IMG/VR virus record: IMGVR_UViG_3300046694_000291
Span: 1-64,000 of that record
DNA: 64,000 bases
Source: a virus
Strand: one strand, 5' to 3'
The position numbers and the translations under genes were made by a program. Below, one piece after another: positions 1-64,000 of the stretch (position 1 is its first letter; the number at the start of each line of letters is the position of its first letter). The notes under the pieces are model-generated. The model was not told the origin of the DNA. It worked only from the letters and a program-made list of their open reading frames with translations, and made no database searches.

Positions 1-181
1 AGGCGTGCGGGTCCCCGATCGGCCGCAGGTGCGCCGGGTCCACCCAGACCCCGTCCGACTTGTACGCGGGCTTCACCATCAGGTCCCGGCCGCCGACCTC
101 GGCGATCTTGACTGCCATGCCGGTGCGGACGTCCCGGGCGTAACCGCCCCGCTTGAGCCCGTGCGTGTCGAGATCCACCAT
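1..181 (-). CDS. Hypothetical protein, N-terminal part only (cut by window edge)
   Basis: The leftward reading frame begins at ATG 181 (MVDLDTHGLKRGGYARDV...) and runs off the window edge after 60 residues. A GGAGGAAC ribosome binding site lies just upstream of the ATG. The visible part alternates short beta-like stretches (VKIAEVGGRDLMVKPAY) and has no motif I recognise. It is the last visible gene of the leftward block. Confidence 0.6.
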   Translation of the reverse strand, partial: MVDLDTHGLKRGGYARDVRTGMAVKIAEVGGRDLMVKPAYKSDGVWVDPAHLRPIGDPHA

Positions 182-232
182 CTCGGTTCCTCCATCTGTG
201 GTCTGCCCCGGCCGGTCGGCCGAGGGCTGAGT

Positions 233-326
233 GGTCCGGGCGGACTTGAACCGCCTTCTCCGGAGCGAGCTGGGAACCGACCGAACAGCTCTGCCCCGGC
301 GTCCTTCCTGTTGGACGACCTGGACC
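233..326 (-). tRNA. Degenerate tRNA-like element (class II-like fold, uncertain)
   Basis: On the minus strand a T-arm is clear: GGCGG-TTCAAGT-CCGCC (255 to 239). Further helices can be drawn: an outer GGTCC/GGACC (326-322 with 237-233), a D-like GTCC/GGAC (316-313 with 304-301), and an anticodon-like CCGGG/TTCGG (299-295 with 285-281) around a 9-base loop. The acceptor is short, the anticodon loop is too long, and no CCA is encoded. It may be a decayed or atypical tRNA, or chance. A covariance-model tRNA search would decide. Confidence 0.28.
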
Positions 327-364
327 GTGACCGGGATTGGGCCCCCGGCGGCCGTGAGTGTGCT

Positions 365-643
365 TCAGCGGACGTTGATGCGCAGTAGGCGGGCGAGTGC
401 CCAGGGACCGCCGTGCAGGCCCTCAGGACGGCAGTCAGCCGATCCGAACCTCTCCTCCCCGCGCACCAGGCGCCAGGGGGTCCGGTCGCCCGCCTTCTCG
501 GGGTCGTGGGTAACCGGCTTGCCGTGGTGCTCGTCGTCCGGCCGGGAGACCCGGATGACCGCGCCCTCGGCCTGAGCCGCGAGCAGAGCCCGAGCGGTCC
601 AGGGGCTGCCGAGGCGCTTGTGCCCGAACGTCCCGTCGCCCAT
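365..643 (-). CDS. Hypothetical protein, 92 aa
   Basis: Starts at ATG 643, overlapping the TGA of the upstream gene by one base (TGATG), with GGAGGA upstream, so it is translationally coupled. The product is polar and basic (MGDGTFGHKRLGSPW...), with one Cys and no membrane segment. No family recognised. It is the last gene before the tRNA-like element. Confidence 0.6.
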   Translation of the reverse strand: MGDGTFGHKRLGSPWTARALLAAQAEGAVIRVSRPDDEHHGKPVTHDPEKAGDRTPWRLVRGEERFGSADCRPEGLHGGPWALARLLRINVR

Positions 644-1056
644 CAGATCGTCTCCTCCCCGATCCACTCCTTGAGCAGGTTGACGAACGCCAGCGGATCG
701 GCGTCGACCTTCTTGCGTAGCGCGCCGCGCAGTGTGTAGGTCCGGATGCCGTGCTCCGACATGAACGCCTCGACCTGCTTCTGCTTGAGCTTGTAGGCCA
801 GCGTCTCCGGGGTGTGAAGCTCCCACGCCTCATAGCTCCACCGCTTGTCCCAGGGCTTCTGGGACCGGATGTCGTACTCCTGACCCCACCAGGGCAGCTT
901 CTCGCCGTCGATGCCCTCCAGGACGACCCGGAACCGGGCCACTCCGATGACCCGGACCGGGATCCTCTGCTCGGGCTGGGTCCGCACGGCCCGCTTGAAC
1001 AGGATCAGCTCGTCACCGACCGAGGGGCGGGTGAACTCGGGCCTGGACTCAGCCAC
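643..1056 (-). CDS. Hypothetical protein, 137 aa
   Basis: GTG start at 1056 with GGAGG six bases upstream; it overlaps the upstream gene by 8 bases. The N-terminal half looks like a small beta domain (VGDELILFKRAVRT...RIPVRVIGVARFRVVL) followed by a Trp-rich segment and a helical C-terminus. No known family recognised. Coupled with its neighbours in the leftward block. Confidence 0.62.
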   Translation of the reverse strand: MAESRPEFTRPSVGDELILFKRAVRTQPEQRIPVRVIGVARFRVVLEGIDGEKLPWWGQEYDIRSQKPWDKRWSYEAWELHTPETLAYKLKQKQVEAFMSEHGIRTYTLRGALRKKVDADPLAFVNLLKEWIGEETI

Positions 1057-1429
1057 GGTCGGCCTCCAGGTCGTCGTTCTCGATGCCGGTCAGCCGGAAC
1101 GGGAGTACCGGGACGCCCTCGGGCTGCATGGCCTCGCTCAACTGACGCAGCCACGCGTACTCCGGCATCTTGGCCCAGTCGTAGTGGACTCCGCCGCCCC
1201 AGGTCGCCTTGCCCTCGGTGCCGTCGGACTTGAGGACGATGCCCGCCATGGAGAGGCCGGTCCAGCCCTCACGGGTCCACTCCCCGCCCTTGAGGCGGTA
1301 CTCGATCGTCACGTGATCAATACGGACCTTCTTGCCGGTGCTGCTGTTGGGGTGCGGCATGACCGGCCCGTCGGTGATGTTGACGGACCGTTGAATCCTG
1401 CCGTGACTGTTGTTGTGGATGAATTCCAT
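1049..1429 (-). CDS. Hypothetical protein, 126 aa
   Basis: The start at ATG 1429 (MEFIHNNSHGRI) is chosen because the start-associated leader CGACCACGGAAGGAACC lies directly before it. An in-frame codon further upstream (1480) would place that leader inside the gene. The protein is soluble with several Trp residues and no family I can name. It is the first gene of a coupled three-gene set (1429 to 365). Confidence 0.6.
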   Translation of the reverse strand: MEFIHNNSHGRIQRSVNITDGPVMPHPNSSTGKKVRIDHVTIEYRLKGGEWTREGWTGLSMAGIVLKSDGTEGKATWGGGVHYDWAKMPEYAWLRQLSEAMQPEGVPVLPFRLTGIENDDLEADRG

Positions 1430-1484
1430 GGACGGTTCCTTCCGTGGTCGGTGCTCCGGGTGAGCGCCCCGAGGGGCCACACGT

Positions 1485-1551
1485 ACGTCCGGGAACGGAC
1501 GTGGGGCCGACTGAGGCTCAGTACGGGAGCGGACGCCCCGAGGGCGTCCGC
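1485..1551 (-). terminator. Tandem hairpins closing the unit that ends at 1612
   Basis: Two perfect stems lie in the 182-base gap 1430-1611: GCGGACGCC/GGCGTCCGC (1529-1537 with 1543-1551) and ACGTCCG/CGGACGT (1485-1491 with 1496-1502, loop GGAA). There is no T-run. They follow the stop of the leftward gene at 1612, so an intrinsic terminator or a transcript-stabilising structure is likely. Confidence 0.5.
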
Positions 1552-1611
1552 GTGTCGGGCTCGTCCTGCGGCCGGGGCCGGGACAGCTTCTTGATCCGGA
1601 CCTGGCGCACG

Positions 1612-1845
1612 TCAGTTCCAGACCGAGGTGGCGTGCTGCCGGTCGACGGCCTGAGACACGGCGTGGAAGAGCCGGTGGCCCTCGGGGCAGTAGCCGGAGC
1701 AGTCCGGCTCACCCACATCGAACTCCTCGGCGCACGGCTCGCATTCGTGCGTGTGCGACACGAAGCGGTCCAGGGTCACCCGGTAGGGCAGCGAGTCCAG
1801 GTGCTGGACGACCTTGAGAACGAGGGTCACCGGCTTGTGTGGCAT
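1612..1845 (-). CDS. Small Cys-rich, possibly zinc-binding protein, 77 aa
   Basis: ATG 1845 is preceded by GGAGGACTGAGGACC, which also contains the upstream gene's 3' end, so it is coupled. After a beta-like N-terminus the protein has clustered Cys/His (HTHECEPCAEEF, then C-x4-C and GH), a plausible zinc site. No named family. Likely DNA/RNA binding or structural zinc, by inference only. Confidence 0.55.
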   Translation of the reverse strand: MPHKPVTLVLKVVQHLDSLPYRVTLDRFVSHTHECEPCAEEFDVGEPDCSGYCPEGHRLFHAVSQAVDRQHATSVWN

Positions 1846-1850
1846 GGTCC

Positions 1851-2318
1851 TCAGTCCTCCGAGAGGTAGTCGGCCGCGTACGCGGCGTCCTGGAAGGCCC
1901 AGGCGATCCGGGCCGCCTCCTCGTGGGTGACGACCTTGGGGGTGTTCATGTCGTCGCCCTCGGCCACGACCTTGCCCTTGACCGTGATCCGGTAGTTCCA
2001 CCGGCCGGTGTACCGCTTGCCGACCGTACCGCCTCCGGTCTTGCTGATCTCCACCATGACGTGGGTCCCGATCGGACGGCCGACCCACTCGTGCTCGGGG
2101 GTGCCGGTCTCCCGCAGGACGAACAGCTTCTGCGGGGCGAAGTCCTCGACGTAGCAGTCCCCGCCCATGAAGTAGACCCGGACCCACTCGTTCCGGACGT
2201 CCGGCCGGGCCGAGACGACCTGTCCCAGCTCCTCGGCCTCGAAGACGATGTCGCCCGGCTTGAGGGCCTCCCGGGCGTTCTCCAGAGTGAGCTGGACCTC
2301 GGTGAGCTTGCGTCCCAT
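1851..2318 (-). CDS. Hypothetical protein, 155 aa
   Basis: Starts at ATG 2318 after AGGAGAGATC. The N-terminal helix (MGRKLTEVQLTLENAREALK) is followed by a beta-rich part (GDIVFEAEELGQVVSAR, WVRVYFMGGDCYV) resembling small SH3/Tudor-like barrels by pattern. A helical C-terminus (THEEAARIAWAFQDAAYAADYL) ends it. No family recognised. Confidence 0.6.
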   Translation of the reverse strand: MGRKLTEVQLTLENAREALKPGDIVFEAEELGQVVSARPDVRNEWVRVYFMGGDCYVEDFAPQKLFVLRETGTPEHEWVGRPIGTHVMVEISKTGGGTVGKRYTGRWNYRITVKGKVVAEGDDMNTPKVVTHEEAARIAWAFQDAAYAADYLSED

Positions 2319-2381
2319 GATCTCTCCTGTTCCTTGGTCTGCTGTTCAACTCGGCCCTACCCCGGTTGGGTTGAGCCTAAG

Positions 2382-2465
2382 CGCCCCCGGCCCGACTCGA
2401 ACGGGCCGTACTCCGACGTGGACCAGATCAGTGGCGACGCACGGCCGAAGCTCTGTAGCGGAGAC
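2382..2465 (-). tRNA. Second tRNA-like element (T-arm and acceptor stem only)
   Basis: On the minus strand a perfect T-arm is visible: GGCCCG-TTCGAGT-CGGGCC (2407 to 2389). A 7-bp acceptor-like stem GTCTCCG/CGGGGGC (2465-2459 with 2389-2383, two G-U pairs) encloses it. I could not find a convincing D-arm or anticodon stem with U33, so it may be a remnant or a tRNA mimic. It lies in the 180-base gap between genes ending at 2499 and starting at 2318. Confidence 0.3.
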
Positions 2466-2498
2466 GGCCGGATCAAGGCTCCGGCCGGGCCGTGGTGC

Positions 2499-3179
2499 TC
2501 AACGCTCGTTCTGGCGCATCCTGATGCGCTCAGCTTCCATCTCGGCCTCTTCGGCCGCCGAGGTCTCCTGGGACTGCCTCAGGTCGTCCGGGGTGCGGGG
2601 GTGCCAGCCGATGTTGTGCGCGGCACAGTCGGCCTGGGTCAGGGCCCGGCGGGCCACGCGGTGCTCGCCGTAGGTCACCTCGCACTCCTCGGTGGCGTAG
2701 CAGACCTCGTCGCTGTGCGGGCTCCGGAAGGCGTGTCCGTGCTCCGGGAAGGCCGCCCGGACGACGTCCTCGGACCACTCACCGGCGTCCTCCGGGGCCG
2801 GGCGGAGCGTGTCGGTGCCGGGCACCCGCTCCAGCTTCCCGAGCCCGGAGGCGGCAGCGTAGCCCTGGTGCCGTGCCATGTCCGCCGACGTGGTGTCGCC
2901 CCACTCGGCCGGGTCGGGACCGTAGTCCGCACCCCGGTTGATGTCCTGGATCGTCCGGAACTCCTCGGGGGTCCGGCTCTGGGTCGTGATCTCGGCCAGG
3001 ATCTCCTCGGCCGACGCATAGTCGGTCTGCTCGTCCAGCCGGGCGAAGACGCCCGCGTTGTCCAGGGTGTCGATGGCCTGGGCGATACCGGCGTACGTGC
3101 CGATCTTACCGATCCTGGCGATCTCCCGGAGGACGGCCAGCGCCTCGATCACCTCGGGCTCGAACTCGTGCTGTGTCAT
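2499..3179 (-). CDS. Hypothetical protein, 226 aa
   Basis: ATG 3179 is preceded by the start-associated leader GACCACGGAAGGAACCGATC. The N-terminal ~75 residues are helical (EVIEALAVLREIARIGKIGTY). A Cys/His-containing central segment (EVCYATEECEVTYGEH) follows, then a charged helical tail rich in Glu/Arg. No family recognised. Single gene between two gaps, so probably its own translation unit. Confidence 0.62.
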   Translation of the reverse strand: MTQHEFEPEVIEALAVLREIARIGKIGTYAGIAQAIDTLDNAGVFARLDEQTDYASAEEILAEITTQSRTPEEFRTIQDINRGADYGPDPAEWGDTTSADMARHQGYAAASGLGKLERVPGTDTLRPAPEDAGEWSEDVVRAAFPEHGHAFRSPHSDEVCYATEECEVTYGEHRVARRALTQADCAAHNIGWHPRTPDDLRQSQETSAAEEAEMEAERIRMRQNER

Positions 3180-3261
3180 GATCGGTTCCTTCCGTGGTCG
3201 GCCCTGAATGGCCTCACAGGGGGTGCGGGCGGCAGGAGCCGACCGTACCCCCGAGCGGGAC

Positions 3262-3882
3262 TCAGTGCTGGCGCTCGTCCTTCTCCAGGTCGTAGTGGCT
3301 GTTGTTCCGGTCCAGCAGCGCGCGGTACTTGCCGTGCCGGTCCGAGCCGGTGATGTCGTCCGGGTCGAGGGCGATCACGTTGTCCGTGCGGGTCCCGTTC
3401 GGGGCCACCAGCACGTCGTTCAGCCGGGCGCCCTGGAACCCGTCCCGCCCGGCCAGCTTGCGGAGCAGGTAGTAGGCGTGCCGTGTGCCGGTCACCTCGT
3501 ACGTCTTCCAGCCCCGGTCCCAGCGGACCGCGAGGTCCAGGTGGTCCGGCCTGCCGGTCGTGGCGGCCAGGTGGTCCTCCCGGCGCATGCGGGCGAGGGT
3601 GTTGACGTCGGACGGCGCCGGGGCCTCGTCGGCCGTGTAGAGGTCGTCCGTCCGGATCCCGGCCAGGACCGTGGCGGCCAGGGCCTGGGGGATGTTCAGC
3701 CGCTCGGCGAGGTCCTGACGCAGCTCCCGCCGGGTGAACATCTCGTCCCGGGCGTTGCCCTGCTGGCGGGACAGGTTCGCCTGGTTGCGCTTGCGGGCGA
3801 TGAGTTCGAGGTCGCCCGCGTTCAGGGTCACGGTCTGGCCGTTGCTGACGGACACGGTCAGGTCGTCGGTGCGTACGTGCAT
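3262..3882 (-). CDS. Hypothetical protein, 206 aa
   Basis: ATG 3882 follows the leader CCGACCAAGGAGCACCCC. The protein begins with a beta-hairpin-like stretch (VRTDDLTVSVSNGQTVTLNAGDLEL). A basic helical region and a mixed alpha/beta C-terminal half follow (DLAVRWDRGWKTYEVTGTRHAYYLL). The repeated Arg/Asp composition is typical of actinophage early proteins. No known domain recognised. Confidence 0.6.
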   Translation of the reverse strand: MHVRTDDLTVSVSNGQTVTLNAGDLELIARKRNQANLSRQQGNARDEMFTRRELRQDLAERLNIPQALAATVLAGIRTDDLYTADEAPAPSDVNTLARMRREDHLAATTGRPDHLDLAVRWDRGWKTYEVTGTRHAYYLLRKLAGRDGFQGARLNDVLVAPNGTRTDNVIALDPDDITGSDRHGKYRALLDRNNSHYDLEKDERQH

Positions 3883-3969
3883 GGGGTGCTCCTTGGTCGG
3901 TTCCCGGGTGGCCGAGCGGCCGAGCCAGGGTCACGGGCCTCCCGGCCCGCGCCCTCGACTGCTGCTCGA

Positions 3970-4197
3970 TCAGTTGGTGGCGTGACCCGCCAGCTCCTGG
4001 AGGACCATGATGGCCTCGGTGCGGGTCATGTTGGAGGTGTCGTACCCGGGGTCCCCGTGGCCCTCCTTCAGGAGCCGGTACAGCTCCGCGAGCGGCGTGT
4101 CCCGGTGCAGTTCCAGCATCGCGTCCAGCGCCTTGAAGGTCGTCTGGTACGTGCCGTGTCCGGCGATCTCCGCCGTGATGTGGCCAGGCTTGCGCAT
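3970..4197 (-). CDS. Hypothetical protein, 75 aa
   Basis: Starts at ATG 4197 (MRKPGHITAEIAG) behind GAGAGGAACCGATC. Small alpha/beta protein with no Cys. The C-terminal helix (MTRTEAIMVLQELAGHA) might form a dimerisation helix. No family recognised. It sits in a run of small leftward genes with individual leaders. Confidence 0.58.
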   Translation of the reverse strand: MRKPGHITAEIAGHGTYQTTFKALDAMLELHRDTPLAELYRLLKEGHGDPGYDTSNMTRTEAIMVLQELAGHATN

Positions 4198-4214
4198 GAT
4201 CGGTTCCTCTCGGT

Positions 4215-4577
4215 TCAGCGGGGGATGCGCGGGGACTGCTCGTCCAGCCGCGCCATGGTGCAGTCGGGGCACAGCTCGCTGGACCCCTTCAGCTCGGTGC
4301 CGCACTCGGTGCCGTAGCCCTTGCAGTGGGCGGGCGCTGCGGCCACGGCCACGATCGCGTCGTTCAGGTACGGGAAGGCCTGCTCCCCGTCCGGCGTGTG
4401 GAGCTGCTCGCCGCTCTTGTCGAACGCCTCGTGGCAGCCGAGGTGCGAGGTGGTGTAACCGACGAACCGGCCGTCCCGGTAGACGGCCCGCCGGAGGAAG
4501 CGGTGGCCCCGGCGGACGATCCGGGTGGAGACGTTGGACGGGACAGGGGCTGAGCGCCGGAATGCGGAGCTGCTCAT
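4215..4577 (-). CDS. Hypothetical protein with C-terminal zinc-ribbon-like Cys set, 120 aa
   Basis: ATG 4577 follows CGACCACGGAAGAAGGAACC. The basic N-terminus (STRIVRRGHRFLRRAVYRDG) is followed by Cys/His residues near the C-terminus (HCKGYGTECGTE, then CPDC). That spacing would suit a zinc ribbon. Probably nucleic-acid or protein binding; the function is not known. Confidence 0.57.
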   Translation of the reverse strand: MSSSAFRRSAPVPSNVSTRIVRRGHRFLRRAVYRDGRFVGYTTSHLGCHEAFDKSGEQLHTPDGEQAFPYLNDAIVAVAAAPAHCKGYGTECGTELKGSSELCPDCTMARLDEQSPRIPR

Positions 4578-4654
4578 GGTTCCTTCTTCCGTGGTCGGCT
4601 GGCTCATCAGGACCGGGGTGCCACCCCGGCCGACGGGGTCGCCCCCGTTTCGCC

Positions 4655-4972
4655 TCAGCTCTGCGGCTTGTGGGCGCGCAGTCCGTTCGCCCCGACCTTG
4701 CCCTCGTAGCCGCACTCGCACTTGCGGTACAGCTTCCGGGGGTTGGCGGGGACCATCTGGCCGGTGCAGTAGACGTCGGCCTTGGAGGCCTGCTCCGCGT
4801 GCGCCTTGATGTCCGAGGGGGTGCAGCAGTCGCTGCACGGGGTCCAGCTCGCGGCCTCGTCGTCGCTCAGGGCGATGGGGTCGCCGGAGGCGATGGCCCG
4901 CTTGGCGTTGGCGCAGGAGTAGCTGGCGTGGCGGTGGTCGCCGTGCGTGGTGCGGTAGAACTTCGCGCTCAT
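4655..4972 (-). CDS. Small Cys-rich protein, 105 aa
   Basis: ATG 4972 (MSAKFYRTTHGDHRHASYSC). Cys residues are paired (CSDCC; YCTGQ; KCECG) and His is frequent at the N-terminus, so one or two zinc sites are plausible. The leader (CACAAGGAGCCGACC) is a degenerate form of the common start-associated sequence. No family recognised. It is the first gene after a long non-coding stretch. Confidence 0.57.
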   Translation of the reverse strand: MSAKFYRTTHGDHRHASYSCANAKRAIASGDPIALSDDEAASWTPCSDCCTPSDIKAHAEQASKADVYCTGQMVPANPRKLYRKCECGYEGKVGANGLRAHKPQS

Positions 4973-5366
4973 GGTCGGCTCCTTGTGTGCCTGGCATCGT
5001 CAGGACCGGGTGGCGCCCGGCCGACGCCCCGAGGGGCGTTTCGCCTTTGGTTGTTCGTTGCGCGCTGGTCGTACGGCGGCTCCGTTGCGTCTTCGACGTC
5101 TGCCGTCTGGTCGTCCGCTCTCGGTACGCTCCCGGGTTCTCTCCGACCGCTGGTGGGTTCCGTGTGTCCCTCACCTGCCGTCGGCCGTCCGCCGTTTTGC
5201 GATCTCGTCGGGTCTGGCCTGCCGTTTTCTTGGGGAGGGTCGGTGCCCTGTCTCCGGCGGCCCCTGGGGCCGATTCGGAGGGTCCGGAGTTCCGGGTCCC
5301 TCCGGGGCCTTACCGCCTGGCCCCTTGTTCTTTAACTAAATCATAGGGCTGGATCAGGCATCTGTA
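4973..5366. other. Gene-free 390-bp leader region with an operator-like palindrome
   Basis: No convincing coding frame on either strand. The plus strand is unusually T/C-rich compared with neighbouring genes. The right end carries TTTAACTAAA (5331-5340), the TTTA-N2-TAAA palindrome that recurs at promoters across the window. The stretch could be a long structured 5' leader for the leftward genes from 4972, with the promoter near 5340; that role is inferred. Confidence 0.4.
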
Positions 5367-5398
5367 TAGCCCCAGGCCAACGCTCTGACCTGGGGCTA
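5367..5398 (-). terminator. Perfect 10-bp hairpin after the gene ending at 5427
   Basis: TAGCCCCAGG (5367-5376) pairs perfectly with CCTGGGGCTA (5389-5398) around a 12-base loop. It lies 29 bases past the stop of the leftward gene. AT-rich sequence (AATTAATT) flanks it on the 5' side of the leftward transcript. An intrinsic terminator, possibly bidirectional. Confidence 0.6.
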
Positions 5399-5426
5399 CA
5401 TAATTAATTTCATGATTCTTTAGGCC

Positions 5427-5645
5427 TCAGTGGCCCGCGATCACCATCTCCTGGACCGGGACCACCAGCTTCACGGGCCCGTCGCAGGCGCGCCCGCTCA
5501 CGTACGCGACCGGGAAGTCCTCGCCCCGGTACACCAGGACCCCGTACTCGGGCACTCCCTCGACCCGGACGACGCGCTGGCCGAGGCGGACGACCTCGCC
5601 CTCCTCCAGGCCGGTGACGGGGGTCAGCCGCAGGTGCATCAGCAT
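5427..5645 (-). CDS. Hypothetical small beta protein, 72 aa
   Basis: ATG 5645 (MLMHLRLTPVTGLEEG) follows GACCACGGAAGAAGGAACAGATC. It is almost entirely short beta-like segments (GEVVRLGQRVVRVEGVPEYGVLVY), suggesting a small barrel. It is the first gene downstream of recurrent promoter cassette copy A and is followed by a strong hairpin, so it looks like a single-gene transcript. Confidence 0.6.
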   Translation of the reverse strand: MLMHLRLTPVTGLEEGEVVRLGQRVVRVEGVPEYGVLVYRGEDFPVAYVSGRACDGPVKLVVPVQEMVIAGH

Positions 5646-5687
5646 GATCTGTTCCTTCTTCCGTGGTCCCCGCCATACGGCGGGCCG

Positions 5688-5870
5688 TATACCTACTCGG
5701 TTACTCTTCGTACGAATTGACCGAACCTACCGGTCCGTAGAGCTACGGATTGGCGAGGTTCCCTTCTGAGGAGCGAACCCGACCGGTCCCTCACACTCCC
5801 ACCACCCACTGCGAGTTCGCAGTCGCCCAGGTCAGGGGGTGGTTTTACTAAATCGGACATTGCGGGCGCC
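5688..5870 (-). repeat. Recurrent intergenic promoter/operator cassette, copy A
   Basis: Read leftward it holds, in order: TTTAGTAAA (5852-5844), a CTGCGAACTCGCAG palindrome (5822-5809), an imperfect hairpin box GTTCGCTCC...GGGAAC (5778-5758), CTACGGACCGGTAGGTT, GGTAACCGAG and TAGGTATACGG. The leader and ATG of the gene at 5645 follow. The same order recurs near 16.24-16.43, 37.12-37.30, 44.34-44.52 and 63.85-64.0 kb. TAGGTATAC is a plausible -10 region. Confidence 0.7.
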
Positions 5871-5897
5871 GGGGCGGGCCGTATAAAGACCCGCCCC
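5871..5897 (-). terminator. GGGGCGGG/CCCGCCCC hairpin after the HU-like gene
   Basis: An 8-bp perfect G+C stem (5871-5878 with 5890-5897) immediately follows the leftward stop at 5904. The loop holds TTTATAC. It separates the HU-like gene from promoter cassette copy A. Intrinsic terminator likely. Confidence 0.55.
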
Positions 5898-5903
5898 GAA
5901 CGC

Positions 5904-6242
5904 TCAGGCGGACTTGCCGGTCTTGCGCAGAGTGGTGACCTTGCGGCCCGAGCGGACCGCGTCGTGCAGCTTCCCGTTGAGGTGGAACCTGACGGTCTTG
6001 ACGGTCATGGCGCGCTCGACCCGGCCCCCGAGGGCGCCCTTGGCGACCCGGCGGCGGGACGGTTCCAGGGTGAAGGCGTTCGGCAGCTTGACCTTGAACC
6101 CGGCGGCCAGCGCCCGGCCCATGACGTCGATCACTGCCTGGACGGCCTCCCGGGCCGACTCGTCGGTCTGGCCGGTCTCGGCCGCGACCGCCCGGGACAG
6201 GGCGATGAAGTTGAGGTCGTTCTCGATCTTCGCTCGAACCAT
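5904..6242 (-). CDS. HU/IHF-like DNA-binding protein, 112 aa
   Basis: Begins at ATG 6242 behind GACCAAGGAGAACTGATC. The order of features matches HU: N-terminal helices (ALSRAVAAETGQTDESAREA, AVIDVMGRALAAG), then V-x-LPNAFTLEP in place of the usual V-x-L-x-GFG-x-F, a basic arm (PSRRRVAKGALGGRVERAM), and VRFHLNGKLHDAVRSG at the C-terminus. Length fits the family (about 90-110). Probable role: bending or packaging phage DNA, or architectural control of replication and transcription. The family call is by motif reading only. Confidence 0.7.
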   Translation of the reverse strand: MVRAKIENDLNFIALSRAVAAETGQTDESAREAVQAVIDVMGRALAAGFKVKLPNAFTLEPSRRRVAKGALGGRVERAMTVKTVRFHLNGKLHDAVRSGRKVTTLRKTGKSA

Positions 6243-6244
6243 GA

Positions 6245-6442
6245 TCAGTTCTCCTTGGTCTTCCTGGTCCGGGTCTTGCGGAACCCGAGCGGCCCCGGCA
6301 GATCGACCGAGGTGGTGCTCCGGCGGCGGCCGGTCGTGTGACTGACCGGTCCGACCTTGGTCGTGATGGAGACGCCGGTCTTGCCGAGGTTGAGGTACAG
6401 CCCCGGCATGACCTTGATGCGCTTCCGGAAGGTGAGCGGCAT
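6245..6442 (-). CDS. DUF4236-like small protein, 65 aa
   Basis: The first 50 residues (FRKRIKVMPGLYLNLGKTGV, then SITTKVGPVSHTTGRRRSTT and DLPGPLGF) match the DUF4236 pattern: FRKRIK..PGL.LN..K.GVS, a repeated beta motif and an LPG turn. The role of DUF4236 is not known. Start ATG 6442 follows GATCAAGGGAGACGGCC. It lies 2 bases from the HU-like gene, so the two are probably co-translated. Confidence 0.7.
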   Translation of the reverse strand: MPLTFRKRIKVMPGLYLNLGKTGVSITTKVGPVSHTTGRRRSTTSVDLPGPLGFRKTRTRKTKEN

Positions 6443-6527
6443 GGCCGTCTCCCTTGATCGGTGAGGCCCAGTTGCCCCGTGGAACGCTCGGACGGACCGG
6501 AACCCGAGCGCTCACCGCGAACTGGAT

Positions 6528-6677
6528 CTACTTCTTGTCCTCGGGCTTCTCGTACGCCGTGCCGCCGTAGAGCTTGCGCTCCGTCTGGCGGCGCTTGCCC
6601 GCGCTCGACCGGCGCTGGTTGCCGGTGGGGCTCTGGCTGGCCGGGTCGTCGTCCGGCCGGGGCTTCTTCCGCGCCAT
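6528..6677 (-). CDS. Small basic, disordered protein, 49 aa
   Basis: ATG 6677 overlaps the TGA of the upstream gene (TGATG). The product (MARKKPRPDDDPASQSPTGN...) is Lys/Arg/Asp/Ser-rich with no hydrophobic core, so it is probably disordered. No family. The tight coupling and clean stop before the 6443-6527 gap support it as a gene. Confidence 0.55.
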   Translation of the reverse strand: MARKKPRPDDDPASQSPTGNQRRSSAGKRRQTERKLYGGTAYEKPEDKK

Positions 6678-7228
6678 CAGAATCCGTACCCTTCCCGCCA
6701 GGTCATCGGGTAGCTGTTGCCGTTGTTCCCGGACTCGTCGGCGTACCGGCCGAACGGGGTGGGACGGACCGTGGCCTCCAGCACCGTGTCACCGTCGGCA
6801 ATGCCGTCCAGGATCTCGTCCCAGCCGGTGTCGGTCCGCTCGGGGCCGCTGAAGTAGAAGACGTCGTGGCCGTCGGCCGCGTAGTCGGTGCCCCGGTCGA
6901 TGACGACCTCCAGGGTCCAGTCGACCCGGGACCCGGCGCCCTTGTGCCGGGTGAACTTCTCTTCGGGGACGTCGTGCTCCTCACCCAAGCGGCCGTCCAC
7001 CTCCTCGCGGATGTGGATGCCGTGGGCAGCCGTCACCCCGCACCGGAAGTTGCCCTTGCCGATATGCAGCTCGTTGTCCGGCGCCGGGGGCGTCATGCAC
7101 GTCCAGGAGCAGTCCTCGGCCGCCTTGGCGGCCAGGGCCCGCGCCTTCTCCAGGCTGTAGAAGGGCTTCTCGCCGGGGTTCATGATGAAGCCCGAGCCCT
7201 CGTCGCTCACCCAGTAGGTGGTCCTCAT
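6677..7228 (-). CDS. Hypothetical protein, 183 aa
   Basis: ATG 7228 (MRTTYWVSDEGSGFIMNPGE) is preceded by GAGGGGAGC that overlaps the upstream gene's end. The N-terminal 45 residues resemble a small beta-beta-alpha module. The rest is alpha/beta with a few Cys (DCSWTCM). No family recognised. Coupled to the genes on both sides. Confidence 0.58.
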   Translation of the reverse strand: MRTTYWVSDEGSGFIMNPGEKPFYSLEKARALAAKAAEDCSWTCMTPPAPDNELHIGKGNFRCGVTAAHGIHIREEVDGRLGEEHDVPEEKFTRHKGAGSRVDWTLEVVIDRGTDYAADGHDVFYFSGPERTDTGWDEILDGIADGDTVLEATVRPTPFGRYADESGNNGNSYPMTWREGYGF

Positions 7229-7233
7229 GCTGT

Positions 7234-7572
7234 TCAGCTCCCCTCGGGCGCCTCGGCGCCCTCCACGGTCACGCTCTCGACGGCGGTGTTGTGCGTGCTC
7301 CACCGGCCGTCGCTGTCCTCGGTCACGAGGTACAGGCCGGTCAGGCACTCCGGGTCGGACTTGACGGCCGCCGCCCACAGCAGGTCGATGGTCTGGACCG
7401 CGAGGTCACGCTGGAAGCCGATCACCCGGGCGACCGAGCCCTGCCAGAAGTCCTGGCGCTGGACCGAGCCGTCCTCCTCGACGAAGTACGGGTACGGCTG
7501 CTTGGTGAACTCCTGGCCGTCGATGATCTGGTCGACGTAGGACGCGGGCTGCACCCGCAGGACCCTGCTCAT
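7234..7572 (-). CDS. Hypothetical protein, 112 aa
   Basis: Start ATG 7572 (MSRVLRVQPASYVDQIIDG) with AGGAGGACAC upstream. Mixed alpha/beta protein with no Cys motif and no membrane segment. It heads a three-gene coupled set down to 6528. No family recognised. Confidence 0.58.
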   Translation of the reverse strand: MSRVLRVQPASYVDQIIDGQEFTKQPYPYFVEEDGSVQRQDFWQGSVARVIGFQRDLAVQTIDLLWAAAVKSDPECLTGLYLVTEDSDGRWSTHNTAVESVTVEGAEAPEGS

Positions 7573-7627
7573 GTGTCCTCCTGGACATCGGGGACGGGCC
7601 CGGCCGACCGGCCGGGCCCGAAGCGGA

Positions 7628-8509
7628 TCAGGCGTAGATCTTGACGTACCTGTGGCCCGAGGCGAACGCCTCAGCCAGCGTGTCCTGGACGCTCTCCGGG
7701 GCCTCCAGGGCCGCCGGGGTGTCCGGGTGGGTGTCGTAGAGGTGCCAGGACGCCGACTCCTCCACGGCCCGGCGAGGGGCCGGGAGCGCCACGACCCGGA
7801 GCAGCTCGCACTCCGCGTCCCGGACCGACCCGCTCGGGGTCAGGTGGGCGAACTCCGCGTCCAGCTCGATCACGACGCTCCAGCCCGAGGCGCTGAAGGC
7901 CCGGCTGCCCGGGACGACCGTGCCGCTGTAGGCCTTGCAGACGTTGTGGACGCGGCCGGTCATGCCCTCCTCGGCCTGGAACGCGGCGGCGAGCGCGGCC
8001 TTGGTCGGCCGGACGGGGGCGGTCGCGCGGTGCAGGGTCGCGTGGGAGATCCGGTCGGCCCGGAAGCTGCGGGTGTCGTCGGCCTTGCGGTCGAACGCCC
8101 GGACCACGACCTTCCCGGCCTTGGTCAGGCGGACCGAGGTGACCTCTACCTCGCGGAGGCTCACGTCACCCTCGGGCTTCACGTACCGGAGCTTCATGGT
8201 CCGGCCGGTGCGGGCGGCGGTGTGGTAGCGGGCGATGTCCGCCTCCTCGATCACGAACACCGAGGCGAGCTGGCCGTCGTTCAGCAGCGCGACCACGTAC
8301 AGTCCGGCCTCGCGGTACTCGAACACCTGCGGGTAGCCGAACTCCAGGACGTACTCGGTGCGGCGGGCGGCGGCCTCGTGCTGGTCGGCGTAGGCGTCGA
8401 TGACCCAGATGCTCTCCCGGACCTCGTCCTGCGTCCACTCGTGGGACGCGGCCTGGTCGTTCGCGAAGTTCACGGTGGTGATGATCTGGCGTCCGGTGTT
8501 CTCTCGCAT
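7628..8509 (-). CDS. WYL-like domain protein, 293 aa (probable regulator)
   Basis: ATG 8509 follows GACCAGCAGGAGCCGATC. Residues ~101-159 (GRTMKLRYVKPEG..., VTSVRLTKAGKVVVRAFDRK, TRSFRADRISHATL) have the WYL-type order: conserved Tyr strand, Arg-containing strand and an F-R-x-DRI motif. WYL domains bind ligands or nucleic acid in bacterial regulators and CRISPR proteins. No N-terminal wHTH is obvious. Single gene flanked by gaps, so probably separately transcribed. The domain call is moderate. Confidence 0.55.
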   Translation of the reverse strand: MRENTGRQIITTVNFANDQAASHEWTQDEVRESIWVIDAYADQHEAAARRTEYVLEFGYPQVFEYREAGLYVVALLNDGQLASVFVIEEADIARYHTAARTGRTMKLRYVKPEGDVSLREVEVTSVRLTKAGKVVVRAFDRKADDTRSFRADRISHATLHRATAPVRPTKAALAAAFQAEEGMTGRVHNVCKAYSGTVVPGSRAFSASGWSVVIELDAEFAHLTPSGSVRDAECELLRVVALPAPRRAVEESASWHLYDTHPDTPAALEAPESVQDTLAEAFASGHRYVKIYA

Positions 8510-8623
8510 GATCGGCTCCTGCTGGTCTGGTGGTCTGTGTTCGCCTTACGAGGTACAACCTACGCTGAGCAGGGCCGATCTAAACACCCCTTGGACAAGG
8601 GAGTTGAGACCGGCCCCTAATTG
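8510..8623. promoter_or_regulatory. Gap with AT-rich palindrome, likely promoter for the gene at 8509
   Basis: The gap holds an AATTGTTACAATT palindrome (8619-8631, overlapping the stop of the epimerase gene). Read leftward it also has TTGTCC...TAGAT and TAGGTTGTACC, which could be promoter hexamers. Assignment of -35/-10 is only a suggestion. Confidence 0.3.
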
Positions 8624-9553
8624 TTACAATTCCAGCGCCCGCCGGATCCCCTCCTCCAGGGTCACGGTCGGTGCGTAGATCGTCAGCATCCGGTCCGGGT
8701 CACCGACCCGGTACGCCACACCCTGCGGCATCTCTGGCATGAAGAGGACGCCCGGCAGGCCCCCGAGGTAGGTCCGGGGACGGAGCAGGACGGTCTCCCG
8801 GATCATCATCCGGACCAGGGTGCTGAACGGGGTCGGCTCACCGGTGCAGAGGTTCACCGGCGCCGCCGTCCCGTCCTCCGCGACCGCGAGCGTCCCGGCG
8901 ACGATGTCGTCCACGTGGATCCAGTCCCGGACACAGTCCCCGCACCAGACCGTGACCGGGTCCTCCCCGGCCTTGACCCGGTCGAGGATGGCCCGGAAGG
9001 GGTAGCTGGAGTCCTGGTCCTCGCCGTATCCGGAGAACGGCCGGACCACAGTGACCGGCACACCGGTCTTCCGCAGCCGGTCGGCCAGCAGCTCGCCGGT
9101 GACCTTGCTCCAGCCGTAGACCTCGTCCGGCTGACGGATCACATGGGGCAGGTCGATGTGATCTTCCATCAGACCTGTCGGTAGCCACCCGGGCCCCTGC
9201 TGAAGGTTGACCGGGTACGCGGCCGAGCTGCTGAAGTAGATCACCCGGCCCGGCCGCGCGACCGCCGCCCAGCGGAACATCTCCGCGTCGATGGACAGCG
9301 ACTCGGCCGTGGCCAGGGGGTCGTTCTCGATCGTCTCCCGGCCGCCGACCACGGCCGCGCAGTGGACCACGAGGTCGAAGTGCGGCCGGTAGGGGTTGCC
9401 GAGGTTGCGGATCTGGTGCCGGAAGTAGTCCCGGCAGTCCTGGGCGCTGGTCGCCTTGACGTCCAGGCCGAGGACGTCGTACCCCCGGCGCTTCAGCTCC
9501 GCCGAGAAGTGACGGCCGAGGAACCCCCGGTCGCCGGTGACGAGCGCCCTCAT
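8624..9553 (-). CDS. NAD(P)-dependent sugar epimerase/dehydratase (extended SDR), 309 aa
   Basis: The N-terminal Rossmann glycine motif TGDRGFLGRH (res. 6-15), the active-site Ser cluster (FSSSAAYP, ~107-114) and YGWSK (Y146/K150) define an extended short-chain dehydrogenase of the GalE/RmlB type. VRPFSGYGED and VDDIVAGTL are further family marks. It acts on nucleotide sugars in the cytoplasm. ATG 9553 overlaps the upstream stop (ATGA). Directly followed upstream by glycosyltransferase and methyltransferase genes, so it likely supplies or modifies the sugar they use. Confidence 0.85.
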   Translation of the reverse strand: MRALVTGDRGFLGRHFSAELKRRGYDVLGLDVKATSAQDCRDYFRHQIRNLGNPYRPHFDLVVHCAAVVGGRETIENDPLATAESLSIDAEMFRWAAVARPGRVIYFSSSAAYPVNLQQGPGWLPTGLMEDHIDLPHVIRQPDEVYGWSKVTGELLADRLRKTGVPVTVVRPFSGYGEDQDSSYPFRAILDRVKAGEDPVTVWCGDCVRDWIHVDDIVAGTLAVAEDGTAAPVNLCTGEPTPFSTLVRMMIRETVLLRPRTYLGGLPGVLFMPEMPQGVAYRVGDPDRMLTIYAPTVTLEEGIRRALEL

Positions 9554-9711
9554 CCCCGGACTCCCCGGAACTTGGGCTTCAGACCCTGGAGCACGCGTGC
9601 TGCGTCCTCCAGGCCCTGCCGGTAGCCCTGCTCCTCGTCGTCGGACCCGTCGGACTCGCCCAGCCGGGCCTTCAGCTTCTCGATCGTCTCCAGGTCCTCG
9701 TCGCTCACCAT
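9550..9711 (-). CDS. Small acidic helical protein, 53 aa
   Basis: ATG 9711 with GGGAGGACCGACC upstream; it overlaps the glycosyltransferase gene by 7 bases and the epimerase by 4. It is one or two helices rich in Glu/Lys/Asp (EDLETIEKLKARLGESDGSD). No family. Coupling inside the sugar block suggests a small partner, but this is inference. Confidence 0.58.
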   Translation of the reverse strand: MVSDEDLETIEKLKARLGESDGSDDEEQGYRQGLEDAARVLQGLKPKFRGVRG

Positions 9712-10301
9712 CGGTCGGTCCTCCCGCTCGTGTTGCCACCGTGCCAGTTCCAGACCCAGGTCCGGCGGTTCAGGTGCTCGATCTTCGCACCCTCCCCGAC
9801 CATGCGCTCCCAGGTCCCCCAGTCGTCGCAGGGGTTGTCCGGAGGTCCCTTCGGGGTGAAGCCGCCGACGTCCCACACCAGCTCGCTCCGCACCAGGACC
9901 GTGATCGGGATGTAGTTCTGGTACCGCAACGCCTCCTCGTTGAAGGGCTGGCCCTCGAACTGCGGGAACGGGTCCCAGCCCTGTGGGACGGTGAACCACG
10001 GGTACACCATGTCGGCCCCGGTCGCCTCCGCGTGCTCCATCAGCAGCCGGACGTGGTCGGTGTTCCACTGGTCGTCATCGTCGAGGAAGGCCATCCACTC
10101 CGTGTTGACGGCCGAGGCGGCGTGGGTGCGGTTGCGGGCCGACCCGGCGCGCTCGTGGTCGATGCGGATGCTGATCGCCTCGACCGGCCGCTCCTGCTGG
10201 AGGACCGAGTCGACGGCCCGGTGCAGGTGGGTCTGGACCCGGGGCGGGATGGCCGGGATGACCGCCGTGACCCCGGGCCGCAGGTGCCGCATACGGTTCA
10301 T
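9705..10301 (-). CDS. Glycosyltransferase family 2-like protein, 198 aa
   Basis: GT-A fold signs: N-terminal VTAVIPAIPPR, SVLQQERPVEAISIRID, RNRTHAASAVNTEWMAFLDD and the metal-binding DDDD (res. 74-77). A C-terminal acidic DDWGTWERM region suits the catalytic base. Shorter than many GT2 enzymes (~230-300) but complete in motifs. It would transfer a sugar from a nucleotide donor; the acceptor is unknown. It resembles the product at 16461-17108 in motif order, so the two may be paralogues. Confidence 0.75.
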   Translation of the reverse strand: MNRMRHLRPGVTAVIPAIPPRVQTHLHRAVDSVLQQERPVEAISIRIDHERAGSARNRTHAASAVNTEWMAFLDDDDQWNTDHVRLLMEHAEATGADMVYPWFTVPQGWDPFPQFEGQPFNEEALRYQNYIPITVLVRSELVWDVGGFTPKGPPDNPCDDWGTWERMVGEGAKIEHLNRRTWVWNWHGGNTSGRTDRW

Positions 10302-10942
10302 CGATGGACCGCCATCCAGAGCTGGTAGGTGTACGGGTTGTGCATGTGCCGTGTCGACTCCGGCACCAGCAGGTGGACCTCCAGCGGGGACCAGCCGTTC
10401 AGCCAGAGCATCTCGTGGATGTCCACCTGCCCCCAGCCCCAGTAGTGCTCCTCGTTGCCGACCGAGGCGGGCTCGTCCAGCGGGGTGGACAGGAACAGGT
10501 ACCGGCTGATCCCGGCGAGCCTCCGCAGCAGGCCGTCCGGGTCGGTCACGTGCTCCAGGGTCTCGCTCAGCACGAACAGGTCGACCGGCAGCACCTCGGC
10601 CGGGAAGGACCCGAAGTCGTCCAGGCTCTCCGGCAGCGGGCCTGCCTTCATGACCCGGACGTGCTTCCGGAGGGGGTACTCTCCCCGGGCCCCGATCAGG
10701 TCGCCGACGTAGGCCTGCTCCAGAAGGTCGTCCAGGCCCTTGAGGATGGCCGCGTCTCCGCAGGACAGGTCGGCCGCCGTCTTGATGTTGTTGCCGTACC
10801 GGCGAATCAGCTCCACCGAGGCGGCCACACGCTCCACGTGGTCCGGCCAGACCTCGTGCCGGTACCCCCTCGGGTACCTGCGCTCGTAGAACGCGATCTC
10901 CTCGGCCTCGGTCCGGAACGGCCGGAGCTGGTTACGCGCCAT
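10298..10942 (-). CDS. SAM-dependent methyltransferase (class I), 214 aa
   Basis: Motif I is AADLSCGDAAIL (res. ~56-67); the later strand DLFVLSETLEHVTDPDGLL is typical of Methyltransf_11/12-like enzymes acting on small molecules or sugars. RYLFLSTPLDEP follows. ATG 10942 overlaps the upstream gene by 11 bases. Within the sugar block it could methylate a sugar; a base-modification role is also possible. A second enzyme of similar layout lies at 51438-52043. Confidence 0.8.
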   Translation of the reverse strand: MARNQLRPFRTEAEEIAFYERRYPRGYRHEVWPDHVERVAASVELIRRYGNNIKTAADLSCGDAAILKGLDDLLEQAYVGDLIGARGEYPLRKHVRVMKAGPLPESLDDFGSFPAEVLPVDLFVLSETLEHVTDPDGLLRRLAGISRYLFLSTPLDEPASVGNEEHYWGWGQVDIHEMLWLNGWSPLEVHLLVPESTRHMHNPYTYQLWMAVHR

Positions 10943-11642
10943 CGCCGTACTCCTCCCGCACCAGCCGGAGGGCGGACTCGAAGCCGGTCCCGTCCCGGTA
11001 GGCGGTCCAGGCGTCCCGGTCGTGCCGGTCGGCCTCGGAGTCGTTGACCACCCGGTACCGCTCGTCCCACTCGGCCTTCCCGGCCACGGGGTGCAGATGC
11101 TCGATGATCACGTCGTCCCGGTAGACCAGGCCGCCGGTCCGCTCCCCCAGCTCCTTCCAGAAGTTGTCCAGGTAGAGGTGACGCATGACCTGCGGCGCCA
11201 TGCACCCGAGCGTCCGGATCATCCGGCTCTGCATGAAGACCGCCGTCGGCAGGTTGGCGCCCTGGAGCAGGTCGTTCCCGTAGACGATGCGGGGGCTGAG
11301 ACTGTCCAGCTCCCGGATCATCTCCGTGTCCCAGCCGTGCGTCCGGGGCAGGTGGTCGTCCCCCATGAAGCCCACATACTCGTACACCGAGGCACACCGG
11401 CGCGCAGCGAAGTTCAGCGGGTAGTTGAGCCCCCGGCCACCCCCCATGTCGGCGTAGACCAGCAGCCGGGGAATCAGGCCCGCACCCAACAGGCCCCGGT
11501 ACTCCGGCAGCTCGGGGTCATCCTGGTCGGCCACGAACAGCAGCGTGGTTCGCCCCAGGACGGTCTCTTCGAACGCCTCGGCCAGCCGGGCCGCGTTCTG
11601 CGGCCGTCCCCGGGTGGGGACGACCACGACAAGTTCGCTCAC
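10932..11642 (-). CDS. Glycosyltransferase-like protein (GT2-type), 236 aa
   Basis: Starts MSELVVVVPTRGRPQNAARL, a GT-A N-terminus. FVADQDDPEL and YVGFMGDDHLPRTHGWD give nucleotide/metal-binding acidic positions (DD at the expected spacing). Later IVYGNDLLQ and DNFWKELG are compatible with acceptor-side loops. The motif set is weaker than in 9705-10301. It heads the coupled sugar block (11642 to 8624) and overlaps the next upstream gene by 4 bases. Confidence 0.65.
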   Translation of the reverse strand: MSELVVVVPTRGRPQNAARLAEAFEETVLGRTTLLFVADQDDPELPEYRGLLGAGLIPRLLVYADMGGGRGLNYPLNFAARRCASVYEYVGFMGDDHLPRTHGWDTEMIRELDSLSPRIVYGNDLLQGANLPTAVFMQSRMIRTLGCMAPQVMRHLYLDNFWKELGERTGGLVYRDDVIIEHLHPVAGKAEWDERYRVVNDSEADRHDRDAWTAYRDGTGFESALRLVREEYGDGA

Positions 11643-12046
11643 CGCTTCCTCCTCGGAGCAGCCCGCTCACGGGTCAGCTCCATGTTGATCTGGGATTCCC
11701 TGGTCGTCCTGATCAGGTGCGCGATCGCCGTCGCCGCGATGGCGATGCCGATCAGCCCGATCAGGAGTGCCGTCATCACGACGGCGAGGATCATGGCACA
11801 GATCGTGCCGATGATCAGAGCCCCGAGCGCCAGCCACATGTACGGCAGCGCCTGCTGCGCGAGCGTCGGCTTGGGCGGCGGAAGCGGCGGGGGCGGCGGC
11901 GCGTAGTGGTGGTGCTCGTGGAATTGGATCACCTGCGGTGCCCCCGGGCCTGACTCGGCTCCGGGGAGCGAGCTGGTCGGGTTCATCCGCAGGTACTCCA
12001 CGATGGCCGAGAGCCGGTCCGTGCTGTTCGTGTCTTCCGTGGTCAT
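11639..12046 (-). CDS. Small Pro-rich, membrane-anchored protein, Spd-like, 135 aa
   Basis: Residues ~41-62 are His/Pro-rich (FHEHHHYAPPPPPLPPPKP), followed by two long hydrophobic segments (~68-90 and ~92-112) and a basic tail. That His/Pro-then-membrane layout resembles small proteins found beside traB in Streptomyces conjugative elements. The position 3' of a TraB/FtsK-like gene agrees. ATG 12046 follows GGAGAGATC. Function inferred from context only. Confidence 0.55.
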   Translation of the reverse strand: MTTEDTNSTDRLSAIVEYLRMNPTSSLPGAESGPGAPQVIQFHEHHHYAPPPPPLPPPKPTLAQQALPYMWLALGALIIGTICAMILAVVMTALLIGLIGIAIAATAIAHLIRTTRESQINMELTRERAAPRRKR

Positions 12047-12055
12047 GATCTCTCC

Positions 12056-12250
12056 TTACTTGATGCGGCGCCCGACCAGCAGCAGTGCTCCGCCGAGGAC
12101 TCCTCCGCACACGATGACGAACAGGGCCGCTCCGAGCGTCTGTGCGACGGTGAGCTTGCTGTCCGAGTCGGGGCCGACACCCGAGGCCACCATGAAGCCC
12201 GCGAGCAACAGCGCCGTCCACAGGACAGCCCTTCCGATCTTGCTGATCAT
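12056..12250 (-). CDS. Small two-helix membrane protein, 64 aa
   Basis: ATG 12250 (MISKIGRAVLWTALLLAGFM) with AAGGAG two to five bases upstream. Two hydrophobic helices (~7-24 and ~37-60) are separated by a short polar loop (GPDSDSKLT). Size and position near the traB-like gene suit a spread (Spd)-type or holin-like membrane protein. No family match by eye. Confidence 0.55.
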   Translation of the reverse strand: MISKIGRAVLWTALLLAGFMVASGVGPDSDSKLTVAQTLGAALFVIVCGGVLGGALLLVGRRIK

Positions 12251-12272
12251 CTCCTTCTCGCTTCCGTGAGGG

Positions 12273-12389
12273 GCCCTGACGCGTCAGGGCTGCGTGGCCA
12301 GAGAATGTCCCCAGGCCGGGACGGTCGTCAGGACCTTGATCAGACGTCTGATCAGCTCCTGACGGCCATCCTGATCAGGGGCTGATCAG
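12273..12389. repeat. Nested palindromes and four 8-bp repeats at the 3' end of the traB-like gene (clt-like candidate)
   Basis: CTGATCAG occurs at 12348-12355, 12371-12378 and 12382-12389, and TTGATCAG at 12336-12343. Two of these form the perfect 18-bp palindrome TGATCAGACGTCTGATCA (12337-12354), itself enclosed by CGTCAGGA/TCCTGACG (12326-12333 with 12357-12364). Another perfect 18-bp palindrome, GCCCTGACGCGTCAGGGC, is at 12273-12290. The last repeat overlaps the traB-like stop codon. Streptomyces TraB proteins bind 8-bp repeats (clt locus) near traB; a transcription terminator is the main alternative. Confidence 0.6.
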
Positions 12390-14377
12390 TCGCCTGACAC
12401 CTGCTGGGCGTCCGGGTACTGCCGGAGGATGGTGAAGATCTTTTTGCCCTTCGGGGGCCGGTACGCCCGCAGGACACCGGCCTCCACCAGCAGGTTGAGG
12501 TTGTTGTAGACCCAGCCGGGGGTCTTGCCGATCTCGGCCGGGAGGTCGGCCAGATCGTCGATCGTGATGTCCAGGTGGCCTCCCCTGGCCAGCACGTCCA
12601 GCCGGTTCATCAACCGGCGCCGGGCCTCCGCCACGTCCAGGCTGTTCTTGCTGGTGGGGGCTCCGAAATCGAAGCCGAGGCCCGGCGGGGGCGGTGTCAG
12701 GGGCTGTCCCGGGTCCGCTCCCGAGACCCCGGCGAACGGGTTCATCTCCTCTCCCTCCTCGTCGAACTCGTCTTCTTCCAGGTCAGCGTTCTCGTCCACC
12801 GGCATGAACCGGGGGTCGATGCCGTACGCCAGGCGCTCGTACGTGCCCGGGTCGATCTCGGCCCAGAACTGCCGGGAGCCCTCGATGCTGAACTGCTTCT
12901 CGGCCGGGGTCATGTAGATGGCCCGGCCGTCGACCGGCCAGTGGGTCTTGTCGGTGCCGACCACCTCGGCGTACAGGCTGCCCGGCGCGTCGCTCTTCCA
13001 CTTGGTCGGGTCGGCCCCGGCCTCCAGGCTCTCCCCCGAGAGGGCGTACTTGGCGTCCTGGTACTCGTTCTGGCCGTGCGCCAGGGACTCCACGAACTGC
13101 CCCCGGACCTTCCGGGGGATGTCGTCGTGCGGCATGGTCTGCATGCTGATGTTGAGCTTGACCCCGAGGCTGCGGAGCTTGCGGACCGCCTCGTAGACCT
13201 CCTCGTCCATCTCCATCAGCACGTCGGCCGCCTCCTCCACGTTCGCGAAGATGAACGGCACGCCGTGCAGCGTGTAGCACTCCGGTTCCCACTGCTTGTA
13301 ACCGGTGCCGCCGTCGGCCCTGACGAGAGAACCCAGCAGCTCGGAGCGGTACTGGACCACCGGCCCGGCCAGGTTCGTCAGGAGCTGACGGACCTGCTCA
13401 GCGTTCTGAGCCGTCAGCCCGAGCACCTCTTCGATGTCCCCGAAGGACTGCCGGAACTTGGCCGGGTCGCCGACCACCGGCACGATGTCCGTCCTCCAGC
13501 GCATGTCGAGGATCGCGGTGCAGATCGTCTCCGTCTTGCCCGAGCCGGTGACGCCGGTCGTCTTGCTGTGACCGACCGGCCGGGGGTTGTTGGGGTCGCT
13601 CGACCCGGGCATCCACCAGTTGATGTCCGAGCCGTCGGTCCGGCGGCCGAGGTACAGCGGAGCCGCCGCGCAGGACTGTCCCGGAGCCGAGGGGCCCCGG
13701 TACTTGACCGGCTTGGACGTGTCCGCCCGGCGGTTCATGACGACGTCGGCGACGCCCTCGTTCCCCGGGACACGAAGGATCTTCACCTGGTCCTTGTCCA
13801 CCCCCGCCACGGCCGCGACCTGGTCCCGTGTCCGCTGGGCGTCCCCGACCGTGTTGGGGGTGTCCAGGTGGTGACGGATGCGCAGCTCGTCCGGGGTGAC
13901 GGTGACGTCCCCCGGCGCGACCTTGGCGTTCTTGAACGCACCGATCTTGTCCCCGAGCCAGGACCCCGTGCTGTCCTTCGCCTTGTCCTTCTCGTGTCCT
14001 CCGGTGACACCGGCGTGCCGGATCATCCAGAAGCCGGACAGGGACACACCGCAGATGACATAGGCCTTGAGCATGTCCCCCGCCCACGGGACACCTGTCC
14101 CCGCGAACGCGATCCAGCTCAGGCCGAGGCCCACGGACAGCGTCGCGGTGACCCTCGTCTCGTGCTTCCGGCCCTGCCAAGTGCGCCAGGTGCCGTAGGT
14201 CATGCAGACGAAGATCCCGCCCAGGACCGCCATCCAGCGGCCGTCCCCACCCACTGTGAAGTGGATGGCCACGGCCACCGGAAAGGCAGCGAGCGTCAGC
14301 AGCCAGGGGGCCACGTACGGGGCTGCCTTCTCTCCGATGCGGAGCCCAAGAGAGCCCCGGCGGCCGTGACCAGCCAT
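12386..14377 (-). CDS. TraB/FtsK-like DNA translocase, 663 aa
   Basis: Four hydrophobic segments lie within residues ~18-120, then a soluble motor: Walker A GVTGSGKTET (~272-281) and VPVVGDPAKFRQS, then NVEEAADVLMEMDEE and an arginine-rich region. The last ~65 residues (RRRLMNRLDVLARGGHL..., DLPAEIGKTPGWVYNNLNLL) look like a winged helix. This membrane-motor-wHTH layout and length match Streptomyces TraB, which moves double-stranded DNA between mycelia, and FtsK/SpoIIIE. Neighbours are SpdB-like and small membrane proteins. Unusual in a tailed phage with head genes. ATG 14377 sits 1 base after the upstream stop. Confidence 0.75.
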   Translation of the reverse strand: MAGHGRRGSLGLRIGEKAAPYVAPWLLTLAAFPVAVAIHFTVGGDGRWMAVLGGIFVCMTYGTWRTWQGRKHETRVTATLSVGLGLSWIAFAGTGVPWAGDMLKAYVICGVSLSGFWMIRHAGVTGGHEKDKAKDSTGSWLGDKIGAFKNAKVAPGDVTVTPDELRIRHHLDTPNTVGDAQRTRDQVAAVAGVDKDQVKILRVPGNEGVADVVMNRRADTSKPVKYRGPSAPGQSCAAAPLYLGRRTDGSDINWWMPGSSDPNNPRPVGHSKTTGVTGSGKTETICTAILDMRWRTDIVPVVGDPAKFRQSFGDIEEVLGLTAQNAEQVRQLLTNLAGPVVQYRSELLGSLVRADGGTGYKQWEPECYTLHGVPFIFANVEEAADVLMEMDEEVYEAVRKLRSLGVKLNISMQTMPHDDIPRKVRGQFVESLAHGQNEYQDAKYALSGESLEAGADPTKWKSDAPGSLYAEVVGTDKTHWPVDGRAIYMTPAEKQFSIEGSRQFWAEIDPGTYERLAYGIDPRFMPVDENADLEEDEFDEEGEEMNPFAGVSGADPGQPLTPPPPGLGFDFGAPTSKNSLDVAEARRRLMNRLDVLARGGHLDITIDDLADLPAEIGKTPGWVYNNLNLLVEAGVLRAYRPPKGKKIFTILRQYPDAQQVSGD

Positions 14378-14378
14378 C

Positions 14379-14888
14379 TCAGTGACCTCCGAAGGCGTCG
14401 AAACCGCCCTTACCGGACCGGTGCGGGCGCTTGACCTGCGAGGACTCCAGGCTGTCCAGGAAGTCCTCCATGATCGCCCACGTCTTGACGGCGCCGGTGG
14501 CGGAGCTGAGCAGGGCCTCGGCCGAGGCCGAGTTGAGCTGACGGCCCATCCGGCGCAGGACCAGCTTGAGCTGACCCTTCTGGACCAGCGTCAGCCGTCC
14601 GTCGTCGCTCCGGTCACGGGCCGCCTGACGGGCAGCGGCGTCGAGCTGGGAGGCCGCCGCGTGGCTGAAGAAGGCCAGGCCCTGGGACAGGGCGCGCAGG
14701 CTCTCCAGGAAGTCGTACAGCTCGGTGGGGTCCATCACCTCACCTGCGGCGATGGTCTCCAGGTGCTGCTCCATGGTCTTCCGGGTCGGCTGGGGTGCCC
14801 CGGTCGTCCGGGAGCCCGTGGCCGAAGTACCGGCGGGCCTGCGGGGGGACGCCTTAGCGCCGGTCCCCGTACTGGGTGCTGTGGTCAT
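14379..14888 (-). CDS. Hypothetical helical protein of the conjugation-like block, 169 aa
   Basis: ATG 14888 (MTTAPSTGTGAKASPRRPAG) behind GAGAGGAACCAGGAACG. The first ~38 residues are Ala/Thr/Gly-rich and disordered; the rest is strongly helical (MEQHLETIAAGEVMDPTELY, LYDFLESLRALSQGLAFF, LVQKGQLKLVLRRMGRQL). It ends 1 base before the traB-like start. Perhaps a transfer accessory protein; no family recognised. Confidence 0.55.
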   Translation of the reverse strand: MTTAPSTGTGAKASPRRPAGTSATGSRTTGAPQPTRKTMEQHLETIAAGEVMDPTELYDFLESLRALSQGLAFFSHAAASQLDAAARQAARDRSDDGRLTLVQKGQLKLVLRRMGRQLNSASAEALLSSATGAVKTWAIMEDFLDSLESSQVKRPHRSGKGGFDAFGGH

Positions 14889-14907
14889 CGTTCCTGGTTC
14901 CTCTCGA

Positions 14908-15762
14908 TCAGGGCCGAGGGTGCTTGCCCTCGGCCCGGCGGATTGCAACGGACAGGCTGTTCGCCTTGGGCGGTGTCCCGTCCGGGGACACGAACTCCGC
15001 CTTCAGCGTGTCCTTGATCTTGTCCTTGTCCCACCCGGACAGCCACAGTTCGACCGCCCGGGAGGACAGGGACACGGGGTTCTGTCCCGCCGGTTGTCCC
15101 GGGGACGCCGCTGTCTTCTGTCCCTTGGTGAGGGACAGGACATTGGACGCTGCCGGGACAACCGGACGGGACACCGGCGGGACACTCGCCGGTACCGGTG
15201 ACGGGACGGGACGGGGACGTATCCGTGTCACCGTCGCCACCGGAGTCTGGATGTCCTGTCCCGTGTCCCGCAGGACACGGACAGGACGGGTGCGCTCGGC
15301 CGCCCCGAGAGCGGCGAAGTGCAGGAGGTGTCCGAGGATCAGCGGGGGGACCGAGGACACCGACACGACCAGCCAGAGCGGCGGCCGGGGCTCGGCCGAG
15401 ATGTACCCGGTCACGAACAGGTGACTGACCGGCTGCGCGGCCATGGCCAGCAGCAGGCTCAGGAAGGCCCCCCAGACGGACGAGGTCTTGCCCCGGGCGC
15501 CCTTGGGGAGCTGGGTGCTGATGACGGCCGCCAGGCCCGCGTAGAGGGTGAAGAGGCCGCTCAGGCCCCAGCTCATGCGGTAGCCCCAGCCGCTCAGGTC
15601 ACCGAGGTGCTGCTCACCCGGGGCGCACAGCACCAGAACCAGGATCGCGGCCACCGGGACACCCCACTGGCGGAAGGCGGACACCCAGCCGGGGACGTCC
15701 TGCGGCTCGGGGGTGACGCTGTCCTCGCCGGACACCCGGCGGGACACGAACGGGATGTACAT
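14908..15762 (-). CDS. SpdB/DUF2637-like membrane protein, 284 aa
   Basis: ATG 15762 follows the leader GACCACGGAAGGACAGGACC. Four predicted membrane helices (~30-48, ~62-80, ~92-112, ~125-150, the last ending PPLILGHLLHF) resemble the DUF2637 layout of Streptomyces SpdB. A long Pro/Val-rich cytoplasmic tail ends in a helical, HTH-like segment (SRAVELWLSGWDKDKIKDTL). SpdB proteins aid plasmid spread next to TraB. Its tail-coding part is densely packed with GGACA/TGTCC words. Family call moderate. Confidence 0.6.
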   Translation of the reverse strand: MYIPFVSRRVSGEDSVTPEPQDVPGWVSAFRQWGVPVAAILVLVLCAPGEQHLGDLSGWGYRMSWGLSGLFTLYAGLAAVISTQLPKGARGKTSSVWGAFLSLLLAMAAQPVSHLFVTGYISAEPRPPLWLVVSVSSVPPLILGHLLHFAALGAAERTRPVRVLRDTGQDIQTPVATVTRIRPRPVPSPVPASVPPVSRPVVPAASNVLSLTKGQKTAASPGQPAGQNPVSLSSRAVELWLSGWDKDKIKDTLKAEFVSPDGTPPKANSLSVAIRRAEGKHPRP

Positions 15763-15852
15763 GGTCCTGTCCTTCCGTGGTCCGATATTCCTAAATCGTG
15801 TAGGGAGGGTATGTCCCCGGGCCTGTCCCGTCAAACCCCCAGGACATGACGA

Positions 15853-15878
15853 AGGACCGGGGACATGTCCCCGGTCCT
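15853..15878 (-). terminator. Perfect 26-bp palindrome after the gene ending at 15902
   Basis: AGGACCGGGGACA (15853-15865) is followed directly by its exact reverse complement (15866-15878). It lies 23 bases past the leftward stop at 15902 and upstream of the SpdB-like gene. Strong hairpin, so probably an intrinsic terminator. It also contains two of the GGACA/TGTCC words that abound here. Confidence 0.6.
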
Positions 15879-15901
15879 GTCACCTGCGGTGTCCTCGTCG
15901 G

Positions 15902-16219
15902 TCAGATGTCCCCGAGGACAGCGGCCCGAGCCGCTCGCCTGTCCTCCGTCACCCGGAACTGCTCCTCCTCGGACACGACCCGGGACATCTCCCCCAGGAT
16001 GAAGGACAGCAGCGCCCTGTCCTTCGGGGACATGTCCTGGATGATCTCCCGGGTCGCCTCGGTCTCGTCCCGCAGGAGCGCGACGAACGCGAGCACCATG
16101 TCCAGGTCCTCGGTCCGCTCCAGCCGGATGTTCTGTCCGCCGGTCCCGGACGCGGCCGGTGACTCGGCCGACTGGGGCTGGATCTGCCGGTTCACTTGCA
16201 GCATGCGGAAAATGCTCAT
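15902..16219 (-). CDS. Hypothetical helical protein, 105 aa
   Basis: ATG 16219 follows ACGACCAAGGAGCACTGATC and promoter cassette copy B. The C-terminal 70 residues are helical and charged (RTEDLDMVLAFVALLRDETE, LLSFILGEMSRVVSEEEQF), suggesting a small helical bundle or dimer. No family recognised. It heads the leftward unit that may continue into the conjugation-like genes if the 15853 hairpin is leaky. Confidence 0.57.
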   Translation of the reverse strand: MSIFRMLQVNRQIQPQSAESPAASGTGGQNIRLERTEDLDMVLAFVALLRDETEATREIIQDMSPKDRALLSFILGEMSRVVSEEEQFRVTEDRRAARAAVLGDI

Positions 16220-16242
16220 GATCAGTGCTCCTTGGTCGTGTG

Positions 16243-16430
16243 CTCGGGTGTATACCTACCCGGTTACCGTCCGTGTCATTTAGCTAAACCTACCTGTCCG
16301 TAGAGCTACGGATTGGCGAGGTTCCCTTCTGAGGAGCGAACCCGACCGGCCCCTCACACTCCCAGGGCCCAGGTTCCGTTCGCAGTCGCCCAGGTCAGGA
16401 AGTGGTTTTACTAAATCAGACATTGCGGGC
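16243..16430 (-). repeat. Recurrent intergenic promoter/operator cassette, copy B
   Basis: Nearly identical to copy A over most of its length. Read leftward: TTTAGTAAA (16415-16407), GACTGCGAAC, the hairpin box (16341-16321), the CTACGGA segment, the perfect palindrome TTTAGCTAAA (16288-16279), GGTAACCGGG and TAGGTATACAC. It precedes the gene at 16219 by about 25 bases. Confidence 0.7.
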
Positions 16431-16460
16431 GCCGTATGCCTATACGGCGATCACGTATAT

Positions 16461-17108
16461 CTACACACCCCGACCGGCGGTCGCGTGCCGGTTCGGGCTC
16501 GCGTTCCAGTTCCAGGTCACCGCGTCCAGGTGCTCGAAGATGGCCTTGGCGTCGTCCATGAGACGGATCAGGTAGTCCTCGTCCTCGCCCCGGTAGCGCG
16601 GACGGCCGTCCGTGTCGACGTCGTACCCGGGGCGGAAGCCGCCGATCTGCCGCACCAGCTCGGTCCGCACCAGGTGCGTCATCGGGATGAACGACCCGTG
16701 CAGGCGCAGGTGCGCCGCGTGGTCGGACGACCAGCGCAGGCCCCACGGCGAGACCGGGAAGCGGCCCTGGTGGGTGAGCGCGGTCGGGTCGGCTCCGCCG
16801 ATCATCCTCGGCCTCGGGTACACGAGGTCCGGCCGCCACGGCGACTGCTCCAGCACCCGCATGCAGGCCATCAGGTGGTTCGGCCGGAGGGTGTCGTCGT
16901 CGTCGAGCCAGGCGATCACGTCGGTCCCCACGCGCTCCAGCGCCCGGTTGCGGGCCGCGTGCGCGCCGGTGCGCTCACTGTCCCGCTCGACCACGATCTG
17001 GTCCGGCTTGCGGCGCTGGGCACGGACGGACGTCAGGGCCCGGTCCAGCAGGGCCTCCCGGCCGGGGATGGTCGGGACCACGACGGCCACGGTCAGATGC
17101 TTCTTCAC
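16461..17108 (-). CDS. Glycosyltransferase family 2-like protein, 215 aa
   Basis: GT-A features: VAVVVPTIPGREALLDRAL, SVRAQRRKPDQIVVERDSER, HAARNRALERVGTDVIAWLD and DDDD at res. 69-72. GEDEDYLIRLMDDA supplies the catalytic-base region. Motif order parallels the product of 9705-10301 (both include RTELV or RSELV, then GGF). It would transfer a sugar to an unknown acceptor. ATG 17108 overlaps the upstream small gene (ATGA). Separated from the other sugar genes by the conjugation-like block. Confidence 0.75.
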   Translation of the reverse strand: MKKHLTVAVVVPTIPGREALLDRALTSVRAQRRKPDQIVVERDSERTGAHAARNRALERVGTDVIAWLDDDDTLRPNHLMACMRVLEQSPWRPDLVYPRPRMIGGADPTALTHQGRFPVSPWGLRWSSDHAAHLRLHGSFIPMTHLVRTELVRQIGGFRPGYDVDTDGRPRYRGEDEDYLIRLMDDAKAIFEHLDAVTWNWNASPNRHATAGRGV

Positions 17109-17287
17109 GACAGGTCCCTCCTGGGGTGCCTCATGACCCAGCAGCCCCGGGTCCGGCAGTCCGTTCCGATGCAGGCACAGAGGCCGACGAAGTCCCGTAC
17201 CTCCTGGTTGAACTTCCGGGCCGTCATCCGGAGACGTCCCCGGTGCAACTGGTGCATCGCCTTGTCCCGCGTGGTCCTCAGGGGCAT
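17105..17287 (-). CDS. Small basic Cys-containing protein, 60 aa
   Basis: ATG 17287 lies inside the upstream gene's last codons (10-base overlap) and its stop overlaps the GT2 start (ATGA). It is basic at the N-terminus (MPLRTTRDKAMHQLHRGRLR), followed by a short Cys cluster (CACIGTDCRTRGC) that could bind a metal. No family recognised. Confidence 0.5.
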   Translation of the reverse strand: MPLRTTRDKAMHQLHRGRLRMTARKFNQEVRDFVGLCACIGTDCRTRGCWVMRHPRRDLS

Positions 17288-18204
17288 GACCTGATCTTCT
17301 CCTCGGGGTCCTCGGGCGGGGTCCAGCGGGACGTGCCCTCGGGTCCGGGCCAGATCCGGCCGTACTGGTACGGGTCGTGGGGGAACTCGGACAGGGTCGA
17401 CTCGATCAGCTCGTCATGAGCCGGGTCCGGGCCGATCAGCCCGGCCGGGATGCCGTACGCCTCCCGGACATACGCCCTGAAGTCCTCCGGGGCACATGAC
17501 TGCAAGGCCCGGTGGTTTTCCCGTACCTGGTCCATGGCCGCCCGTGCGTTGGCTGCGGTGAAGGATGCCTCTTCGGCCTCGGCCTCGATGGCCTGCTGCA
17601 TGGCCTGCCCGAGGAACCCGCAGCCCCGGGCTGCACGGTCGAGACCGCTCAGGGCCTCCCCAGCCTCCCGTATGCGCTCCCGGAGAGCGGCCCAGTCGAT
17701 CCGGTTCTGCTCGGCCCGGTTCATCCCAGGGAGAATCCCAAGGTCTGCCCGTACCTCCGGCCCGGACAGGACCCCGAAACCGAAGGACTGGCGGTACTGC
17801 TCCCGCCGGGCCTCGGCCGCCGCGCGCCTCTCCTCCGACGTCTCGAAGGACTGGTTCAGGATGTCGGCCAGCCAGCTCAGCTCGTCGGCCGGACGCTGGA
17901 TCACCAGTTCCGCGACCAGGTGAGGTTCCGGCACGGCCCAGGGCGGGACCACCGGCTCGTCCATCCACGCGGCTCTCATGTCCAGGGACCGTGGGCTGAA
18001 CCGGTACTCGGCCTGCACCTCGCGCAGGAACCCGGTCAGATCCAGCTCCCGGCCCCGGCTCTCAGTCGGCCGGGTCTCCATCTGCCGCAGCGCTATCCGG
18101 CGGGGATGGCGGTCGAGCTGATTGTCACTCTGCTCGATAATCAGCTCGCCCTCCCCCTCGTAGACCGTCTGGCCGTCCTGGCCGAGGATGCGGATCACGG
18201 GCAC
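17278..18204 (-). CDS. Hypothetical protein, 308 aa
   Basis: The start is uncertain: GTG 18204 has GGAGG ten bases upstream; GTG 18198 (GTGA overlap with the upstream stop) and GTG 18228 are alternatives. The N-terminus is a beta-hairpin (VPVIRILGQDGQTVYEGEGE). Central and C-terminal parts are helical, with a basic/acidic coiled segment (ETSEERRAAAEARREQYRQS). No family recognised. Soluble; coupled with the wHTH gene upstream. Confidence 0.55.
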   Translation of the reverse strand: MPVIRILGQDGQTVYEGEGELIIEQSDNQLDRHPRRIALRQMETRPTESRGRELDLTGFLREVQAEYRFSPRSLDMRAAWMDEPVVPPWAVPEPHLVAELVIQRPADELSWLADILNQSFETSEERRAAAEARREQYRQSFGFGVLSGPEVRADLGILPGMNRAEQNRIDWAALRERIREAGEALSGLDRAARGCGFLGQAMQQAIEAEAEEASFTAANARAAMDQVRENHRALQSCAPEDFRAYVREAYGIPAGLIGPDPAHDELIESTLSEFPHDPYQYGRIWPGPEGTSRWTPPEDPEEKIRSCP

Positions 18205-18449
18205 GGCTGGTCCACCTCCGTGGTCCACAGGACGTGCGGCCCTCCCTTGGCGGTGCAGGTGCGGACCTGCCCGGCCCGGCGCAGCCGGTCCAGCGCGAGG
18301 TACGTGACCGTCTTGTCCAGCAGGAGGGAGGACGCGAGGTCGTTGCGGGTCTGCGGGCCGTTGGTCCGCAGGTAGGCCAGGATGGCCGCGTCACGGTCGA
18401 TGGTCTCCTGCGGCCGGGGACGTCCCCGAGGCCGCTTGGTCTCTGACAT
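18195..18449 (-). CDS. Winged-helix DNA-binding protein with AT-hook-like N-terminus, 84 aa
   Basis: Residues 5-13 (KRPRGRPRP) carry an AT-hook GRP core. Residues ~20-65 (AAILAYLRTNGPQTRNDLAS, LLLDKTVTYLALDRLRRAGQ) read as a MarR/ArsR-style winged helix, and the wing is VRTCTAKGGPHVLW. Probably a small transcription regulator. A TTTACCTTAA motif (18472-18481), a variant of the recurrent operator, lies just upstream of its start, so autoregulation is possible. Confidence 0.65.
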   Translation of the reverse strand: MSETKRPRGRPRPQETIDRDAAILAYLRTNGPQTRNDLASSLLLDKTVTYLALDRLRRAGQVRTCTAKGGPHVLWTTEVDQPCP

Positions 18450-18471
18450 GGGCTTTCTCCGTTCGTTCCGA

Positions 18472-18497
18472 TTTACCTTAACCGGGATACCCCGGTT
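18472..18497 (-). terminator. AACCGGG/CCCGGTT hairpin overlapping an operator-like motif
   Basis: A perfect 7-bp stem (18480-18486 with 18491-18497, 4-base loop) begins right at the stop of the leftward gene at 18498. It merges with TTTACCTTAA (18472-18481), so termination of one unit and control of the next (gene at 18449) share this short gap. Confidence 0.5.
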
Positions 18498-18776
18498 TCA
18501 GCTCCACGAACCGGCCGGTCCCTCCAGCAGTCCGCCTCGCCTGACCAGGGCCTCGGCCTTGTCCGGGTCCAGACCGGCCGTGGTGATGACGGGGATCTCC
18601 TCCGTCACGGCCCAGGACGGGACCGGCCGCCGGGGCCGGGGAGCCTCCAGCAGCGCGTCGTGGTTGTCGGCCAGAGCCCGGTAGTCCGCCAGCAGCTCCT
18701 CGTACTCGCGCCGGAGCACGAGGTACCTCCGTCGGCTGACGAACAGCCGGGGCCCCGGCCGCTTGTGCCTCGCCAT
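18498..18776 (-). CDS. Small coiled-coil protein, 92 aa
   Basis: ATG 18776 overlaps the TGA of the GH16-like gene (TGATG). Basic N-terminus (MARHKRPGPRLFVSRRRYLV), a coiled-coil-like helix (LRREYEELLADYRALADNHD) and a Pro-rich linker before a short C-terminal helix. No family. Coupling suggests co-expression with the secreted hydrolase. Confidence 0.55.
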   Translation of the reverse strand: MARHKRPGPRLFVSRRRYLVLRREYEELLADYRALADNHDALLEAPRPRRPVPSWAVTEEIPVITTAGLDPDKAEALVRRGGLLEGPAGSWS

Positions 18777-19666
18777 CAGCCGCTGTAGCGATAGCAGGTG
18801 AGCCAGGTGGTGTCGACGTTGACCGAGGTCGGCTGGCCCTTGACGTACGCGCTGCTGACTCCGAGCGCGCTCTCGTTCTGGAGCACCCACTCCGTGGTGT
18901 CCGGGTAGTCGGCCTTGACGGTCTTGAACAGCCGTCCGTCGAAGTAGAACCGCACCTGGCCGGGGACGATCTCCTGGCTGTAGGTGTGCCAGCCGGTCCA
19001 GGCGGAGTTGGGTGCGGCGTCCGCTCCCGACTCGGCGAACCCGTGCGTGAACTCGCTGATGGGGTCCTGGCCGAAGCTGCCGCCCGCCTCGGGGTAATCG
19101 ATCTCCTTGGGCGAGTAGTGCAGGTGCGCCATCTTGAACCGGCGCGCGAGTGAGCTGATCCGGGTCCGCTCGGTGAACTTGCCGTAGCGGAAGGTGCACT
19201 TCCGGGGCACCAGAGCGGCCACGTTGTTCGAGCTGCCGGTCGAGGTCATGTGGACCCGGAGCATGCCGTCGGTGACCTTCTGCACGCTCACCGTCTTCTC
19301 GGGGTGGTACTCACCGGGCACCGGCCCGGAGTTGTCGTCGGCCCCGCTCCCGGCCGTGTCGGGCCAGCCGGACGGGTACGCGCCCAGTCCGGCGTACAGG
19401 GCCGGGTACTTGGTCTTGAGGCCCGAGCAGGCGAACGAGCCGTCCACACAGCCGGAGAACGCTCCGACCGGCACGGCCGAGGCGTTGAAGGTCTCCCGGT
19501 AGACCTGGGTGAAGGCGCCGCAGTTGCCGGACGGGGCGCTGTTGTTGACCGTGTGGCAGGCGTCCTGCGCCGGGAAGATGTCGGCGGCCGGGGCCGGAGC
19601 GGCCAGGACCAGCAGAAGAGCCCCCACGGCGAGCATCGCCATGAGGGCCCTGCGGAGAAGGATCAT
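18776..19666 (-). CDS. Secreted glycoside hydrolase family 16-like protein, 296 aa
   Basis: N-terminal Sec signal peptide: MILLRR, a hydrophobic stretch, and an APAPAA cleavage region near residue 28. The ExDxxE-type catalytic motif of GH16 is readable at res. 188-193 (EIDYPE). WTGWHTYSQEI and VRFYFDGRLFKTV downstream match the beta-sandwich strands of that family. Such enzymes cut beta-glucans or galactans outside the cell. A phage-encoded, signal-bearing form could degrade host extracellular polysaccharide at or after lysis; substrate not known. Confidence 0.7.
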   Translation of the reverse strand: MILLRRALMAMLAVGALLLVLAAPAPAADIFPAQDACHTVNNSAPSGNCGAFTQVYRETFNASAVPVGAFSGCVDGSFACSGLKTKYPALYAGLGAYPSGWPDTAGSGADDNSGPVPGEYHPEKTVSVQKVTDGMLRVHMTSTGSSNNVAALVPRKCTFRYGKFTERTRISSLARRFKMAHLHYSPKEIDYPEAGGSFGQDPISEFTHGFAESGADAAPNSAWTGWHTYSQEIVPGQVRFYFDGRLFKTVKADYPDTTEWVLQNESALGVSSAYVKGQPTSVNVDTTWLTCYRYSG

Positions 19667-19707
19667 TGAGGTTCCTCGGGTCGGAGACGGTCCGGCCCGA
19701 GGTTAGC

Positions 19708-19803
19708 TCACCAGCCGCGCACTGCTGCGGTGACGACGAAGATGCCGATCAGGACCAGCCCGGTCAGGATCCCGTACCAGGCCGACGGGACCTGCCCGCC
19801 CAC
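19708..19803 (-). CDS. Single-span membrane peptide, 31 aa
   Basis: GTG 19803 starts MGGQVPSAWYGILTGLVLIG, one transmembrane helix and a short C-terminal tail. It begins 2 bases after the TerD-like gene's stop, with AAGGA about 11 bases upstream. Too short for family assignment. Confidence 0.45.
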   Translation of the reverse strand: MGGQVPSAWYGILTGLVLIGIFVVTAAVRGW

Positions 19804-19805
19804 GG

Positions 19806-20393
19806 CTACTTGTCCTTGGCGAAGTTCAGGAGCGACTGCTCGTCGCCCTGACGGATCGTCCCGGACACGTCGAGCACCTGGAGAGACCAGCGGTCACCGG
19901 TCCGGGTCGCCTTGGCGACCGCGTTGATGTTGTGCCGACCTGCCAGGGACGGCCAGATGTCGGCCACCGGCTGGGAGGAGCCGCCGGTCGAGTCGTAGAC
20001 CTTGAAGGAGATGTTCCGGGCCTTGCTGAAGTCGGACCCCTTCTTGAAGGCGGCGGCCACGTAGATGATCTCGTCCACGGGGCTGGCGTTGACGGCCTTG
20101 AAGTCGACCGTGACCGTCTCGTCGTCCCCGGCACCGGCGCCGGTCTGGTTGTCCCCGGAGTGGATGATCGCACCCGTCTGGAGGGGGTCCAGGGAGTCGA
20201 GACCGGCGAGCCGCTTCGGGTCCCCGGCCACCTTGAGAATGGCGATCAGGTCCAGGTCGGTGCCCCGCTTGCGCTTGAGGAAGCCCATCGCGCCCCCGGA
20301 CGCACCGCTCGTCGGGTCCCAGGAGACCCCCACGGCCATGTGCGTCATGCCCTCCAGGTCGGCCGGGCCGTCTTCCTTCTTGAGCTGGATCAT
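19806..20393 (-). CDS. TerD-family protein, 195 aa
   Basis: Family marks of TerD/TerE/CABP1: an early V-x-VSWDP, GTDLDLIAILKVAGDPK, the calcium-site region GAGAGDDETVTVDF (res. ~85-98), VNASPVDEIIYVAAAFKKGS, FSKARNISFKVYD and an R-x-GDRWSLQVLD end. Length is normal for the family (~190). TerD proteins bind Ca2+ and are tied to tellurite, phage and stress resistance in bacteria. In a phage the role is unclear (membrane or stress control, or superinfection exclusion). Start ATG 20393 overlaps the upstream stop (ATGA). Confidence 0.8.
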   Translation of the reverse strand: MIQLKKEDGPADLEGMTHMAVGVSWDPTSGASGGAMGFLKRKRGTDLDLIAILKVAGDPKRLAGLDSLDPLQTGAIIHSGDNQTGAGAGDDETVTVDFKAVNASPVDEIIYVAAAFKKGSDFSKARNISFKVYDSTGGSSQPVADIWPSLAGRHNINAVAKATRTGDRWSLQVLDVSGTIRQGDEQSLLNFAKDK

Positions 20394-20695
20394 TCCGTGT
20401 TCCCTTCGCTGAGCGATCCCATCACGTACACCGAGCACAGCTTGTCGAGCCGTGCCTCCTCGGCGGCCGTCAGACCTCCGAGGTCGTTCTTGAGGAGCAG
20501 CGCGCGCAGCTCGGCCCGGCGGCGGACCGTCCGGGATCCGAGCTGCGCTTCGAAGTCGATGCCCCGGCCCGGCTGGCACTCGGGGCAGGGGCAGGCACGG
20601 GGGTGGACGAGCTGCTCCCTCCGGACCGTGCAGCCGGGGCAGGCGCACTGCGGCCAGGGCACCTCCACCGGAGCGGGAGACGGCAGCTCAGGCAT
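20390..20695 (-). CDS. Cys-rich, probably zinc-binding protein, 101 aa
   Basis: Residues 17-40 hold two Cys clusters (CACPGCTV and CPCPEC) with a His between, compatible with a zinc ribbon. The C-terminal half is helical (RRRAELRALLLKNDLGGLTA). ATG 20695 overlaps the upstream gene by 8 bases; its stop overlaps the TerD start. Function unknown. Confidence 0.57.
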   Translation of the reverse strand: MPELPSPAPVEVPWPQCACPGCTVRREQLVHPRACPCPECQPGRGIDFEAQLGSRTVRRRAELRALLLKNDLGGLTAAEEARLDKLCSVYVMGSLSEGNTE

Positions 20696-21047
20696 CGCTG
20701 GCCCTCTTCTGTCCGGGGTGCAGGGGTACGACACCCGGGTGTCCTGCCAGGGCACAGACCTGGCGCATCTCAGGCGGGTCCCCAGGCTTGCACGTGCACT
20801 GCCCCCGGCCGTAGTTCGGGTCGAGGCCGACGCGCAGATTCTCCTTGCGACGCCACTGGTCCCGGCCCGCTTCCGAGCGGCAGTTCCAGCACCAGTGGCG
20901 GCCCAGCTTGTCCGGCGCGTTCCAGCCCCGGCGCCGGGCCTCCTTCTCCATCTCGGCCTTGGTCGGGGCACGGTCGCCACGTTCCGTGGCCCAGAGGATG
21001 GAAGCCCCGCACAGGGCGTTGCACTGAACGCCGTGGACCTGGCTCAT
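20688..21047 (-). CDS. Cys-rich protein, 119 aa
   Basis: ATG 21047 (MSQVHGVQCNALCGASILWA). Cys pairs near the N-terminus (C9, C13), mid-protein (WCWNC) and C-CTC later suggest two zinc sites. The centre (TKAEMEKEARRRGWNAPDKL) is helical. It resembles the HNH-like zinc scaffolds seen in phages, but no catalytic His motif is evident. Coupled on both sides (ATGA overlap). Confidence 0.55.
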   Translation of the reverse strand: MSQVHGVQCNALCGASILWATERGDRAPTKAEMEKEARRRGWNAPDKLGRHWCWNCRSEAGRDQWRRKENLRVGLDPNYGRGQCTCKPGDPPEMRQVCALAGHPGVVPLHPGQKRASDA

Positions 21048-21172
21048 GCCCCACCCCCGGGCAGCCGGGCGATGATGCACATCGCGATCACCCCGATGAC
21101 CACCCAGCCGAACGGGCTGATGTGGAACAGGACCACCCTCTGGCGCGTGTGCCGCGCCCTGCGGCGCCCCAT
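21044..21172 (-). CDS. Single-span membrane peptide, 42 aa
   Basis: ATG 21172 overlaps the upstream stop (TGATG). Basic N-terminus (MGRRRARHTRQR) then one hydrophobic helix (HISPFGWVVIGVIAMCIIA). Positive-inside topology expected. It is the second of three very short membrane peptides in this half of the window (31, 42 and 64 aa). Confidence 0.5.
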   Translation of the reverse strand: MGRRRARHTRQRVVLFHISPFGWVVIGVIAMCIIARLPGGGA

Positions 21173-21636
21173 CACGTCACCGGCGAGTTGATGTAGGCGT
21201 CCCGGACCTCTCGGTCGTGGGACGTGGCGGCGGCCAGCGCGCGCCGGGCAGGCATCGGGAGCACGGTCTGCCGGGTGCGCCGGTCGACCACGGTCAGGGA
21301 CTCCACCAGCTCGAACGGGGTCTCCACGAACGAGACCTGGATGAAGTCCCGCTCGCCGGGAACGTCCGAGGCGCCGCAGTTGACCACGTACAGCTTCCGG
21401 TCCTCGGCCCTGAAGAGCCGGACCTCCGTCCAGCGGCAGGTGGAGCAGTGGACCTTCTGCGGTGCCCACCCGGTGTCCGGGTGGCCCTTGTGCTCGGGCC
21501 GGTAGCTGGAGCCCATGCCGAGGAACGCGCCCGTGATCGTGTGCACGGTCCCGTCCCGGTCGGGGAAGACCCAGCGGGCGACGTCGCCGTGCTCGTCGGC
21601 CTCGGGCAGTTCGTTGCGGGTGTCGGGACTGGGCAT
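21172..21636 (-). CDS. Hypothetical protein with one Cys pair, 154 aa
   Basis: ATG 21636 (MPSPDTRNELPEADEHGDVA) follows GACCACGGACCGAGGAGTCACGATC. A central HCSTCRWTEVRLF and NCGASD give possible metal ligands. The C-terminal half is beta then helical (LVESLTVVDRRTRQTVLPMP, ARRALAAATSHDREVRDA). No family recognised. Confidence 0.56.
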   Translation of the reverse strand: MPSPDTRNELPEADEHGDVARWVFPDRDGTVHTITGAFLGMGSSYRPEHKGHPDTGWAPQKVHCSTCRWTEVRLFRAEDRKLYVVNCGASDVPGERDFIQVSFVETPFELVESLTVVDRRTRQTVLPMPARRALAAATSHDREVRDAYINSPVT

Positions 21637-21698
21637 GATCGTGACTCCTCGGTCCGTGGTCTCGTGATCCCTCGCAGGGATGGTACCCAGCGGGGTGC

Positions 21699-22547
21699 TC
21701 ATGACCGGGGTCCCTGGGCCTGGAGCTTGTAGCGGTCCGACTTGCGGCCGAGGTTGTAGAGGCGCAGCGCGTACCGGTACGCGGCCTCGGTGCGGTGGAT
21801 GGTGTCCGAGCCGTACAGCGCCAGCACACCGCCCTTGAACGTCTGCGGGGTGTCCAGACCGGCCAGCTTGCGGGCGAAGCCCACCGTGTCCACGGCCGCG
21901 CCGTGACGCTGGTAGAGCAGGCCGATGCCGTCGATGGCCTCGGCGGAGGCGACGTTGCGGCGGTGGCCCCACGCCCGCACCAGCAGATCGAACGCCCGGT
22001 TGAGGGAGTCGGGGCCGTCGGGCAGGCTCATGATCCGGCGGGCCGAGGCGACCGCCGTGAACCGGTGGGTCGGCCGAGCACCCCGGCCGATCTCGAAACC
22101 GTGCTGCTTGACCATGCGGTCCAGGTCCAGCGCCCAGGGCTCCCTGGCGACGATGGCCAGGCGGAACTTGTCGATGGTGCGGACGGCCGCGCGGTCGTTG
22201 TGGCTCAGGAAGGTCTCCGCCTCCTGCTGGCGGGTCAGGCCGTAGTAGACCTGGCAGATGACGGGCAGGGTGGTCTCGTCCGTCCCGGTGAACCGGCGGA
22301 TCGCGGCCAGGCGGGTCTGCCCGTCCAGCGTCACGTACCGGTAGCCGCTGGCGCCGGTCTCGGGGTCGAGGGTCCGGCGGGCCGAGACGGTGAAGATGCC
22401 CAGGGCGGACTCGTCGAAGTTGTCGGCCAGCCTGCGGACACGGTTCTCGTTCAGCATGCGCTGCACGTCCGGGTCCACGTCCAGCTCGTTGGCCGGGATG
22501 GTCCGCACCTCGAACCGGCGTCCGGACACCTCTCCAGGAATGCTCAT
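21699..22547 (-). CDS. ParB/sulfiredoxin-fold protein, 282 aa
   Basis: ParB-N-type order: LDVDPDVQRMLNENRVRRLA, NFDESALGIFTVSARR, GYRYVTLDGQTRLAAIRRF (the G-Q-x-R box is the key motif), LPVICQVYYGLTRQQEAETF. The remainder is helical and may bind DNA or a partner. ParB-like phage proteins act as nucleases, CTPases or regulators; partition is not implied. It is the first gene of the leftward unit from the divergent promoter near 22.6 kb, with a leader containing GACCACAGACCAAAGGATC. Confidence 0.72.
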   Translation of the reverse strand: MSIPGEVSGRRFEVRTIPANELDVDPDVQRMLNENRVRRLADNFDESALGIFTVSARRTLDPETGASGYRYVTLDGQTRLAAIRRFTGTDETTLPVICQVYYGLTRQQEAETFLSHNDRAAVRTIDKFRLAIVAREPWALDLDRMVKQHGFEIGRGARPTHRFTAVASARRIMSLPDGPDSLNRAFDLLVRAWGHRRNVASAEAIDGIGLLYQRHGAAVDTVGFARKLAGLDTPQTFKGGVLALYGSDTIHRTEAAYRYALRLYNLGRKSDRYKLQAQGPRS

Positions 22548-22599
22548 GGTCTGTGATCCTTTGGTCTGTGGTCCCCGTCGGCCGGGGCCGTGGGTAGTA

Positions 22600-22662
22600 C
22601 GTCACAGAGGAGGGTACCTACCTTTAAGTAAATCGAAACATCCCGAGCGAGAGGACCACGGA
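22600..22662. promoter_or_regulatory. Divergent promoter region with operator-like TTTAAGTAAA
   Basis: Between the leftward ParB-like and rightward RuvC-like genes lies TTTAAGTAAATCG (palindrome core 22623-22632). Leftward it is followed by GGTAGGTACCC, close to the TAGGTATAC of the recurrent cassettes. A single operator could control both genes. Exact -35/-10 elements are not assigned. Confidence 0.5.
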
Positions 22663-22671
22663 ATGAAGATC

Positions 22672-23262
22672 ATGGGAGTCGACCCGAGCATCACCCGGAC
22701 CGGCATCGGCCTGCCGGACCAGACGACGTTCACCGTCTCGTCCCCGAAGCAGGTCACCGGCGACGACCGGCTGGAGTACTACGCCGACCACATCGGGCTC
22801 GCGGCCCGGACCTGCGGCGCGGACCTGGTGGTGATGGAGGACGCGCCGACGGCCCTCCAGGGCAACGCGGGCCGGGTGCTGCTGCACCTCCAGGGCGTCC
22901 TCCGGCTGGAGCTGAAGCGCCAGCACATCCCGTACATGATCCTGAGCCCGAGCACGCTCAAGAAGTTCGCCACCGGCAACGGCTCGGCCGACAAGACGGC
23001 GATGGCGATCGCCGCGATCAAGCGCCTTGGCCGCGAGTACGCCACGAACGACGAGTGCGACGCCGACTGGCTGCGGATCGCGGGCCGGTTCGCATACGGC
23101 TACGGGGAGCCGGTGCCGATCTGGTCGACCAGCTACGTCACCCTGCCCCAGGTGAACCTGGAAGCCCTGCGCTGGGCGGGCACCGGCAAGAAGAGGCACG
23201 AGATCGTGTGGCCGGAGATCGGCGGCCACACGCCGTGGCCCTTGGTGACGCTCAGGGCCTGA
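22672..23262 (+). CDS. RuvC-like Holliday junction resolvase, 196 aa
   Basis: MGVDPSITRTGIG (D4) is the first RuvC strand; VVMEDAPTALQGNAG (res. ~53-67, E56) the second acidic motif; NDECDADWLRIAGRFAYGY supplies the C-terminal acidic residues. The fold is RNase H-like; the enzyme would resolve branched DNA before packaging. ATG 22672 is chosen over ATG 22663 because the leader GACCACGGAATGAAGATC fits the start-associated pattern only with the later codon. It is the sole rightward gene within the leftward half. Confidence 0.82.
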   Translation: MGVDPSITRTGIGLPDQTTFTVSSPKQVTGDDRLEYYADHIGLAARTCGADLVVMEDAPTALQGNAGRVLLHLQGVLRLELKRQHIPYMILSPSTLKKFATGNGSADKTAMAIAAIKRLGREYATNDECDADWLRIAGRFAYGYGEPVPIWSTSYVTLPQVNLEALRWAGTGKKRHEIVWPEIGGHTPWPLVTLRA

Positions 23263-23266
23263 ACAG

Positions 23267-23305
23267 CCGAGAGCCCGGCCTCCCCCTAAGGAGCCGGGCT
23301 CTCGG
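23267..23305. terminator. Bidirectional 13-bp terminator between convergent genes
   Basis: CCGAGAGCCCGGC (23267-23279) pairs exactly with GCCGGGCTCTCGG (23293-23305) around a 13-base loop. It lies 4 bases after the RuvC-like stop and 12 bases before the stop of the leftward gene at 23317. Confidence 0.75.
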
Positions 23306-23316
23306 TGCCTGGTGGA

Positions 23317-23760
23317 TCAGGCCTTGGCGAACGGGTCGGCGGGCTCCGCCTTCTTCCCTGCGAGGTAGTCGCGCGCAAGCTGCGCCTGCTCCGCGTTCGG
23401 CTCGGCCAGGACCCACGGGGCCGACTGGCCCGGCTTCTTCTGGGCCTCGTCCTGGATCAGGACCCCGAGGATCATCTTCGGGTGCCCGGTGGCCTCGTCC
23501 ACGCCGTGCTTCTCGTTGAAGAGCGCCTGGCGCTTCATGGCCGAGATGAGAACGCGCTGGAAGACCATCGTGTCCTCGACCTCCTCGACGCCGTCAGGAC
23601 CGTCCAGGACGACGAAGTCGACGCGTACCGCGTCCGTCTCGCCGTGGACCGTCTTCTGGGCCTGGACGTACTCCGTGGGGGTGACCAGCAGGAGCTGGTC
23701 GGCGTACTCGGTGATGCCCGCGCCCCCGGCGGAGCCGGACTTGAACGGGTCGTTGCCCAT
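23317..23760 (-). CDS. Hypothetical protein beside the exonuclease, 147 aa (possible ssDNA-binding)
   Basis: ATG 23760 (MGNDPFKSGSAGGAGITEYA). The core is beta-rich (DQLLLVTPTEYVQAQKTVHG, AVRVDFVVLDG, MVFQRVLISAM, KMILGVLIQDEAQ), like a small OB-fold, with an acidic/Ala-rich tail (PADPFAKA). A beta-barrel plus short tail next to a RecB-like exonuclease and an SF2 helicase suits an ssDNA-binding protein, but that is inference. Confidence 0.5.
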   Translation of the reverse strand: MGNDPFKSGSAGGAGITEYADQLLLVTPTEYVQAQKTVHGETDAVRVDFVVLDGPDGVEEVEDTMVFQRVLISAMKRQALFNEKHGVDEATGHPKMILGVLIQDEAQKKPGQSAPWVLAEPNAEQAQLARDYLAGKKAEPADPFAKA

Positions 23761-23892
23761 GAGCTTCCTCTTTCACTTGATCTTTGCTGGATGGTGAGGT
23801 GGAGGGCTGGACCAGGCGTACATCCGCCTGCCCTCACCGAGGTGGTTTGACCCGCCTGGCCCTCCTGTTGTGCACACCCTCAGCCTACCTGT

Positions 23893-23914
23893 CCCGGGGT
23901 TTGATTAAACCGGG
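23893..23914 (-). terminator. Hairpin with operator-like core after the exonuclease gene
   Basis: CCCGGGGTTTGATTAAACCGGG forms a stem with one mismatch-type bulge and contains TTTGATTAAA, a variant of the TTTA-N2-TAAA palindrome. It follows the exonuclease stop (23927) and precedes the gene at 23760, so it may both end one unit and control the next. Confidence 0.4.
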
Positions 23915-23926
23915 TTCCGGTCCAGG

Positions 23927-25132
23927 TCAGGCACCTTTTTCCACCAGGCTGGCCAGCCTGGACTGCATGATCTGGACCAGCTTGTCGACCTCGGCCTTGG
24001 GGGTGCGGGCCGCGACCGCCTCCTTCCACACGGCCGAGGCCGCCTGCTGGGTGGTGACGATGCGTGCCTTGTCCTCCAGGGTCACCGGCCGGGACGCGAC
24101 CACAGTCGAGACACGGGAGGCGGGCTCCTCCCCGTCATGGTCCCCGCCGACCGGCGCCCGGCGCACGACCTGAGCCGCGCTCTCCTCCACGTCCGCCACG
24201 CTCAGCGGGGTGGCCAGGCCACCGAGCTTGCGGGTGGCGCGGACCTGGCCGCACAGCACCGCCGCCGCCCACCCGGCGTCCAGGTCGATGGCATACAGGG
24301 TGGCGAGGTCGTCCTCGGGCTTGCGGTCGACCGGCAGGTGCGGCACGAGCGCGACGTCCGTACGCACCTTGAGCAGGACGTCCGGGTTGTCGGGCAGGGT
24401 CGGCTTGCCCCAGGTGCCGGTCTCCCAGCTCCACACACCCGAGGTGTTGAGGCCCTGGGCGTAGATGGCGAGCTGGATGCAGATCTCCACCCAGCCGTAG
24501 CTCAGGTCCGCGCCCGTCTTGACGTCGCCGATCACGTACTCACCGGCGTACAGGGTGACGGTCCGCTTGTTGAGCGTGAAGGTGATGTCCCGCGTCACCC
24601 GGTAGCAGCGGTCCGAGGTGCCCGCGATCTCGTACTGGACGACGCCGGTGGTGAACTCGATCAGTCCCGGGACGGGCTCCAGCCCGAAGTCGCGCAGCAG
24701 CAGCTCGTACGCGTCCACGGTCGGCCGCAGCTTGTCCGGGATGACCTTGGCCTTGACCGGCTGGCCGACCAGGGCCTTGTCCCGGTCCTCGGTGAAGGCG
24801 TGGACGGCCGTGCCGAGGTTGGCCGCGACCTTGTTGCCCGCTGCCTTCTTCGCGTCCTCGACGAGGGTGTTGACCTTGTCCTTGTCCTCCTTGACGTCCA
24901 GGGTGGACACGGCGGCCACGATGTCCGGCCGCAGGGCCGCGCCCTTGAGCGTCATCCGCTGCGCCCACTGGGACAGCGCGAACGTGTCCTGGATGGACTT
25001 GGCGTAGGTGGTGGCGCGGGTCCAGTTGACCGCCTTGCCGGTGACGGGGTGCAGGAGCTTGTACCGGCCGTAGCGGTCGTACTTGTCGGACTCGCTGGTG
25101 GCCTGCTTGGCGGTGCTGAAGGCGTCGGCCAC
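23927..25132 (-). CDS. PD-(D/E)XK exonuclease (RecB/Cas4-like), 401 aa
   Basis: Assumed start GTG 25132 (MADAFSTAKQATSESDKYDR), one base after the stop of the nested 90-aa gene with AGAGGA upstream. Motifs in order: WTRATTYAKSIQDTFALSQW, GTAVHAFTEDRDKALVG, an acidic strand with EFTTGVVQYEIAG, then VIGDVKTGADLSYGW (D-x-K, res. ~200) and EICIQLAIYAQGLN. This is the RecB/Cas4-type core found in actinophage recombination modules, degrading DNA ends. Its frame is open far upstream, so a longer form is possible. Confidence 0.8.
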   Translation of the reverse strand: MADAFSTAKQATSESDKYDRYGRYKLLHPVTGKAVNWTRATTYAKSIQDTFALSQWAQRMTLKGAALRPDIVAAVSTLDVKEDKDKVNTLVEDAKKAAGNKVAANLGTAVHAFTEDRDKALVGQPVKAKVIPDKLRPTVDAYELLLRDFGLEPVPGLIEFTTGVVQYEIAGTSDRCYRVTRDITFTLNKRTVTLYAGEYVIGDVKTGADLSYGWVEICIQLAIYAQGLNTSGVWSWETGTWGKPTLPDNPDVLLKVRTDVALVPHLPVDRKPEDDLATLYAIDLDAGWAAAVLCGQVRATRKLGGLATPLSVADVEESAAQVVRRAPVGGDHDGEEPASRVSTVVASRPVTLEDKARIVTTQQAASAVWKEAVAARTPKAEVDKLVQIMQSRLASLVEKGA

Positions 25133-26740
25133 CTCAGTCCTCTTCCGCGCACTCGGAGTGGATGAAGCCGCCCTCGCCGTCGGCCCGGATGAGGTCGCCC
25201 TCTTGGATCCGGCCTCCTTCGGCGCAGTCGTCGGCGTCGCAGTCGGAGTCGTAGGTGGCGTAGAACTCGGGGCCGAGCTGCGGTCCGGTGTCCCCGGAAC
25301 CGAGAGCGAAGGGGTTGGGGACTGCTGCGGGCCGGGGCTGCTCGGCGAGGTGCCGCCGGTAGCGCGGTCCCGCCGGGGGCGCGGCGTTCCGTTCAGATCC
25401 GTGCATGTGATCTCCTCACTCAGGTCGGTCAGCTCACCGGTACGGCCAGCATGGGCCCCGGCACTGACAACCATGACTTGGACGCAGAAGTCGGTGACGG
25501 CCTGCACCCGGTAGACGAGCTGGTTGAGCGGCGGCCGGGCGGTGTGCCGGACGAAGAGCATGCCCTCAGCCAGGTTGCCGAGGCGGTCCTGGTAGCTGAG
25601 CTGAGGACGGCAGAACTGAGCCGTCTCGTCTGGACCGTGAGCACGGCAACCCACTCCGACCGAACAGCCCCAGACGACGTGCTTCACCGAACCGTCCGGC
25701 TCGAACCGGTCGGCCAGTGGGGTCACCTCGTGCCCGCAGTCCCAGCACTCCGGGTTGAGCGCGGCAGTGCGCTGGACGTCCTCGGGCATCTTCTCCAGGA
25801 TGTCCGGCGGGCAGTGCCAGTCGACCGGGCCGGGCTCGGGCTCGTCGGCTCCGCAGATCATGCACACGCTGCCGCTGTGTCCATTGCCGTCGTCCCCGTA
25901 GGTGAAGCCACCGGGGTGGGTGCAGCAGCCCGGGAGACGGCAGTCTCCGGCCTCTCCGGGGTGGATCTCGGGGCCGAGGTCGGTCGTGAGGACGTGCGTG
26001 GGGTCGAACAGGGCCGCGTCGCTCTGGCTCCGCAGTTCGTCCCGGTCGGCGTCCCGCATCTCCATGGCAGCGGCGGCACTGGAGGCGAGACGGTACTCGC
26101 CTTCTGCCTTGGCCAGGTCGGTCAGGTCGGCCCGGTTCAGCATCCGGAGCCGGGACTCGGCCAGGCCGTCCCGGAGGGCCTGGTCATAGTCGGCGTCCTC
26201 CTCGTTCCGGATACGCTCGACCTCGGCGATGGCGATGTCGGCCTCGTGCCGGTGAGGGTCCGGCTGCCGGTCGTGCGGCAGGCCGACGTCCTCCACGCGT
26301 CGGGTGGCCGGGGTGCCGGAGGGCCAGTGCAGTCCACGGGCGTCGGCCTGCTCCGGGGTCAGCAGCGCGCGCATCCAGTCCTCCTCGGACCACTCCGCCG
26401 TGTCGGCCCGGTATCCGTCCGGCCCGACCGCGATCGGGAAGGCGCTGCCGCCTTCGGCACACGGCTCACCGTGCGGGGTGAGGTGGCTGCGGGCGCGGTG
26501 GTTCGAGGTGAGCTGGACCTGGTGACCGCAGCCGGTCGGTCCGCTCGGCACCCGGCACAGGAACCGGACGTCCCCGGCGAGCTGTGCCTTGGCGCCCTCC
26601 GGGGGCTGGCCGACGCCCCGGCACTTCCGACTGTCCGGGGACTCGTGGCACTCCGGGTCGGTAGCCAGGTGGTACCTGACGGTGCCATCGGCGTTGACGT
26701 TGTACTCGTTCTTGCAGCAAGGGCAGTTACCGCGTGCCAT
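23927..26740 (-). CDS. Stop-free frame: zinc-ribbon N-terminal protein continuing into the exonuclease (937 aa if read through)
   Basis: ATG 26740 begins MARGNCPCCKNEYNVNADGT, a zinc ribbon. About 440 residues follow, with several Cys/His groups (GCCTHPGG, VCMICGAD, CWDCGHEVTPLADRF, GCRAHG) and ordered strands near LNQLVYRVQAVTDFCVQVMV, so this part is clearly coding. No stop occurs before 23927: the frame passes through a Pro/Ser/Thr-rich stretch (res. ~448-535, opposite the 90-aa gene) and enters the exonuclease. Either a true fusion with a low-complexity linker, or the upstream gene lost its stop or is frameshifted. Confidence 0.5.
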   Translation of the reverse strand: MARGNCPCCKNEYNVNADGTVRYHLATDPECHESPDSRKCRGVGQPPEGAKAQLAGDVRFLCRVPSGPTGCGHQVQLTSNHRARSHLTPHGEPCAEGGSAFPIAVGPDGYRADTAEWSEEDWMRALLTPEQADARGLHWPSGTPATRRVEDVGLPHDRQPDPHRHEADIAIAEVERIRNEEDADYDQALRDGLAESRLRMLNRADLTDLAKAEGEYRLASSAAAAMEMRDADRDELRSQSDAALFDPTHVLTTDLGPEIHPGEAGDCRLPGCCTHPGGFTYGDDGNGHSGSVCMICGADEPEPGPVDWHCPPDILEKMPEDVQRTAALNPECWDCGHEVTPLADRFEPDGSVKHVVWGCSVGVGCRAHGPDETAQFCRPQLSYQDRLGNLAEGMLFVRHTARPPLNQLVYRVQAVTDFCVQVMVVSAGAHAGRTGELTDLSEEITCTDLNGTPRPRRDRATGGTSPSSPGPQQSPTPSLSVPGTPDRSSAPSSTPPTTPTATPTTAPKEAGSKRATSSGPTARAASSTPSARKRTEVADAFSTAKQATSESDKYDRYGRYKLLHPVTGKAVNWTRATTYAKSIQDTFALSQWAQRMTLKGAALRPDIVAAVSTLDVKEDKDKVNTLVEDAKKAAGNKVAANLGTAVHAFTEDRDKALVGQPVKAKVIPDKLRPTVDAYELLLRDFGLEPVPGLIEFTTGVVQYEIAGTSDRCYRVTRDITFTLNKRTVTLYAGEYVIGDVKTGADLSYGWVEICIQLAIYAQGLNTSGVWSWETGTWGKPTLPDNPDVLLKVRTDVALVPHLPVDRKPEDDLATLYAIDLDAGWAAAVLCGQVRATRKLGGLATPLSVADVEESAAQVVRRAPVGGDHDGEEPASRVSTVVASRPVTLEDKARIVTTQQAASAVWKEAVAARTPKAEVDKLVQIMQSRLASLVEKGA
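25134..25406 (-). CDS. Small Cys/acid-rich protein overlapping a second open frame, 90 aa
   Basis: ATG 25406 has GAGGAG six to eleven bases upstream. The C-terminal half (FYATYDSDCDADDCAEGGRI, then DLIRADGEGGFIHSECAEED) has the pattern of a zinc-dependent Y-D/C-x-C-GG-I...G..IHE-C element that often precedes phage PD-(D/E)XK nucleases. That makes this frame look truly coding. It sits in a different frame from the continuous ORF that spans it, making this a dual-coding stretch. Probably a small nuclease partner. Confidence 0.6.
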   Translation of the reverse strand: MHGSERNAAPPAGPRYRRHLAEQPRPAAVPNPFALGSGDTGPQLGPEFYATYDSDCDADDCAEGGRIQEGDLIRADGEGGFIHSECAEED

Positions 26741-27071
26741 CGTTCTTCGTCCTGTCCTCGAAGGGGTTCTCGGGCTCGGGCACCGGAGCACCGCACCGGC
26801 GGCACGTGTCCCGGGGCTCGTCCCAGATGCTCTTGAAGGTGTGCCCCTCGGTCCAGCACTCCTTCAGCTCCCTGAGCGCCTGCTGGGCCACCTGCCGCCC
26901 GGCCTGGTACGCACGGGCGTCCAGCTCCGGGGTCTCGTAGTCGTCCAGGTCGTGCGCCGCGAGGTCCAGCGCCCCGAGGGCCTGGGCGATCTCCTCGCGC
27001 ACGATGGCCCGGATGCGGACCGCCTCGGCCTCCTGTGCCAGAGCCTGCACGTTGTCGTCGTTCAGCCTCAT
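26727..27071 (-). CDS. Helical protein with C-terminal Cys pair, 114 aa
   Basis: ATG 27071 follows TGGACCAAGGAAGAAGGAAC. Two long helices (MRLNDDNVQALAQEAEAVRI..., ELDARAYQAGRQVAQQALRE) precede CRRCGAPVPEP. It overlaps the zinc-ribbon gene by 14 bases. No family recognised; possibly a helicase partner. Confidence 0.56.
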   Translation of the reverse strand: MRLNDDNVQALAQEAEAVRIRAIVREEIAQALGALDLAAHDLDDYETPELDARAYQAGRQVAQQALRELKECWTEGHTFKSIWDEPRDTCRRCGAPVPEPENPFEDRTKNDGTR

Positions 27072-27113
27072 GTTCCTTCTTCCTTGGTCCAGTTGAGTGA
27101 GGACCTACCCTGG

Positions 27114-28808
27114 TTACTGCTTGACGAACCGGTCGACCCGGCGGCTCGCCAGACCGACGGAGATCAGGTCGCCGACCTCTCCGGCGCGCATACTCTCGGT
27201 GATCTTCTGGTGGAGGTTGGTGGCGTAGCGGATCTGCGCCTCGGAGGCGGGCTTGCGGCGCCAGGAGGCGTTCTTGCCGGTGTTGATGGCGGAGCGCTCG
27301 TCGGCCTCCGACTCACCCCAGGCCATCGCCATGCCGAGGTCAAGGCAGGTGTGCAGCCGCTGCCAGGGCTTCTTGTCCTCGGGCACGTGGACGACGTCCC
27401 ACAGGCCCTCCTGGTCCACGCACGGCCAGAGCAGGAGAAGACCGTTGCCCCCGAGGGGGATGAACTGCACGCCCTTGTCGGTGCGGAGCCACTGGTACGC
27501 GGCCGAGGCACCGAACAGGTCGAGGTCCTTGTGCTTCAGCTCGAACCGGACCGACCCGGCGGGCGCCTTGGCCTCCTTGCGCTCCTCCTCCCGCTCGTAC
27601 GCCTCGGCCAGCGACTCGCCGTCCCTGACGCTGGGCACCTCGTCGGGGTCCAGGTCGACCAGGGTGGAGATCCGGCCGCCGCCGTCGGACATGATGAGCA
27701 CCAGCGCGTCGGACTTGCCGGTCACCCGGCTCGGCCGCAGCACCCGCCCGACCATCTGGACGAACAGGGCCTGGTTCGAGGTCGGCCGGGCGATGACCGC
27801 GCAGTCCGCGAACGGGAAGTCGGCCCCCTCGGTCAGCACCATGCAGTTGACAATCACCCGGACCCGGCCGGTGCGGAACTGCTCGTAGGTGTGCAGCCGC
27901 TCCTCCCTCGGGGTGTGCCCAGCCACGACCTCTGTAGGGACTCCCGAGTGCACCAGGTGGTCGGCCGTCTCGTGCGCCATCGCCACCGTCGGCACGAACA
28001 CCAGCACCGAGCGCCGGTCGCGCGCCTGCGTCTGGAGCACCTGCCGGATGATCTCCGGCGCCCCTGCCGCCTGCATGGCCTCGCCGAGGGACTTGGCCTG
28101 GTAGTCCCCGCCGGAGCGCTTGACCGACTTCAGGTCCAGGTCGGCCATCTCGATCTGCCGGGCCCGGACGTCGACCAGGTACCCGTCGGCGATCATCTTG
28201 AGGATCGAGCGGGTGAAGACGACGTCCTCCCACACACCGCCAAGACCGCGTCCGTCGCCCCGGGCGAGCGTGGCCGTGAAGCCGACCGCGTGCCGGTTGG
28301 GCGCGCCGCTGTAGCAGCCCAGCGCCGCCATGATGTTCCGGTAGCTGACCGCCACGGCGTGATGGCACTCGTCGACGATCGTGAGCCCGATGGCCCCGGC
28401 GTACGACTGCGCGTCCAGCAGCTCCTGAGCGCGCTTCTCCCGCGCCAGGGTCTGCACCGAGCACACCATCACGTCGGCGAACAGGTCGTTGTCGGCCGCC
28501 TTGACCTTGCCGAGGGACAGGTGCGGGGCGATGACGCGGAGCTTGGCGAGGGTCTGGTCGGCCAGTTCGTCCCGGTGCACCAGGATGACCACCCGGCCGC
28601 CCTTGATCCGGCGGCCGTCGACCACGGACCGGGTCCACTCCATGTACTGACTCGCCAGGTGGCTGAAGACGACCGTCTTGCCCGAGCCGGTGGGCAGCAC
28701 GACCGCCGGGCGCTGCATGCCCTCGGTCCAGGAGGAGAACACGGCCGTGATCGCCTGCTCCTGGTAGGGCCGCAGCCGGAGCATGTCCTTGGGTGCGGTG
28801 GTGGTCAC
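27114..28808 (-). CDS. DEAD/DEAH-box superfamily 2 DNA helicase, 564 aa
   Basis: Q-like LRPYQEQAI (res. ~12-20), Walker A PTGSGKT (39-45), motif Ia VHRDELADQ, DECH box (146-149), motif III FTATLARGDG, motif IV/V VLVFVPTVAMAHE and NCMVLTEGADFP, motif VI QMVGRVLRPSR. This is the RecG/UvrB-like SF2 layout common in phages, for unwinding DNA in replication or recombination. A C-terminal ~150-residue extension is of unknown role. GTG 28808 with AGGAGACGAGCA upstream. Confidence 0.85.
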   Translation of the reverse strand: MTTTAPKDMLRLRPYQEQAITAVFSSWTEGMQRPAVVLPTGSGKTVVFSHLASQYMEWTRSVVDGRRIKGGRVVILVHRDELADQTLAKLRVIAPHLSLGKVKAADNDLFADVMVCSVQTLAREKRAQELLDAQSYAGAIGLTIVDECHHAVAVSYRNIMAALGCYSGAPNRHAVGFTATLARGDGRGLGGVWEDVVFTRSILKMIADGYLVDVRARQIEMADLDLKSVKRSGGDYQAKSLGEAMQAAGAPEIIRQVLQTQARDRRSVLVFVPTVAMAHETADHLVHSGVPTEVVAGHTPREERLHTYEQFRTGRVRVIVNCMVLTEGADFPFADCAVIARPTSNQALFVQMVGRVLRPSRVTGKSDALVLIMSDGGGRISTLVDLDPDEVPSVRDGESLAEAYEREEERKEAKAPAGSVRFELKHKDLDLFGASAAYQWLRTDKGVQFIPLGGNGLLLLWPCVDQEGLWDVVHVPEDKKPWQRLHTCLDLGMAMAWGESEADERSAINTGKNASWRRKPASEAQIRYATNLHQKITESMRAGEVGDLISVGLASRRVDRFVKQ

Positions 28809-29242
28809 TGCTCGTCTCCTGACTCGGGAGCACGCCGGTGGTTGCCTGCCTTCAAAGCAGCTAGCCGGTTCGCTGTCCGCTCACCCACGCCGTCCCGGGC
28901 GTAGTGCCCGGACTCGAACCAGCCGCAGGAGCAGCGCACGAACCAGTCCCCGCCCGGCTGGTCCGGGTCGGGGTCCGTGCCGTGCTCGGTGATGTGCCGG
29001 GGGTTCTGCTGCTCCTCGGTGAAGGGGTGGAGGTCGATCGTACGGGCCGAGTCGGCCGGGACGGACAGGTGCGGCAGGCGTCCCGAGGGGTGCCGGTCCA
29101 TGGCCTGCTGGAGGGGGTCGGGCCGGACAGGAAGATCTGCCGGGGCCCGGAACGCCTCCAGGAGCAGGGCACGGCACTTGGGGCAGTCGGTCTCCAGGCC
29201 GAGACGGTCCTCACCGTCCAGGCAGGTGTGCCGGAAGATCAT
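28805..29242 (-). CDS. Hypothetical protein with two Cys clusters, 145 aa
   Basis: ATG 29242 is preferred to ATG 29248 because GAGGAGGA is then at a proper distance and ATGA overlaps the upstream stop. It has TDCPKCRALLLEAFRAP early and RCSCGWFESGHYARDGVGER late, the second resembling a small zinc domain. No family recognised. Its stop overlaps the helicase start (GTGA). Confidence 0.57.
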   Translation of the reverse strand: MIFRHTCLDGEDRLGLETDCPKCRALLLEAFRAPADLPVRPDPLQQAMDRHPSGRLPHLSVPADSARTIDLHPFTEEQQNPRHITEHGTDPDPDQPGGDWFVRCSCGWFESGHYARDGVGERTANRLAALKAGNHRRAPESGDEQ

Positions 29243-29628
29243 GTCCATTCCTCCTCGGGCAGCTCATCGACGAAGGTGACCCCGAGCGCCTGGGCAACAG
29301 CGTCCCTCATGTACCACCAGGGCTGCTCCGCGTTGCCGTCCCGGTCCTTCTCCAGCTCCAGCCGGTTCAGGTCCCGCAGCAGCTCCACCACAGGCGGCTC
29401 GGGCACCCGGCCCCAGCCGAGCCAGTTCTTGAGGTAGACGGCGAAGTACGACACGGTCCCGATCAGGAAGCCGAACTGGAGCGTGCCGATGGCGTAGAAG
29501 GCCCACAGCGCCTGAGTGGTCATGGACAGGACCCACCCCCAGCGCTTCTTGAGGCCGACCACGTACATGCCGAGCAGGCCGAACGGCGCCAGGCACCAGC
29601 TTCCGTAATGGATCAGCCAGTCAGCCAT
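29239..29628 (-). CDS. PnuC-like membrane protein fragment, 129 aa
   Basis: Three hydrophobic helices (~10-26, 33-48, 50-68) carry the pattern KKRWGWVLSMTTQALWAFYA and LQFGFLIGTVSYFAVYLKNW. These recall the W-x(n)-G-W-x-L-x-x-x-x-Q and Q-x-GF parts of PnuC nicotinamide-riboside transporters. At 129 aa it is only about half the usual length, so transport alone is doubtful. A soluble helical tail follows. Could be a half-transporter or an unrelated membrane protein. Confidence 0.5.
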   Translation of the reverse strand: MADWLIHYGSWCLAPFGLLGMYVVGLKKRWGWVLSMTTQALWAFYAIGTLQFGFLIGTVSYFAVYLKNWLGWGRVPEPPVVELLRDLNRLELEKDRDGNAEQPWWYMRDAVAQALGVTFVDELPEEEWT

Positions 29629-29824
29629 GGTCCATGTCCTCCGTACGCACGACGACGTCGGACCCCGGTTCCTCGGCCAGCCTCTGGAGGATCTCGGCGA
29701 CCGCCTCGTAGCCCCGGTACTCGATCGCCCGGCGGAGCCGGAGCGCGGCCCGGTACAGGCGCCAGGCCTGCCACAGGGACAGCCCGCCGGAGGGGAAGAC
29801 GTGGATGCGGATGCGCTGTTTCAC
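29621..29824 (-). CDS. Small basic helical protein, 67 aa
   Basis: GTG 29824 (GTGA overlap with the upstream gene). Basic and helical (LYRAALRLRRAIEYRGYEAV, ILQRLAEE); overlaps the PnuC-like gene by 8 bases. No family recognised. Confidence 0.53.
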   Translation of the reverse strand: MKQRIRIHVFPSGGLSLWQAWRLYRAALRLRRAIEYRGYEAVAEILQRLAEEPGSDVVVRTEDMDHG

Positions 29825-30165
29825 GTCAGGCCCCCGATCAGGTCCGTGAGCGCGCTCAGGTGCATCTCGAACACCGCGCGCTCGGTGTAGGTCATGGACG
29901 CGATGATCCCCCGGGCCCGGTCGGGGTCACTGTTCATGACCGCCCACAAGGCGTTCGTCTCGTCGAAAGCGGTGACCTTGGGGACGACGGCCGACGGGGC
30001 CGGGTCGCGCTTGAGCAGCCGGTCCGCCTCGAACAGGCGCTCCGGATCCGTCCGGGACGGATCGGTGTGGTTCACATAGATGTGCCTGATGAACGCGTCC
30101 CAGCCCGTGATCGGCTCACAGACGTCCGGGGTGACGGGGCACTGACGGGTCTTCATGGTCTTCAC
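29821..30165 (-). CDS. Hypothetical protein, 114 aa
   Basis: GTG 30165 has GGAGG eight bases upstream and overlaps the upstream stop (GTGA); ATG 30156 is an alternative start. Early Cys pair (CPVTPDVC) and HIYVNH, then a helical C-terminus (ALWAVMNSDPDRARGIIASM). The helical tail resembles that of 15902-16219 (TERAVFEMHLSALTDLIGGL). No family recognised. Confidence 0.54.
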   Translation of the reverse strand: MKTMKTRQCPVTPDVCEPITGWDAFIRHIYVNHTDPSRTDPERLFEADRLLKRDPAPSAVVPKVTAFDETNALWAVMNSDPDRARGIIASMTYTERAVFEMHLSALTDLIGGLT

Positions 30166-30413
30166 GATCCGTACCTCCGCAGTTCCTCGATCACCTCGGG
30201 GCTGATCTCGATCTCCCGGTACATGCGCTCCTGGAGGGCCGCCTGCTCCGGGGTCATCGGCAGGTGCGGCCGGATGCCGTCGATCGTGTGACTGGCCTCG
30301 GCCGTGTCGTGCATCCGGTGCAGGTCGACGGCGATGTCCGGGTCGTGGTCCTCGATCTCGTCCGAGCCGAGCAGGTTGAGCCACCCGGCATAGACGGCGT
30401 CCTCGCCGGTCAC
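30162..30413 (-). CDS. Hypothetical protein, 83 aa
   Basis: GTG 30413 overlaps the upstream TGA (GTGA); GTG 30422 is also possible. Acidic, helical C-terminus (MTPEQAALQERMYREIEISP) and one Trp. No family recognised. Coupled on both sides. Confidence 0.5.
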   Translation of the reverse strand: MTGEDAVYAGWLNLLGSDEIEDHDPDIAVDLHRMHDTAEASHTIDGIRPHLPMTPEQAALQERMYREIEISPEVIEELRRYGS

Positions 30414-30595
30414 AGCGACCACGACCCACGCCGGTCCTCGGTCAGGCTGACGAGCTGGAGCGCTACGTTGCGCAGCCGGGCGATCTGCTTCTCGCTCAGG
30501 GCGGCCAGGGCCTGACGGACCTCGGTCTCCCCGCCGGTCAACGCGGCCCTGAGCAGGTTGAGGTACGGGTTCAGGTACCCCTCGGACTGGGGCAT
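30410..30595 (-). CDS. Small helical protein, 61 aa
   Basis: ATG 30595 follows GATCCCGGAAGAAGGAGC, a form of the start-associated leader. One long amphipathic helical region (NLLRAALTGGETEVRQALAA, EKQIARLRNVALQLVSL). First gene of the leftward unit from the divergent promoter at 30.6-30.7 kb. Confidence 0.55.
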   Translation of the reverse strand: MPQSEGYLNPYLNLLRAALTGGETEVRQALAALSEKQIARLRNVALQLVSLTEDRRGSWSL

Positions 30596-30709
30596 GGGGT
30601 GCTCCTTCTTCCGGGATCGGTGGTCTGTACCCGCAGCGTACCCTTACGTGTGCCGATGCACACATCCGGGTATGCCCGGGTAACCATGATTATCGCTGAG
30701 GAGGCGAGC
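30596..30709. promoter_or_regulatory. Divergent promoter region at the switch of transcription direction
   Basis: This 114-base gap separates the leftward half from the rightward half. It holds GTACCC direct/inverted repeats (GGGTATGCCCGGGTAACC; GTACCCGCAGCGTACCC) and a GTGTGCCGATGCACAC imperfect palindrome. These are plausible operator sites for the HTH protein at 30710. Promoter hexamers not assigned. Confidence 0.45.
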
Positions 30710-30934
30710 ATGCCGAAGGAAGACGACTTCATCACCGTGGCGGGGGCGGCCCGGCTGGCCGGGGAGATCCGCCGCACCCCGGTGAGCCAGGGCACCATCC
30801 GCCGCTGGATGGACGACCCGGCGGTCAAGGTCCAGAAGTACCGGGACGGCTCGGGCCGCGTCTGGGTCGACCGCGAGGACATCATCAAGCACTGCACCCC
30901 GCAGCCGGTGCCGGTGACCGGAGCCGGGTCGTGA
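30710..30934 (+). CDS. MerR/excisionase-like helix-turn-helix protein, 74 aa
   Basis: ATG 30710 with GAGGAGGCGAGC upstream. DFITVAGAARLAGEIRRTPV, SQGTIRRWMDD and RVWVDREDIIKH form the HTH-plus-wing order of small MerR/Xis-like proteins. First gene of the rightward half and next to a repeat-rich divergent promoter, so likely a regulator of the direction switch or an excisionase; no integrase is in the window. Confidence 0.65.
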   Translation: MPKEDDFITVAGAARLAGEIRRTPVSQGTIRRWMDDPAVKVQKYRDGSGRVWVDREDIIKHCTPQPVPVTGAGS

Positions 30935-31230
30935 GGGAGTACCAGATCCGGATGACCGTCCGGACCAACGAGAACGACGTCCCCGGGGCCGACACCTACT
31001 TCGGCGACCAGGAGATGCCCCAGCGGCTGGCCGAGTGGTTCGCCTCGGCGCTGTTCGACCAGGACGACTCGCCGTACATCGTCTGGTCGGAGATCACGCT
31101 GCGGCCGACCGTGGCCGACCACACGCACGAGTTCAAGCTGCCGGTCAGGGGCGAGGACACGTGCGCTGCGTTCCCCGGCTGCACGGTGACCTGGAACCAG
31201 GAGCGGGCACGACAGGCGGCCCAGTCATGA
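30931..31230 (+). CDS. Hypothetical protein, 99 aa
   Basis: GTG 30931 overlaps the HTH stop (GTGA). Begins with an antiparallel strand pair (YQIRMTVRTNENDVPGADTY); the C-terminus has a C-x(6)-C (TCAAFPGCTVTWNQ). No family recognised. Coupled to the nuclease downstream (ATGA). Confidence 0.55.
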   Translation: MREYQIRMTVRTNENDVPGADTYFGDQEMPQRLAEWFASALFDQDDSPYIVWSEITLRPTVADHTHEFKLPVRGEDTCAAFPGCTVTWNQERARQAAQS

Positions 31231-31724
31231 CCAATCCCCGCATCCCGGCGATCGAGACCCGGGCGTACGGCTGCCGGTTCCGGTCCCGGCTGGAGGCACG
31301 CTGGGCGATCTTCCTGACCGAGGCGGGGTTCGACTGGGAGTACGAGCCCGAGGGCGCGCAGCTCGACGCGGGCCGGTACCTGTGCGACTTCCGGGTCAAG
31401 GGACCGAACGGGGTCCAGGTCTGGCTGGAGGTGAAGCCGCCGGTCGACACGGAGGACGATCCGCGCTGGGCGGAGCTGGCTGCCCGGTCGGGCATGATGC
31501 TCTTCACCGTCCGGGGGATGCACCGGCGGGGCGACCGGTGCGAGAGCGCGCACTCGTGCCGGGTGTGGCTGCCGGACGGCCAGGTGGCCGACGTGCACAG
31601 GCTGTGGCAGGGCACGGCGTACGAGCAGGCATGGGACAGGGCCTCGGAGGCCCGGTTCGACGGCACAGACGGGCTGAAGCACAAGCCGGGACGTGGGCCC
31701 CGGCGCCGCAGTCGCAGGAAGTAG
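31227..31724 (+). CDS. PD-(D/E)XK endonuclease-like protein, 165 aa
   Basis: CRFRSRLEARWAIFLTEAGF, WEYEPEGAQLDAGRYLCDFR, VQVWLEVKPP give the E, (P)D and E-x-K motifs of Vsr/PD-(D/E)XK small nucleases (E ~18, D ~51, EVK ~67-69). FTVRGMHRRGDR follows. Such proteins in phages are usually structure-specific or homing-type endonucleases. Basic C-terminus (GRGPRRRSRRK) may bind DNA. Confidence 0.68.
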   Translation: MTNPRIPAIETRAYGCRFRSRLEARWAIFLTEAGFDWEYEPEGAQLDAGRYLCDFRVKGPNGVQVWLEVKPPVDTEDDPRWAELAARSGMMLFTVRGMHRRGDRCESAHSCRVWLPDGQVADVHRLWQGTAYEQAWDRASEARFDGTDGLKHKPGRGPRRRSRRK

Positions 31725-31735
31725 GGAGACAGACG

Positions 31736-32035
31736 ATGGACTGGAGTGAGCGACTGCTCACCGTGGTCGGACCGGGGGCTTCTGTGAGCGGTCTGGAGAC
31801 AGACCCCTTCACCGGAGCGGGGCTGACGATCTCTGTTCCCGAGCACTTTCCTGACAAGGACGAGGTGCTCTCGATCGCCCCGAATCACCCGTGCAGGCAT
31901 GGCGAAGGTACGGGCTGTGACTGTGTCTGGTGCCATGCCTGCTGGAAGTGGAGCCGGGACAACGGTGCGGTGGATGAGAACGGTTGGCACTACCTGAGCT
32001 GTATGCACCGGACAGGGTGGAGGAGCGAACCGTGA
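31736..32035 (+). CDS. Cys-rich zinc-binding-like protein, 99 aa
   Basis: ATG 31736 with GGGAGACAGACG upstream. The C-terminal half has CRHGEGTGCDCVWCHACWKW, a dense Cys/His cluster compatible with one or two zinc ions. It overlaps the next gene (GTGA), so it may be co-made with the replication fusion. No family. Confidence 0.55.
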   Translation: MDWSERLLTVVGPGASVSGLETDPFTGAGLTISVPEHFPDKDEVLSIAPNHPCRHGEGTGCDCVWCHACWKWSRDNGAVDENGWHYLSCMHRTGWRSEP

Positions 32036-35000
32036 CCACAGTAGAGGCACCTCCGGAGCTGTACGACTTCCACCAGCGTGAGCTGGAGGAGAGCTGCATC
32101 TCGGCCGAGGTGCAGACGGCCCGGCGGTACGAGACCCTGTACGGCACCGACGAGGACAAGGCCCGGCTCAAGGAGCTGCGGGTCCCGAGATGGGCCTGGC
32201 GGGACGAGACGGCGTTCCCGGCCCTGCTGCTGCCCATGTACCGGGTGACCGGCGAGGAGATCGGGGTCCAGTTCAAGCCCGCACTCCCGCAGGAGGCCCC
32301 CGGCGGCAAGCTCCAGAAGTACGCCAGCCAGTCCGGCACCCCGAACCGGCTGGACGTGCCGCCGGGCGTGGCGGACCTGGTGCGGGACCCGAGCGTGCCG
32401 CTCTGGATCACCGAGGGGATCAAGAAGGCGGACTGCCTGGCCAGTCACGGCAAGGCAGCGCTGACACTGACCGGCGTGTTCAACTGGCGCAGCAAGATGG
32501 GCACGCTGGGGGACTGGGAGGACGTCCCGCTCCAGGGCCGTGACGTGGTGATCTGCTTCGATGCCGACACCCGGGACAAGCGCACTGTCATGCTCGCGAT
32601 GCAGCGCCTCGGCCGCTGGCTGGAGAGCAAGCAGGCCCGGCCGCTGTACCTGATCGTGCCCCCCGAGGTGGAGCGGGAGGGCGGAGCCCGGGTCGCGGTC
32701 AAGGGGGTGGACGACTTTCTGTACGCGGGCGGGACGATGGACGGCCTGCGGGACGCGGCCGTGCGGCAGCTCGCCACCGGTACGCAGGACGCCGCGTTCA
32801 CCGACGCGATGCTGACGGACACCGTGGTCAACGAGACGCTGGAGGGCCGCTTCAAGTGGGCCAAGGGCCTCGGGTGGATGCAGTGGACAGGCAAGCTGTG
32901 GGAGGAGGCGAGCGACGCCTCCGTGGTGGAGGCAGTACGGCAGTGGGGGCTGGAGCAGTTCCAGCTCGTGCTGGACGAGCAGCGGCGCGACGCCAACCGT
33001 GACCTCGGGGCACAGATCGAGGGCTGGCGGTCCACCCTGAGCAAGGCCAAGATCAGCAACCTGGTCAGCCTGGCGCGGGGACCGCTGGAGTGCGCGGCGG
33101 TGGACTTCGACGCGGACCCGGACAAGCTCAACTGCCCCAACGGGATCGTCGACCTGCGCACGGGGACACTGACCCCGGCCGACCCCGACGCCCTGATGAC
33201 GAAGATCACGGGAGCGGACTTCGTCAGGAACGCCCGGCACCCGGACTGGGACAAGGCACTGAAGGCCCTGCCGCCGGAGGTCGTGGACTGGTTCCAGATC
33301 CGCATCGGGCAGGCGATCACCGGTCACACGACGAGCGACGGCAAGGTGCTCGTGTGCCAGGGCGGCGGCGCGAACGGGAAGAGCACGGTGTACGACGGCA
33401 TCGCCATGAGCGTCGGCAAGTACGCCGTCCAGGTGAGTGACCGGGCGATGCTCGGCGGGGCGAGCGACAACCACCCGACCGAGATCATGGACCTGATGGG
33501 CGCGCGGTACGCGGTTCTGGAGGAGACGCCCGAGGCGCGCAGGCTCGACACCAACCGGCTCAAGAAGCTCGCCGACACCCGGGAGATCACCGGCAGGCGT
33601 ATCCGGCAGGACCCGGTGACGTTCGAGGCCACGCACAGCCTGTTCATCAACTCCAACTACCGGCCGGTGGTCGACGAGACCGACCACGGCACCTGGAGGC
33701 GGCTGGCGCTGGTGGTGTGGCCGTACACCTTCCGGGAGCACCGGGGGCAGCTCAGGGGCCCGAACGACCGGCTCGGCGACCCGACCCTGCGGGAACGTAT
33801 CAAGCTCGACCCGCAGGCCCTTGAGGCGGCGCTCGCGTGGGCGGCCGAGGGGGCCAGGCGCTGGTACGAGCTGGAGAAGATCATGCCCCACCTGCCGGAG
33901 CGGGTGGAGGCCGACACCCTGGCGTGGCGCAAGGAGTCGGACCTGATCCTGGCGTTCATCGACGACCATCTCCAGTTCGACCTGGAGGCGTGCGTACAGG
34001 GCACGGAACTACGGACCGTGTTCAACACCTGGGTCAAGGAGAAGGGCGGCCGGGAGTGGGGCGACAAGACGTTCAACACCCGGTTCGGCGGTCATGACCT
34101 GTGCGCCCAGAACAACGTCGAATACAAGGTCATGAAGAACCCCCGGGACCTCAGCTCGCTCGGGGGCCGGGGGCCGCACCAGGGGATGGTCCGAGCGTGG
34201 CTCGGAGTGGCCTGGAGGGCTGAAGAGCCCGGATCAGGCGAAAGTAATGGGCAGGTAAAAGACCCGTTCAGCGGCCCTAACCATGATCGGGTTACGGGAG
34301 TTACACCTCCAGGTATAACGGAAAAGTTTCCTACGCGGGGAGCCGTTAACTCTCAAGGTGTAACTCCCGTAACCGGTAACAGTTGTACACCGAAAAACGA
34401 GGACCCGATGACCAAGGAAACCGACTACGGGACCGACCCGTTCGCGCCCGTCCAGGCGGCCCCGGAGGCCCCCTCTCCCGCCGTCTCCCGGCCTGCGCTC
34501 CCCGTCCTGGCCGGACCGGTCGGCTGGGACATCGAGGCCCCCTCGTCCAAGAAACTGTTCACGTTCCGTAGTCAGCCAGGTGCGCCGTACGCCCGGCTGA
34601 ACGGACTCGTGGACGAGAACGGACAGGAGGTGATCACCAACGACCCGGCCGAGCTGATCGAACTGCTGGAGCGGGCCCCGATGATCTACGGCCACAACAT
34701 CTTCCGGTTCGACCTGATGGCACTGGCGTGGCACCACGGGGCCGACTACGACCGGCTGGCGAAGAAGGCCTGGGACTCCTACGTGGACGAGGCGACCTGC
34801 GACCCCTCGGGCGGGCAGTACCTCGCCCCCTGGAACCAGAAGGGCTACTACGGGCTGAACGACGCCCTGGTGCGCCGGGGCGAGCCCGGCAAGACCGACC
34901 ACCTGCCCGAGCTGGCGAGGGAGTACGGTGACCCGTCCCTGGCGGGCAAGGCACGGGAGGAGGACGGGTACGAGAAGATCCCGCCGGACAACGAGCGTTA

Positions 35001-36399
35001 CCGGTCGTACCTGTCCGGTGACCTTGGGGCCACCGGCCGCCTGTACCGCAAGCAGCAGGCCGAGCACCCCGAGCGTATGGACTACCGGCGCCGGGAGATG
35101 AAGGTCGCCTGGATCCAGAACCGGATGACGCTGTCCGGCTGGAAGATCGACGTACCCCTGCTGCGGGCCCGGGTGGCCGAGGAGGCGGAGAAGAAGCAGG
35201 CCAGCCTCCAGTGGCTGGCCGAGAACGCGGGCGTCCCCCTGACCGAGACCAAGAGCCGTGGACGCGGCTCCAGGAAGGAGTTCTACGAGGAGGCGCGCAA
35301 GAGCCCCCTCGGCTCGAACGCCGGACGTGAGGCGCTGGAGCGGGCGTTCAGGGACCGGGGCCTGCCGTACGTGCTCACCACGGAGAGCGGCGTGCTCGCG
35401 CTCAACAAGGACGCCATGGGCGTGGGGAGCTACATGGTCGGCAAGGGCGCCAGTGGCCAGGTTCTGCCCGGCCTGCTGAACCCGCTGCGGAAGGAGCGCA
35501 CCCCGGACGCCGACTGGAACGCGATCGACGAGATGGCCGGTCATATCCGGACCGTCACCACCGCCGTGGCCAAGTACCAGGAGATCATGGACCACCTGAC
35601 CGGCGACCGGGTGCACGGCCACGTCGGCGAGACCCAGGGCTCGGGCCGGTGGGCGATGGTGAAGCCGAGCGTGACCAACCTCGGCAAGCGCGGCGGCAAG
35701 GTGATCCAGCGGGCGCCGTTCATCGCCGACGACGGCTGCGTGCTGATCGCCTTCGACCTCGACCAGGTGGACATGCGGGCGTTCGCCGGACACTGCGGCG
35801 ACCCCGAGTACGCGGGCATGTTCATCCGGGGCGAGGACCCGCACTCCATGATCGCCACGATGGTGTTCGGACGGGCCGACGGCGAATGGCGCGACCGGGC
35901 CAAGGCCTCCGGTCACGGCTGGAACTACGGCCTGAGCGTGAACGGGCTCGTGAACCAGGGCATCGAGCGGTCGCTGGCGGAGCGGTTCGACGCCGGTATG
36001 AACGAGAGCTACCCGGCCCTGTGCTCCTGGCGCAGCGAGGTGCGCAGCCGGGGCGAGTCCGGGGAGCTGCTGGACAACGGCTTCGGGCGCCTGATGCGGG
36101 TGGACCCCCGCCGGGCCTACACCCAGGCACCGGCCCTGATGGGCCAGGGAACGGCGAGGGACATCCTGGTCGAGGGGCTGCTGCGGCTGCCGGACGAGTA
36201 CGTGCCGTGGATGCGCGGCGTGGTGCATGACGAAGTGATCTTCAACGTTCCGGAGGACCGGGTGGAGGAGTGCATCACCACCGTGACCGCCGCCCTGACG
36301 TTCGACCTGGCCGAGGTGAGCACGCTGCACCCGGTGCCGATCACGACCGGGGCCAGCAAGGCCGCACACAGTTGGGACGGTTGCTATGTCAAGGACTGA
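32032..36399 (+). CDS. Primase-like / SF3 helicase / family A DNA polymerase fusion, 1,455 aa
   Basis: GTG 32032 (MTTVEAPPELYDFHQRELEE). N-terminus: TOPRIM/DUF3854-like primase region (LWITEGIKKADCLASHGKAA, VVICFDADTRDKRTVMLAMQ). Next an SF3/D5-type helicase with Walker A GGGANGKST (~443-452), ARYAVLEETPEARRLDTNRL, FINSNYRPVVDETD. Then a linker (~730-830) and a 3'-5' exonuclease start GWDIEAPSS (~831). Family A polymerase motifs A (FDLDQVDMR, ~1240), B (RAKASGHGWNYGLS, ~1290) and C (VVHDEVIFNV, ~1398). It would prime, unwind and copy DNA in one chain. An internal ATG (34408) with ACGAGGACCCG before it may make the polymerase separately. Confidence 0.85.
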   Translation: MTTVEAPPELYDFHQRELEESCISAEVQTARRYETLYGTDEDKARLKELRVPRWAWRDETAFPALLLPMYRVTGEEIGVQFKPALPQEAPGGKLQKYASQSGTPNRLDVPPGVADLVRDPSVPLWITEGIKKADCLASHGKAALTLTGVFNWRSKMGTLGDWEDVPLQGRDVVICFDADTRDKRTVMLAMQRLGRWLESKQARPLYLIVPPEVEREGGARVAVKGVDDFLYAGGTMDGLRDAAVRQLATGTQDAAFTDAMLTDTVVNETLEGRFKWAKGLGWMQWTGKLWEEASDASVVEAVRQWGLEQFQLVLDEQRRDANRDLGAQIEGWRSTLSKAKISNLVSLARGPLECAAVDFDADPDKLNCPNGIVDLRTGTLTPADPDALMTKITGADFVRNARHPDWDKALKALPPEVVDWFQIRIGQAITGHTTSDGKVLVCQGGGANGKSTVYDGIAMSVGKYAVQVSDRAMLGGASDNHPTEIMDLMGARYAVLEETPEARRLDTNRLKKLADTREITGRRIRQDPVTFEATHSLFINSNYRPVVDETDHGTWRRLALVVWPYTFREHRGQLRGPNDRLGDPTLRERIKLDPQALEAALAWAAEGARRWYELEKIMPHLPERVEADTLAWRKESDLILAFIDDHLQFDLEACVQGTELRTVFNTWVKEKGGREWGDKTFNTRFGGHDLCAQNNVEYKVMKNPRDLSSLGGRGPHQGMVRAWLGVAWRAEEPGSGESNGQVKDPFSGPNHDRVTGVTPPGITEKFPTRGAVNSQGVTPVTGNSCTPKNEDPMTKETDYGTDPFAPVQAAPEAPSPAVSRPALPVLAGPVGWDIEAPSSKKLFTFRSQPGAPYARLNGLVDENGQEVITNDPAELIELLERAPMIYGHNIFRFDLMALAWHHGADYDRLAKKAWDSYVDEATCDPSGGQYLAPWNQKGYYGLNDALVRRGEPGKTDHLPELAREYGDPSLAGKAREEDGYEKIPPDNERYRSYLSGDLGATGRLYRKQQAEHPERMDYRRREMKVAWIQNRMTLSGWKIDVPLLRARVAEEAEKKQASLQWLAENAGVPLTETKSRGRGSRKEFYEEARKSPLGSNAGREALERAFRDRGLPYVLTTESGVLALNKDAMGVGSYMVGKGASGQVLPGLLNPLRKERTPDADWNAIDEMAGHIRTVTTAVAKYQEIMDHLTGDRVHGHVGETQGSGRWAMVKPSVTNLGKRGGKVIQRAPFIADDGCVLIAFDLDQVDMRAFAGHCGDPEYAGMFIRGEDPHSMIATMVFGRADGEWRDRAKASGHGWNYGLSVNGLVNQGIERSLAERFDAGMNESYPALCSWRSEVRSRGESGELLDNGFGRLMRVDPRRAYTQAPALMGQGTARDILVEGLLRLPDEYVPWMRGVVHDEVIFNVPEDRVEECITTVTAALTFDLAEVSTLHPVPITTGASKAAHSWDGCYVKD
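34290..34374. repeat. 19-bp perfect inverted repeat inside the polymerase-fusion linker (origin-like)
   Basis: GGTTACGGGAGTTACACCT (34290-34308) pairs with AGGTGTAACTCCCGTAACC (34356-34374) over a 47-base spacer. The spacer has a second pair, TAACGG and CCGTTA. The flank (34240-34400) is A+T-richer than the rest of the gene and codes for a low-complexity linker. Repeated GTTAC/GTAAC words and CGGTAACAG follow. Could be a replication origin, a regulatory hairpin for an internal start at 34408, or a relic of gene joining. Confidence 0.6.
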
Positions 36400-36604
36400 G
36401 CGCTGGTGGGGTCAGAGGACCCTCGCCGAGGTCACCACGCTGCTGTGCCCGCTGTGCCGGGCGCCGCTGTACCTGGTCGTCTGGAGGGACGAGACCATGC
36501 TGCCCGGCCACCTGACCGAGTCCCTGGTCACCTGCTCGGGCAGTGGCAAGACCCTGGAAGCCGCCCGGGAGCTGGCCGCGCTCCGGCTCCGGGCTCACCC
36601 CTGA
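36386..36604 (+). CDS. Small protein with zinc-ribbon-like CPLC, 72 aa
   Basis: ATG 36386 overlaps the fusion gene by 14 bases. CPLCRAPLYLVVWRDETMLP and a later TCSGSGK give three to four possible ligands. C-terminal helix (KTLEAARELAALRLRAHP). No family recognised. First of three small genes after the polymerase fusion. Confidence 0.56.
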   Translation: MSRTERWWGQRTLAEVTTLLCPLCRAPLYLVVWRDETMLPGHLTESLVTCSGSGKTLEAARELAALRLRAHP

Positions 36605-36632
36605 ATCACCGACCAAGGAAAGGAAACTGACC

Positions 36633-36878
36633 ATGCATCGTGCCAAGTGCCCTTTGTGCAAAGGGTATGTGATAACGGTCTACGACAAGGACCACTTCGG
36701 GATCAAGGGCGTGATCCTGGCCGGGCACACCCCGAGCCGCTTCACCGACCGCCGGTACCAGGTCACGCACGCCGGGCAGTACCAGGGACTGTGCCTCGGC
36801 TCGGCCCTGACCCCGGACTTCGCTCAGGCCGTGGCGGACATGCGGGCCGAGGGGCGGCACCTGGCGGCGCACCCGTGA
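36633..36878 (+). CDS. Small protein with N-terminal CPLC zinc knuckle, 81 aa
   Basis: ATG 36633 follows the start-associated leader GACCAAGGAAAGGAAACTGACC. Starts MHRAKCPLCKGYVITVYDKD; the C-PLC pair and CLGSA may form a zinc site. C-terminus GRHLAAHP resembles the ends of the two neighbours (LRLRAHP, LLRAAHP). No family recognised. Confidence 0.55.
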   Translation: MHRAKCPLCKGYVITVYDKDHFGIKGVILAGHTPSRFTDRRYQVTHAGQYQGLCLGSALTPDFAQAVADMRAEGRHLAAHP

Positions 36879-37096
36879 CCGGGATCCGGGGCGACGTGGT
36901 GTCGCGCATCTGCCCCGAGTGCGGGATGGAGATGTGGGTGTGGTCCGGGGAGGCGACCTCCCTCCATCGCATCCCCCTGCACGGGCCGACCCAGTCGCCC
37001 TGCTGGATCTCGGGAGTGACCTGGGAGGAGGCCCGGGAGATGATCCGGATGCGCACCGAGAACGGGGGCGCGCTGCTCCGGGCGGCGCATCCGTGA
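36875..37096 (+). CDS. Small zinc-ribbon-like protein, 73 aa
   Basis: GTG 36875 overlaps the upstream stop (GTGA). RICPECGMEMWVW and a later HGPTQSPCW suit a zinc ribbon. The three adjacent small genes (36386, 36633, 36875) share CP-x-C near the start and a (R/L)AAHP-like end, so they may be diverged copies. No family recognised. Confidence 0.53.
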   Translation: MTGIRGDVVSRICPECGMEMWVWSGEATSLHRIPLHGPTQSPCWISGVTWEEAREMIRMRTENGGALLRAAHP

Positions 37097-37121
37097 CCGT
37101 ATGGTCATACGGCACCGGCCG

Positions 37122-37305
37122 GGGTAACGCTCCGGACACCCACGCTGACCAGCCACACTGCGAACTCGGGCCGGGTGGTACGAGGCCACCACCGGGTCCG
37201 GGTTCGCTCCTCAGAAGGGAACCTCCGGACTCCGCTACGCTACGGACCGGTAGGTTTAGGTAAATCGTACGGACGGTAACCGAGTAGGTATACGGCCCCG
37301 AACAT
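37122..37305 (+). repeat. Recurrent intergenic promoter/operator cassette, copy C
   Basis: In rightward orientation: GTAACGCTCCGGACACC, CACTGCGAACTCG (37156-37168), the hairpin box GTTCGCTCCTCAGAAGGGAA (37202-37222), CTACGGACCGGTAGG, the palindrome TTTAGGTAAA (37255-37264), TCGTACGGACGGTAACCGAG and TAGGTATACGG. The leader GACCAAGGAAGGACGATC and ATG 37325 follow. It starts the unit that includes the hypermodification genes. Confidence 0.72.
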
Positions 37306-37324
37306 GGACCAAGGAAGGACGATC

Positions 37325-37582
37325 ATGGCCGGACTCATCCGCAAGATCCTGCGCGCGGCCGTGGCGCAGCCGTGGGAGTACGTCGGCGACGGTGCGCCGG
37401 ACGACTGGGAGTTCCGTATCAGCCCGGACGAGGAGACCCTGGCGGTCTACAACCCGAGCCGTGGCAAGTGGTACCTGTTCCACGACGTGATCATGCTGGC
37501 CGAGGTGACGAGCCTGGACGAGATGGACCGCAACACCACCCACTGGCGCCAGTTCCTGAGCGTGGAGGACCCGGATGACTGA
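37325..37582 (+). CDS. Hypothetical protein, 85 aa
   Basis: ATG 37325 follows promoter cassette copy C and GACCAAGGAAGGACGATC. Helical N-terminus (MAGLIRKILRAAVAQPWEYV), then a small beta domain (DWEFRISPDEETLAVYNPSR). First gene of the rightward unit that leads to the modification operon; overlaps the next gene by 8 bases. No family. Confidence 0.57.
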   Translation: MAGLIRKILRAAVAQPWEYVGDGAPDDWEFRISPDEETLAVYNPSRGKWYLFHDVIMLAEVTSLDEMDRNTTHWRQFLSVEDPDD

Positions 37583-37979
37583 CCCGTTCTGTCCCGAGGC
37601 CGGACCTTCCGGGGCGCTGTGCGGCGTGCTGGCCCGCATTACCCACTCCGAGCACTTCGCCCGGGACGGCTCGACCTGGACCACCGGCCGCGTCCATTCC
37701 GCTCCTGTGGTCCAGCCCGCTGACTGGCTCTGGGACAAGCTGGGCATCGACCCCGACCGCATCAGCCGGACGGAGTTCGGTGTCCTTCTGCGGGGGTATC
37801 TCCGGCGCATGAACCAGCAGGCCTCGGCTCCTCCCCAGGTGCTGATCCCCACCATCCAGGGAAAAGTCGGACGTGTCCCGATGATGCTGCGCCCGTGCAT
37901 CTGCTGCCGCTGCACCGGCACCACCATGTGCTGGCACGCCGACGAGGGCGGCTGCCACTGGGGCGGACCCGGACGGTGA
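37575..37979 (+). CDS. Hypothetical protein with C-terminal Cys/His cluster, 134 aa
   Basis: ATG 37575 overlaps the previous gene. Middle part is helical (SRTEFGVLLRGYLRRMNQQA); the C-terminus CICCRCTGTTMCWHADEGGC is a dense Cys/His cluster, probably zinc-binding. No family recognised. It directly precedes the ParB-like gene of the modification operon. Confidence 0.56.
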   Translation: MTDPFCPEAGPSGALCGVLARITHSEHFARDGSTWTTGRVHSAPVVQPADWLWDKLGIDPDRISRTEFGVLLRGYLRRMNQQASAPPQVLIPTIQGKVGRVPMMLRPCICCRCTGTTMCWHADEGGCHWGGPGR

Positions 37980-38028
37980 CCGGTGCAGCGTGTCATCATC
38001 TGTCCCGAGGCCGGACGAGAGGAACAGC

Positions 38029-38787
38029 ATGACCACGGAGTACATCGAGACCAGGATGATCCCGCTCAGTGAGCTGACCCTGTTCCCGGGCAACGCCCGG
38101 CGGGGCAACCGGAAGAAGCTCCTGGAGTCCCTGGAGGCCAACGGCCAGTACCGCTCCCTGATCGTGCGGGACACGGGTGGTGAGCTGATCGTGCTCGCGG
38201 GCAACAACACCATGCAGGCCCTGGAGGAGCGCGGCGACGACCGGGCCCGCTGCGAGGTGGTCGAGTGCGATGATCAGACCGCGCTCCGGGTCAACCTGGT
38301 CGACAACAAGGCCAACGACGAGGCCACCTACGACGACCGGGCGCGCGCCGAGCTGCTCGGCATGCTGGACGGGCTGGAGGGCACCGGCTACGACGAGGAA
38401 GAGGTCGACACGCTGGTCGCCCGGTTCGAGGAGGAGGAGTTCACCGAGGTCGCCGAGCCGGAGGTCGCCGAGTTCAACGACGACGCCGAGGAGCGCCAGG
38501 CCCGGGTCCGCTCCCACGGCGGGGACGACAGCAAGACCATGGAGTCCCGGGGTATCCGGGACATCTTCATCCCCCTGCCGGTGGCACAGGCCGACGAGCT
38601 GGGACGTCTGATCATGAAGCTGCGTGAGACCTGGGGCGCGGCACCACAGGGCGAAGTGCTGCTCAAGGCGGCACGGGTGGCGCTCGGGGTAGCGGTCCAC
38701 GCCGGGGACAACCGGGCCGAGGCACCTCGGCCGGACGAGCTGATGAGCGCGGCCGAGGTCGTGTTCGACCCCCAGGACCCCGAGTGA
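38029..38787 (+). CDS. ParB-like N-terminal domain protein, 252 aa
   Basis: ATG 38029 with GAGAGGAACAGC upstream. SELTLFPGNARRGNRKKLLE, SLEANGQYRSLIVRD and LIVLAGNNTMQALEERGDDR give the ParB/Srx nuclease-type order (GNNTMQAL in place of the usual GHRRWRA). DNKANDEATYDDRARAELLG follows, as in phage ParB proteins linked to base-modification loci. Possible role: site recognition or a regulator or nuclease step. Overlaps the next gene by 4 bases. The second ParB-like protein of the window (other: 21699-22547). Confidence 0.7.
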   Translation: MTTEYIETRMIPLSELTLFPGNARRGNRKKLLESLEANGQYRSLIVRDTGGELIVLAGNNTMQALEERGDDRARCEVVECDDQTALRVNLVDNKANDEATYDDRARAELLGMLDGLEGTGYDEEEVDTLVARFEEEEFTEVAEPEVAEFNDDAEERQARVRSHGGDDSKTMESRGIRDIFIPLPVAQADELGRLIMKLRETWGAAPQGEVLLKAARVALGVAVHAGDNRAEAPRPDELMSAAEVVFDPQDPE

Positions 38788-39878
38788 TCGAGCTGACCGA
38801 GGGCATGGACTTCCGGCGCATCGAGCTGCGTCAGGAGGTCTTCCTGCGCTTCTACGAGTGGAGCGTGAAGTACAACAGCTTCCCCGGCGGGGTGCACTAC
38901 GTGCTCCCGTACGTGGCCGAGGCCCTGGAGCTGGACACAGAGAGCCGTTACTGGCTGGCCTGGCTCAACGCCAACACCCAGAACCCTGTCACCTCCCTCC
39001 TGCTCCTCCAGGCCGCCCCCCGGCCCCGGGACTGGAAGGCGGCCGTCGACTTCTGGCGCGCCAACTACCGCTCGCTCGACTGGGACACCGACCGCCGGTA
39101 CCACAAGGCCCGCTTCGAGGACGCGCTCACCGGCTATGCCTCGGCCACGGACTGCTCCTGCTCCATGCCGCAGCACCGGTACTTCCGCTCGGCCGGGGGC
39201 GACTGGACCGGCTGGTGGGAGCGGGCGTTCGCTCTGCCGACCATGGGCCGTCTGAGCACGTGGTCGTACCTGGAGTACCTGCGCATCCTGCTCGGCCCGG
39301 CTGTCGTGCCCGACGCCGACACGCTGATGGTCGAGGACATCCAGGGCAGCCGGTCGCACCGCAACGGGCTCGCACTCGTGCTCGGGCACGACCACCTGAT
39401 CGTGGACAAGCAGCTCGGTCGGCCCGGCATCACGGACGCGGTCTACGACCGGGACGTGCTGGAGTACCTGGGCGAGGAGGCGCACAGTCTGTTCTCCGTG
39501 GCGCAGCAGCGCATCGGGGCCGGGGCCGACCTGCTCTCCCTGGAGTCCGCTCTCTGCACGTACAAGAGCTGGCACAAGCCCAACCGCCGCTACCCCGGCG
39601 TCTACAACGACATGCTGTACAACCGGCTGGTGGGGGCGGAGAACAGGTTCGGCTACCGGTTCGGTCTCATCTGGGAGGCACGGGCCGCGTCCCTGCCGGA
39701 GCGCCTGCTGCTGGAGAAGCAGACGTACGACCCGGGCCTGAGCCCGGTCAAGCAGAACTGGTACCTCCAGACGGGCCAGGTCATCAACATGACGGAGGAC
39801 TGGTCATGCTTCCGGAACGACTTCGAGCAGAAGGTGGCGCTCCACGAGTTCGGAAACCGGGGCCGTCCGTGGATCTGA
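38784..39878 (+). CDS. Amino-acid:DNA transferase-like (aGPT-Pplase/ADDT-type) protein, 364 aa
   Basis: ATG 38784. RRIELRQEVFLRFYEWSVKY, YVAEALELDTESRYWLAWLN, ANTQNPVTSLLLLQAAPRP and the later GYASATDCSCSMPQHRYF resemble enzymes that couple amino acids or amines to activated hydroxymethyl-pyrimidines in phage DNA. I place it there by pattern and by neighbours (kinase, PLP enzyme, TET/JBP-like oxygenase), not by search. If right, it forms the bulky base group. A wholly different family remains possible. Confidence 0.55.
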   Translation: MIELTEGMDFRRIELRQEVFLRFYEWSVKYNSFPGGVHYVLPYVAEALELDTESRYWLAWLNANTQNPVTSLLLLQAAPRPRDWKAAVDFWRANYRSLDWDTDRRYHKARFEDALTGYASATDCSCSMPQHRYFRSAGGDWTGWWERAFALPTMGRLSTWSYLEYLRILLGPAVVPDADTLMVEDIQGSRSHRNGLALVLGHDHLIVDKQLGRPGITDAVYDRDVLEYLGEEAHSLFSVAQQRIGAGADLLSLESALCTYKSWHKPNRRYPGVYNDMLYNRLVGAENRFGYRFGLIWEARAASLPERLLLEKQTYDPGLSPVKQNWYLQTGQVINMTEDWSCFRNDFEQKVALHEFGNRGRPWI

Positions 39879-39886
39879 GGCACTGG

Positions 39887-40735
39887 ATGAGCCCGGTGCA
39901 GGAGCGCGACGGCCGCTGGTACAAGCGCGAGGACCTCTGCGCCCTCCCCGCCGGAGTCAACGGCGCCAAGCTCCGCGCCTGCGACCACCTGATCCGGCAG
40001 GGCGCCGCAGCGGGCAAGACCCGCGTCATCTCCGCCGCCTCGGTCCTGAGCCCGCAGAACGCCATGGCCTCGGTGCTCGCGCGCCGGTACGGCATGCGCT
40101 GCACGGTCGTGCTCGGAGGGGTCGGCCCCGGCTCCTGGCGCAAGCACACCGCCGTCCAGGTCGCCATCGACCACGGCGCCACCTTCGACTTCATCCGGGT
40201 GGGGTACAACCCGGCGCTCCAGCGGCGCGCCCGGGACCTGCATGAGCTGGACCCGCAGGCCTACTGGCTCCAGTACGGCATCACCACCCCCGAGGACGCC
40301 TCGGCCCGGGAGCTGCGCGCCTTCCACCAGATCGCCGCAGACCAGGTCGCCAACCTGCCCGAGCAGATCAAGACGTTGGTCATCCCGTTCGGCTCGGGCA
40401 ACACGGCCGCCGGGGTGCTCATGGGCCTGAACCAGCACCGTCCCCCGGCCCTGGAACGTGTCGTGCTCGTCGGCATCGGGCCCGACCGGCGCCGCTGGCT
40501 GCGCGACCGCTTCGACTTCATGGGCGTGAGCCTGCCGGTGTTCCGTCACCTCGATCTGCACGGCACCGGCTACGCCCAGTACTCGGACAAGATGCCTGGC
40601 CAGGCCGATGGCATCGTGCTCCACCCGACCTACGAGGGCAAGGTCGTCCGCTACCTGGACGAGAAGGCACCCGACTGGTGGGTGCGCAGGGACGGCACCA
40701 CTTGTCTCTGGATCGTAGGAGGGCCGCTCAAGTGA
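39887..40735 (+). CDS. Fold-type II PLP-dependent enzyme (ACC deaminase/cysteine synthase-like), 282 aa
   Basis: ATG 39887 has GAGG six bases upstream; GTG 39869 is an alternative. WYKREDLCALPAGVNGAKLR contains the PLP lysine (NGAKLR); ISAASVLSPQNAMASVLARR is the substrate-binding Ser/Asn loop; IPFGSGNTAAGVLMGLN is the phosphate-binding glycine loop. HPTYEGKVVRYLDEK and TCLWIVGG close the fold. Beside a putative amino-acid:DNA transferase, it probably remodels the attached amino acid on the base. Confidence 0.8.
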   Translation: MSPVQERDGRWYKREDLCALPAGVNGAKLRACDHLIRQGAAAGKTRVISAASVLSPQNAMASVLARRYGMRCTVVLGGVGPGSWRKHTAVQVAIDHGATFDFIRVGYNPALQRRARDLHELDPQAYWLQYGITTPEDASARELRAFHQIAADQVANLPEQIKTLVIPFGSGNTAAGVLMGLNQHRPPALERVVLVGIGPDRRRWLRDRFDFMGVSLPVFRHLDLHGTGYAQYSDKMPGQADGIVLHPTYEGKVVRYLDEKAPDWWVRRDGTTCLWIVGGPLK

Positions 40736-40818
40736 TCGAGTGCCGTTGCCCCCGCTGGCCGACCCCGGCCGAGGGCCACCGCCATAACTGCCCGATGAAG
40801 ATCCTGGAGAGTCAGTGA
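40732..40818 (+). CDS. Tiny Cys/His zinc-knuckle-like peptide, 28 aa
   Basis: GTG 40732 overlaps the PLP-enzyme stop (GTGA). The 28-residue peptide holds C-x-C, H-x-H and a final C (CRCPRWPTP, EGHRHNCP), enough for one zinc. It is coupled to the following gene (TGATG). Too short for a family search by eye, but its position in a tight operon supports it. Confidence 0.45.
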   Translation: MIECRCPRWPTPAEGHRHNCPMKILESQ

Positions 40819-40961
40819 TGACCAAGCAGAAGACCCTCGTACCGATGTCGCCGGAGCGCCGGGCAGCCGTCTACGCCCGGACCAACGGCACCGACCAGCG
40901 CCTGACCCCGGCGCAGGACCGCCGCATCCGCAAGGCAGCCCGGAAGGCGCAGCGCTCATGA
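40818..40961 (+). CDS. Very small basic peptide, 47 aa
   Basis: ATG 40818 overlaps the previous stop; ATGA overlap with the next gene. Basic, helical (QDRRIRKAARKAQRS at the C-terminus); may bind nucleic acid. No family. Confidence 0.45.
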   Translation: MTKQKTLVPMSPERRAAVYARTNGTDQRLTPAQDRRIRKAARKAQRS

Positions 40962-41119
40962 CGAAAGCAGGCACCCACGGAACCAAGGTCAAGCGCCTCG
41001 CACGCGAACTCCAGAAGCGCGAAGAGATCCCGTACACCGAGGCGTTGCGGCGCGTACTGGCCGCAGGCCCGAAGGAGAGTCCAGTGGTGAACCTCAGTCC
41101 GACCAAGGCGCAGCGATGA
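40958..41119 (+). CDS. Very small basic helical peptide, 53 aa
   Basis: ATG 40958 overlaps the previous stop; its own stop overlaps the ATG of the papain-like gene. KVKRLARELQKREEIPYTEA is an amphipathic basic helix, then a short tail. No family recognised. Confidence 0.45.
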   Translation: MTKAGTHGTKVKRLARELQKREEIPYTEALRRVLAAGPKESPVVNLSPTKAQR

Positions 41120-41658
41120 CCTACCTTCCGCAGCCCGGGGACATCGGGCTCACCGTCATCACTGGCTGGGGGCGGTTCATCCGCCTCGGCCAGTGGCTCA
41201 ACGGGGACGGCTTCGCCGACTATGAACACGCCTTCGTCGTGTCCGAGTCCAGCAGCAAGTTCCAGGACAAGATGATCGTGGAGGCGATGCCCGGCGGGGC
41301 GCAGCACGTGCGTAACTGGCACGACCCGGAGCACACGGTCTACCTGCGCTGCCCCGACCGGTACCGGGAGGCGGTCGCTGCCTCGGCCCGGGGGTTCGTG
41401 GGCGTGCCGTACTCCGTGGCCGACTACTTCGCGCTCGCCGCGCACCGGCTGCACATCCCCGCGCCCCACCTCAAGAAGTTCGTCCGCAGCTCCGGCCACA
41501 TGATCTGCTCCCAGCTCGCCGACACTGCGGCGGCCGAGGGCGGCTGGCACCTGTTCGAGGACGGCCGCTGGCCCGGGGACGTCACGCCCGGCGACCTCTA
41601 CCGGCTGTACCAGGCGCAGCGCGCTCAGCGCATGAGGACCGGGGACGTGTCACGGTGA
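41116..41658 (+). CDS. Permuted papain-like (YiiX/NlpC-type) amidase or acyltransferase-like protein, 180 aa
   Basis: LPQPGDIGLTVITGWGRFIR at the start; then YEHAFVV (His, res. ~36-42), VEAMPGGAQHV, VYLRCPDRYREAVA, GVPYSVADYFALAA and GHMICSQLAD (Cys ~137). The His-before-Cys order is that of permuted NlpC/P60 proteins (YiiX/YaeF, LRAT-like), which hydrolyse or form amide/acyl bonds. It sits inside the modification operon, not with the lysin, so a role in base modification or peptide-bond chemistry is possible. Confidence 0.65.
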   Translation: MTYLPQPGDIGLTVITGWGRFIRLGQWLNGDGFADYEHAFVVSESSSKFQDKMIVEAMPGGAQHVRNWHDPEHTVYLRCPDRYREAVAASARGFVGVPYSVADYFALAAHRLHIPAPHLKKFVRSSGHMICSQLADTAAAEGGWHLFEDGRWPGDVTPGDLYRLYQAQRAQRMRTGDVSR

Positions 41659-41912
41659 CTGAGGATTGGAAGCGCTACGTCGTCACGGCAGGGGATCTGC
41701 GTGCGCAACTCTCCGCTGTACCCGATGACACCCCCGTCATCCTGAGCAAGGACGCGGAGGGCAACAGCTACTCGCCGCTCAGCTCGGTGGACGCGATCCA
41801 TGTCTACGAGCCTGAGAGCACCTGGTCCGGTGAAGTGCGCGACACCACGGACCCGGACTATGAGGCGGACCCCGGGGACACCCGGGTCGTACTGCTGGGA
41901 CCGGTGAACTGA
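41655..41912 (+). CDS. Hypothetical small beta-rich protein, 85 aa
   Basis: GTG 41655 overlaps the previous stop (GTGA). KRYVVTAGDLRAQLSAVPDD, TPVILSKDAEGNSYSPLSSV, THEN an acidic loop and TRVVLLGPVN. The pattern resembles small DUF-type phage proteins; no family is recognised by me. Coupled to the P-loop kinase (TGATG). Confidence 0.52.
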   Translation: MTEDWKRYVVTAGDLRAQLSAVPDDTPVILSKDAEGNSYSPLSSVDAIHVYEPESTWSGEVRDTTDPDYEADPGDTRVVLLGPVN

Positions 41913-42508
41913 TGATCAACAACCTGCTCTACCTCGTGGGCCCGCCGGGCGTCGGCAAGTCCACCGTCGCCCGGGAGCTGACCTCCGGCTGGGACAAGGA
42001 GGTGATGCGCTCGGTCCCCGTGCCGCACACCCGGCTGCTGCACCCCAGCACGCGCCGGATGCTCGGGCTGGAGCTGGGCGTGCCCCGGGAGCAGTTCCCC
42101 GGCACCGACACCCTCGCCATGGACATCTCGCCCCGCGCGCTCGCCTTCCTGTCCACGGTGCTCGCCCCGTTCGCCCTCGGAGAGGGCTCACGGCTGGCTA
42201 CGCGGCCGTTTCTGGGCGAGCTGGCACGGGCGGGCGTCGCAGTCACGCTCGTGCGCCTGACGGCAGACGAGGAGCTCCTCACCGCGCGCTGGCAGGGCCG
42301 GGGAGCCAAGCAGAACCCGAGCTGGCGCAAGGGCGCGGCCACGCGGTCCGACCGGCTGGCCGACTGGTTCCTCACCCAGACCTCGGAGCACCGCACCGGC
42401 TTCCGCACCTACCTCGACCTCGACGCCACCGAGGCCACCCCGGCCGAGCTGGCCGACAGCATCCGGGACCGCTTCCCTCTCATCGACCTGAGAGAATCAG
42501 CGGCATGA
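41912..42508 (+). CDS. P-loop nucleotide kinase-like protein (candidate 5-hydroxymethylpyrimidine DNA kinase), 198 aa
   Basis: Walker A GPPGVGKST at res. 10-18; LVRLTADEELLTARWQGRGA gives a kinase Walker B/LID-like arrangement, with GAKQNPSWRKGAATRSDRLA supplying LID-type arginines; a C-terminal YLDLDATEATPAELADSI follows. The length is normal for small kinases. In known thymine hypermodification pathways, P-loop kinases activate the hydroxymethyl group before amino-acid transfer. The neighbours fit that role; the substrate is inferred. Confidence 0.68.
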   Translation: MINNLLYLVGPPGVGKSTVARELTSGWDKEVMRSVPVPHTRLLHPSTRRMLGLELGVPREQFPGTDTLAMDISPRALAFLSTVLAPFALGEGSRLATRPFLGELARAGVAVTLVRLTADEELLTARWQGRGAKQNPSWRKGAATRSDRLADWFLTQTSEHRTGFRTYLDLDATEATPAELADSIRDRFPLIDLRESAA

Positions 42509-42711
42509 TTCGACGAGCCGTGTTCGTGCTGCTGTCCCCGGCGGTGTTCCTGCCGTTCGGGCTGCTGGCCGTGTGGTCGGGGCTGCGCAGCGTCGGGTGG
42601 TGGCTGAGCACCGGGGTGTGGAAGCTCCCCGAAGAGTTGCCGCCGTCCCGCCTCGACGCGCTGGGTGTCCGGGTCTGGAACAGGCTCTCCTCCTGGACGG
42701 AGGCTTCATGA
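42505..42711 (+). CDS. Small membrane protein, 68 aa
   Basis: ATG 42505 overlaps the kinase stop (ATGA). One long hydrophobic region (RAVFVLLSPAVFLPFGLLAV) and a Trp-rich amphipathic part (GLRSVGWWLSTGVWKLPEEL). Its place between kinase and oxygenase is odd. No family recognised. Confidence 0.5.
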   Translation: MIRRAVFVLLSPAVFLPFGLLAVWSGLRSVGWWLSTGVWKLPEELPPSRLDALGVRVWNRLSSWTEAS

Positions 42712-43601
42712 TCAGCATCCGTGCCCGCACCCGGGTCCCCCAGGCAGAGCTGGACCTCAAGGTCGGCAAGGTGCTCGGCCCGGACAGCTTCAACGTTCTC
42801 ATGACCGGGCCGACCCGCGTCCTCCAGCCCAACGGCAAGCTGCTGTGCGTCTACCTGCCGGGGGCGATGAAGGGCTTCGTCACCGAGGAGCAGTACCAGA
42901 TCCTCCACGGCCTGCGCAGCCAGATGACCAACGCCCGGGGCGCGGCGTCCGGGTCGACCGCTGTGCGCGCCGGAGCGCAGAAGCGGCAGTACTACATGCA
43001 CGTCAGTAGCAACATCATCGGGGCCATCGACCCCATCAGCACGTACAAGTACTGCCGCCTGACCTCCTGGACCGGCGCGAACCTGCCGAGCTGGAAGGCG
43101 CTCCAGCCCGCCCTTAAGCGGGTGGGCGACCAGCTCCACACCCACGTGCCGGAGCGGTACGACGCGCAGATGGAGGAGATCGAGCAGACGCACCCGGACT
43201 GGGTCGTACCCGGCACCCCGTTCACCACCATCACGGTCAACAACACCTACCCGACCGGCATGCACACCGACAAAGGCGACCTCGACAAGGGCCTGAGCAC
43301 GATCTTCACCCTGCGCCGGGGCAGCTACACCGGGGGCACCTTCCTCTTCCCCGAGTTCCGCATCGGGGTCGACATGCAGGACAACGACCTGATCCTGATG
43401 GACGCGCACCAGTGGCACGCCAACACGGCCATCACCTGCGCCTGCGGCCGTAAGGTCACCCGGTACTGCGAGGAGTGCGGGGCCGAGCGGATCAGCGTGG
43501 TGAGCTACATGCGCACCAACATGACCCGCTGCGCGAGCGAGGCAGAGGAGATCAAAAGGGCCCAGGATCACCGCGAGAAGTTCAAGGGCGCGGGCCGTTA
43601 G
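42708..43601 (+). CDS. TET/JBP-family 2-oxoglutarate/Fe(II) dioxygenase-like protein, 297 aa
   Basis: The jelly-roll iron site can be read in the C-terminal half: GMHTDKGD (H-x-D, res. ~186-188), TIFTLRRGSYTGGTFLFPEF, then DAHQWHANTAI (second His, ~235) and RISVVSYM (2OG-binding Arg, ~261). VNNTYPTGMHTDKGDL and GGTFLFPE suit the TET/JBP clade, which hydroxylates the 5-methyl of thymine or methylcytosine in DNA. A CACGRKVTRYCEECGAE insertion may bind zinc. It would give 5-hydroxymethyl bases, the entry point for the other operon enzymes. Confidence 0.75.
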   Translation: MISIRARTRVPQAELDLKVGKVLGPDSFNVLMTGPTRVLQPNGKLLCVYLPGAMKGFVTEEQYQILHGLRSQMTNARGAASGSTAVRAGAQKRQYYMHVSSNIIGAIDPISTYKYCRLTSWTGANLPSWKALQPALKRVGDQLHTHVPERYDAQMEEIEQTHPDWVVPGTPFTTITVNNTYPTGMHTDKGDLDKGLSTIFTLRRGSYTGGTFLFPEFRIGVDMQDNDLILMDAHQWHANTAITCACGRKVTRYCEECGAERISVVSYMRTNMTRCASEAEEIKRAQDHREKFKGAGR

Positions 43602-43622
43602 CGTTCCTGGGAGGTTAGGATC

Positions 43623-44261
43623 ATGGTCACTCCGTACGACTCCGCCGATCATGCCCGGGTAGAAGCCCGCAGGTGGAAGGCCATCTCTCTGGCCAACCGG
43701 GGTCTCACGCACCGCATGGTCGCCGAGCAGATGGAGGCTGACTACGCGCCGGGCCTCTCCCTGGAGCAGCGCACCGCTCAGGTGAGCGTCGACATCACCC
43801 GAGCGCTCAAGGTCTACCGCAAGCGCGTGGACCAGGGCATCGAGGAGAAGCTCACCGCCGCGACCCTGCGCCTCAACGAGGTCCGCCGTCGGCTGTACGC
43901 GGTCATCGTGGCGGAGCACTACGTGCTCTACCAGGGCGAGATCGTCAAGGACAAGGAGGGCCGCCCTCTCCGGGACCACGGTCCCGTGCTCGCGGCGCTC
44001 GCTCAGCTCCGTGCCCTGGAGGAGCAGCAGGCCAAGCTGGAGGGCACCAACGCCCGGGAGAAGATCGATGTCGCGCTCGGCCGCCGGGTCGAGGAGGAGG
44101 CCACGGACGTGGTCGAGGCGATCCTCGCCGGATTCAGTGCCGTGCCCGAGCTGGAGCCCGCCGTACGGCAGCGCGTGCTGGAGGCCGCCGGTGCGCACCT
44201 GCGCGCCCTGGAGGCTGGGCCGGGCGACGACGGGATTACGGACGCGGAGATCGTGGAATAG
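43623..44261 (+). CDS. Putative terminase small subunit, 212 aa
   Basis: ATG 43623 with GGGAGGTTAGGATC upstream. N-terminal HTH-like part (RRWKAISLANRGLTHRMVAE), a central coiled-coil-like region and EEQQAKLEGTNAREKIDVAL, a pattern seen near the C-terminus of actinophage small terminases (AKLEGLDAP-like). Large terminase is 3 kb downstream. Would recognise the packaging site. Assigned on pattern and context; another HTH regulator is possible. Confidence 0.5.
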   Translation: MVTPYDSADHARVEARRWKAISLANRGLTHRMVAEQMEADYAPGLSLEQRTAQVSVDITRALKVYRKRVDQGIEEKLTAATLRLNEVRRRLYAVIVAEHYVLYQGEIVKDKEGRPLRDHGPVLAALAQLRALEEQQAKLEGTNAREKIDVALGRRVEEEATDVVEAILAGFSAVPELEPAVRQRVLEAAGAHLRALEAGPGDDGITDAEIVE

Positions 44262-44274
44262 ACCGGGAGTCAAC

Positions 44275-44311
44275 AGGCCCTGGACGGTCACCCATGCCCC
44301 GTCCAGGGCCT
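44275..44311 (+). terminator. 13-bp perfect hairpin after the putative small terminase
   Basis: AGGCCCTGGACGG (44275-44287) pairs with CCGTCCAGGGCCT (44299-44311), loop 11 bases, followed by TTCGTC. It closes the modification/terminase unit. Confidence 0.7.
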
Positions 44312-44342
44312 TCGTCTGCGGTATACCTATACCAGCTCCCCG

Positions 44343-44525
44343 CAGCCCGGAATGTCTGATTTAGTAAAACCACTCCCTGACCTGGGTGACTGCGAACTCG
44401 GAGTGGGTGGCCCAGGCGTACCACCGGGCTCAAGTTCCCTCCTGAGAAGGGAACCTCGTCCCCTCGCTACTCTACGGACCGGTAACCAGGGCCAGTTGTT
44501 ACGCTCCGGACCCGTATAAGCATGT
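44343..44525 (+). repeat. Recurrent intergenic promoter/operator cassette, copy D
   Basis: Rightward: AATGTCTGATTTAGTAAAAC (TTTAGTAAA at 44360-44368), CTGCGAACTCG, the hairpin box GTTCCCTCCTGAGAAGGGAA (44434-44454; its arms differ from copy A at paired positions, keeping the stem), CTACGGACCGGTAACC, GTTGTTACGCTCCGGACCCG and CGTATAAGC. It lacks the TTTA-N2-TAAA copy near the -10 that copies B and C have. The gene at 44556 follows. Confidence 0.68.
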
Positions 44526-44555
44526 CAACCGATGTATGACCGAGGAAGGCAGACC

Positions 44556-44864
44556 ATGAGCGAAGTGCCCGGGTTCCACTACCCGTCCGAGACCGAGCGG
44601 GACCCGGTCCTGCCCCGGACCATGGGCGACCCGATCGTCCTGTCCGAGCCGCAGTACGAGGAGATCACCGCCGAGAGGGAGCAGGTCGACCTGGAGCCGT
44701 TCCGGGACTTCGAGTTCGACCTCCAGACCAACCGCCTGCGCGTGGCCGGGTACAGCCCCGAGGAGGCGGCCGAGATGCTGCGCATCTACCGCGAGCACCT
44801 CCGGCTCATGGCCGAGAACGCGCAGCTCTTCATGGCCGAACTGTCCCAGGCGGCAGAGACGTGA
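44556..44864 (+). CDS. Hypothetical acidic helical protein, 102 aa
   Basis: ATG 44556 follows TGACCGAGGAAGGCAGACC and promoter cassette copy D. Acidic; C-terminal half is helical (GYSPEEAAEMLRIYREHLRL, LFMAELSQAAET). A short soluble protein of unknown function, in its own transcription unit. Confidence 0.58.
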   Translation: MSEVPGFHYPSETERDPVLPRTMGDPIVLSEPQYEEITAEREQVDLEPFRDFEFDLQTNRLRVAGYSPEEAAEMLRIYREHLRLMAENAQLFMAELSQAAET

Positions 44865-45019
44865 CCTCCATGTTTGGCCGGACACCGGTTTAGGTAAATA
44901 CTCACCAGTGTCCCGGGCCGCAGGAGGCGATGACCTTGCGGAGGTCGGTGACCACAACAGATGCCCTCGGGGGCAAGAGGCCCGGGGGCATCTTCCAATT
45001 CCCGCCCAAGGACCATCCG
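44865..45019 (+). promoter_or_regulatory. Leader with operator-like palindrome and attenuator-like hairpin before the HTH regulator
   Basis: TTTAGGTAAA lies at 44888-44897. A 12-bp stem with one G-U pair, GATGCCCTCGGG/CCCGGGGGCATC (44960-44971 with 44981-44992), is followed by TTCC-rich sequence. The layout (operator, hairpin, then AAGGACCATCCG and ATG 45020) suggests control by attenuation or a terminator that must be passed. Confidence 0.5.
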
Positions 45020-46922
<1,903 letters not shown>

Positions 46923-46940
46923 TCTGGCCGTGCTCACTCC

Positions 46941-46973
46941 GCAGCCCCGGGGAAGTCCACGCTCCGGGGCTGC
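46941..46973 (+). terminator. 10-bp hairpin after the lysin gene
   Basis: GCAGCCCCGG (46941-46950) pairs perfectly with CCGGGGCTGC (46964-46973), 18 bases after the lysin stop. Confidence 0.65.
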
Positions 46974-47414
46974 GCCGTGTCCCGGTTGAATTGACCAGAC
47001 CGGCACTGCTAACCTCGCCCCAACGAGCGGGGGCACTCGCTCGGGGCGTGACGGAAGGCTGCTATGCGGAACGGCGGCCGAACGTGCGACCGGCGGAAGA
47101 CAACCGCCCGGGTGGCTGGCCAACGGTGATCCACCCCGGCGGGACGAGGGTAGCGCCTCGGAATCTGTGCCTTCGCAGGCTAACGGTTGACCTGGATCTT
47201 CGCCTTGAACCCGAGGGCCGCGATCCAGTGGAGGTGGAATCCTCCCACCCACACAACCCCCGGCGCTGGGATCTTGCCCAGCTCACCGGGGGCTTCGTGT
47301 GTCCGGGCAGGCCCGAGACCCCGCACTGTCCGGACAGCGACGAGGTCTCTTCGCTCGGGAGGCGCACGGCTCTGCCGGGCCGACCCTCACGATCCGTCGA
47401 GCATACTGAGCCCC
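46974..47414. other. Non-coding region before the large terminase, with hairpins (possible packaging or control region)
   Basis: No convincing gene on either strand. Visible structures: CGCCCC...GGGGCG arms around CGAGC/CGCTCG (~47022-47060); CTGGATC/GATCCAG with a 23-base loop (~47192-47228); and CCCCCGG...CCGGGGG (47257-47263 with 47286-47292) enclosing GCTGGG/CCCAGC. The last looks like a second terminator. Packaging (cos/pac) sites often lie beside terminase genes, so this is a candidate, but nothing in the sequence proves it. Confidence 0.4.
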
Positions 47415-48782
47415 ATGAATGATCGTGCGCAGCGGGGACGTCAGGCCGGAGAGCGGCTCCTGATGCACGCGCGCACCCTGACCGAGCCCCGCTGGACCCC
47501 CCTGCCGCACCAGGTGCCGCCCACGGGCGACTGGTACGGCTGGATGCTCCTGGCAGGGCGAGGAGCCGGGAAGACCGACGCCTGCGCCCGCTACGTGCAC
47601 GAACACGTCAACGGACCGGCCTGTCTCCCGGGGCCCGTCCCCCACTGGGTCGGCATCATCGCCCCGACCCTGGGGGACGCGGCTACCGCTTGCTTCAGCG
47701 GTCCCTCGGGACTCAGTGCCCACTCCCCGGACGCCAAGATGATCAACACCACCGGCGGCACGGTCATCAAATGGCCCAACGGCTCGGTCGCCAAGCTCTT
47801 CGGTGCCCACACCCCGGAGGACGTGGAGCGCCTGCGCGCCGGTGGCAACCGTTGCCTCGCCTGGCTGGAGGAGATGGCCGCCTGGCGCTACCTCGACGAC
47901 GCCTGGGCGCAGATGCGGTTCGGGCTCCGCTCGGGCCGCCGCCCGCACTGGATCGCCTCCACCACTCCCAAGCCCCGGCCGCTCATCAAGAAGATCGCCA
48001 CCGGCGGGTACCGGAACGTGGTCAAGACCCACGCGTCCATGTACGACAACCCGCACATCCAGCCCGAGCTGAAGCAGGCGCTGGAGGAGGAGTACGCGGA
48101 CACCGACCTCGGCCGTCAGGAGCTGTACGCCGAGATCCTCGACGAGGACTCGAAGGCGCTCTGGACCCGGCAGTGGCTCAACACCTCGCGCATCCCCGTC
48201 GGCACCGAGCTGCCCCGGCTCGTGCGCGTCTCCGTGGGCGTGGACCCGAGCGGCGGCGCCGGGGAGCAGGGCATCGTCGTCGTCGGCAAGGCCATGCAGG
48301 AGTACGAGCGCGAAGGTGGCAAGAAGTCCACCCTCGCCCACGGCTACGTCCTCGGCGACCGCACCGTCCACCTCAAGCCCGAGGGCTGGGGCATGGCAGC
48401 GGTCAAGGCGGCGGTGGAGTTCGAGGCCGACGACATCGCGGTGGAGATCAACTACGGCGGGGAGATGGCCATCTCGACCATCCGGGCCGCCGCCGACAAC
48501 ATGGGCATCAACATCCCGATCAAGATGGTGCGCGCCACCCGGGGCAAGCAGGTCCGCGCCCAGCCGGTCAGCGCGCTCACGTCGCAGAACCGCTGGCACC
48601 TGGTCGGGGTCATGCCCGAGCTGGAGGACCAGCTCTGCACCTGGTACCCCGAGCTGGACTGGTCGCCCGACCGGCTCGACGCGATGGTCTGGCCCGCGTG
48701 GCACAACCGGATCGTCAAGCTGACCGCGACCACCGTCATCAGCTCCGGCGGCATGTCCGCCATGTCCCGCTCCGTTGGCTGA
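47415..48782 (+). CDS. terL: Terminase large subunit, 455 aa
   Basis: ATG 47415 (MNDRAQRGRQAGERLLMHAR). Walker A AGRGAGKTDACARYV (~47-61), Walker B CLAWLEEMAAW (~148-158), motif III-like HWIASTTPKPRP, then the RNase H-like nuclease: VSVGVDPSGG (D ~276), VEINYGGEMAI and LDAMVWPAWHN (acidic residue near the C-terminus). It cuts and pumps DNA into the head through the portal. Length (455) is on the short side of the family but all motifs are present. Confidence 0.92.
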   Translation: MNDRAQRGRQAGERLLMHARTLTEPRWTPLPHQVPPTGDWYGWMLLAGRGAGKTDACARYVHEHVNGPACLPGPVPHWVGIIAPTLGDAATACFSGPSGLSAHSPDAKMINTTGGTVIKWPNGSVAKLFGAHTPEDVERLRAGGNRCLAWLEEMAAWRYLDDAWAQMRFGLRSGRRPHWIASTTPKPRPLIKKIATGGYRNVVKTHASMYDNPHIQPELKQALEEEYADTDLGRQELYAEILDEDSKALWTRQWLNTSRIPVGTELPRLVRVSVGVDPSGGAGEQGIVVVGKAMQEYEREGGKKSTLAHGYVLGDRTVHLKPEGWGMAAVKAAVEFEADDIAVEINYGGEMAISTIRAAADNMGINIPIKMVRATRGKQVRAQPVSALTSQNRWHLVGVMPELEDQLCTWYPELDWSPDRLDAMVWPAWHNRIVKLTATTVISSGGMSAMSRSVG

Positions 48783-48869
48783 GGTGACCGACGCCTGGCC
48801 CGGGGTCATCGCCGCACCACCACGCGCCAGCTCGCCCGGACCAGACGGAGCGGCCAAGATCACCTGTAA

Positions 48870-48909
48870 GGGCCGGGCGTCCCCGGCGACCGCTCTTTGC
48901 TTCCGGCCC
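48870..48909 (+). terminator. GGGCCGG/CCGGCCC hairpin in the gap after terL
   Basis: 7-bp stem (48870-48876 with 48903-48909) around a 26-base loop in the 180-base gap 48783-48963. Weaker than the other hairpins of the window. Confidence 0.35.
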
Positions 48910-48963
48910 CTCGGGTTGGTGACCCTACTCACCGGACATGCCGAGCAGGATAACCTAAATGCC

Positions 48964-49149
48964 ATGACGCTGTCCCTGTCACTGACCACGGTCCTCACCG
49001 TGTTCCTGCTCGGGTTTCTGCTGCACCGGCACGCCTCGGTGCGTATCGCTGCCGTCGGCTGTTTCGTGCTCGGGGTGCTGGTCTCGGCGAACCCGGTAGT
49101 CCACTCCGTGGTGCATACTCTCGACGGAGTATTCAGCTCCGTCACGTGA
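48964..49149 (+). CDS. Small membrane protein, 61 aa (possible antiholin/holin partner)
   Basis: ATG 48964 (MTLSLSLTTVLTVFLLGFLL): two hydrophobic helices (~3-20 and ~26-45) with a His/Arg turn (LHRHASVR). It lies directly before the holin-like gene (18-base gap). No family recognised. Confidence 0.55.
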   Translation: MTLSLSLTTVLTVFLLGFLLHRHASVRIAAVGCFVLGVLVSANPVVHSVVHTLDGVFSSVT

Positions 49150-49167
49150 CCCCAGGAGGGGACCGAG

Positions 49168-49539
49168 ATGTTCAAGCTCTTCAACCGCGAGCAGGTGGTG
49201 TACCTCGCCATCATCGCGGCGGCGGCTCAGGTGCTCACCTCGTATGGGTTCGACTGGTCCGGCAAGGTCCAGGGCATCGCGACCGCCATCGTCGTGTTCG
49301 TGTTCGCCGTCGGCAACGCAGTCGTCGTGCATGACGGAGCCATCGCCCTGGCGACCGGCGTGCTCAACGCCCTGTTCGCGCTCTTCGCCGCGTTCAACCT
49401 GGACTGGACCGCCACCCATCAGACGGCGATCGTCGGCTTCGTGACCCTGGCGATCGGGTTCTTCACCCGGCAGGTGGTCACGAACCCCACCCCGGCAAAG
49501 GTGTCCCCGGCGGGCAAGCTCGTCGACCACGCCGCCTGA
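49168..49539 (+). CDS. Holin-like membrane protein, 123 aa
   Basis: ATG 49168 follows AGGAGGGGACCGAG. Three to four hydrophobic segments (VYLAIIAAAAQVLTSYG, GIATAIVVFVFAVGNAV, ALATGVLNALFALFAAFN, AIVGFVTLAIGFFTRQVV) and a soluble tail with TRQVVTNPTPAKVSP, a C-terminal pattern seen in actinophage holins. It would make the membrane hole for the lysin 2.2 kb upstream. Confidence 0.75.
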   Translation: MFKLFNREQVVYLAIIAAAAQVLTSYGFDWSGKVQGIATAIVVFVFAVGNAVVVHDGAIALATGVLNALFALFAAFNLDWTATHQTAIVGFVTLAIGFFTRQVVTNPTPAKVSPAGKLVDHAA

Positions 49540-49558
49540 GTGCAACCGCCACGTCCGT

Positions 49559-49590
49559 CCGGGCATCCTCTCCAGTAGCGGGATGCCCGG
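49559..49590 (+). terminator. 10-bp hairpin after the holin gene
   Basis: CCGGGCATCC (49559-49568) and GGATGCCCGG (49581-49590) pair perfectly with a 12-base loop, 20 bases after the holin stop. Confidence 0.65.
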
Positions 49591-49644
49591 CCAGCGACCA
49601 CCTCCACCCGCTCCGTCGGGTGTCCCGCCCACAGAAAGAAGATC

Positions 49645-49899
49645 ATGGAAGCGCTCGTTTTCATCTCGGGGTTCATCGGCTTGTTCGTCCTCTGCTTCGC
49701 GCTGGCCCTCTGGGCTCGTCTCTGGAGCACGCTCGGTGCGCACCGCCGGGCCATGTATGCCCTGCACAACCGCCTGGAGCTGGACCGACTGGACAGGCTG
49801 TCCGGCCGGGCACGGGGCCTCGCGGCTGAGCAGTCCGGCTCGATCCCGTCGCAGGAGAGCCCGCACGCCCGCTGGAACCTGCCGGGGGACGGTCAGTGA
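49645..49899 (+). CDS. Single-span membrane protein, 84 aa
   Basis: ATG 49645 with AGAAAGAAGATC upstream. N-terminal helix (EALVFISGFIGLFVLCFALA) then a basic, coiled region (LGAHRRAMYALHNRLELDRL). The layout suits a spanin-like (Rz-type) inner membrane protein, but no partner is certain. Confidence 0.5.
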   Translation: MEALVFISGFIGLFVLCFALALWARLWSTLGAHRRAMYALHNRLELDRLDRLSGRARGLAAEQSGSIPSQESPHARWNLPGDGQ

Positions 49900-50300
49900 C
49901 CTGGTTCGTGTTCGTGCTCATGTGCCTGGCCGCCTACCGGCTCACGCGCCTGATCGTCAAGGACACCTTCCCGCCGGTGCTGTGGCTGCGGGACCGGCTG
50001 GTCGGCGGATGGCGTCCGTTGACGGAGCCGGAGCAGGAGACGGTGAGTCGGCAGCCCGGCGGGAATCAGCCGTTCCCGCTTACGAAGCAGGGGGACCGGA
50101 CACTCCGCTGGAACACACGGCGTCCTTGGTCCCCGTACTGGCTGGCCGAGCTATTGAGCTGTCCGTGGTGCGCCTCGGCCTACGTCTCCGGCGGGCTCAC
50201 GGCGGCCGTGGACGCGTTCTACGGCATCCCCGTCCCCTGGCTGGTGGGCCCGGCCGTGTGGGCCGTCTCCGCCGTCCTCGCGAGCAGGGAGTGGGCGTGA
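49896..50300 (+). CDS. DUF1360-like membrane protein, 134 aa
   Basis: GTG 49896 overlaps the previous stop (GTGA). CLAAYRLTRLIVKDTFPPVL near the start and LAELLSCPWCASAYVSGGL with a final membrane helix match the DUF1360 order (R-L-T-R-L...D..FP; L-x-C-x-x-C-x-G/S-x-W/Y). Function of that family is unknown; it is common in actinophage lysis regions. Confidence 0.68.
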   Translation: MTWFVFVLMCLAAYRLTRLIVKDTFPPVLWLRDRLVGGWRPLTEPEQETVSRQPGGNQPFPLTKQGDRTLRWNTRRPWSPYWLAELLSCPWCASAYVSGGLTAAVDAFYGIPVPWLVGPAVWAVSAVLASREWA

Positions 50301-50593
50301 GCATCCGCACTCTCCTGGAGCATGTCGGCCTCGACCTCCAGGGCAAGGACATCGAAGTCAGCGGGCACCTGGTCGACCTGTCTCCCCACGGCCGATGCTT
50401 CCATGACCACGATCATCTCGGACCGTGCCTGGCGCCGGATCATCGGACCTGCGGTCCGGTGGTCGCCCGTATCCGCACAGCCGCTGGAAACTGGATCCGG
50501 CTGTGCCGGACCGATCTGGACGCCTGGTTCGATGCGGCTGATTCAGGTGATCTCGAAGAGCCCGCAGCTATCCGGTGGACGGAGAGTCACTGA
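50297..50593 (+). CDS. Hypothetical Cys/His-containing protein, 98 aa
   Basis: GTG 50297 overlaps the DUF1360-like stop (GTGA). HGRCFHDHDHLGPCLAPDHR holds a dense His/Cys group, perhaps metal binding. No family recognised. Coupled to the next tiny gene (TGATG). Confidence 0.52.
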   Translation: MSIRTLLEHVGLDLQGKDIEVSGHLVDLSPHGRCFHDHDHLGPCLAPDHRTCGPVVARIRTAAGNWIRLCRTDLDAWFDAADSGDLEEPAAIRWTESH

Positions 50594-50703
50594 TGCCCGA
50601 CTGGGCCCTGGTCACCATCGGAGCGGTCGGCGGAGCCGTCACCGCGCTGTCCCTCGCATACGTCGGCCTGGTCTGGTACCTCAACCGCGACAATCACCTG
50701 TAG
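50593..50703 (+). CDS. Single-span membrane peptide, 36 aa
   Basis: ATG 50593 overlaps the previous TGA. MPDWALVTIGAVGGAVTALS with a hydrophobic helix and a short polar end. Coupled; function unknown. Confidence 0.48.
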   Translation: MPDWALVTIGAVGGAVTALSLAYVGLVWYLNRDNHL

Positions 50704-50711
50704 GAGACCCC

Positions 50712-51104
50712 ATGAAGAAGATCCTCACCGTCGCCGGTACCGTGGGCGCGGCCGTGCTGCTGGCGCTCGGTACCAGCACCGCCGCCTTCGCCCACTCGGA
50801 CGGTCCCCAGGTCTGCAACTCCGGCCCCCAGTCGGCGTGCGCGAAGTTCTACCACGACGGGGACGTCATCCGGGTGTGGGACACCGACTGTGACGCCCAC
50901 GCGGCCGTGGGCCACGTGTGGGCGCCGGAGGCGGGCATCTACGACAACCTCTGGAACACCGGGGGCTGCGGCACCTACGCCGACTACGCCTACGGCACGA
51001 ACATGCCGGAGGACGTCGCGGTGTACTACCAGGCCTGCTACGGCATCAAGCACGCCGACGGCACCTACACCCGCTGCTCCGGCACCGGCGGCGGCCGGTC
51101 GTGA
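50712..51104 (+). CDS. Secreted Cys-rich protein, 130 aa
   Basis: ATG 50712 follows TAGGAGACCCC. Sec signal (MKKILTVAGTVGAAVLLALG, STAAFA cleavage region ~28), then a mature part with several Cys (VCNSGPQSACAKF, TDCDAH, GGCGTYADY, ACYGIKH, RCSGT), consistent with disulphides outside the cell. No family recognised; candidate for a virion-independent extracellular factor. Confidence 0.6.
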   Translation: MKKILTVAGTVGAAVLLALGTSTAAFAHSDGPQVCNSGPQSACAKFYHDGDVIRVWDTDCDAHAAVGHVWAPEAGIYDNLWNTGGCGTYADYAYGTNMPEDVAVYYQACYGIKHADGTYTRCSGTGGGRS

Positions 51105-51169
51105 CCCGCTGGCTCCGGCGTCTCCGCGACCGGCTGTACGAACATCTGATCAAAGGACTGGGCACATGA
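51101..51169 (+). CDS. Tiny basic peptide, 22 aa
   Basis: GTG 51101 overlaps the previous stop (GTGA) and its stop overlaps the next ATG (ATGA). An amphipathic basic helix (WLRRLRDRLYEHLIK). Perhaps only a coupling ORF that helps translate the next gene. Confidence 0.35.
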   Translation: MTRWLRRLRDRLYEHLIKGLGT

Positions 51170-51438
51170 ACCAGCCGCTCCCCGCCAGGGCCGAGGGACC
51201 GACCTTCGACCGGGGCGTGCCCCCGGTCGACCCGGGCAACAAGTTCCTGTCCATCGTCCCGTGCGGGCTGACGGTCTCCGTCCAGCAGACCCCCATGGGC
51301 CAGAAGCTCGCCCTCACCATCCGCACCGTCGACACGACCCTCACCGTCTTCCTCGACAAGGACGAGGTCGAGTCCTGGGAGAAGGTCCTCGCGTCCGGCA
51401 AGGCAGGCATGACCGGACTGATCCTCGGAGGAATGTGA
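51166..51438 (+). CDS. Hypothetical protein, 90 aa
   Basis: ATG 51166. Unordered N-terminus then a compact beta part (FLSIVPCGLTVSVQQTPMGQ, LALTIRTVDTTLTVFLDKDE). Coupled to the methyltransferase that follows (TGATG). No family recognised. Confidence 0.53.
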   Translation: MNQPLPARAEGPTFDRGVPPVDPGNKFLSIVPCGLTVSVQQTPMGQKLALTIRTVDTTLTVFLDKDEVESWEKVLASGKAGMTGLILGGM

Positions 51439-52043
51439 TGGAGCACAAGCTGTTCGAGGGCGACGTCCCGTTCGTGTCCACCTTCGAGTTCCACCAGGAC
51501 CGGGAGCGCGCCCCGCACCTGGAGCAGGCGGCGCACCGGCCCCGGCTGGAGAAGGCGGCCGAGTTCGCCCGGCAGGCCGCACGGGAGTGCGGCGGTGCCT
51601 CGGTGTCCGACCTCGGCTGCGGGGACGGCGGCCTGCTCAGTCTCCTCAAGGGCGACCCGGACGTGCTCCTCGCCTGGGGGTACGACTTCTGTCCCGCCAA
51701 CCAGGCCGGGTGGATCCAGCGTGGGGTGACCGCGTACGCCCGGGACGTCTTCAACGGGGAGAACCGGGGACTGAGCGACCCCGAGATCGGGACGGTCGTG
51801 GTGATGACCGAGGTGCTGGAGCACCTGGCCGACCCGCACGGGGTGCTGGCGTCTCTTCTGCCCCGGGGCGCGGCCCGGCTGGTCTGCTCCAGCCCCTGGA
51901 ACGAGACCCCCAACGGCCACAGTCCCGAGCACGCGTGGGCCTGGGACCTGCCGGGGTACGCGGCCCTGATCGAGGGCGCCGGATGGACGATCGAGCGGCA
52001 CGAGCCGGTCGGTCTGTTCCAGGTGGTGCTCGCCCGGAGGTGA
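51438..52043 (+). CDS. SAM-dependent methyltransferase, 201 aa
   Basis: ATG 51438. Motif I VSDLGCGDGGLLSLL (~56-70), YDFCPANQAGWIQRG, then VVVMTEVLEHLADPHGVLAS and LVCSSPWNET, as in Methyltransf_11/23-type enzymes. Layout parallels the methyltransferase at 10298-10942. Substrate unknown; its place between lysis and portal genes gives no clue. It ends directly against the leftward gene at 52044. Confidence 0.78.
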   Translation: MEHKLFEGDVPFVSTFEFHQDRERAPHLEQAAHRPRLEKAAEFARQAARECGGASVSDLGCGDGGLLSLLKGDPDVLLAWGYDFCPANQAGWIQRGVTAYARDVFNGENRGLSDPEIGTVVVMTEVLEHLADPHGVLASLLPRGAARLVCSSPWNETPNGHSPEHAWAWDLPGYAALIEGAGWTIERHEPVGLFQVVLARR

Positions 52044-52469
52044 TCACCTGGTCGCGATGATGACCACGGTCATGACGGCGACGATCGCCCCGACAGCCGA
52101 GATGATCCACCCGTACGTGGAGCCGATGCCCCCGGCCCGGCCGGTCTGGCTCGACACGTACTCGGCGAGGGGCTTGATCGTCGCCGTCAGTTCCCGGACC
52201 GCGTTGCTCACGTCGTCCTTGGTCGCGTACAGGCCGCGTTCCCGGTTGATCTGCTCACGCAGCTCGTTGGCCTTCTCGTCCTTGTACGTCTGGATCTCCC
52301 GGGCAAGCTGGAGTGCGGCCAGGTCGGCCGTCTCCTTGATCTTCAGCGCCTTCTCCTTCTCGACGTTGACCTCGGCGTACCGCCGGTCACGTTCCTCGGC
52401 GAGCGCCGCGTACCAGCGGTCGCGTTCGTCGATCATCTCCCGCAGGTGCCGGACCTCTGCATCATTCAT
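52044..52469 (-). CDS. Coiled-coil protein with C-terminal membrane anchor, leftward, 141 aa
   Basis: ATG 52469 (MNDAEVRHLREMIDERDRWY) on the minus strand. It has long charged helices (ERDRRYAEVNVEKEKALKIK, LQLAREIQTYKDEKANELRE) and a terminal hydrophobic helix (GWIISAVGAIVAVMTVVIIA). The stop is adjacent to the end of the rightward methyltransferase; no clear ribosome binding site precedes the start. A lone leftward gene in the structural half. Confidence 0.58.
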   Translation of the reverse strand: MNDAEVRHLREMIDERDRWYAALAEERDRRYAEVNVEKEKALKIKETADLAALQLAREIQTYKDEKANELREQINRERGLYATKDDVSNAVRELTATIKPLAEYVSSQTGRAGGIGSTYGWIISAVGAIVAVMTVVIIATR

Positions 52470-52541
52470 GGCATGAGCGTACGGGCGGCCGGAGCGGAGA
52501 TCGCAGGTATCCTGCCCTCCGACAAGATCGGGAGGACGCCC

Positions 52542-54395
52542 ATGTCCTGGTACGACGTCTTCCGGCGGAGCAGCCCCGCACTCACGGCCGCCGGACTGCC
52601 GCAGGCGCCTCAGCCCGAGGCGCTCACCGCCGCCGCCGCCCCGCCCAAGGGACCCCAGGCCCAGTTCCTCCGCCACACCGACAAGTGGCAGAACGAAGTC
52701 TGGGCCTACTACGACAACCTCGGCGAGTTCAACTTCGGGGTCGGCTGGCAGGCGTCCATGCTCAGCCGGGTACGGCTGCGCGCCGCCCGGCTCCAGCCCG
52801 ACGCCGACGAGCCGGACATCCAGATGGAGGGTCCGGCGGCCGAACTGATGATGAACTTCGGGGGCGGTGTCACCGGCCAGGCGCAGCTCATGAAGCGTCT
52901 CACCGTCGGCCTCCAGGTCCCCGGCGAGTGCTACCTGATCGGCGAGGAGCAGTCCGACAAGACCGAGAAGTGGATGGTCCGGTCGGTCGACGAGATCCGC
53001 TCCCAGTCCAAGACCTACTACGTCATGGACGAGGAGTCGGTCAACGCGGGACAGGACTGGCGGGAGATCGCCAAGAACGCCCTCGTCACCCGGGTGTGGC
53101 GCCCGCACGACCGGTACTACCACCTCGCCGACTCCCCGGCCCGCTCGGCCCGGGAGATCATGCGGGAGCTGGAGCTGGTCAACCGGAAGATCCAGGCTGA
53201 GTACCTGTCCCGGCTCGCCTCGGCCGGGCTGCTCGGTATCCCGGACGAGCTGACGTTCCCGGTGCGCGAGGAGTTCGCCGACGCGCCCAACCCGCTCGTC
53301 GCCGAGTTCATCGAGATCGCTGCCACGGCCATCGAGAAGCCCGGCACGGCCAGCTCCGTCATCCCGATCCCGATCATGGGCCCGGCCGAGGCCATCGACA
53401 GCCTCAAGCTGATCGACTTCACGCTCAAGCTGGACGAGAAGATCATCGAGAAGCGGGACAGCGCCATCAAGCGCCTGGCCACGAAGCTCGACATGCCCGC
53501 CGAGATCCTGCTGGGCATGGGCGACGTGAACCACTGGGGGGCCTGGCAGCTCGAAGAGGGCGCGCTCAAGACGCACATCGCGCCGGTGGCGGAGCTGATC
53601 TGCGACTCCCTCACCCGGGGCTACCTCAAGCCCCGGCTCGAAGCCTCCCACCAGGACCCCACCGGCTGGGTCGTCTGGTACGACATGAGCGAGCTGGCCC
53701 TCCAGCCGGACCGCAGCGCGAACGCCACCGAGGCCTACGACCGGATGGAGCTGTCGGGCTCCTCGTTCCGGCGCGAGCTGGGCTTCGACGAGGACGACAT
53801 GCCCGAGGGGGACGATCTGAAGGAGCAGGTGCTCAAGAACCTGATCCGCAACGCCCCGCAGGCAGCGCCCTCGGCCGCCAACGAGCTGCTCGGGTCCGAG
53901 GTGCTGGACGTCGGAGCCTCTTCCACCTCCGGGGCCGAGGACGAGAAGGCCGACAACGACGCCAAGCAGGCGCAGCAGGAGGCTGCCGCTCCCGGGACCG
54001 GGAAGAACGCGCCCAAGGCAGCGCCACCCGGCGGCCCTCCGGGGTCCGGAGGCGGGAAGGAGAGCACGCCTCCCGCCAAGGCCGCCGCCCAGGCCAAGTA
54101 CCTCGAACAGGCGCGCACCCAGCACATGGTCAGGTTCCCGGCCGTCGGGCACGAATGGGAGCTGATCCACCCCCAGCTCTGCCACGACCACGAGTACACC
54201 TGCCCGTACACGCACGTCGTGTCCCGGCGGGCGCCCGAGCAGGTTCCCGGATCTCCGGGCACGTACCTCGTCCACCTGGACGGCCTCGGTCTGCTGCGCA
54301 TCGACGGGCGCGCGCCGTTCATCGACACCCGGAACCTGATCAGCACCCGTCTCCGTCCCCGGGACACGAACCGGATGGAGGCCGTCCGTGGCTGA
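52542..54395 (+). CDS. Portal protein, 617 aa
   Basis: ATG 52542 with GGGAGGACGCCC upstream. NEVWAYYDNLGEFNFGVGWQ, VGLQVPGECYLIGEEQ, YLSRLASAGLLGIPDELTF and LGMGDVNHWGAWQLEEGALK are typical of SPP1/HK97-type portal cores in actinophages. The C-terminal ~150 residues are Ala/Pro/Lys-rich with a final RNA-like beta part (EWELIHPQLCHDHEYTCPYT), possibly carrying a small C-H metal site. Forms the ring through which DNA enters. Overlaps the MuF fusion by 8 bases. Confidence 0.85.
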   Translation: MSWYDVFRRSSPALTAAGLPQAPQPEALTAAAAPPKGPQAQFLRHTDKWQNEVWAYYDNLGEFNFGVGWQASMLSRVRLRAARLQPDADEPDIQMEGPAAELMMNFGGGVTGQAQLMKRLTVGLQVPGECYLIGEEQSDKTEKWMVRSVDEIRSQSKTYYVMDEESVNAGQDWREIAKNALVTRVWRPHDRYYHLADSPARSAREIMRELELVNRKIQAEYLSRLASAGLLGIPDELTFPVREEFADAPNPLVAEFIEIAATAIEKPGTASSVIPIPIMGPAEAIDSLKLIDFTLKLDEKIIEKRDSAIKRLATKLDMPAEILLGMGDVNHWGAWQLEEGALKTHIAPVAELICDSLTRGYLKPRLEASHQDPTGWVVWYDMSELALQPDRSANATEAYDRMELSGSSFRRELGFDEDDMPEGDDLKEQVLKNLIRNAPQAAPSAANELLGSEVLDVGASSTSGAEDEKADNDAKQAQQEAAAPGTGKNAPKAAPPGGPPGSGGGKESTPPAKAAAQAKYLEQARTQHMVRFPAVGHEWELIHPQLCHDHEYTCPYTHVVSRRAPEQVPGSPGTYLVHLDGLGLLRIDGRAPFIDTRNLISTRLRPRDTNRMEAVRG

Positions 54396-57174
54396 CGACC
54401 ACCTCAACGGATGCATGATCGCCCTCATGCCGACGGCCGAGGACGCTGCCCGGCTCAAGGTCCCGGGCGGTGAGGCGGCCGGGGACCTCCACCTGACGCT
54501 GCACTTCCTCGGGGAGCAGGACGTCTGGGACGAGGACGCCAAGGCCGACCTGCTGATGTGCATGCGGTACGCCCTCGACTGGTACGACGGCGGAGACATC
54601 ACCGCGAACATCTTCGGCGTGGCGCACTGGGGAGCCAACACCACCAAACCGTCCTGGGTGTGGAACGTCGGCTCGGGACAGGTCGGCTCCTGGGAGGACC
54701 AGCTCCAGTGGATCAAGTCGGTGGCCACGTGCGCCCTGGAGGACATGCACAGGCAGCCCGAACTGCCCCAGCAGTACTGCCCGTGGGTGGCGCACATCTG
54801 CGCCTGGTACACCGCTGACCTGACCCCCGTCCGCAACCTGGAGAAGCGCCTCGGCCCGGTCACGTTCGACCGGCTGCGGGTCTCCTTCGGGCCGGAGGAC
54901 CACGACTTCCCGCTCAAGCCACCGGAGCCCGTCACGGCCGCCGGGATGCTGCGCCGACAGACCAAGCCCTACGAGGAGCACGTCAACTTCGCCGAGCAGA
55001 ACAGGCAGTGGACCGAGGCCGTCAACAGCACCACCAACCGCCTGCACACGGAGCTGGCCGACTGGCGGCAGCAGATCCGCAACCAGCTCGCGGCCGGGCC
55101 GGACAACCCCGCCACGCTGGCCTCCCTGCACGTCGACACCACGGCCGCCGCCCACGTCCTGCACGACGAGATGAAGTCCCTCGCCGAGCAGGCCGGACGG
55201 TCCGTGGAGCGGGAAGCGGAGGCACAGGGCGTCCAGGTGCCCGACTGGTCCCTGCCGGAGGATGCCTCCGAGGAAAGCCTCACGGCCGCCCTCGGCGGAA
55301 AAGCGCTGCTCCGGGGCATGTCCCAGATGACGGCCGACCTGATGGCGTCCAACATGGTCCAGAGCGCCAAGCGCTACACCATCGGGCTCATCACCCAGCG
55401 CCGGAGCGGGGACGACATCGCCGGGGCGGTCGACCGGCAGCTCCAGGCCGGACAGGAGCGCGCGGTCCAGGCGCCGGTCAAGGCGTCCATGTCCGCCGCC
55501 CAGACCCTCGGCCGCAACACCGTGCTCAGTGCGGCGCCGGAGGCGGAGAGCTACACCGCCTCCGAGTCCCTCGACCAGAACACCTGCAAGGCCTGCATCG
55601 CCGTGGACGGCCAGGTGTTCACCGGGCTCGCTGCGGCCATCAGCGCGTACCCCGTCATGGGCTACGCCGGGTGCGCGGGCTCCGCTCACGGCAATCCCTG
55701 CCGGGGCTTCATCGTGGCGAACTGGGGCTCCGGCTCGGCCGCCACTGCCTCTGCGGCTATCCTGCGCGCAGATGATCGGCCCGAGGAGGCCCCCGTGACA
55801 ACCGAGACCGAGGCCCTGAAGAAGGGTGACCCCAACCCGGGGACCGACAAGGACAAGCGGCTCAAGGAGAACCAGAAGTCGGGCTCCGAGGAGACCGAGG
55901 AGTTCGCCGAGACGGCCGAGGCGAAGCCCTTCAGCGGCGCGACCCGGCCGTGGCGCGGCCCGCTCACCGTGGAGGGCATCGAGACCGGCGACGGCCGCGA
56001 GTTCGACACCGACTCCCTCACGTGGGCCGACCTCCCGCTCCCGCTGCGCTGGAACCGCGTCGACTCCCACGGCGGTGAGGCGCGCACCGAGGCCGTCAAC
56101 GTCGGCAACATCACCCGGATCTGGCGCGAGGACAGCGGCCTGATCATGGGGGAGGGTCTGCTCGACCTCGGGGACGACGACGGCCGCAACGTGGAGCGCA
56201 AGATCGAGGGCGAGTTCCTGCGGGGCGTCTCGGTGGACGTCGACTCCATCAAGGACGCCGACATGGAGCTGGTCTGGCCCGAGGCGCCGGATGGTGAGGA
56301 CGCCGACACCGACCCCTTCGCGCAGCTCTTCGCGTCTCCCGAGAAGGTCATCTTCCACAAGGGCCGTATCCGGGCCGCCACGCTGGTGGACATCCCGGCC
56401 TTTGCCGAGGCGTACATCGCCCTGCTGGACGAGGCGGGCGCGGTCGTCGCCGGGGGCACGCCGATCGGCTCGCTGCGGGAGTCCCGCCCGGTCAAGCACC
56501 GGACGCTGGGCGTCGAGGTCCGGGAGCGGCCGAGCCGGGACTGGTTCACCAACCCGGACCTGTCCGTCCCGACCGGCATCACCGTCACCCCCGAGGGCCG
56601 GGTCTACGGCCACGCCGCTCTGTGGGGGACCTGCCACATCGGGCAGGCCGGACTGTGCGTCACCCCGCCGCAGGAGGACGCCCACCCGTACTTCATGACC
56701 GGGGCGGTCTACACCGACGAGGGCGACATGGTGAGCGTCGGCTCGATCACCCTCGGTACCGGGCACGCGGACATCACCGCCGGGCACCGGGCCGCCACGG
56801 AGCACTACGACAACACCGGCACGGCCGTGGCGGACGTCGCCGTCGGCAACGACGCGCACGGCATCTGGGTCGCCGGGTCGGTCCGGCCGGGCACGGCGCC
56901 GGAGCGCATCCACGAACTGCGCGCCTCGGGCCAGGTCTCCGGTGACTGGCGCAACATCGGCGGCAAGCTCCGCCTCGTCGGCCTGCTCGCGGTCAACGTG
57001 CCCGGGTTCCCGGTGCCGAAGATCAAGGCCCAGTACACCGGTGGGCACCAGCTCGCGCTGGTGGCGGCCGGGCTCCCGGCCCTCACCGAGGGCTGGACGG
57101 AAGAGGATCTGGATCAGTGGGCCTACGCTCGTATCCTGAGCAGGCTCGGTGACCGGGTGCACGGGAAGGGATGA
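54388..57174 (+). CDS. 2H-phosphoesterase-like / MuF head morphogenesis / capsid protease fusion, 928 aa
   Basis: GTG 54388. Residues 1-170: 2H-like fold with a first H-x-T motif (DLHLTLHFLG) and a later H-x-C (PWVAHICAWY), then RLRVSFGPEDHDF. Residues ~200-470: MuF-like region (KRYTIGLITQRRSGDDIAGA, KASMSAAQTLGRNTVLSAAP, CKACIAVDGQVFTGLAAAIS). Residues ~470-930: capsid maturation protease part (ATRPWRGPLTVEGIETGDGR, LPLRWNRVDSHGG). Expected role: head assembly and processing; the N-terminal enzyme is unusual here. Confidence 0.72.
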   Translation: MADDHLNGCMIALMPTAEDAARLKVPGGEAAGDLHLTLHFLGEQDVWDEDAKADLLMCMRYALDWYDGGDITANIFGVAHWGANTTKPSWVWNVGSGQVGSWEDQLQWIKSVATCALEDMHRQPELPQQYCPWVAHICAWYTADLTPVRNLEKRLGPVTFDRLRVSFGPEDHDFPLKPPEPVTAAGMLRRQTKPYEEHVNFAEQNRQWTEAVNSTTNRLHTELADWRQQIRNQLAAGPDNPATLASLHVDTTAAAHVLHDEMKSLAEQAGRSVEREAEAQGVQVPDWSLPEDASEESLTAALGGKALLRGMSQMTADLMASNMVQSAKRYTIGLITQRRSGDDIAGAVDRQLQAGQERAVQAPVKASMSAAQTLGRNTVLSAAPEAESYTASESLDQNTCKACIAVDGQVFTGLAAAISAYPVMGYAGCAGSAHGNPCRGFIVANWGSGSAATASAAILRADDRPEEAPVTTETEALKKGDPNPGTDKDKRLKENQKSGSEETEEFAETAEAKPFSGATRPWRGPLTVEGIETGDGREFDTDSLTWADLPLPLRWNRVDSHGGEARTEAVNVGNITRIWREDSGLIMGEGLLDLGDDDGRNVERKIEGEFLRGVSVDVDSIKDADMELVWPEAPDGEDADTDPFAQLFASPEKVIFHKGRIRAATLVDIPAFAEAYIALLDEAGAVVAGGTPIGSLRESRPVKHRTLGVEVRERPSRDWFTNPDLSVPTGITVTPEGRVYGHAALWGTCHIGQAGLCVTPPQEDAHPYFMTGAVYTDEGDMVSVGSITLGTGHADITAGHRAATEHYDNTGTAVADVAVGNDAHGIWVAGSVRPGTAPERIHELRASGQVSGDWRNIGGKLRLVGLLAVNVPGFPVPKIKAQYTGGHQLALVAAGLPALTEGWTEEDLDQWAYARILSRLGDRVHGKG

Positions 57175-57260
57175 CCGACATGTGTGGCTGCAACCAGAAC
57201 CCTCCGCCCCCGCCTCCGCCCCCTCCGGGGCCCGGCGGTGCCGGAGGCACGAACGGCTGA
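57171..57260 (+). CDS. Tiny polyproline peptide, 29 aa
   Basis: ATG 57171 overlaps the protease stop (ATGA), with GGGAAGGG close upstream. MTDMCGCNQN, nine consecutive prolines, then Gly/Ala/Asn. C-G-C near the N-terminus. Probably disordered; could pause translation (polyproline) or be a small coat-associated peptide. Followed by a strong hairpin. Confidence 0.45.
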   Translation: MTDMCGCNQNPPPPPPPPPGPGGAGGTNG

Positions 57261-57268
57261 CCAGGCAT

Positions 57269-57311
57269 TTACGCGTGCCGGTCCAAAGATATCGATCTTT
57301 GGCCGGTACGC
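57269..57311 (+). terminator. 19-bp stem hairpin between the protease and capsid genes
   Basis: The two arms (57269-57288 and 57293-57311) pair over 19 bp with one G-U and one bulged T; loop about 4 bases. TTCTTGTG follows. It lies before the capsid gene, so it may lower upstream read-through or set a separate capsid transcript. A weak promoter could sit between 57312 and 57350. Confidence 0.6.
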
Positions 57312-57368
57312 GTTCTTGTGTTACCTTCCGGCCGACGTAGATCATTCCGGTCGCCCCTGGAGGTTGCA

Positions 57369-59162
57369 GTGCCGGAGCCTGAGCTTTTCGAAGCACCCGC
57401 AGACCTCACGCTCTCGGGTGACACGGAACTGGCTGAGCTGGAGACGCAGGCCGTAGCGGCCTACGACAGCATCAACGCGCGCGGTTCGTACACCGCCGAC
57501 GACGTGGCGTACGCGCAGCGTCTCGCCAAGGATCTGGACCGTATCCGGGCCGAGCTGCGGGTGCGCGCCACCCGGGCCCAGGAGCAGGCCACCCTCGCGC
57601 AGCAGGAGACCGAGCGCCAGATGGCGGCTCTGCGCCAGCGGGTGCACGGCGACGCCGAGGGCACCGAGCCCGTGACGGCCGCCGCTGCCGCCGGAGGCCA
57701 GACCATCGACATGAGCGAGATCGCCAAGGCGACCGCCGCCGGTGTCGCCATGGCCCTGTTCGGCGACGACGAGTCGAAGATCCAGAAGGCGCAGCAGCGC
57801 TTCGCGAGCCTCGGGGACACGGCCGCCAAGGCGCCCAAGCCCCGGGTCCAGGAGGGCGTCCCGAACGCGGTCACCGCGTCCATCGACATCCCCGGCGTCG
57901 CGCACGGCACCGAGCTGGGCGACCTCGCCGCGCTGAGCGAGGCCTTCCAGCGCAAGGCCAAGGCCATCCCGATCACCCGGGACGGCAAGGGAGCCCCGCA
58001 CCACCTCGTCGCCTCGGTCCGCAACTCGTTCGAGCACACGCTGGACGACCGCACCGACGCCGCCAAGGTCGAGAAGCTCTACCAGGAGATGACCAAGCCC
58101 GAGAACCAGCGGGCCCTGGTCGCCGGTGGTGGCTGGTGCGCCCCGAGCCAGATCATGTACGACTTCTTCAACATCGCCGAGGCGAGCGACGGTCTCATCG
58201 ACCTGCCCACCGTCGGCGTCAGCCGGGGCGGTATCCGCTTCCCGGTCAGCCCGGCCATCGGGGACGTGTTCTTCCAGAACGCGGGCTCCAGCCCGGCCTC
58301 GGGCTTCGGCGGCTTCGCGTTCAGCATGAGCAACGCGACCGATCCCTGGCTCTGGACGGAGACCGACGACCAGCTCACGGTCACCGGCTCGGTCAACAAG
58401 CCGACCCTCCGGGTCCCCTGCCCGACCTTCAGCGAGCAGCGCCTGGAGTGCTACGGCATCTCCCTCACGGCGGGCAACCTGACGGACGACGCCTACCCCG
58501 AGAGCACCCAGAACTTCATCCGCCTGCTCCGGGCCGCGTACAGCCACGCGATCAACGCGCGCCTGATCGGCCTCATGGACACGGCGGCCGGTGGCGCGAC
58601 CACCGTGGGCGCGGTCGCCACCGACGGCCCGGCCACCCGCTTGCTCAACGCGGTCGCGCTCGCCGCGATGGACTACCGGGCGAAGTTCGCCATGGGCACC
58701 ACCTCGGTCCTCGAAGTGGTCATGCCGTACTGGATCCGGGACATCATCCGGGCCGACCTCACGCTCCGGCCGCTCACCGACCTGAGCGCTCTGGCCGTGG
58801 CGGACGCGCAGATCGGCGCGTTCTTCTCGGCCCGCAACGTCCGCGTCCAGTGGGTCAACGACTACCAGGTGCGCGGCGCCAACCAGCCCGGCGCCAGCTC
58901 CAACCTCACGGTCTGGCCCGCCACGGTGAACTTCCTCGTCTACGCGGCGGGGACGTTCCTCCACGGCACCGGCCTCCAGCTCGACCTCGGTGTCATCCGG
59001 GACTCGGTCCTGAACGCGGAGAACGACTACACCGCGCTCTGGGCGGAGGAGTGCCACCTGATCGCTCAGGTCGGCCACTCGGCCCGCAAGTACACCTGCG
59101 CCTTCGCGGTCTCCGGCCAGGTCGGCGGAACAGTCGCAACCCCGAACGTCGCCCACGTCTGA
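57369..59162 (+). CDS. Major capsid protein with N-terminal scaffold-like region, 597 aa
   Basis: GTG 57369 with TGGAGG six bases upstream. Residues ~1-180 are helical and charged (LAKDLDRIRAELRVRATRAQ, EQATLAQQETERQMAALRQR), like the delta domain/scaffold fused to HK97-type capsids. From ~200: NQRALVAGGGWCAPSQIMYD, SRGGIRFPVSPAIGDVFFQN, VMPYWIRDIIRADLTLRPLT and the E-loop-like segments. Expected to form the icosahedral shell; the scaffold part is cleaved by the upstream protease. Confidence 0.82.
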   Translation: MPEPELFEAPADLTLSGDTELAELETQAVAAYDSINARGSYTADDVAYAQRLAKDLDRIRAELRVRATRAQEQATLAQQETERQMAALRQRVHGDAEGTEPVTAAAAAGGQTIDMSEIAKATAAGVAMALFGDDESKIQKAQQRFASLGDTAAKAPKPRVQEGVPNAVTASIDIPGVAHGTELGDLAALSEAFQRKAKAIPITRDGKGAPHHLVASVRNSFEHTLDDRTDAAKVEKLYQEMTKPENQRALVAGGGWCAPSQIMYDFFNIAEASDGLIDLPTVGVSRGGIRFPVSPAIGDVFFQNAGSSPASGFGGFAFSMSNATDPWLWTETDDQLTVTGSVNKPTLRVPCPTFSEQRLECYGISLTAGNLTDDAYPESTQNFIRLLRAAYSHAINARLIGLMDTAAGGATTVGAVATDGPATRLLNAVALAAMDYRAKFAMGTTSVLEVVMPYWIRDIIRADLTLRPLTDLSALAVADAQIGAFFSARNVRVQWVNDYQVRGANQPGASSNLTVWPATVNFLVYAAGTFLHGTGLQLDLGVIRDSVLNAENDYTALWAEECHLIAQVGHSARKYTCAFAVSGQVGGTVATPNVAHV

Positions 59163-59195
59163 TCACCCCTCCTCACCCGGAGGGGGTGACCACCG

Positions 59196-59486
59196 ATGGC
59201 AGCCTTCACCAGTGCCGAAGTCAGCGTGGCTACCGCCACGCCGGTCAAGGTCGCGGACTCGGACGACTTCGCTCGACGGGTCTACACCTCGGACAACACG
59301 GCTGCTTTCAGGCTGGCGTTCTCCAGCGGAACCGCCTCGACCGGGGCGTTCGTCAGCAAGCTGTCCGGCTTCAACTCGGGGGCTGTCGACTTCCTGCTCC
59401 CGGCCGGACAGGAGCTGTGGGTGTTCCAGGCTTCCGGGTCCACCCAGACGATCAACGTGCTCGTGACTACGGACGGGGAGGTGTGA
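59196..59486 (+). CDS. Small beta structural protein, 96 aa (head decoration candidate)
   Basis: ATG 59196 with GGAGGGGGTGACCACCG upstream. Almost entirely beta (SAEVSVATATPVKVADSDDF, AFRLAFSSGTASTGAFVSKL, GQELWVFQASGSTQTINVLV). Its place right after the capsid gene suits a decoration or head-stabilising protein; no family recognised. Confidence 0.55.
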   Translation: MAAFTSAEVSVATATPVKVADSDDFARRVYTSDNTAAFRLAFSSGTASTGAFVSKLSGFNSGAVDFLLPAGQELWVFQASGSTQTINVLVTTDGEV

Positions 59487-59489
59487 CCT

Positions 59490-60404
59490 GTGGCCGGAGT
59501 ACGGCAGATCGTCGAGGGGCCGGGATTCGTCCCGCTCCCCAATTTCCTGTGGGACGCAGCGGAGCACCCGACGGCCGACGCGCACTGGCAGCAGGGCATC
59601 ACCTGGATCGAGCGCTGCGGCGGCGGAGGCACCGTCTACGACGAGTGCATCGCCGTCACAGGCACCGGGGGCACCCCGGGGGCCCAGGCGTCCATGGCCA
59701 GCAACGTCAACCAGGTCAACCGGGGCGCGACGCCGTTCACCGTCTACGCGGAGTTCGACTGCGCCCCGGTCGGCAACGGCCTGACCCAGGCAGATCTGAC
59801 CGACAGGGCCGAGGAGGCCCTGCTCCGGATGGAGCCCTACATCGTCAGCCGGGCCTTCTGGACCGGCTCGGCGGGCAAGTCATCCACCACCCCGCAGAAC
59901 ACCGTCTGGCCCCACCTGGCCTCGAACTCCACCCTGGACGACACCTCGTCCATCCGCCTCCAGACGGCTGCGACCCAGCTCGTCACCGGCGGGGACGATG
60001 TGGCGATCGCGCTCGGGGCGGTGGAGGCACAGCTCGCGAGCTGCTACGGCGGCCAGGGCGCCATCCACATCCCGTACGCGGCCCTGCCGACCTTCGTGGC
60101 CCGGGGCCTGGTGAAGCAGGAGTCGGTCGGCGGACCGATCTACACCACGGCCGGGAACCGGGTCATCCCGGGCCTCGGCTACTCCGGCTCGGGACCGGAC
60201 GGCTCCGCCGCTGCCGCCGGAACGAGCTGGATCTACGGCACCGGCCCGGTGTTCGCCTACCGGTCGGACGTGTTCGCCCGGCCGTTCCCGAGCACCTTCG
60301 ACCGGTCCGAGAACACAGTGAAGTACCTCGCCAGCCGGACGTACCTGCTCGGATTCGGGTGCTGCCACGTGGCAGCGCTCACCACGCTCGGCGTTCCCAC
60401 GTAA
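59490..60404 (+). CDS. Structural protein, 304 aa (possible second coat-like or head protein)
   Basis: GTG 59490 with GGACGGGGAGG upstream. Mixed alpha/beta with repeated Thr/Gly-rich strands (VYDECIAVTGTGGTPGAQAS, TPFTVYAEFDCAPVGNGLTQ) and EALLRMEPYIVSRAFWTGSA, patterns also seen in encapsulin-like/HK97-like phage proteins. Cys pairs at CGGGG and GCCH. No certain family; neighbouring genes make it a virion component. Confidence 0.55.
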   Translation: MAGVRQIVEGPGFVPLPNFLWDAAEHPTADAHWQQGITWIERCGGGGTVYDECIAVTGTGGTPGAQASMASNVNQVNRGATPFTVYAEFDCAPVGNGLTQADLTDRAEEALLRMEPYIVSRAFWTGSAGKSSTTPQNTVWPHLASNSTLDDTSSIRLQTAATQLVTGGDDVAIALGAVEAQLASCYGGQGAIHIPYAALPTFVARGLVKQESVGGPIYTTAGNRVIPGLGYSGSGPDGSAAAAGTSWIYGTGPVFAYRSDVFARPFPSTFDRSENTVKYLASRTYLLGFGCCHVAALTTLGVPT

Positions 60405-60414
60405 GGGGTGAACA

Positions 60415-61113
60415 GTGGTAGCTACCGTTTCTACGTGCGTGACCCCGATCAAGGGAACGCACTACCGGGTCGTCAAGCTCGACGTCTGCGGCAACCCGGT
60501 GACCGGCACCGGGTCCATGCAGATCGTCAGCAAGGGCTTCGTCCAGGTCCAGATGGAGCCGCAGTACGAGGACGGCGAGGAGTTCTTCGAGCGCACCGCC
60601 GACGGCACCCCCTGCGTCAACCAGAAGGACGACCCGGTCCTCAAGCGTATGCAGCTCACGATCGACTTCTGTGAGATCAACTCGACAGGTACCGCGTACC
60701 TGTCCAGTGCTCGCGAGCTGACCGTGAACGCGGCCGGGGTCACCGGCTCGGGCTTCGCCGTGGCCGAGGGCCAGCCCACCAACCGGTACTCCCTGGAGGT
60801 GTGGCAGAAGGTCGCCGGATCGTCCGCCTGCGACGCCACCGGTGCGCAGCGGTACATCTACAACGCCTGGCCCAACTGCGGCGCCTCCAAGTTCGGCACG
60901 TACACCGTGGAGAACGCCCGCTCGACGCTCCAGATCATGTCCGAGACCCAGGCCGGGTCGACCTCGGCCACCATCGGCTGGCTCCGGGGACCGGACGGCG
61001 CCACCTCCTGGCTCCCGACCGGGGACACCCTCGGCGCCGGAGAGCACTGGCTCTGGAACGTCACCACGACTGCTCCGCCCTCGCCTCAGTGCAACCCGAG
61101 TTCGGTCGCCTGA
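60415..61113 (+). CDS. Structural protein, 232 aa (possible tail tube-like)
   Basis: GTG 60415 with GTAAGGGGTGAACA upstream. Beta-rich throughout: GNPVTGTGSMQIVSKGFVQV, QMEPQYEDGEEFFERTADGT, LKRMQLTIDFCEINSTGTAY, RYSLEVWQKVAGSSACDATG. EEFFERTADG plus L-x-L-TIDF recalls actinophage major tail/tube proteins. Several Cys. No firm family; coupled to the following gene (TGATG). Confidence 0.55.
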   Translation: MVATVSTCVTPIKGTHYRVVKLDVCGNPVTGTGSMQIVSKGFVQVQMEPQYEDGEEFFERTADGTPCVNQKDDPVLKRMQLTIDFCEINSTGTAYLSSARELTVNAAGVTGSGFAVAEGQPTNRYSLEVWQKVAGSSACDATGAQRYIYNAWPNCGASKFGTYTVENARSTLQIMSETQAGSTSATIGWLRGPDGATSWLPTGDTLGAGEHWLWNVTTTAPPSPQCNPSSVA

Positions 61114-61415
61114 TGGGTGCGGTCCTTCATGCGGAGCAGCGGTGGGTCTGCCCCAACTGTCCGGCTGCCGTACGGACGGCGGGGCAGCCCAACCGCTTCC
61201 ACAACTGCTCGGGGCTCGGGGGCCTCTCGGCTCCCATGGTCCTGGAGGGCGTGGACTGCAAGGTCGTCATGGTCGAGCGGGAAGACTACCTCGGCAACGA
61301 GGACGCCAGGCTCGTCAACGGGCGGCCGGTCATGGCCGTCAAGGTCGAACGGGCAGACGGCTCCAGCGACTGCGTCGTCTACGCCCCCACGGCGAAGGCG
61401 GTAGGGGAGAACTGA
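61113..61415 (+). CDS. Small zinc-binding-like virion-region protein, 100 aa
   Basis: ATG 61113 overlaps the previous stop. CPNCPAAVRTAGQPNRFHNC gives C-x2-C...H-x-C, a zinc site. Then VLEGVDCKVVMVEREDYLGN and RVKVERADGSSDCVVY are beta-rich. Common in actinophage head-tail regions but of unknown function. Confidence 0.6.
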   Translation: MGAVLHAEQRWVCPNCPAAVRTAGQPNRFHNCSGLGGLSAPMVLEGVDCKVVMVEREDYLGNEDARLVNGRPVMAVKVERADGSSDCVVYAPTAKAVGEN

Positions 61416-61416
61416 G

Positions 61417-61923
61417 ATGGCCTTCACCAGCAGCAGCATGTTCCGGGCCTGGACGGCCGCTGTCCTGGGCCAGGGGCAGACCGCCGCCGTGCTCCCGGCC
61501 GCGTACGCGGGCCTCGGGGCCGACACGGTCAACGTGGCGCTCTTCAACAACACGGGCACGCCGGACAAGGACGCCGCCCTCACCAGCACCGGCTACAACA
61601 CCGGTCAGTGGGTCACGGCGAACGAGGTCACCGGCTCGGGTATCTGGGCTGCGGCCGGTCGGCCCCTGGCAGGCAAGACCATCACCAACCCGGCCACCGG
61701 CGTCACCATGTTCGACGCCACGGACCTGGCCGGTGCGGGCACCGGCACCCTGGCCAACGTCTACGGCTGCCTGGTGTACGACGACACGATCACCGCCGGG
61801 ACCGGCGGCGTAGCCGACGAGGGGATCTGCTTCAACTACTTCGGCGGTGCGCAGTCGGTGACCTCCGGCACTTTCACGATCGTCTGGAACGCCAACGGCA
61901 TCGCCCGGATTACCTCGTCCTGA
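61417..61923 (+). CDS. Beta-rich structural protein, 168 aa
   Basis: ATG 61417 (MAFTSSSMFRAWTAAVLGQG). Thr/Gly/Ala-rich, strands dominate (TVNVALFNNTGTPDKDAALT, GGAQSVTSGTFTIVWNANGI). DLAGAGTGTLANVYGCLVYD and a C-terminal FTIVWNANGIARI recall phage minor capsid or decoration proteins. Family uncertain. Confidence 0.58.
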   Translation: MAFTSSSMFRAWTAAVLGQGQTAAVLPAAYAGLGADTVNVALFNNTGTPDKDAALTSTGYNTGQWVTANEVTGSGIWAAAGRPLAGKTITNPATGVTMFDATDLAGAGTGTLANVYGCLVYDDTITAGTGGVADEGICFNYFGGAQSVTSGTFTIVWNANGIARITSS

Positions 61924-61941
61924 TCGGTCGGGGGTGATGTC

Positions 61942-63516
61942 GTGACGAGCTTCAGCGACGACTTCAACCGAGCCAACGGAGCCCCCGGAGCAAACTGGGT
62001 CGACGGAACCGGCCTGTGGACCATCGTCTCCAACCAGCTCAGCTCTGGATCAGCAGGCGGCACAATCGTCATCCGTGCCGCTACTGCGATGGCCACCAAC
62101 GACAACAGCGCCCAGATCACGATCCCTGCTACTGCGGCCCTCAGCCACGGCGTCTGGTGCCGGGGCAACACCGGTTTCACCCAGGGCTACCTGTGGCGCA
62201 ACGACGGCACCTCATGGAACCTCTTCAGCAACGTCGGCGGCTCGTTCACATCGATCGGGTCCTTTGCCGGAGCGGCCGTTGCAGGCGACATCGCCAAGGT
62301 GCAGGCCGTCGGCTCCACCATTAAAGGCTTCGTCAACGGTGTCGAGCGGGTCAGCGTTACGAATACTGCTGTCACGACCGGAACATCCGTTGGTCTCCGG
62401 GCAGAGTCGTCCAACTCTCTCCGGTTCGATGACTTCAGCGCGGCGGATGTCTCCAGCGGGACCACAGCCAACGCGGACGTGGCCGCTGCGACCGTCACCG
62501 GGTACGACGCCACGGGGGCGGTCTCCGGTCTGCCCGGACAGGCAGCGACGGCAGCGGACGCGGGTGCGGCCCCAGCCTCCATCGGAGCATTGGCCGGGCA
62601 AGCCGCTGGAGCCGCTGACGCCAGTGTCTCAGGAGCCTCCTCGGGAGCCCAGGCCGGGATCTCCGGGGCTGCGGCGGACGCCCTGGCCCCGTCGGCCGCC
62701 CTGACCGTCCTGCCTCCGGAGACGGCCGCTCAGGCCGTTTCTCCCGGAATCGGGAACACGGACGCTACGGTGCAGGGGACCGAGGTTGCCGTGGTCGGCT
62801 CCTCCGCCCTGGATTCCTCGGTCGCGCTCGGGGTGTCGGCCGGTGCTGTGACCGTGTCGGCCGACGCCTACGACGCCACCACGACCTCCGCCCCGATCGT
62901 CAATGCCAGCGCGGAGGCCGCAACAGCCGGAGCCGCCGCTCTCGACGCCTCGGCCGCCGTGTCCGCCTCGGCAGGGACGGCCGCCGGGACAGCGGACGGA
63001 CAGGACGCCGGAACGTCCGTCACGGTCCAGGGCACCGGGACAACGGCCGGGACAGCCGACGCCGGGCAGGGGACACCCCTGGTGGGGGCGGTTCCTCCGG
63101 CCGGGAGTGCCACTGCCGCCGTGGACAACGCACTCGCGGCCGTTACCGTCCTCGCCGAAGCAGCTCAGGTGGTCGCCTCGGCCTGGGACGTGTCCTTTTC
63201 CACGCACCTGGACGTGTCCGCCGGAGTGTCCCTGGTGTCCGCGTCCGCGTCCCCGGCACTGTCCGCCCACGGAGCTGTCCCCGGGACAGCAGGCGCGGTC
63301 GTCTCGGCCGGGGACATCAGTCTTCTGGAGCACGGCACGGACAGCCGGGAGCGTGTGTCCGGCACAGAGCCGGGTCCGGCGCGCGGCAGGGAGCCCGCCG
63401 CCTCGGCCGCCGGAACGGAACCGGGCGGGAGCAGGGGGCGGGCGCCGGTATCTTCGGTGCAGGGCGTCCGGCCGGTCGGCCGGGTCAGCGGAAGGGAACC
63501 GGGCAGTGGCCAGTGA
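61942..63516 (+). CDS. Fibre-like protein: lectin-like N-terminus and low-complexity Ala/Ser/Thr tail, 524 aa
   Basis: GTG 61942. Residues ~1-175 look like a concanavalin A/LamG-type jelly roll (TSFSDDFNRANGAPGANWVD, TAALSHGVWCRGNTGFTQGY, KGFVNGVERVSVTNTAVTTG). Residues ~176-470 are low-complexity A/S/T/G/D repeats (A-A-x-A-D-A patterns, ASAGTAAGTADGQDAGTSVT), then an R/G/E/P-rich end. Probably a surface-exposed virion fibre, with the sugar-binding head at the N-terminus. The repeats are rich in GGACA/TGTCC words. Confidence 0.62.
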   Translation: MTSFSDDFNRANGAPGANWVDGTGLWTIVSNQLSSGSAGGTIVIRAATAMATNDNSAQITIPATAALSHGVWCRGNTGFTQGYLWRNDGTSWNLFSNVGGSFTSIGSFAGAAVAGDIAKVQAVGSTIKGFVNGVERVSVTNTAVTTGTSVGLRAESSNSLRFDDFSAADVSSGTTANADVAAATVTGYDATGAVSGLPGQAATAADAGAAPASIGALAGQAAGAADASVSGASSGAQAGISGAAADALAPSAALTVLPPETAAQAVSPGIGNTDATVQGTEVAVVGSSALDSSVALGVSAGAVTVSADAYDATTTSAPIVNASAEAATAGAAALDASAAVSASAGTAAGTADGQDAGTSVTVQGTGTTAGTADAGQGTPLVGAVPPAGSATAAVDNALAAVTVLAEAAQVVASAWDVSFSTHLDVSAGVSLVSASASPALSAHGAVPGTAGAVVSAGDISLLEHGTDSRERVSGTEPGPARGREPAASAAGTEPGGSRGRAPVSSVQGVRPVGRVSGREPGSGQ

Positions 63517-63847
63517 CCGCATCACCATCGGGCCGTACGTCGTCGGGGAGAAACCGGCTCCGCTGGAGTACACCTTCCTGGACTCGGACGGCGTGCCGAT
63601 AGACCTCTCCGGTTACACAGCGAAGTTCATCGTGCGGCCGGTCGACAGCGACATCTCCGTCACCTACAACGCGACCGTCACGACCCCGGCCGCCGGGGAG
63701 GTGACCTACACCTGGGACGGAACGGAGTTCGCGGAGCAGGGCCCGCACTGGTCCGAGTTCTGGGTCGGCAACAGCACGAACCGCTTCGCGAGCCTGCGCC
63801 TGGAGTACTCGGTCAGGGCCTCGGTCGGCCCGGTTCCTGCTGTTTAA
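63506..63847 (+). CDS. BppU-like baseplate/fibre N-terminal protein, 113 aa
   Basis: GTG 63506 overlaps the fibre gene by 11 bases. PLEYTFLDSDGVPIDLSGYT, KFIVRPVDSDISVTYNATVT and AGEVTYTWDGTEFAEQGPHW match the BppU-N/receptor-binding-protein N-terminal type, which docks tail fibre or baseplate proteins. FWVGNSTNRFASLRLEYSVR follows. Short (113), so possibly only the docking domain. Confidence 0.65.
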   Translation: MASDRITIGPYVVGEKPAPLEYTFLDSDGVPIDLSGYTAKFIVRPVDSDISVTYNATVTTPAAGEVTYTWDGTEFAEQGPHWSEFWVGNSTNRFASLRLEYSVRASVGPVPAV

Positions 63848-64000
63848 CTTATTCGGTCCGACGAATACACATACGGTTCCGGAGAGCTACATTCCTTGAA
63901 ACTACCGGTCCGTAGCGTAACAACTTCCTCAGATTCCCTTCTGAGGAGCGAACTTCGAGGAGTGGCCCACTCGTACCACCCACTCCGAGTTCGCAGTCAC
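63848..64000 (-). repeat. Recurrent intergenic cassette, copy E (inverted relative to the adjacent gene)
   Basis: Read leftward: GACTGCGAACTCGGAGTGGG, GGTGGTACGAGTGGGCCACT, the hairpin box TTCGCTCCTCAGAAGGGAA (63952-63934), GTTGTTACGCTACGGACCGG and TAGTTTCAAGG (a variant of TTTAGGTAAA). It thus points toward the end of the rightward gene at 63847. No leftward gene follows, so it may be a remnant or control a transcript in the other direction. It reaches the window edge. Confidence 0.6.

What the first reader, a model, noticed from the sequence alone, without database searches (positions are those of the whole stretch)
11639..15762. Conjugation-like TraB/SpdB block inside a tailed phage genome
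Seen: a 663-aa membrane-anchored P-loop motor with a C-terminal winged helix, a four-helix SpdB/DUF2637-like protein and small His/Pro-rich or two-helix membrane proteins. Known: Streptomyces plasmids and ICEs use TraB, an FtsK-like double-stranded DNA pump, plus Spd proteins to move between mycelia. Inference: the phage may spread through mycelium as double-stranded DNA as well as by virions, or it took the block from a plasmid (a phage-plasmid state).
Basis: partly seen in the sequence, partly recalled or inferred. Interest (0 to 1): 0.85.

Follow-up and report, generated by a model that had tools for sequence, protein, structure and literature searches.

The report
Conjugation module built into soil phages
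A group of tailed viruses of soil actinomycetes carries, as an old and conserved part of the genome, the DNA-pump gene set (traA, traB) and what looks like the matching DNA loading site that Streptomyces plasmids use to move as double-stranded DNA between filaments, so these viruses may spread by cell-to-cell DNA transfer as well as by virions.

Summary
The block is real. The 663-aa protein (12386-14377, -) is a full-length homologue of Streptomyces plasmid TraB, not a generic FtsK, though it scores below NCBI's equivalog cut-off. The "SpdB/DUF2637" protein (14908-15762) has the right position and four-helix topology but no detectable similarity to SpdB/DUF2637; its relatives lie in Streptomyces prophages. 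The order 4TM - traA - traB - 2TM - His/Pro membrane protein is kept in nearly all sister phages. In long relatives (75-99 kb) traB is almost universal (11 of 12). Phage TraBs form one clade that co-diverges with the phage primase (Mantel r 0.89), so the module is ancestral, not recent plasmid debris. New here: a repeat cluster at the 3' end of traB (TGATCA in the window's subclade, TGTCAG/CTGACA in others) occupies the position of the experimentally mapped clt of plasmid pWTY27, which has the same CTGACA core. One relative is a circular extrachromosomal replicon of a Streptomyces isolate. A phage that conjugates is known (pZL12), so this is a new variant of a known kind. Transfer itself is untested, and the window's phage lacks recognisable ParA and integrase.

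The parts
12386..14377 (-). traB homologue, 663 aa: N-terminal membrane helices, FtsK-type P-loop motor (Walker A GVTGSGKTET, Walker B-type EEAAD), C-terminal winged helix
   Evidence: NF041214 E 1.1e-86, 16-639 vs 4-624/639; 50% identity to pS1D4-14.2; Foldseek top 15 all FtsK motor chains
14379..14888 (-). traA homologue, about 169 aa, soluble, directly upstream of traB
   Evidence: family profile vs plasmid TraA profile, hhalign prob 96.9, E 1.5e-10; NF041213 hits the same gene in 11 of 13 TraB-bearing phage records searched; window copy 55-57% identical to ones that hit
12337..12390 (.). candidate clt (TraB loading site): four TGATCA repeats (12337, 12349, 12372, 12383; a fifth at 12244) from the last codon of traB into the gap
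   Evidence: 5 observed vs 0.06 expected in 180 bp; top 0.2% of 130-bp stretches of the record; same position as mapped clt of pWTY27 (PMC3583192)
14908..15762 (-). four-helix membrane protein with C-terminal HTH-like helices; in the position of the DUF2637/SpdB gene of plasmids but not detectably homologous
   Evidence: 4 hydrophobic segments; homologues 56-59% in five Streptomyces prophages beside terminase/portal; no DUF2637/SpdB match
12056..12250 (-). 64-aa protein with two membrane helices, first gene after traB
   Evidence: small two-helix ORF at this spot in most sister phages, sequence poorly conserved
11639..12046 (-). 135-aa His/Pro-rich N-terminus plus membrane segment(s)
   Evidence: present in all 13 compared loci with a HHHYAPP-like motif; dN/dS 0.27
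15902..16219 (-). 105-aa conserved soluble protein, next gene upstream, possibly first gene of the operon
   Evidence: family 8, nine members among the 13 gene sets
15853..16040 (.). GGGGACATGTCCCC palindromes (15858, 16025) and diverged copies: candidate operator upstream of the block
   Evidence: the repeat finder; GACATGTC occurs only twice in the 84 kb record

Best explanation
The block is a Streptomyces-type double-stranded DNA conjugation module (TraA, TraB, clt and accessory membrane proteins) that is an ancestral, conserved part of a lineage of actinomycete phages, at least one of which is held as a circular phage-plasmid. Mechanism, by steps: (1, shown by homology) TraB is a membrane-anchored FtsK-type motor with a winged helix; (2, inferred from pSVH1 and pWTY27) the winged helix binds the repeats at the 3' end of traB, the clt, and assembles a hexamer on the circular phage genome; (3, inferred) TraB, with TraA and the small membrane proteins, pumps unprocessed double-stranded DNA across hyphal or septal membranes, so the genome spreads through mycelium without virions; (4, inferred) lytic growth uses the ordinary terminase, capsid and tail genes of the same genome.
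For: TraB full-length match; TraA match by profile; plasmid-like order DUF2637/4TM - traA - traB - small gene (vs 49); repeats at the position of the mapped pWTY27 clt, with the same CTGACA core in other phages; TraB in 11 of 12 long records of the lineage; one TraB clade and co-divergence with primase r 0.89 p 2e-4 and capsid r 0.81 p 0.011; purifying selection; sister pS1D4-14.2 is a circular replicon in Streptomyces with portal, capsid, tail tape measure and ParA; precedent of a Streptomyces plasmid-phage with a transfer locus, pZL12.
Against: No transfer experiment. TraB and TraA scores lie below NCBI equivalog cut-offs. No detectable SpdB/DUF2637 homologue. The window's record has no recognisable ParA or tyrosine integrase and only a weak ParB-like hit, so its own plasmid state is inferred from a sister. 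The TGATCA motif in the window's subclade was recognised after looking, and one sister (G045) has no repeats there. The TraB model is of low confidence (mean pLDDT 59).
Confidence: 0.68

Rival explanations
1. TraB works for vertical maintenance: it moves the phage-plasmid through septa and into spores of the same mycelium (segregation), not into new mycelia. Most members lack ParA, so an FtsK-like pump could replace a partition system.
For: ParA found only in two of twelve phage records of the lineage tested; FtsK-type fold; plasmid spreading and stability are hard to separate in mycelium (PMC4170104).
Against: TraA and a clt-like site resemble transfer loci; plasmids with the same genes are conjugative, and the motor gene plus clt suffice for transfer in pWTY27.
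Confidence: 0.17
2. The block is a phage function unrelated to conjugation, for example DNA uptake after injection, host takeover or exclusion of other elements, built on an FtsK-like motor.
For: FtsK/SpoIIIE-like proteins are filed as host-takeover genes in PHROGs (phrog_1358); the four-helix protein has relatives in prophages without TraB nearby.
Against: Full-length similarity is to plasmid TraB rather than to the phage FtsK-like family (E 1e-86 vs 7e-4); an adjacent TraA homologue and clt-like repeats are not expected.
Confidence: 0.1
3. Recently captured plasmid genes without function in the phage.
For: Phages are mosaic; outside this lineage the TraB matches found here lie in plasmids.
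Against: Same place and order across the lineage, co-divergence with the primase, dN/dS about 0.4.
Confidence: 0.02

Closest known systems
pS1D4-14.2 (NZ_CP041606, 98,815 bp, Streptomyces sp. S1D4-14)
   Same: Same lineage: syntenic terminase, portal, capsid, tail tape measure, primase, glycosyltransferase cassette and the TraA-TraB block; TraB 50% identical
   Different: Carries ParA and a tyrosine recombinase, which the window's record lacks; repeats after traB are weaker; no published analysis of it as a conjugative phage-plasmid was found in the library
pWTY27 (Streptomyces sp. Y27 conjugative theta plasmid)
   Same: Order DUF2637 - orf - traA - traB - clt; the clt is the 3' end of the motor gene plus 159 bp with TGACACC repeats
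   Different: 14 kb plasmid, not a tailed phage (though a neighbouring gene is annotated phage major capsid protein); TraB distant (25.9% identity); repeat in the window's subclade is TGATCA
pSN22 transfer operon (GntR regulator, TraA, TraB, Spd)
   Same: TraA directly before TraB; short repeats (GCACA type) after traB
   Different: GntR regulator and rolling-circle replication; different Spd proteins and repeat
pZL12 / phage ZL12 (Streptomyces plasmid-phage)
   Same: Tailed phage genome kept as plasmid, with an FtsK-type gene; transfer locus reported (cited in PMC3583192)
   Different: Its FtsK-like gp71 is not in the phage TraB clade, no TraA hit, much lower TraB score (22 bits)

Membership tests
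Streptomyces plasmid TraB (NF041214) | full-length similarity to the family model | tested here: met
   residues 16-639 on 4-624 of 639, E 1.1e-86; chromosomal FtsK-type genes match only about 170 positions
Streptomyces plasmid TraB (NF041214) | NCBI equivalog cut-off of 800 bits | tested here: not met
   291.7 bits; complete phage relatives 284-392; two plasmid TraB-type proteins also miss it (692.6 and 419.3). Hence filed as a sister clade of TraB homologues, not as the equivalog
Streptomyces plasmid TraB (NF041214) | Walker A and acidic Walker B, membrane-anchored N-terminus, C-terminal winged helix | tested here: met
Streptomyces plasmid TraB (NF041214) | clt with short repeats recognised by the winged helix | tested here: inconclusive
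   repeat cluster found at the pWTY27 clt position in most sisters; binding not testable; absent in G045
Streptomyces plasmid TraB (NF041214) | hexameric dsDNA pump, pore, conjugative transfer | not testable with these tools
   needs biochemistry and mating assays
Plasmid TraA (NF041213) | model match at the curated cut-off (80 bits) | tested here: not met
   best phage relative 40 bits, window copy none
Plasmid TraA (NF041213) | homology and position directly before traB | tested here: met
   hhalign prob 96.9 E 1.5e-10; position in all 13 loci
SpdB / DUF2637 | sequence similarity to PF10935 or SpdB proteins | tested here: not met
SpdB / DUF2637 | four-helix membrane protein encoded beside traA-traB | tested here: met
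   a works-like resemblance only
Phage-plasmid | tailed-phage genes plus extrachromosomal replication | tested here: inconclusive
   phage genes and D5-type primase present; circular replicon reported for sister pS1D4-14.2; window lacks ParA and integrase hits

The most novel reading that the evidence does not exclude
A whole lineage of actinomycete tailed phages depends on two transmission routes: virions between colonies, and TraB/clt-driven transfer of naked double-stranded phage DNA through mycelium, with the conjugation module as a core phage function whose clt repeat has co-evolved with the TraB winged helix.
Probability: 0.4. Interest if true: 0.85.

Novelty: new variant of a known kind. 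Interest (0 to 1): 0.68.

Why it matters
Phage-plasmids are generally taken to move between cells only in virions; the 2024 survey read here (PMC10879196) reports relaxase or oriT mainly in elements that have lost phage genes. A lineage that keeps both a full virion gene set and a relaxase-free dsDNA conjugation module would show stable dual transmission. It also predicts TraB-driven mobilisation of host DNA by a phage, in a genus where transducing phages have remained elusive (PMC6722414). A cultivated member, pS1D4-14.2, makes the question directly testable.

Tried and rejected
DUF2637/SpdB homology of the four-helix protein: Pfam per member, PF10935 across genomes and hhalign against single proteins and a five-member profile, all negative. 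AlphaFold of that protein gave mean pLDDT 51 and was not used. His/Pro protein against pSN22 and pIJ101 Spd proteins: nothing. TraA profile against pIJ101 KilB as a negative control: nothing. An exact 8-mer same-strand repeat scan missed the clt candidate; 7-mers on both strands at the traB 3' end found it. The pSVH1-type repeat (GACCCGGA, recalled from memory) is scattered and not clustered in the record. DNA-level and tblastn searches of cultured phages with the block found no relative. PDB sequence search gave only weak FtsK hits plus spurious subtilisins. The original pZL12 paper and the 2015 Spd-complex paper (Thoma et al.) are not in the library.

Full report
Setting. The window is the first 64 kb of an 84,106-base viral record. 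The right half holds terminase, portal, major capsid, tape measure and tail genes on the + strand, a 1,471-aa protein with D5-type primase-helicase and family A polymerase domains lies at 31984-36399, and the block in question lies in a leftward operon-like run at about 11.6-16.2 kb. No relative is found among cultured phages by DNA or by TraB tblastn, but the capsid matches many actinophages distantly.

TraB. The 663-aa protein matches NCBIfam plasmid_TraB over its full length (E 1.1e-86, 291.7 bits), below the equivalog cut-off of 800. With the same model, chromosomal FtsK-type genes of five Streptomyces genomes give about 65 bits over 170 positions, so this is not a generic FtsK. Walker A (GVTGSGKTET) and an EEAA Walker B are conserved with plasmid TraBs. 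The AlphaFold model is weak (pLDDT 59) but shows N-terminal helices and a better-predicted C-terminal winged helix, and its 15 best PDB matches are all FtsK motor chains, with low TM-scores.

TraA. NF041213 (plasmid TraA) hits this gene in 11 of the 13 TraB-bearing phage records searched (E 1e-4 to 1e-11). The window's copy is not hit directly but is 55-57% identical to copies that are. The negative control gave nothing.

The four-helix protein. It has four hydrophobic segments and sits where plasmids such as pWTY27 keep a DUF2637 gene, but no test shows homology to DUF2637 or SpdB. Close relatives of its membrane part (56-59%) occur in five Streptomyces prophages beside terminase and portal, without TraB in the fetched stretch. 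In other sister phages the same slot holds different membrane proteins with little or no similarity to it. It is best called a positional and topological analogue.

Conservation. In 13 compared loci (two nearly identical) traA, traB and the His/Pro protein are always present in the same order, a protein in the four-helix slot was called in 12, and a small two-helix ORF usually follows traB. Among records of at least 75 kb sharing the capsid or primase, 11 of 12 including the window carry TraB; G020 does not. Shorter records say nothing. Phage TraBs form one clade with support 1.0; pairwise identities follow those of the primase (Mantel r 0.89, p 2e-4, 11 genomes) and the capsid (r 0.81, p 0.011, 6 genomes). 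dN/dS against the nearest relative is 0.39 for traB, 0.37 for traA, 0.27 for the His/Pro protein and 0.33 for the primase (simple NG86, so approximate). The module is therefore ancestral and under purifying selection.

Candidate clt. At the stop codon of traB and in the following gap the window has TGATCA at 12383, 12372, 12349 and 12337, about one or two helical turns apart, and a fifth at 12244. Five copies in 180 bp compare with 0.06 expected; without choosing a motif, the stretch is in the top 0.2% of the record for repeated 7-mers. Sisters have TGATCA (G041, G004) or TGTCAG/CTGACA (G007, G010, G011, G048, fewer in G044 and G052) at the same place; G045 has none and pS1D4-14.2 is weak. In plasmid pWTY27 the experimentally mapped clt is the last 16 bp of the motor gene plus 159 bp, with TGACACC repeats (PMC3583192), and four of the other plasmids examined also have CTGACA- or TGACAC-type clusters there. 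The repeat type goes with the recognition-helix region of TraB (TPxW(V/I/L)Y with TGATCA, RxW(V/I)YxEL with TGTCAG), though shared ancestry could explain this. TraB of pSVH1 is reported to read 8-bp repeats through this domain (cited).

Lifestyle. pS1D4-14.2 is syntenic with the whole record and was reported as a 98,815-bp replicon marked C, read here as circular, in a soil Streptomyces (PMC6753273). It has ParA and a tyrosine recombinase; among the other phage records only G044 has ParA, and G044 and G052 have an integrase. The window's record has neither, only a weak ParB_N match, so its plasmid state is inferred.

Verdict. A TraA-TraB-clt type transfer module is a core feature of a tailed-phage lineage. 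Homology, order and conservation are shown; DNA transfer is inferred. The Streptomyces plasmid-phage pZL12 with a transfer locus (cited in PMC3583192; original not held) is prior art for the general idea; its motor is not in this clade.

Noticed in passing
window 31984-36399 (+): One 1,471-aa protein joins a DUF3854 / D5-N / DUF5906 primase-helicase region with a family A DNA polymerase domain.
   Followed up: partly
window 42708-43601 (+): Tet/JBP-type 2-oxoglutarate oxygenase domain (E 5e-17), suggesting DNA base modification.
   Followed up: no
window 8624-11642 and 16461-17108 (-): NAD-dependent epimerase, methyltransferase and glycosyltransferase-like genes flank the tra block and recur in most sister phages.
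   Followed up: no
L003:6723-7172, and G044 and G052 next to traB: Stand-alone proteins resembling the TraB C-terminal winged helix lie beside traB in the pS1D4-14.2 subclade, possibly regulators of the same site.
   Followed up: no
window 15853-16040: GGGGACATGTCCCC palindromes upstream of the four-helix gene; GACATGTC occurs nowhere else in the record.
   Followed up: partly
NZ_CP109332 65374-65949 and NZ_CP108279 41004-41900: Two other circular Streptomyces plasmids with a related capsid gene carry weak matches to the TraB model (open frames of 750 and 937 codons).
   Followed up: no
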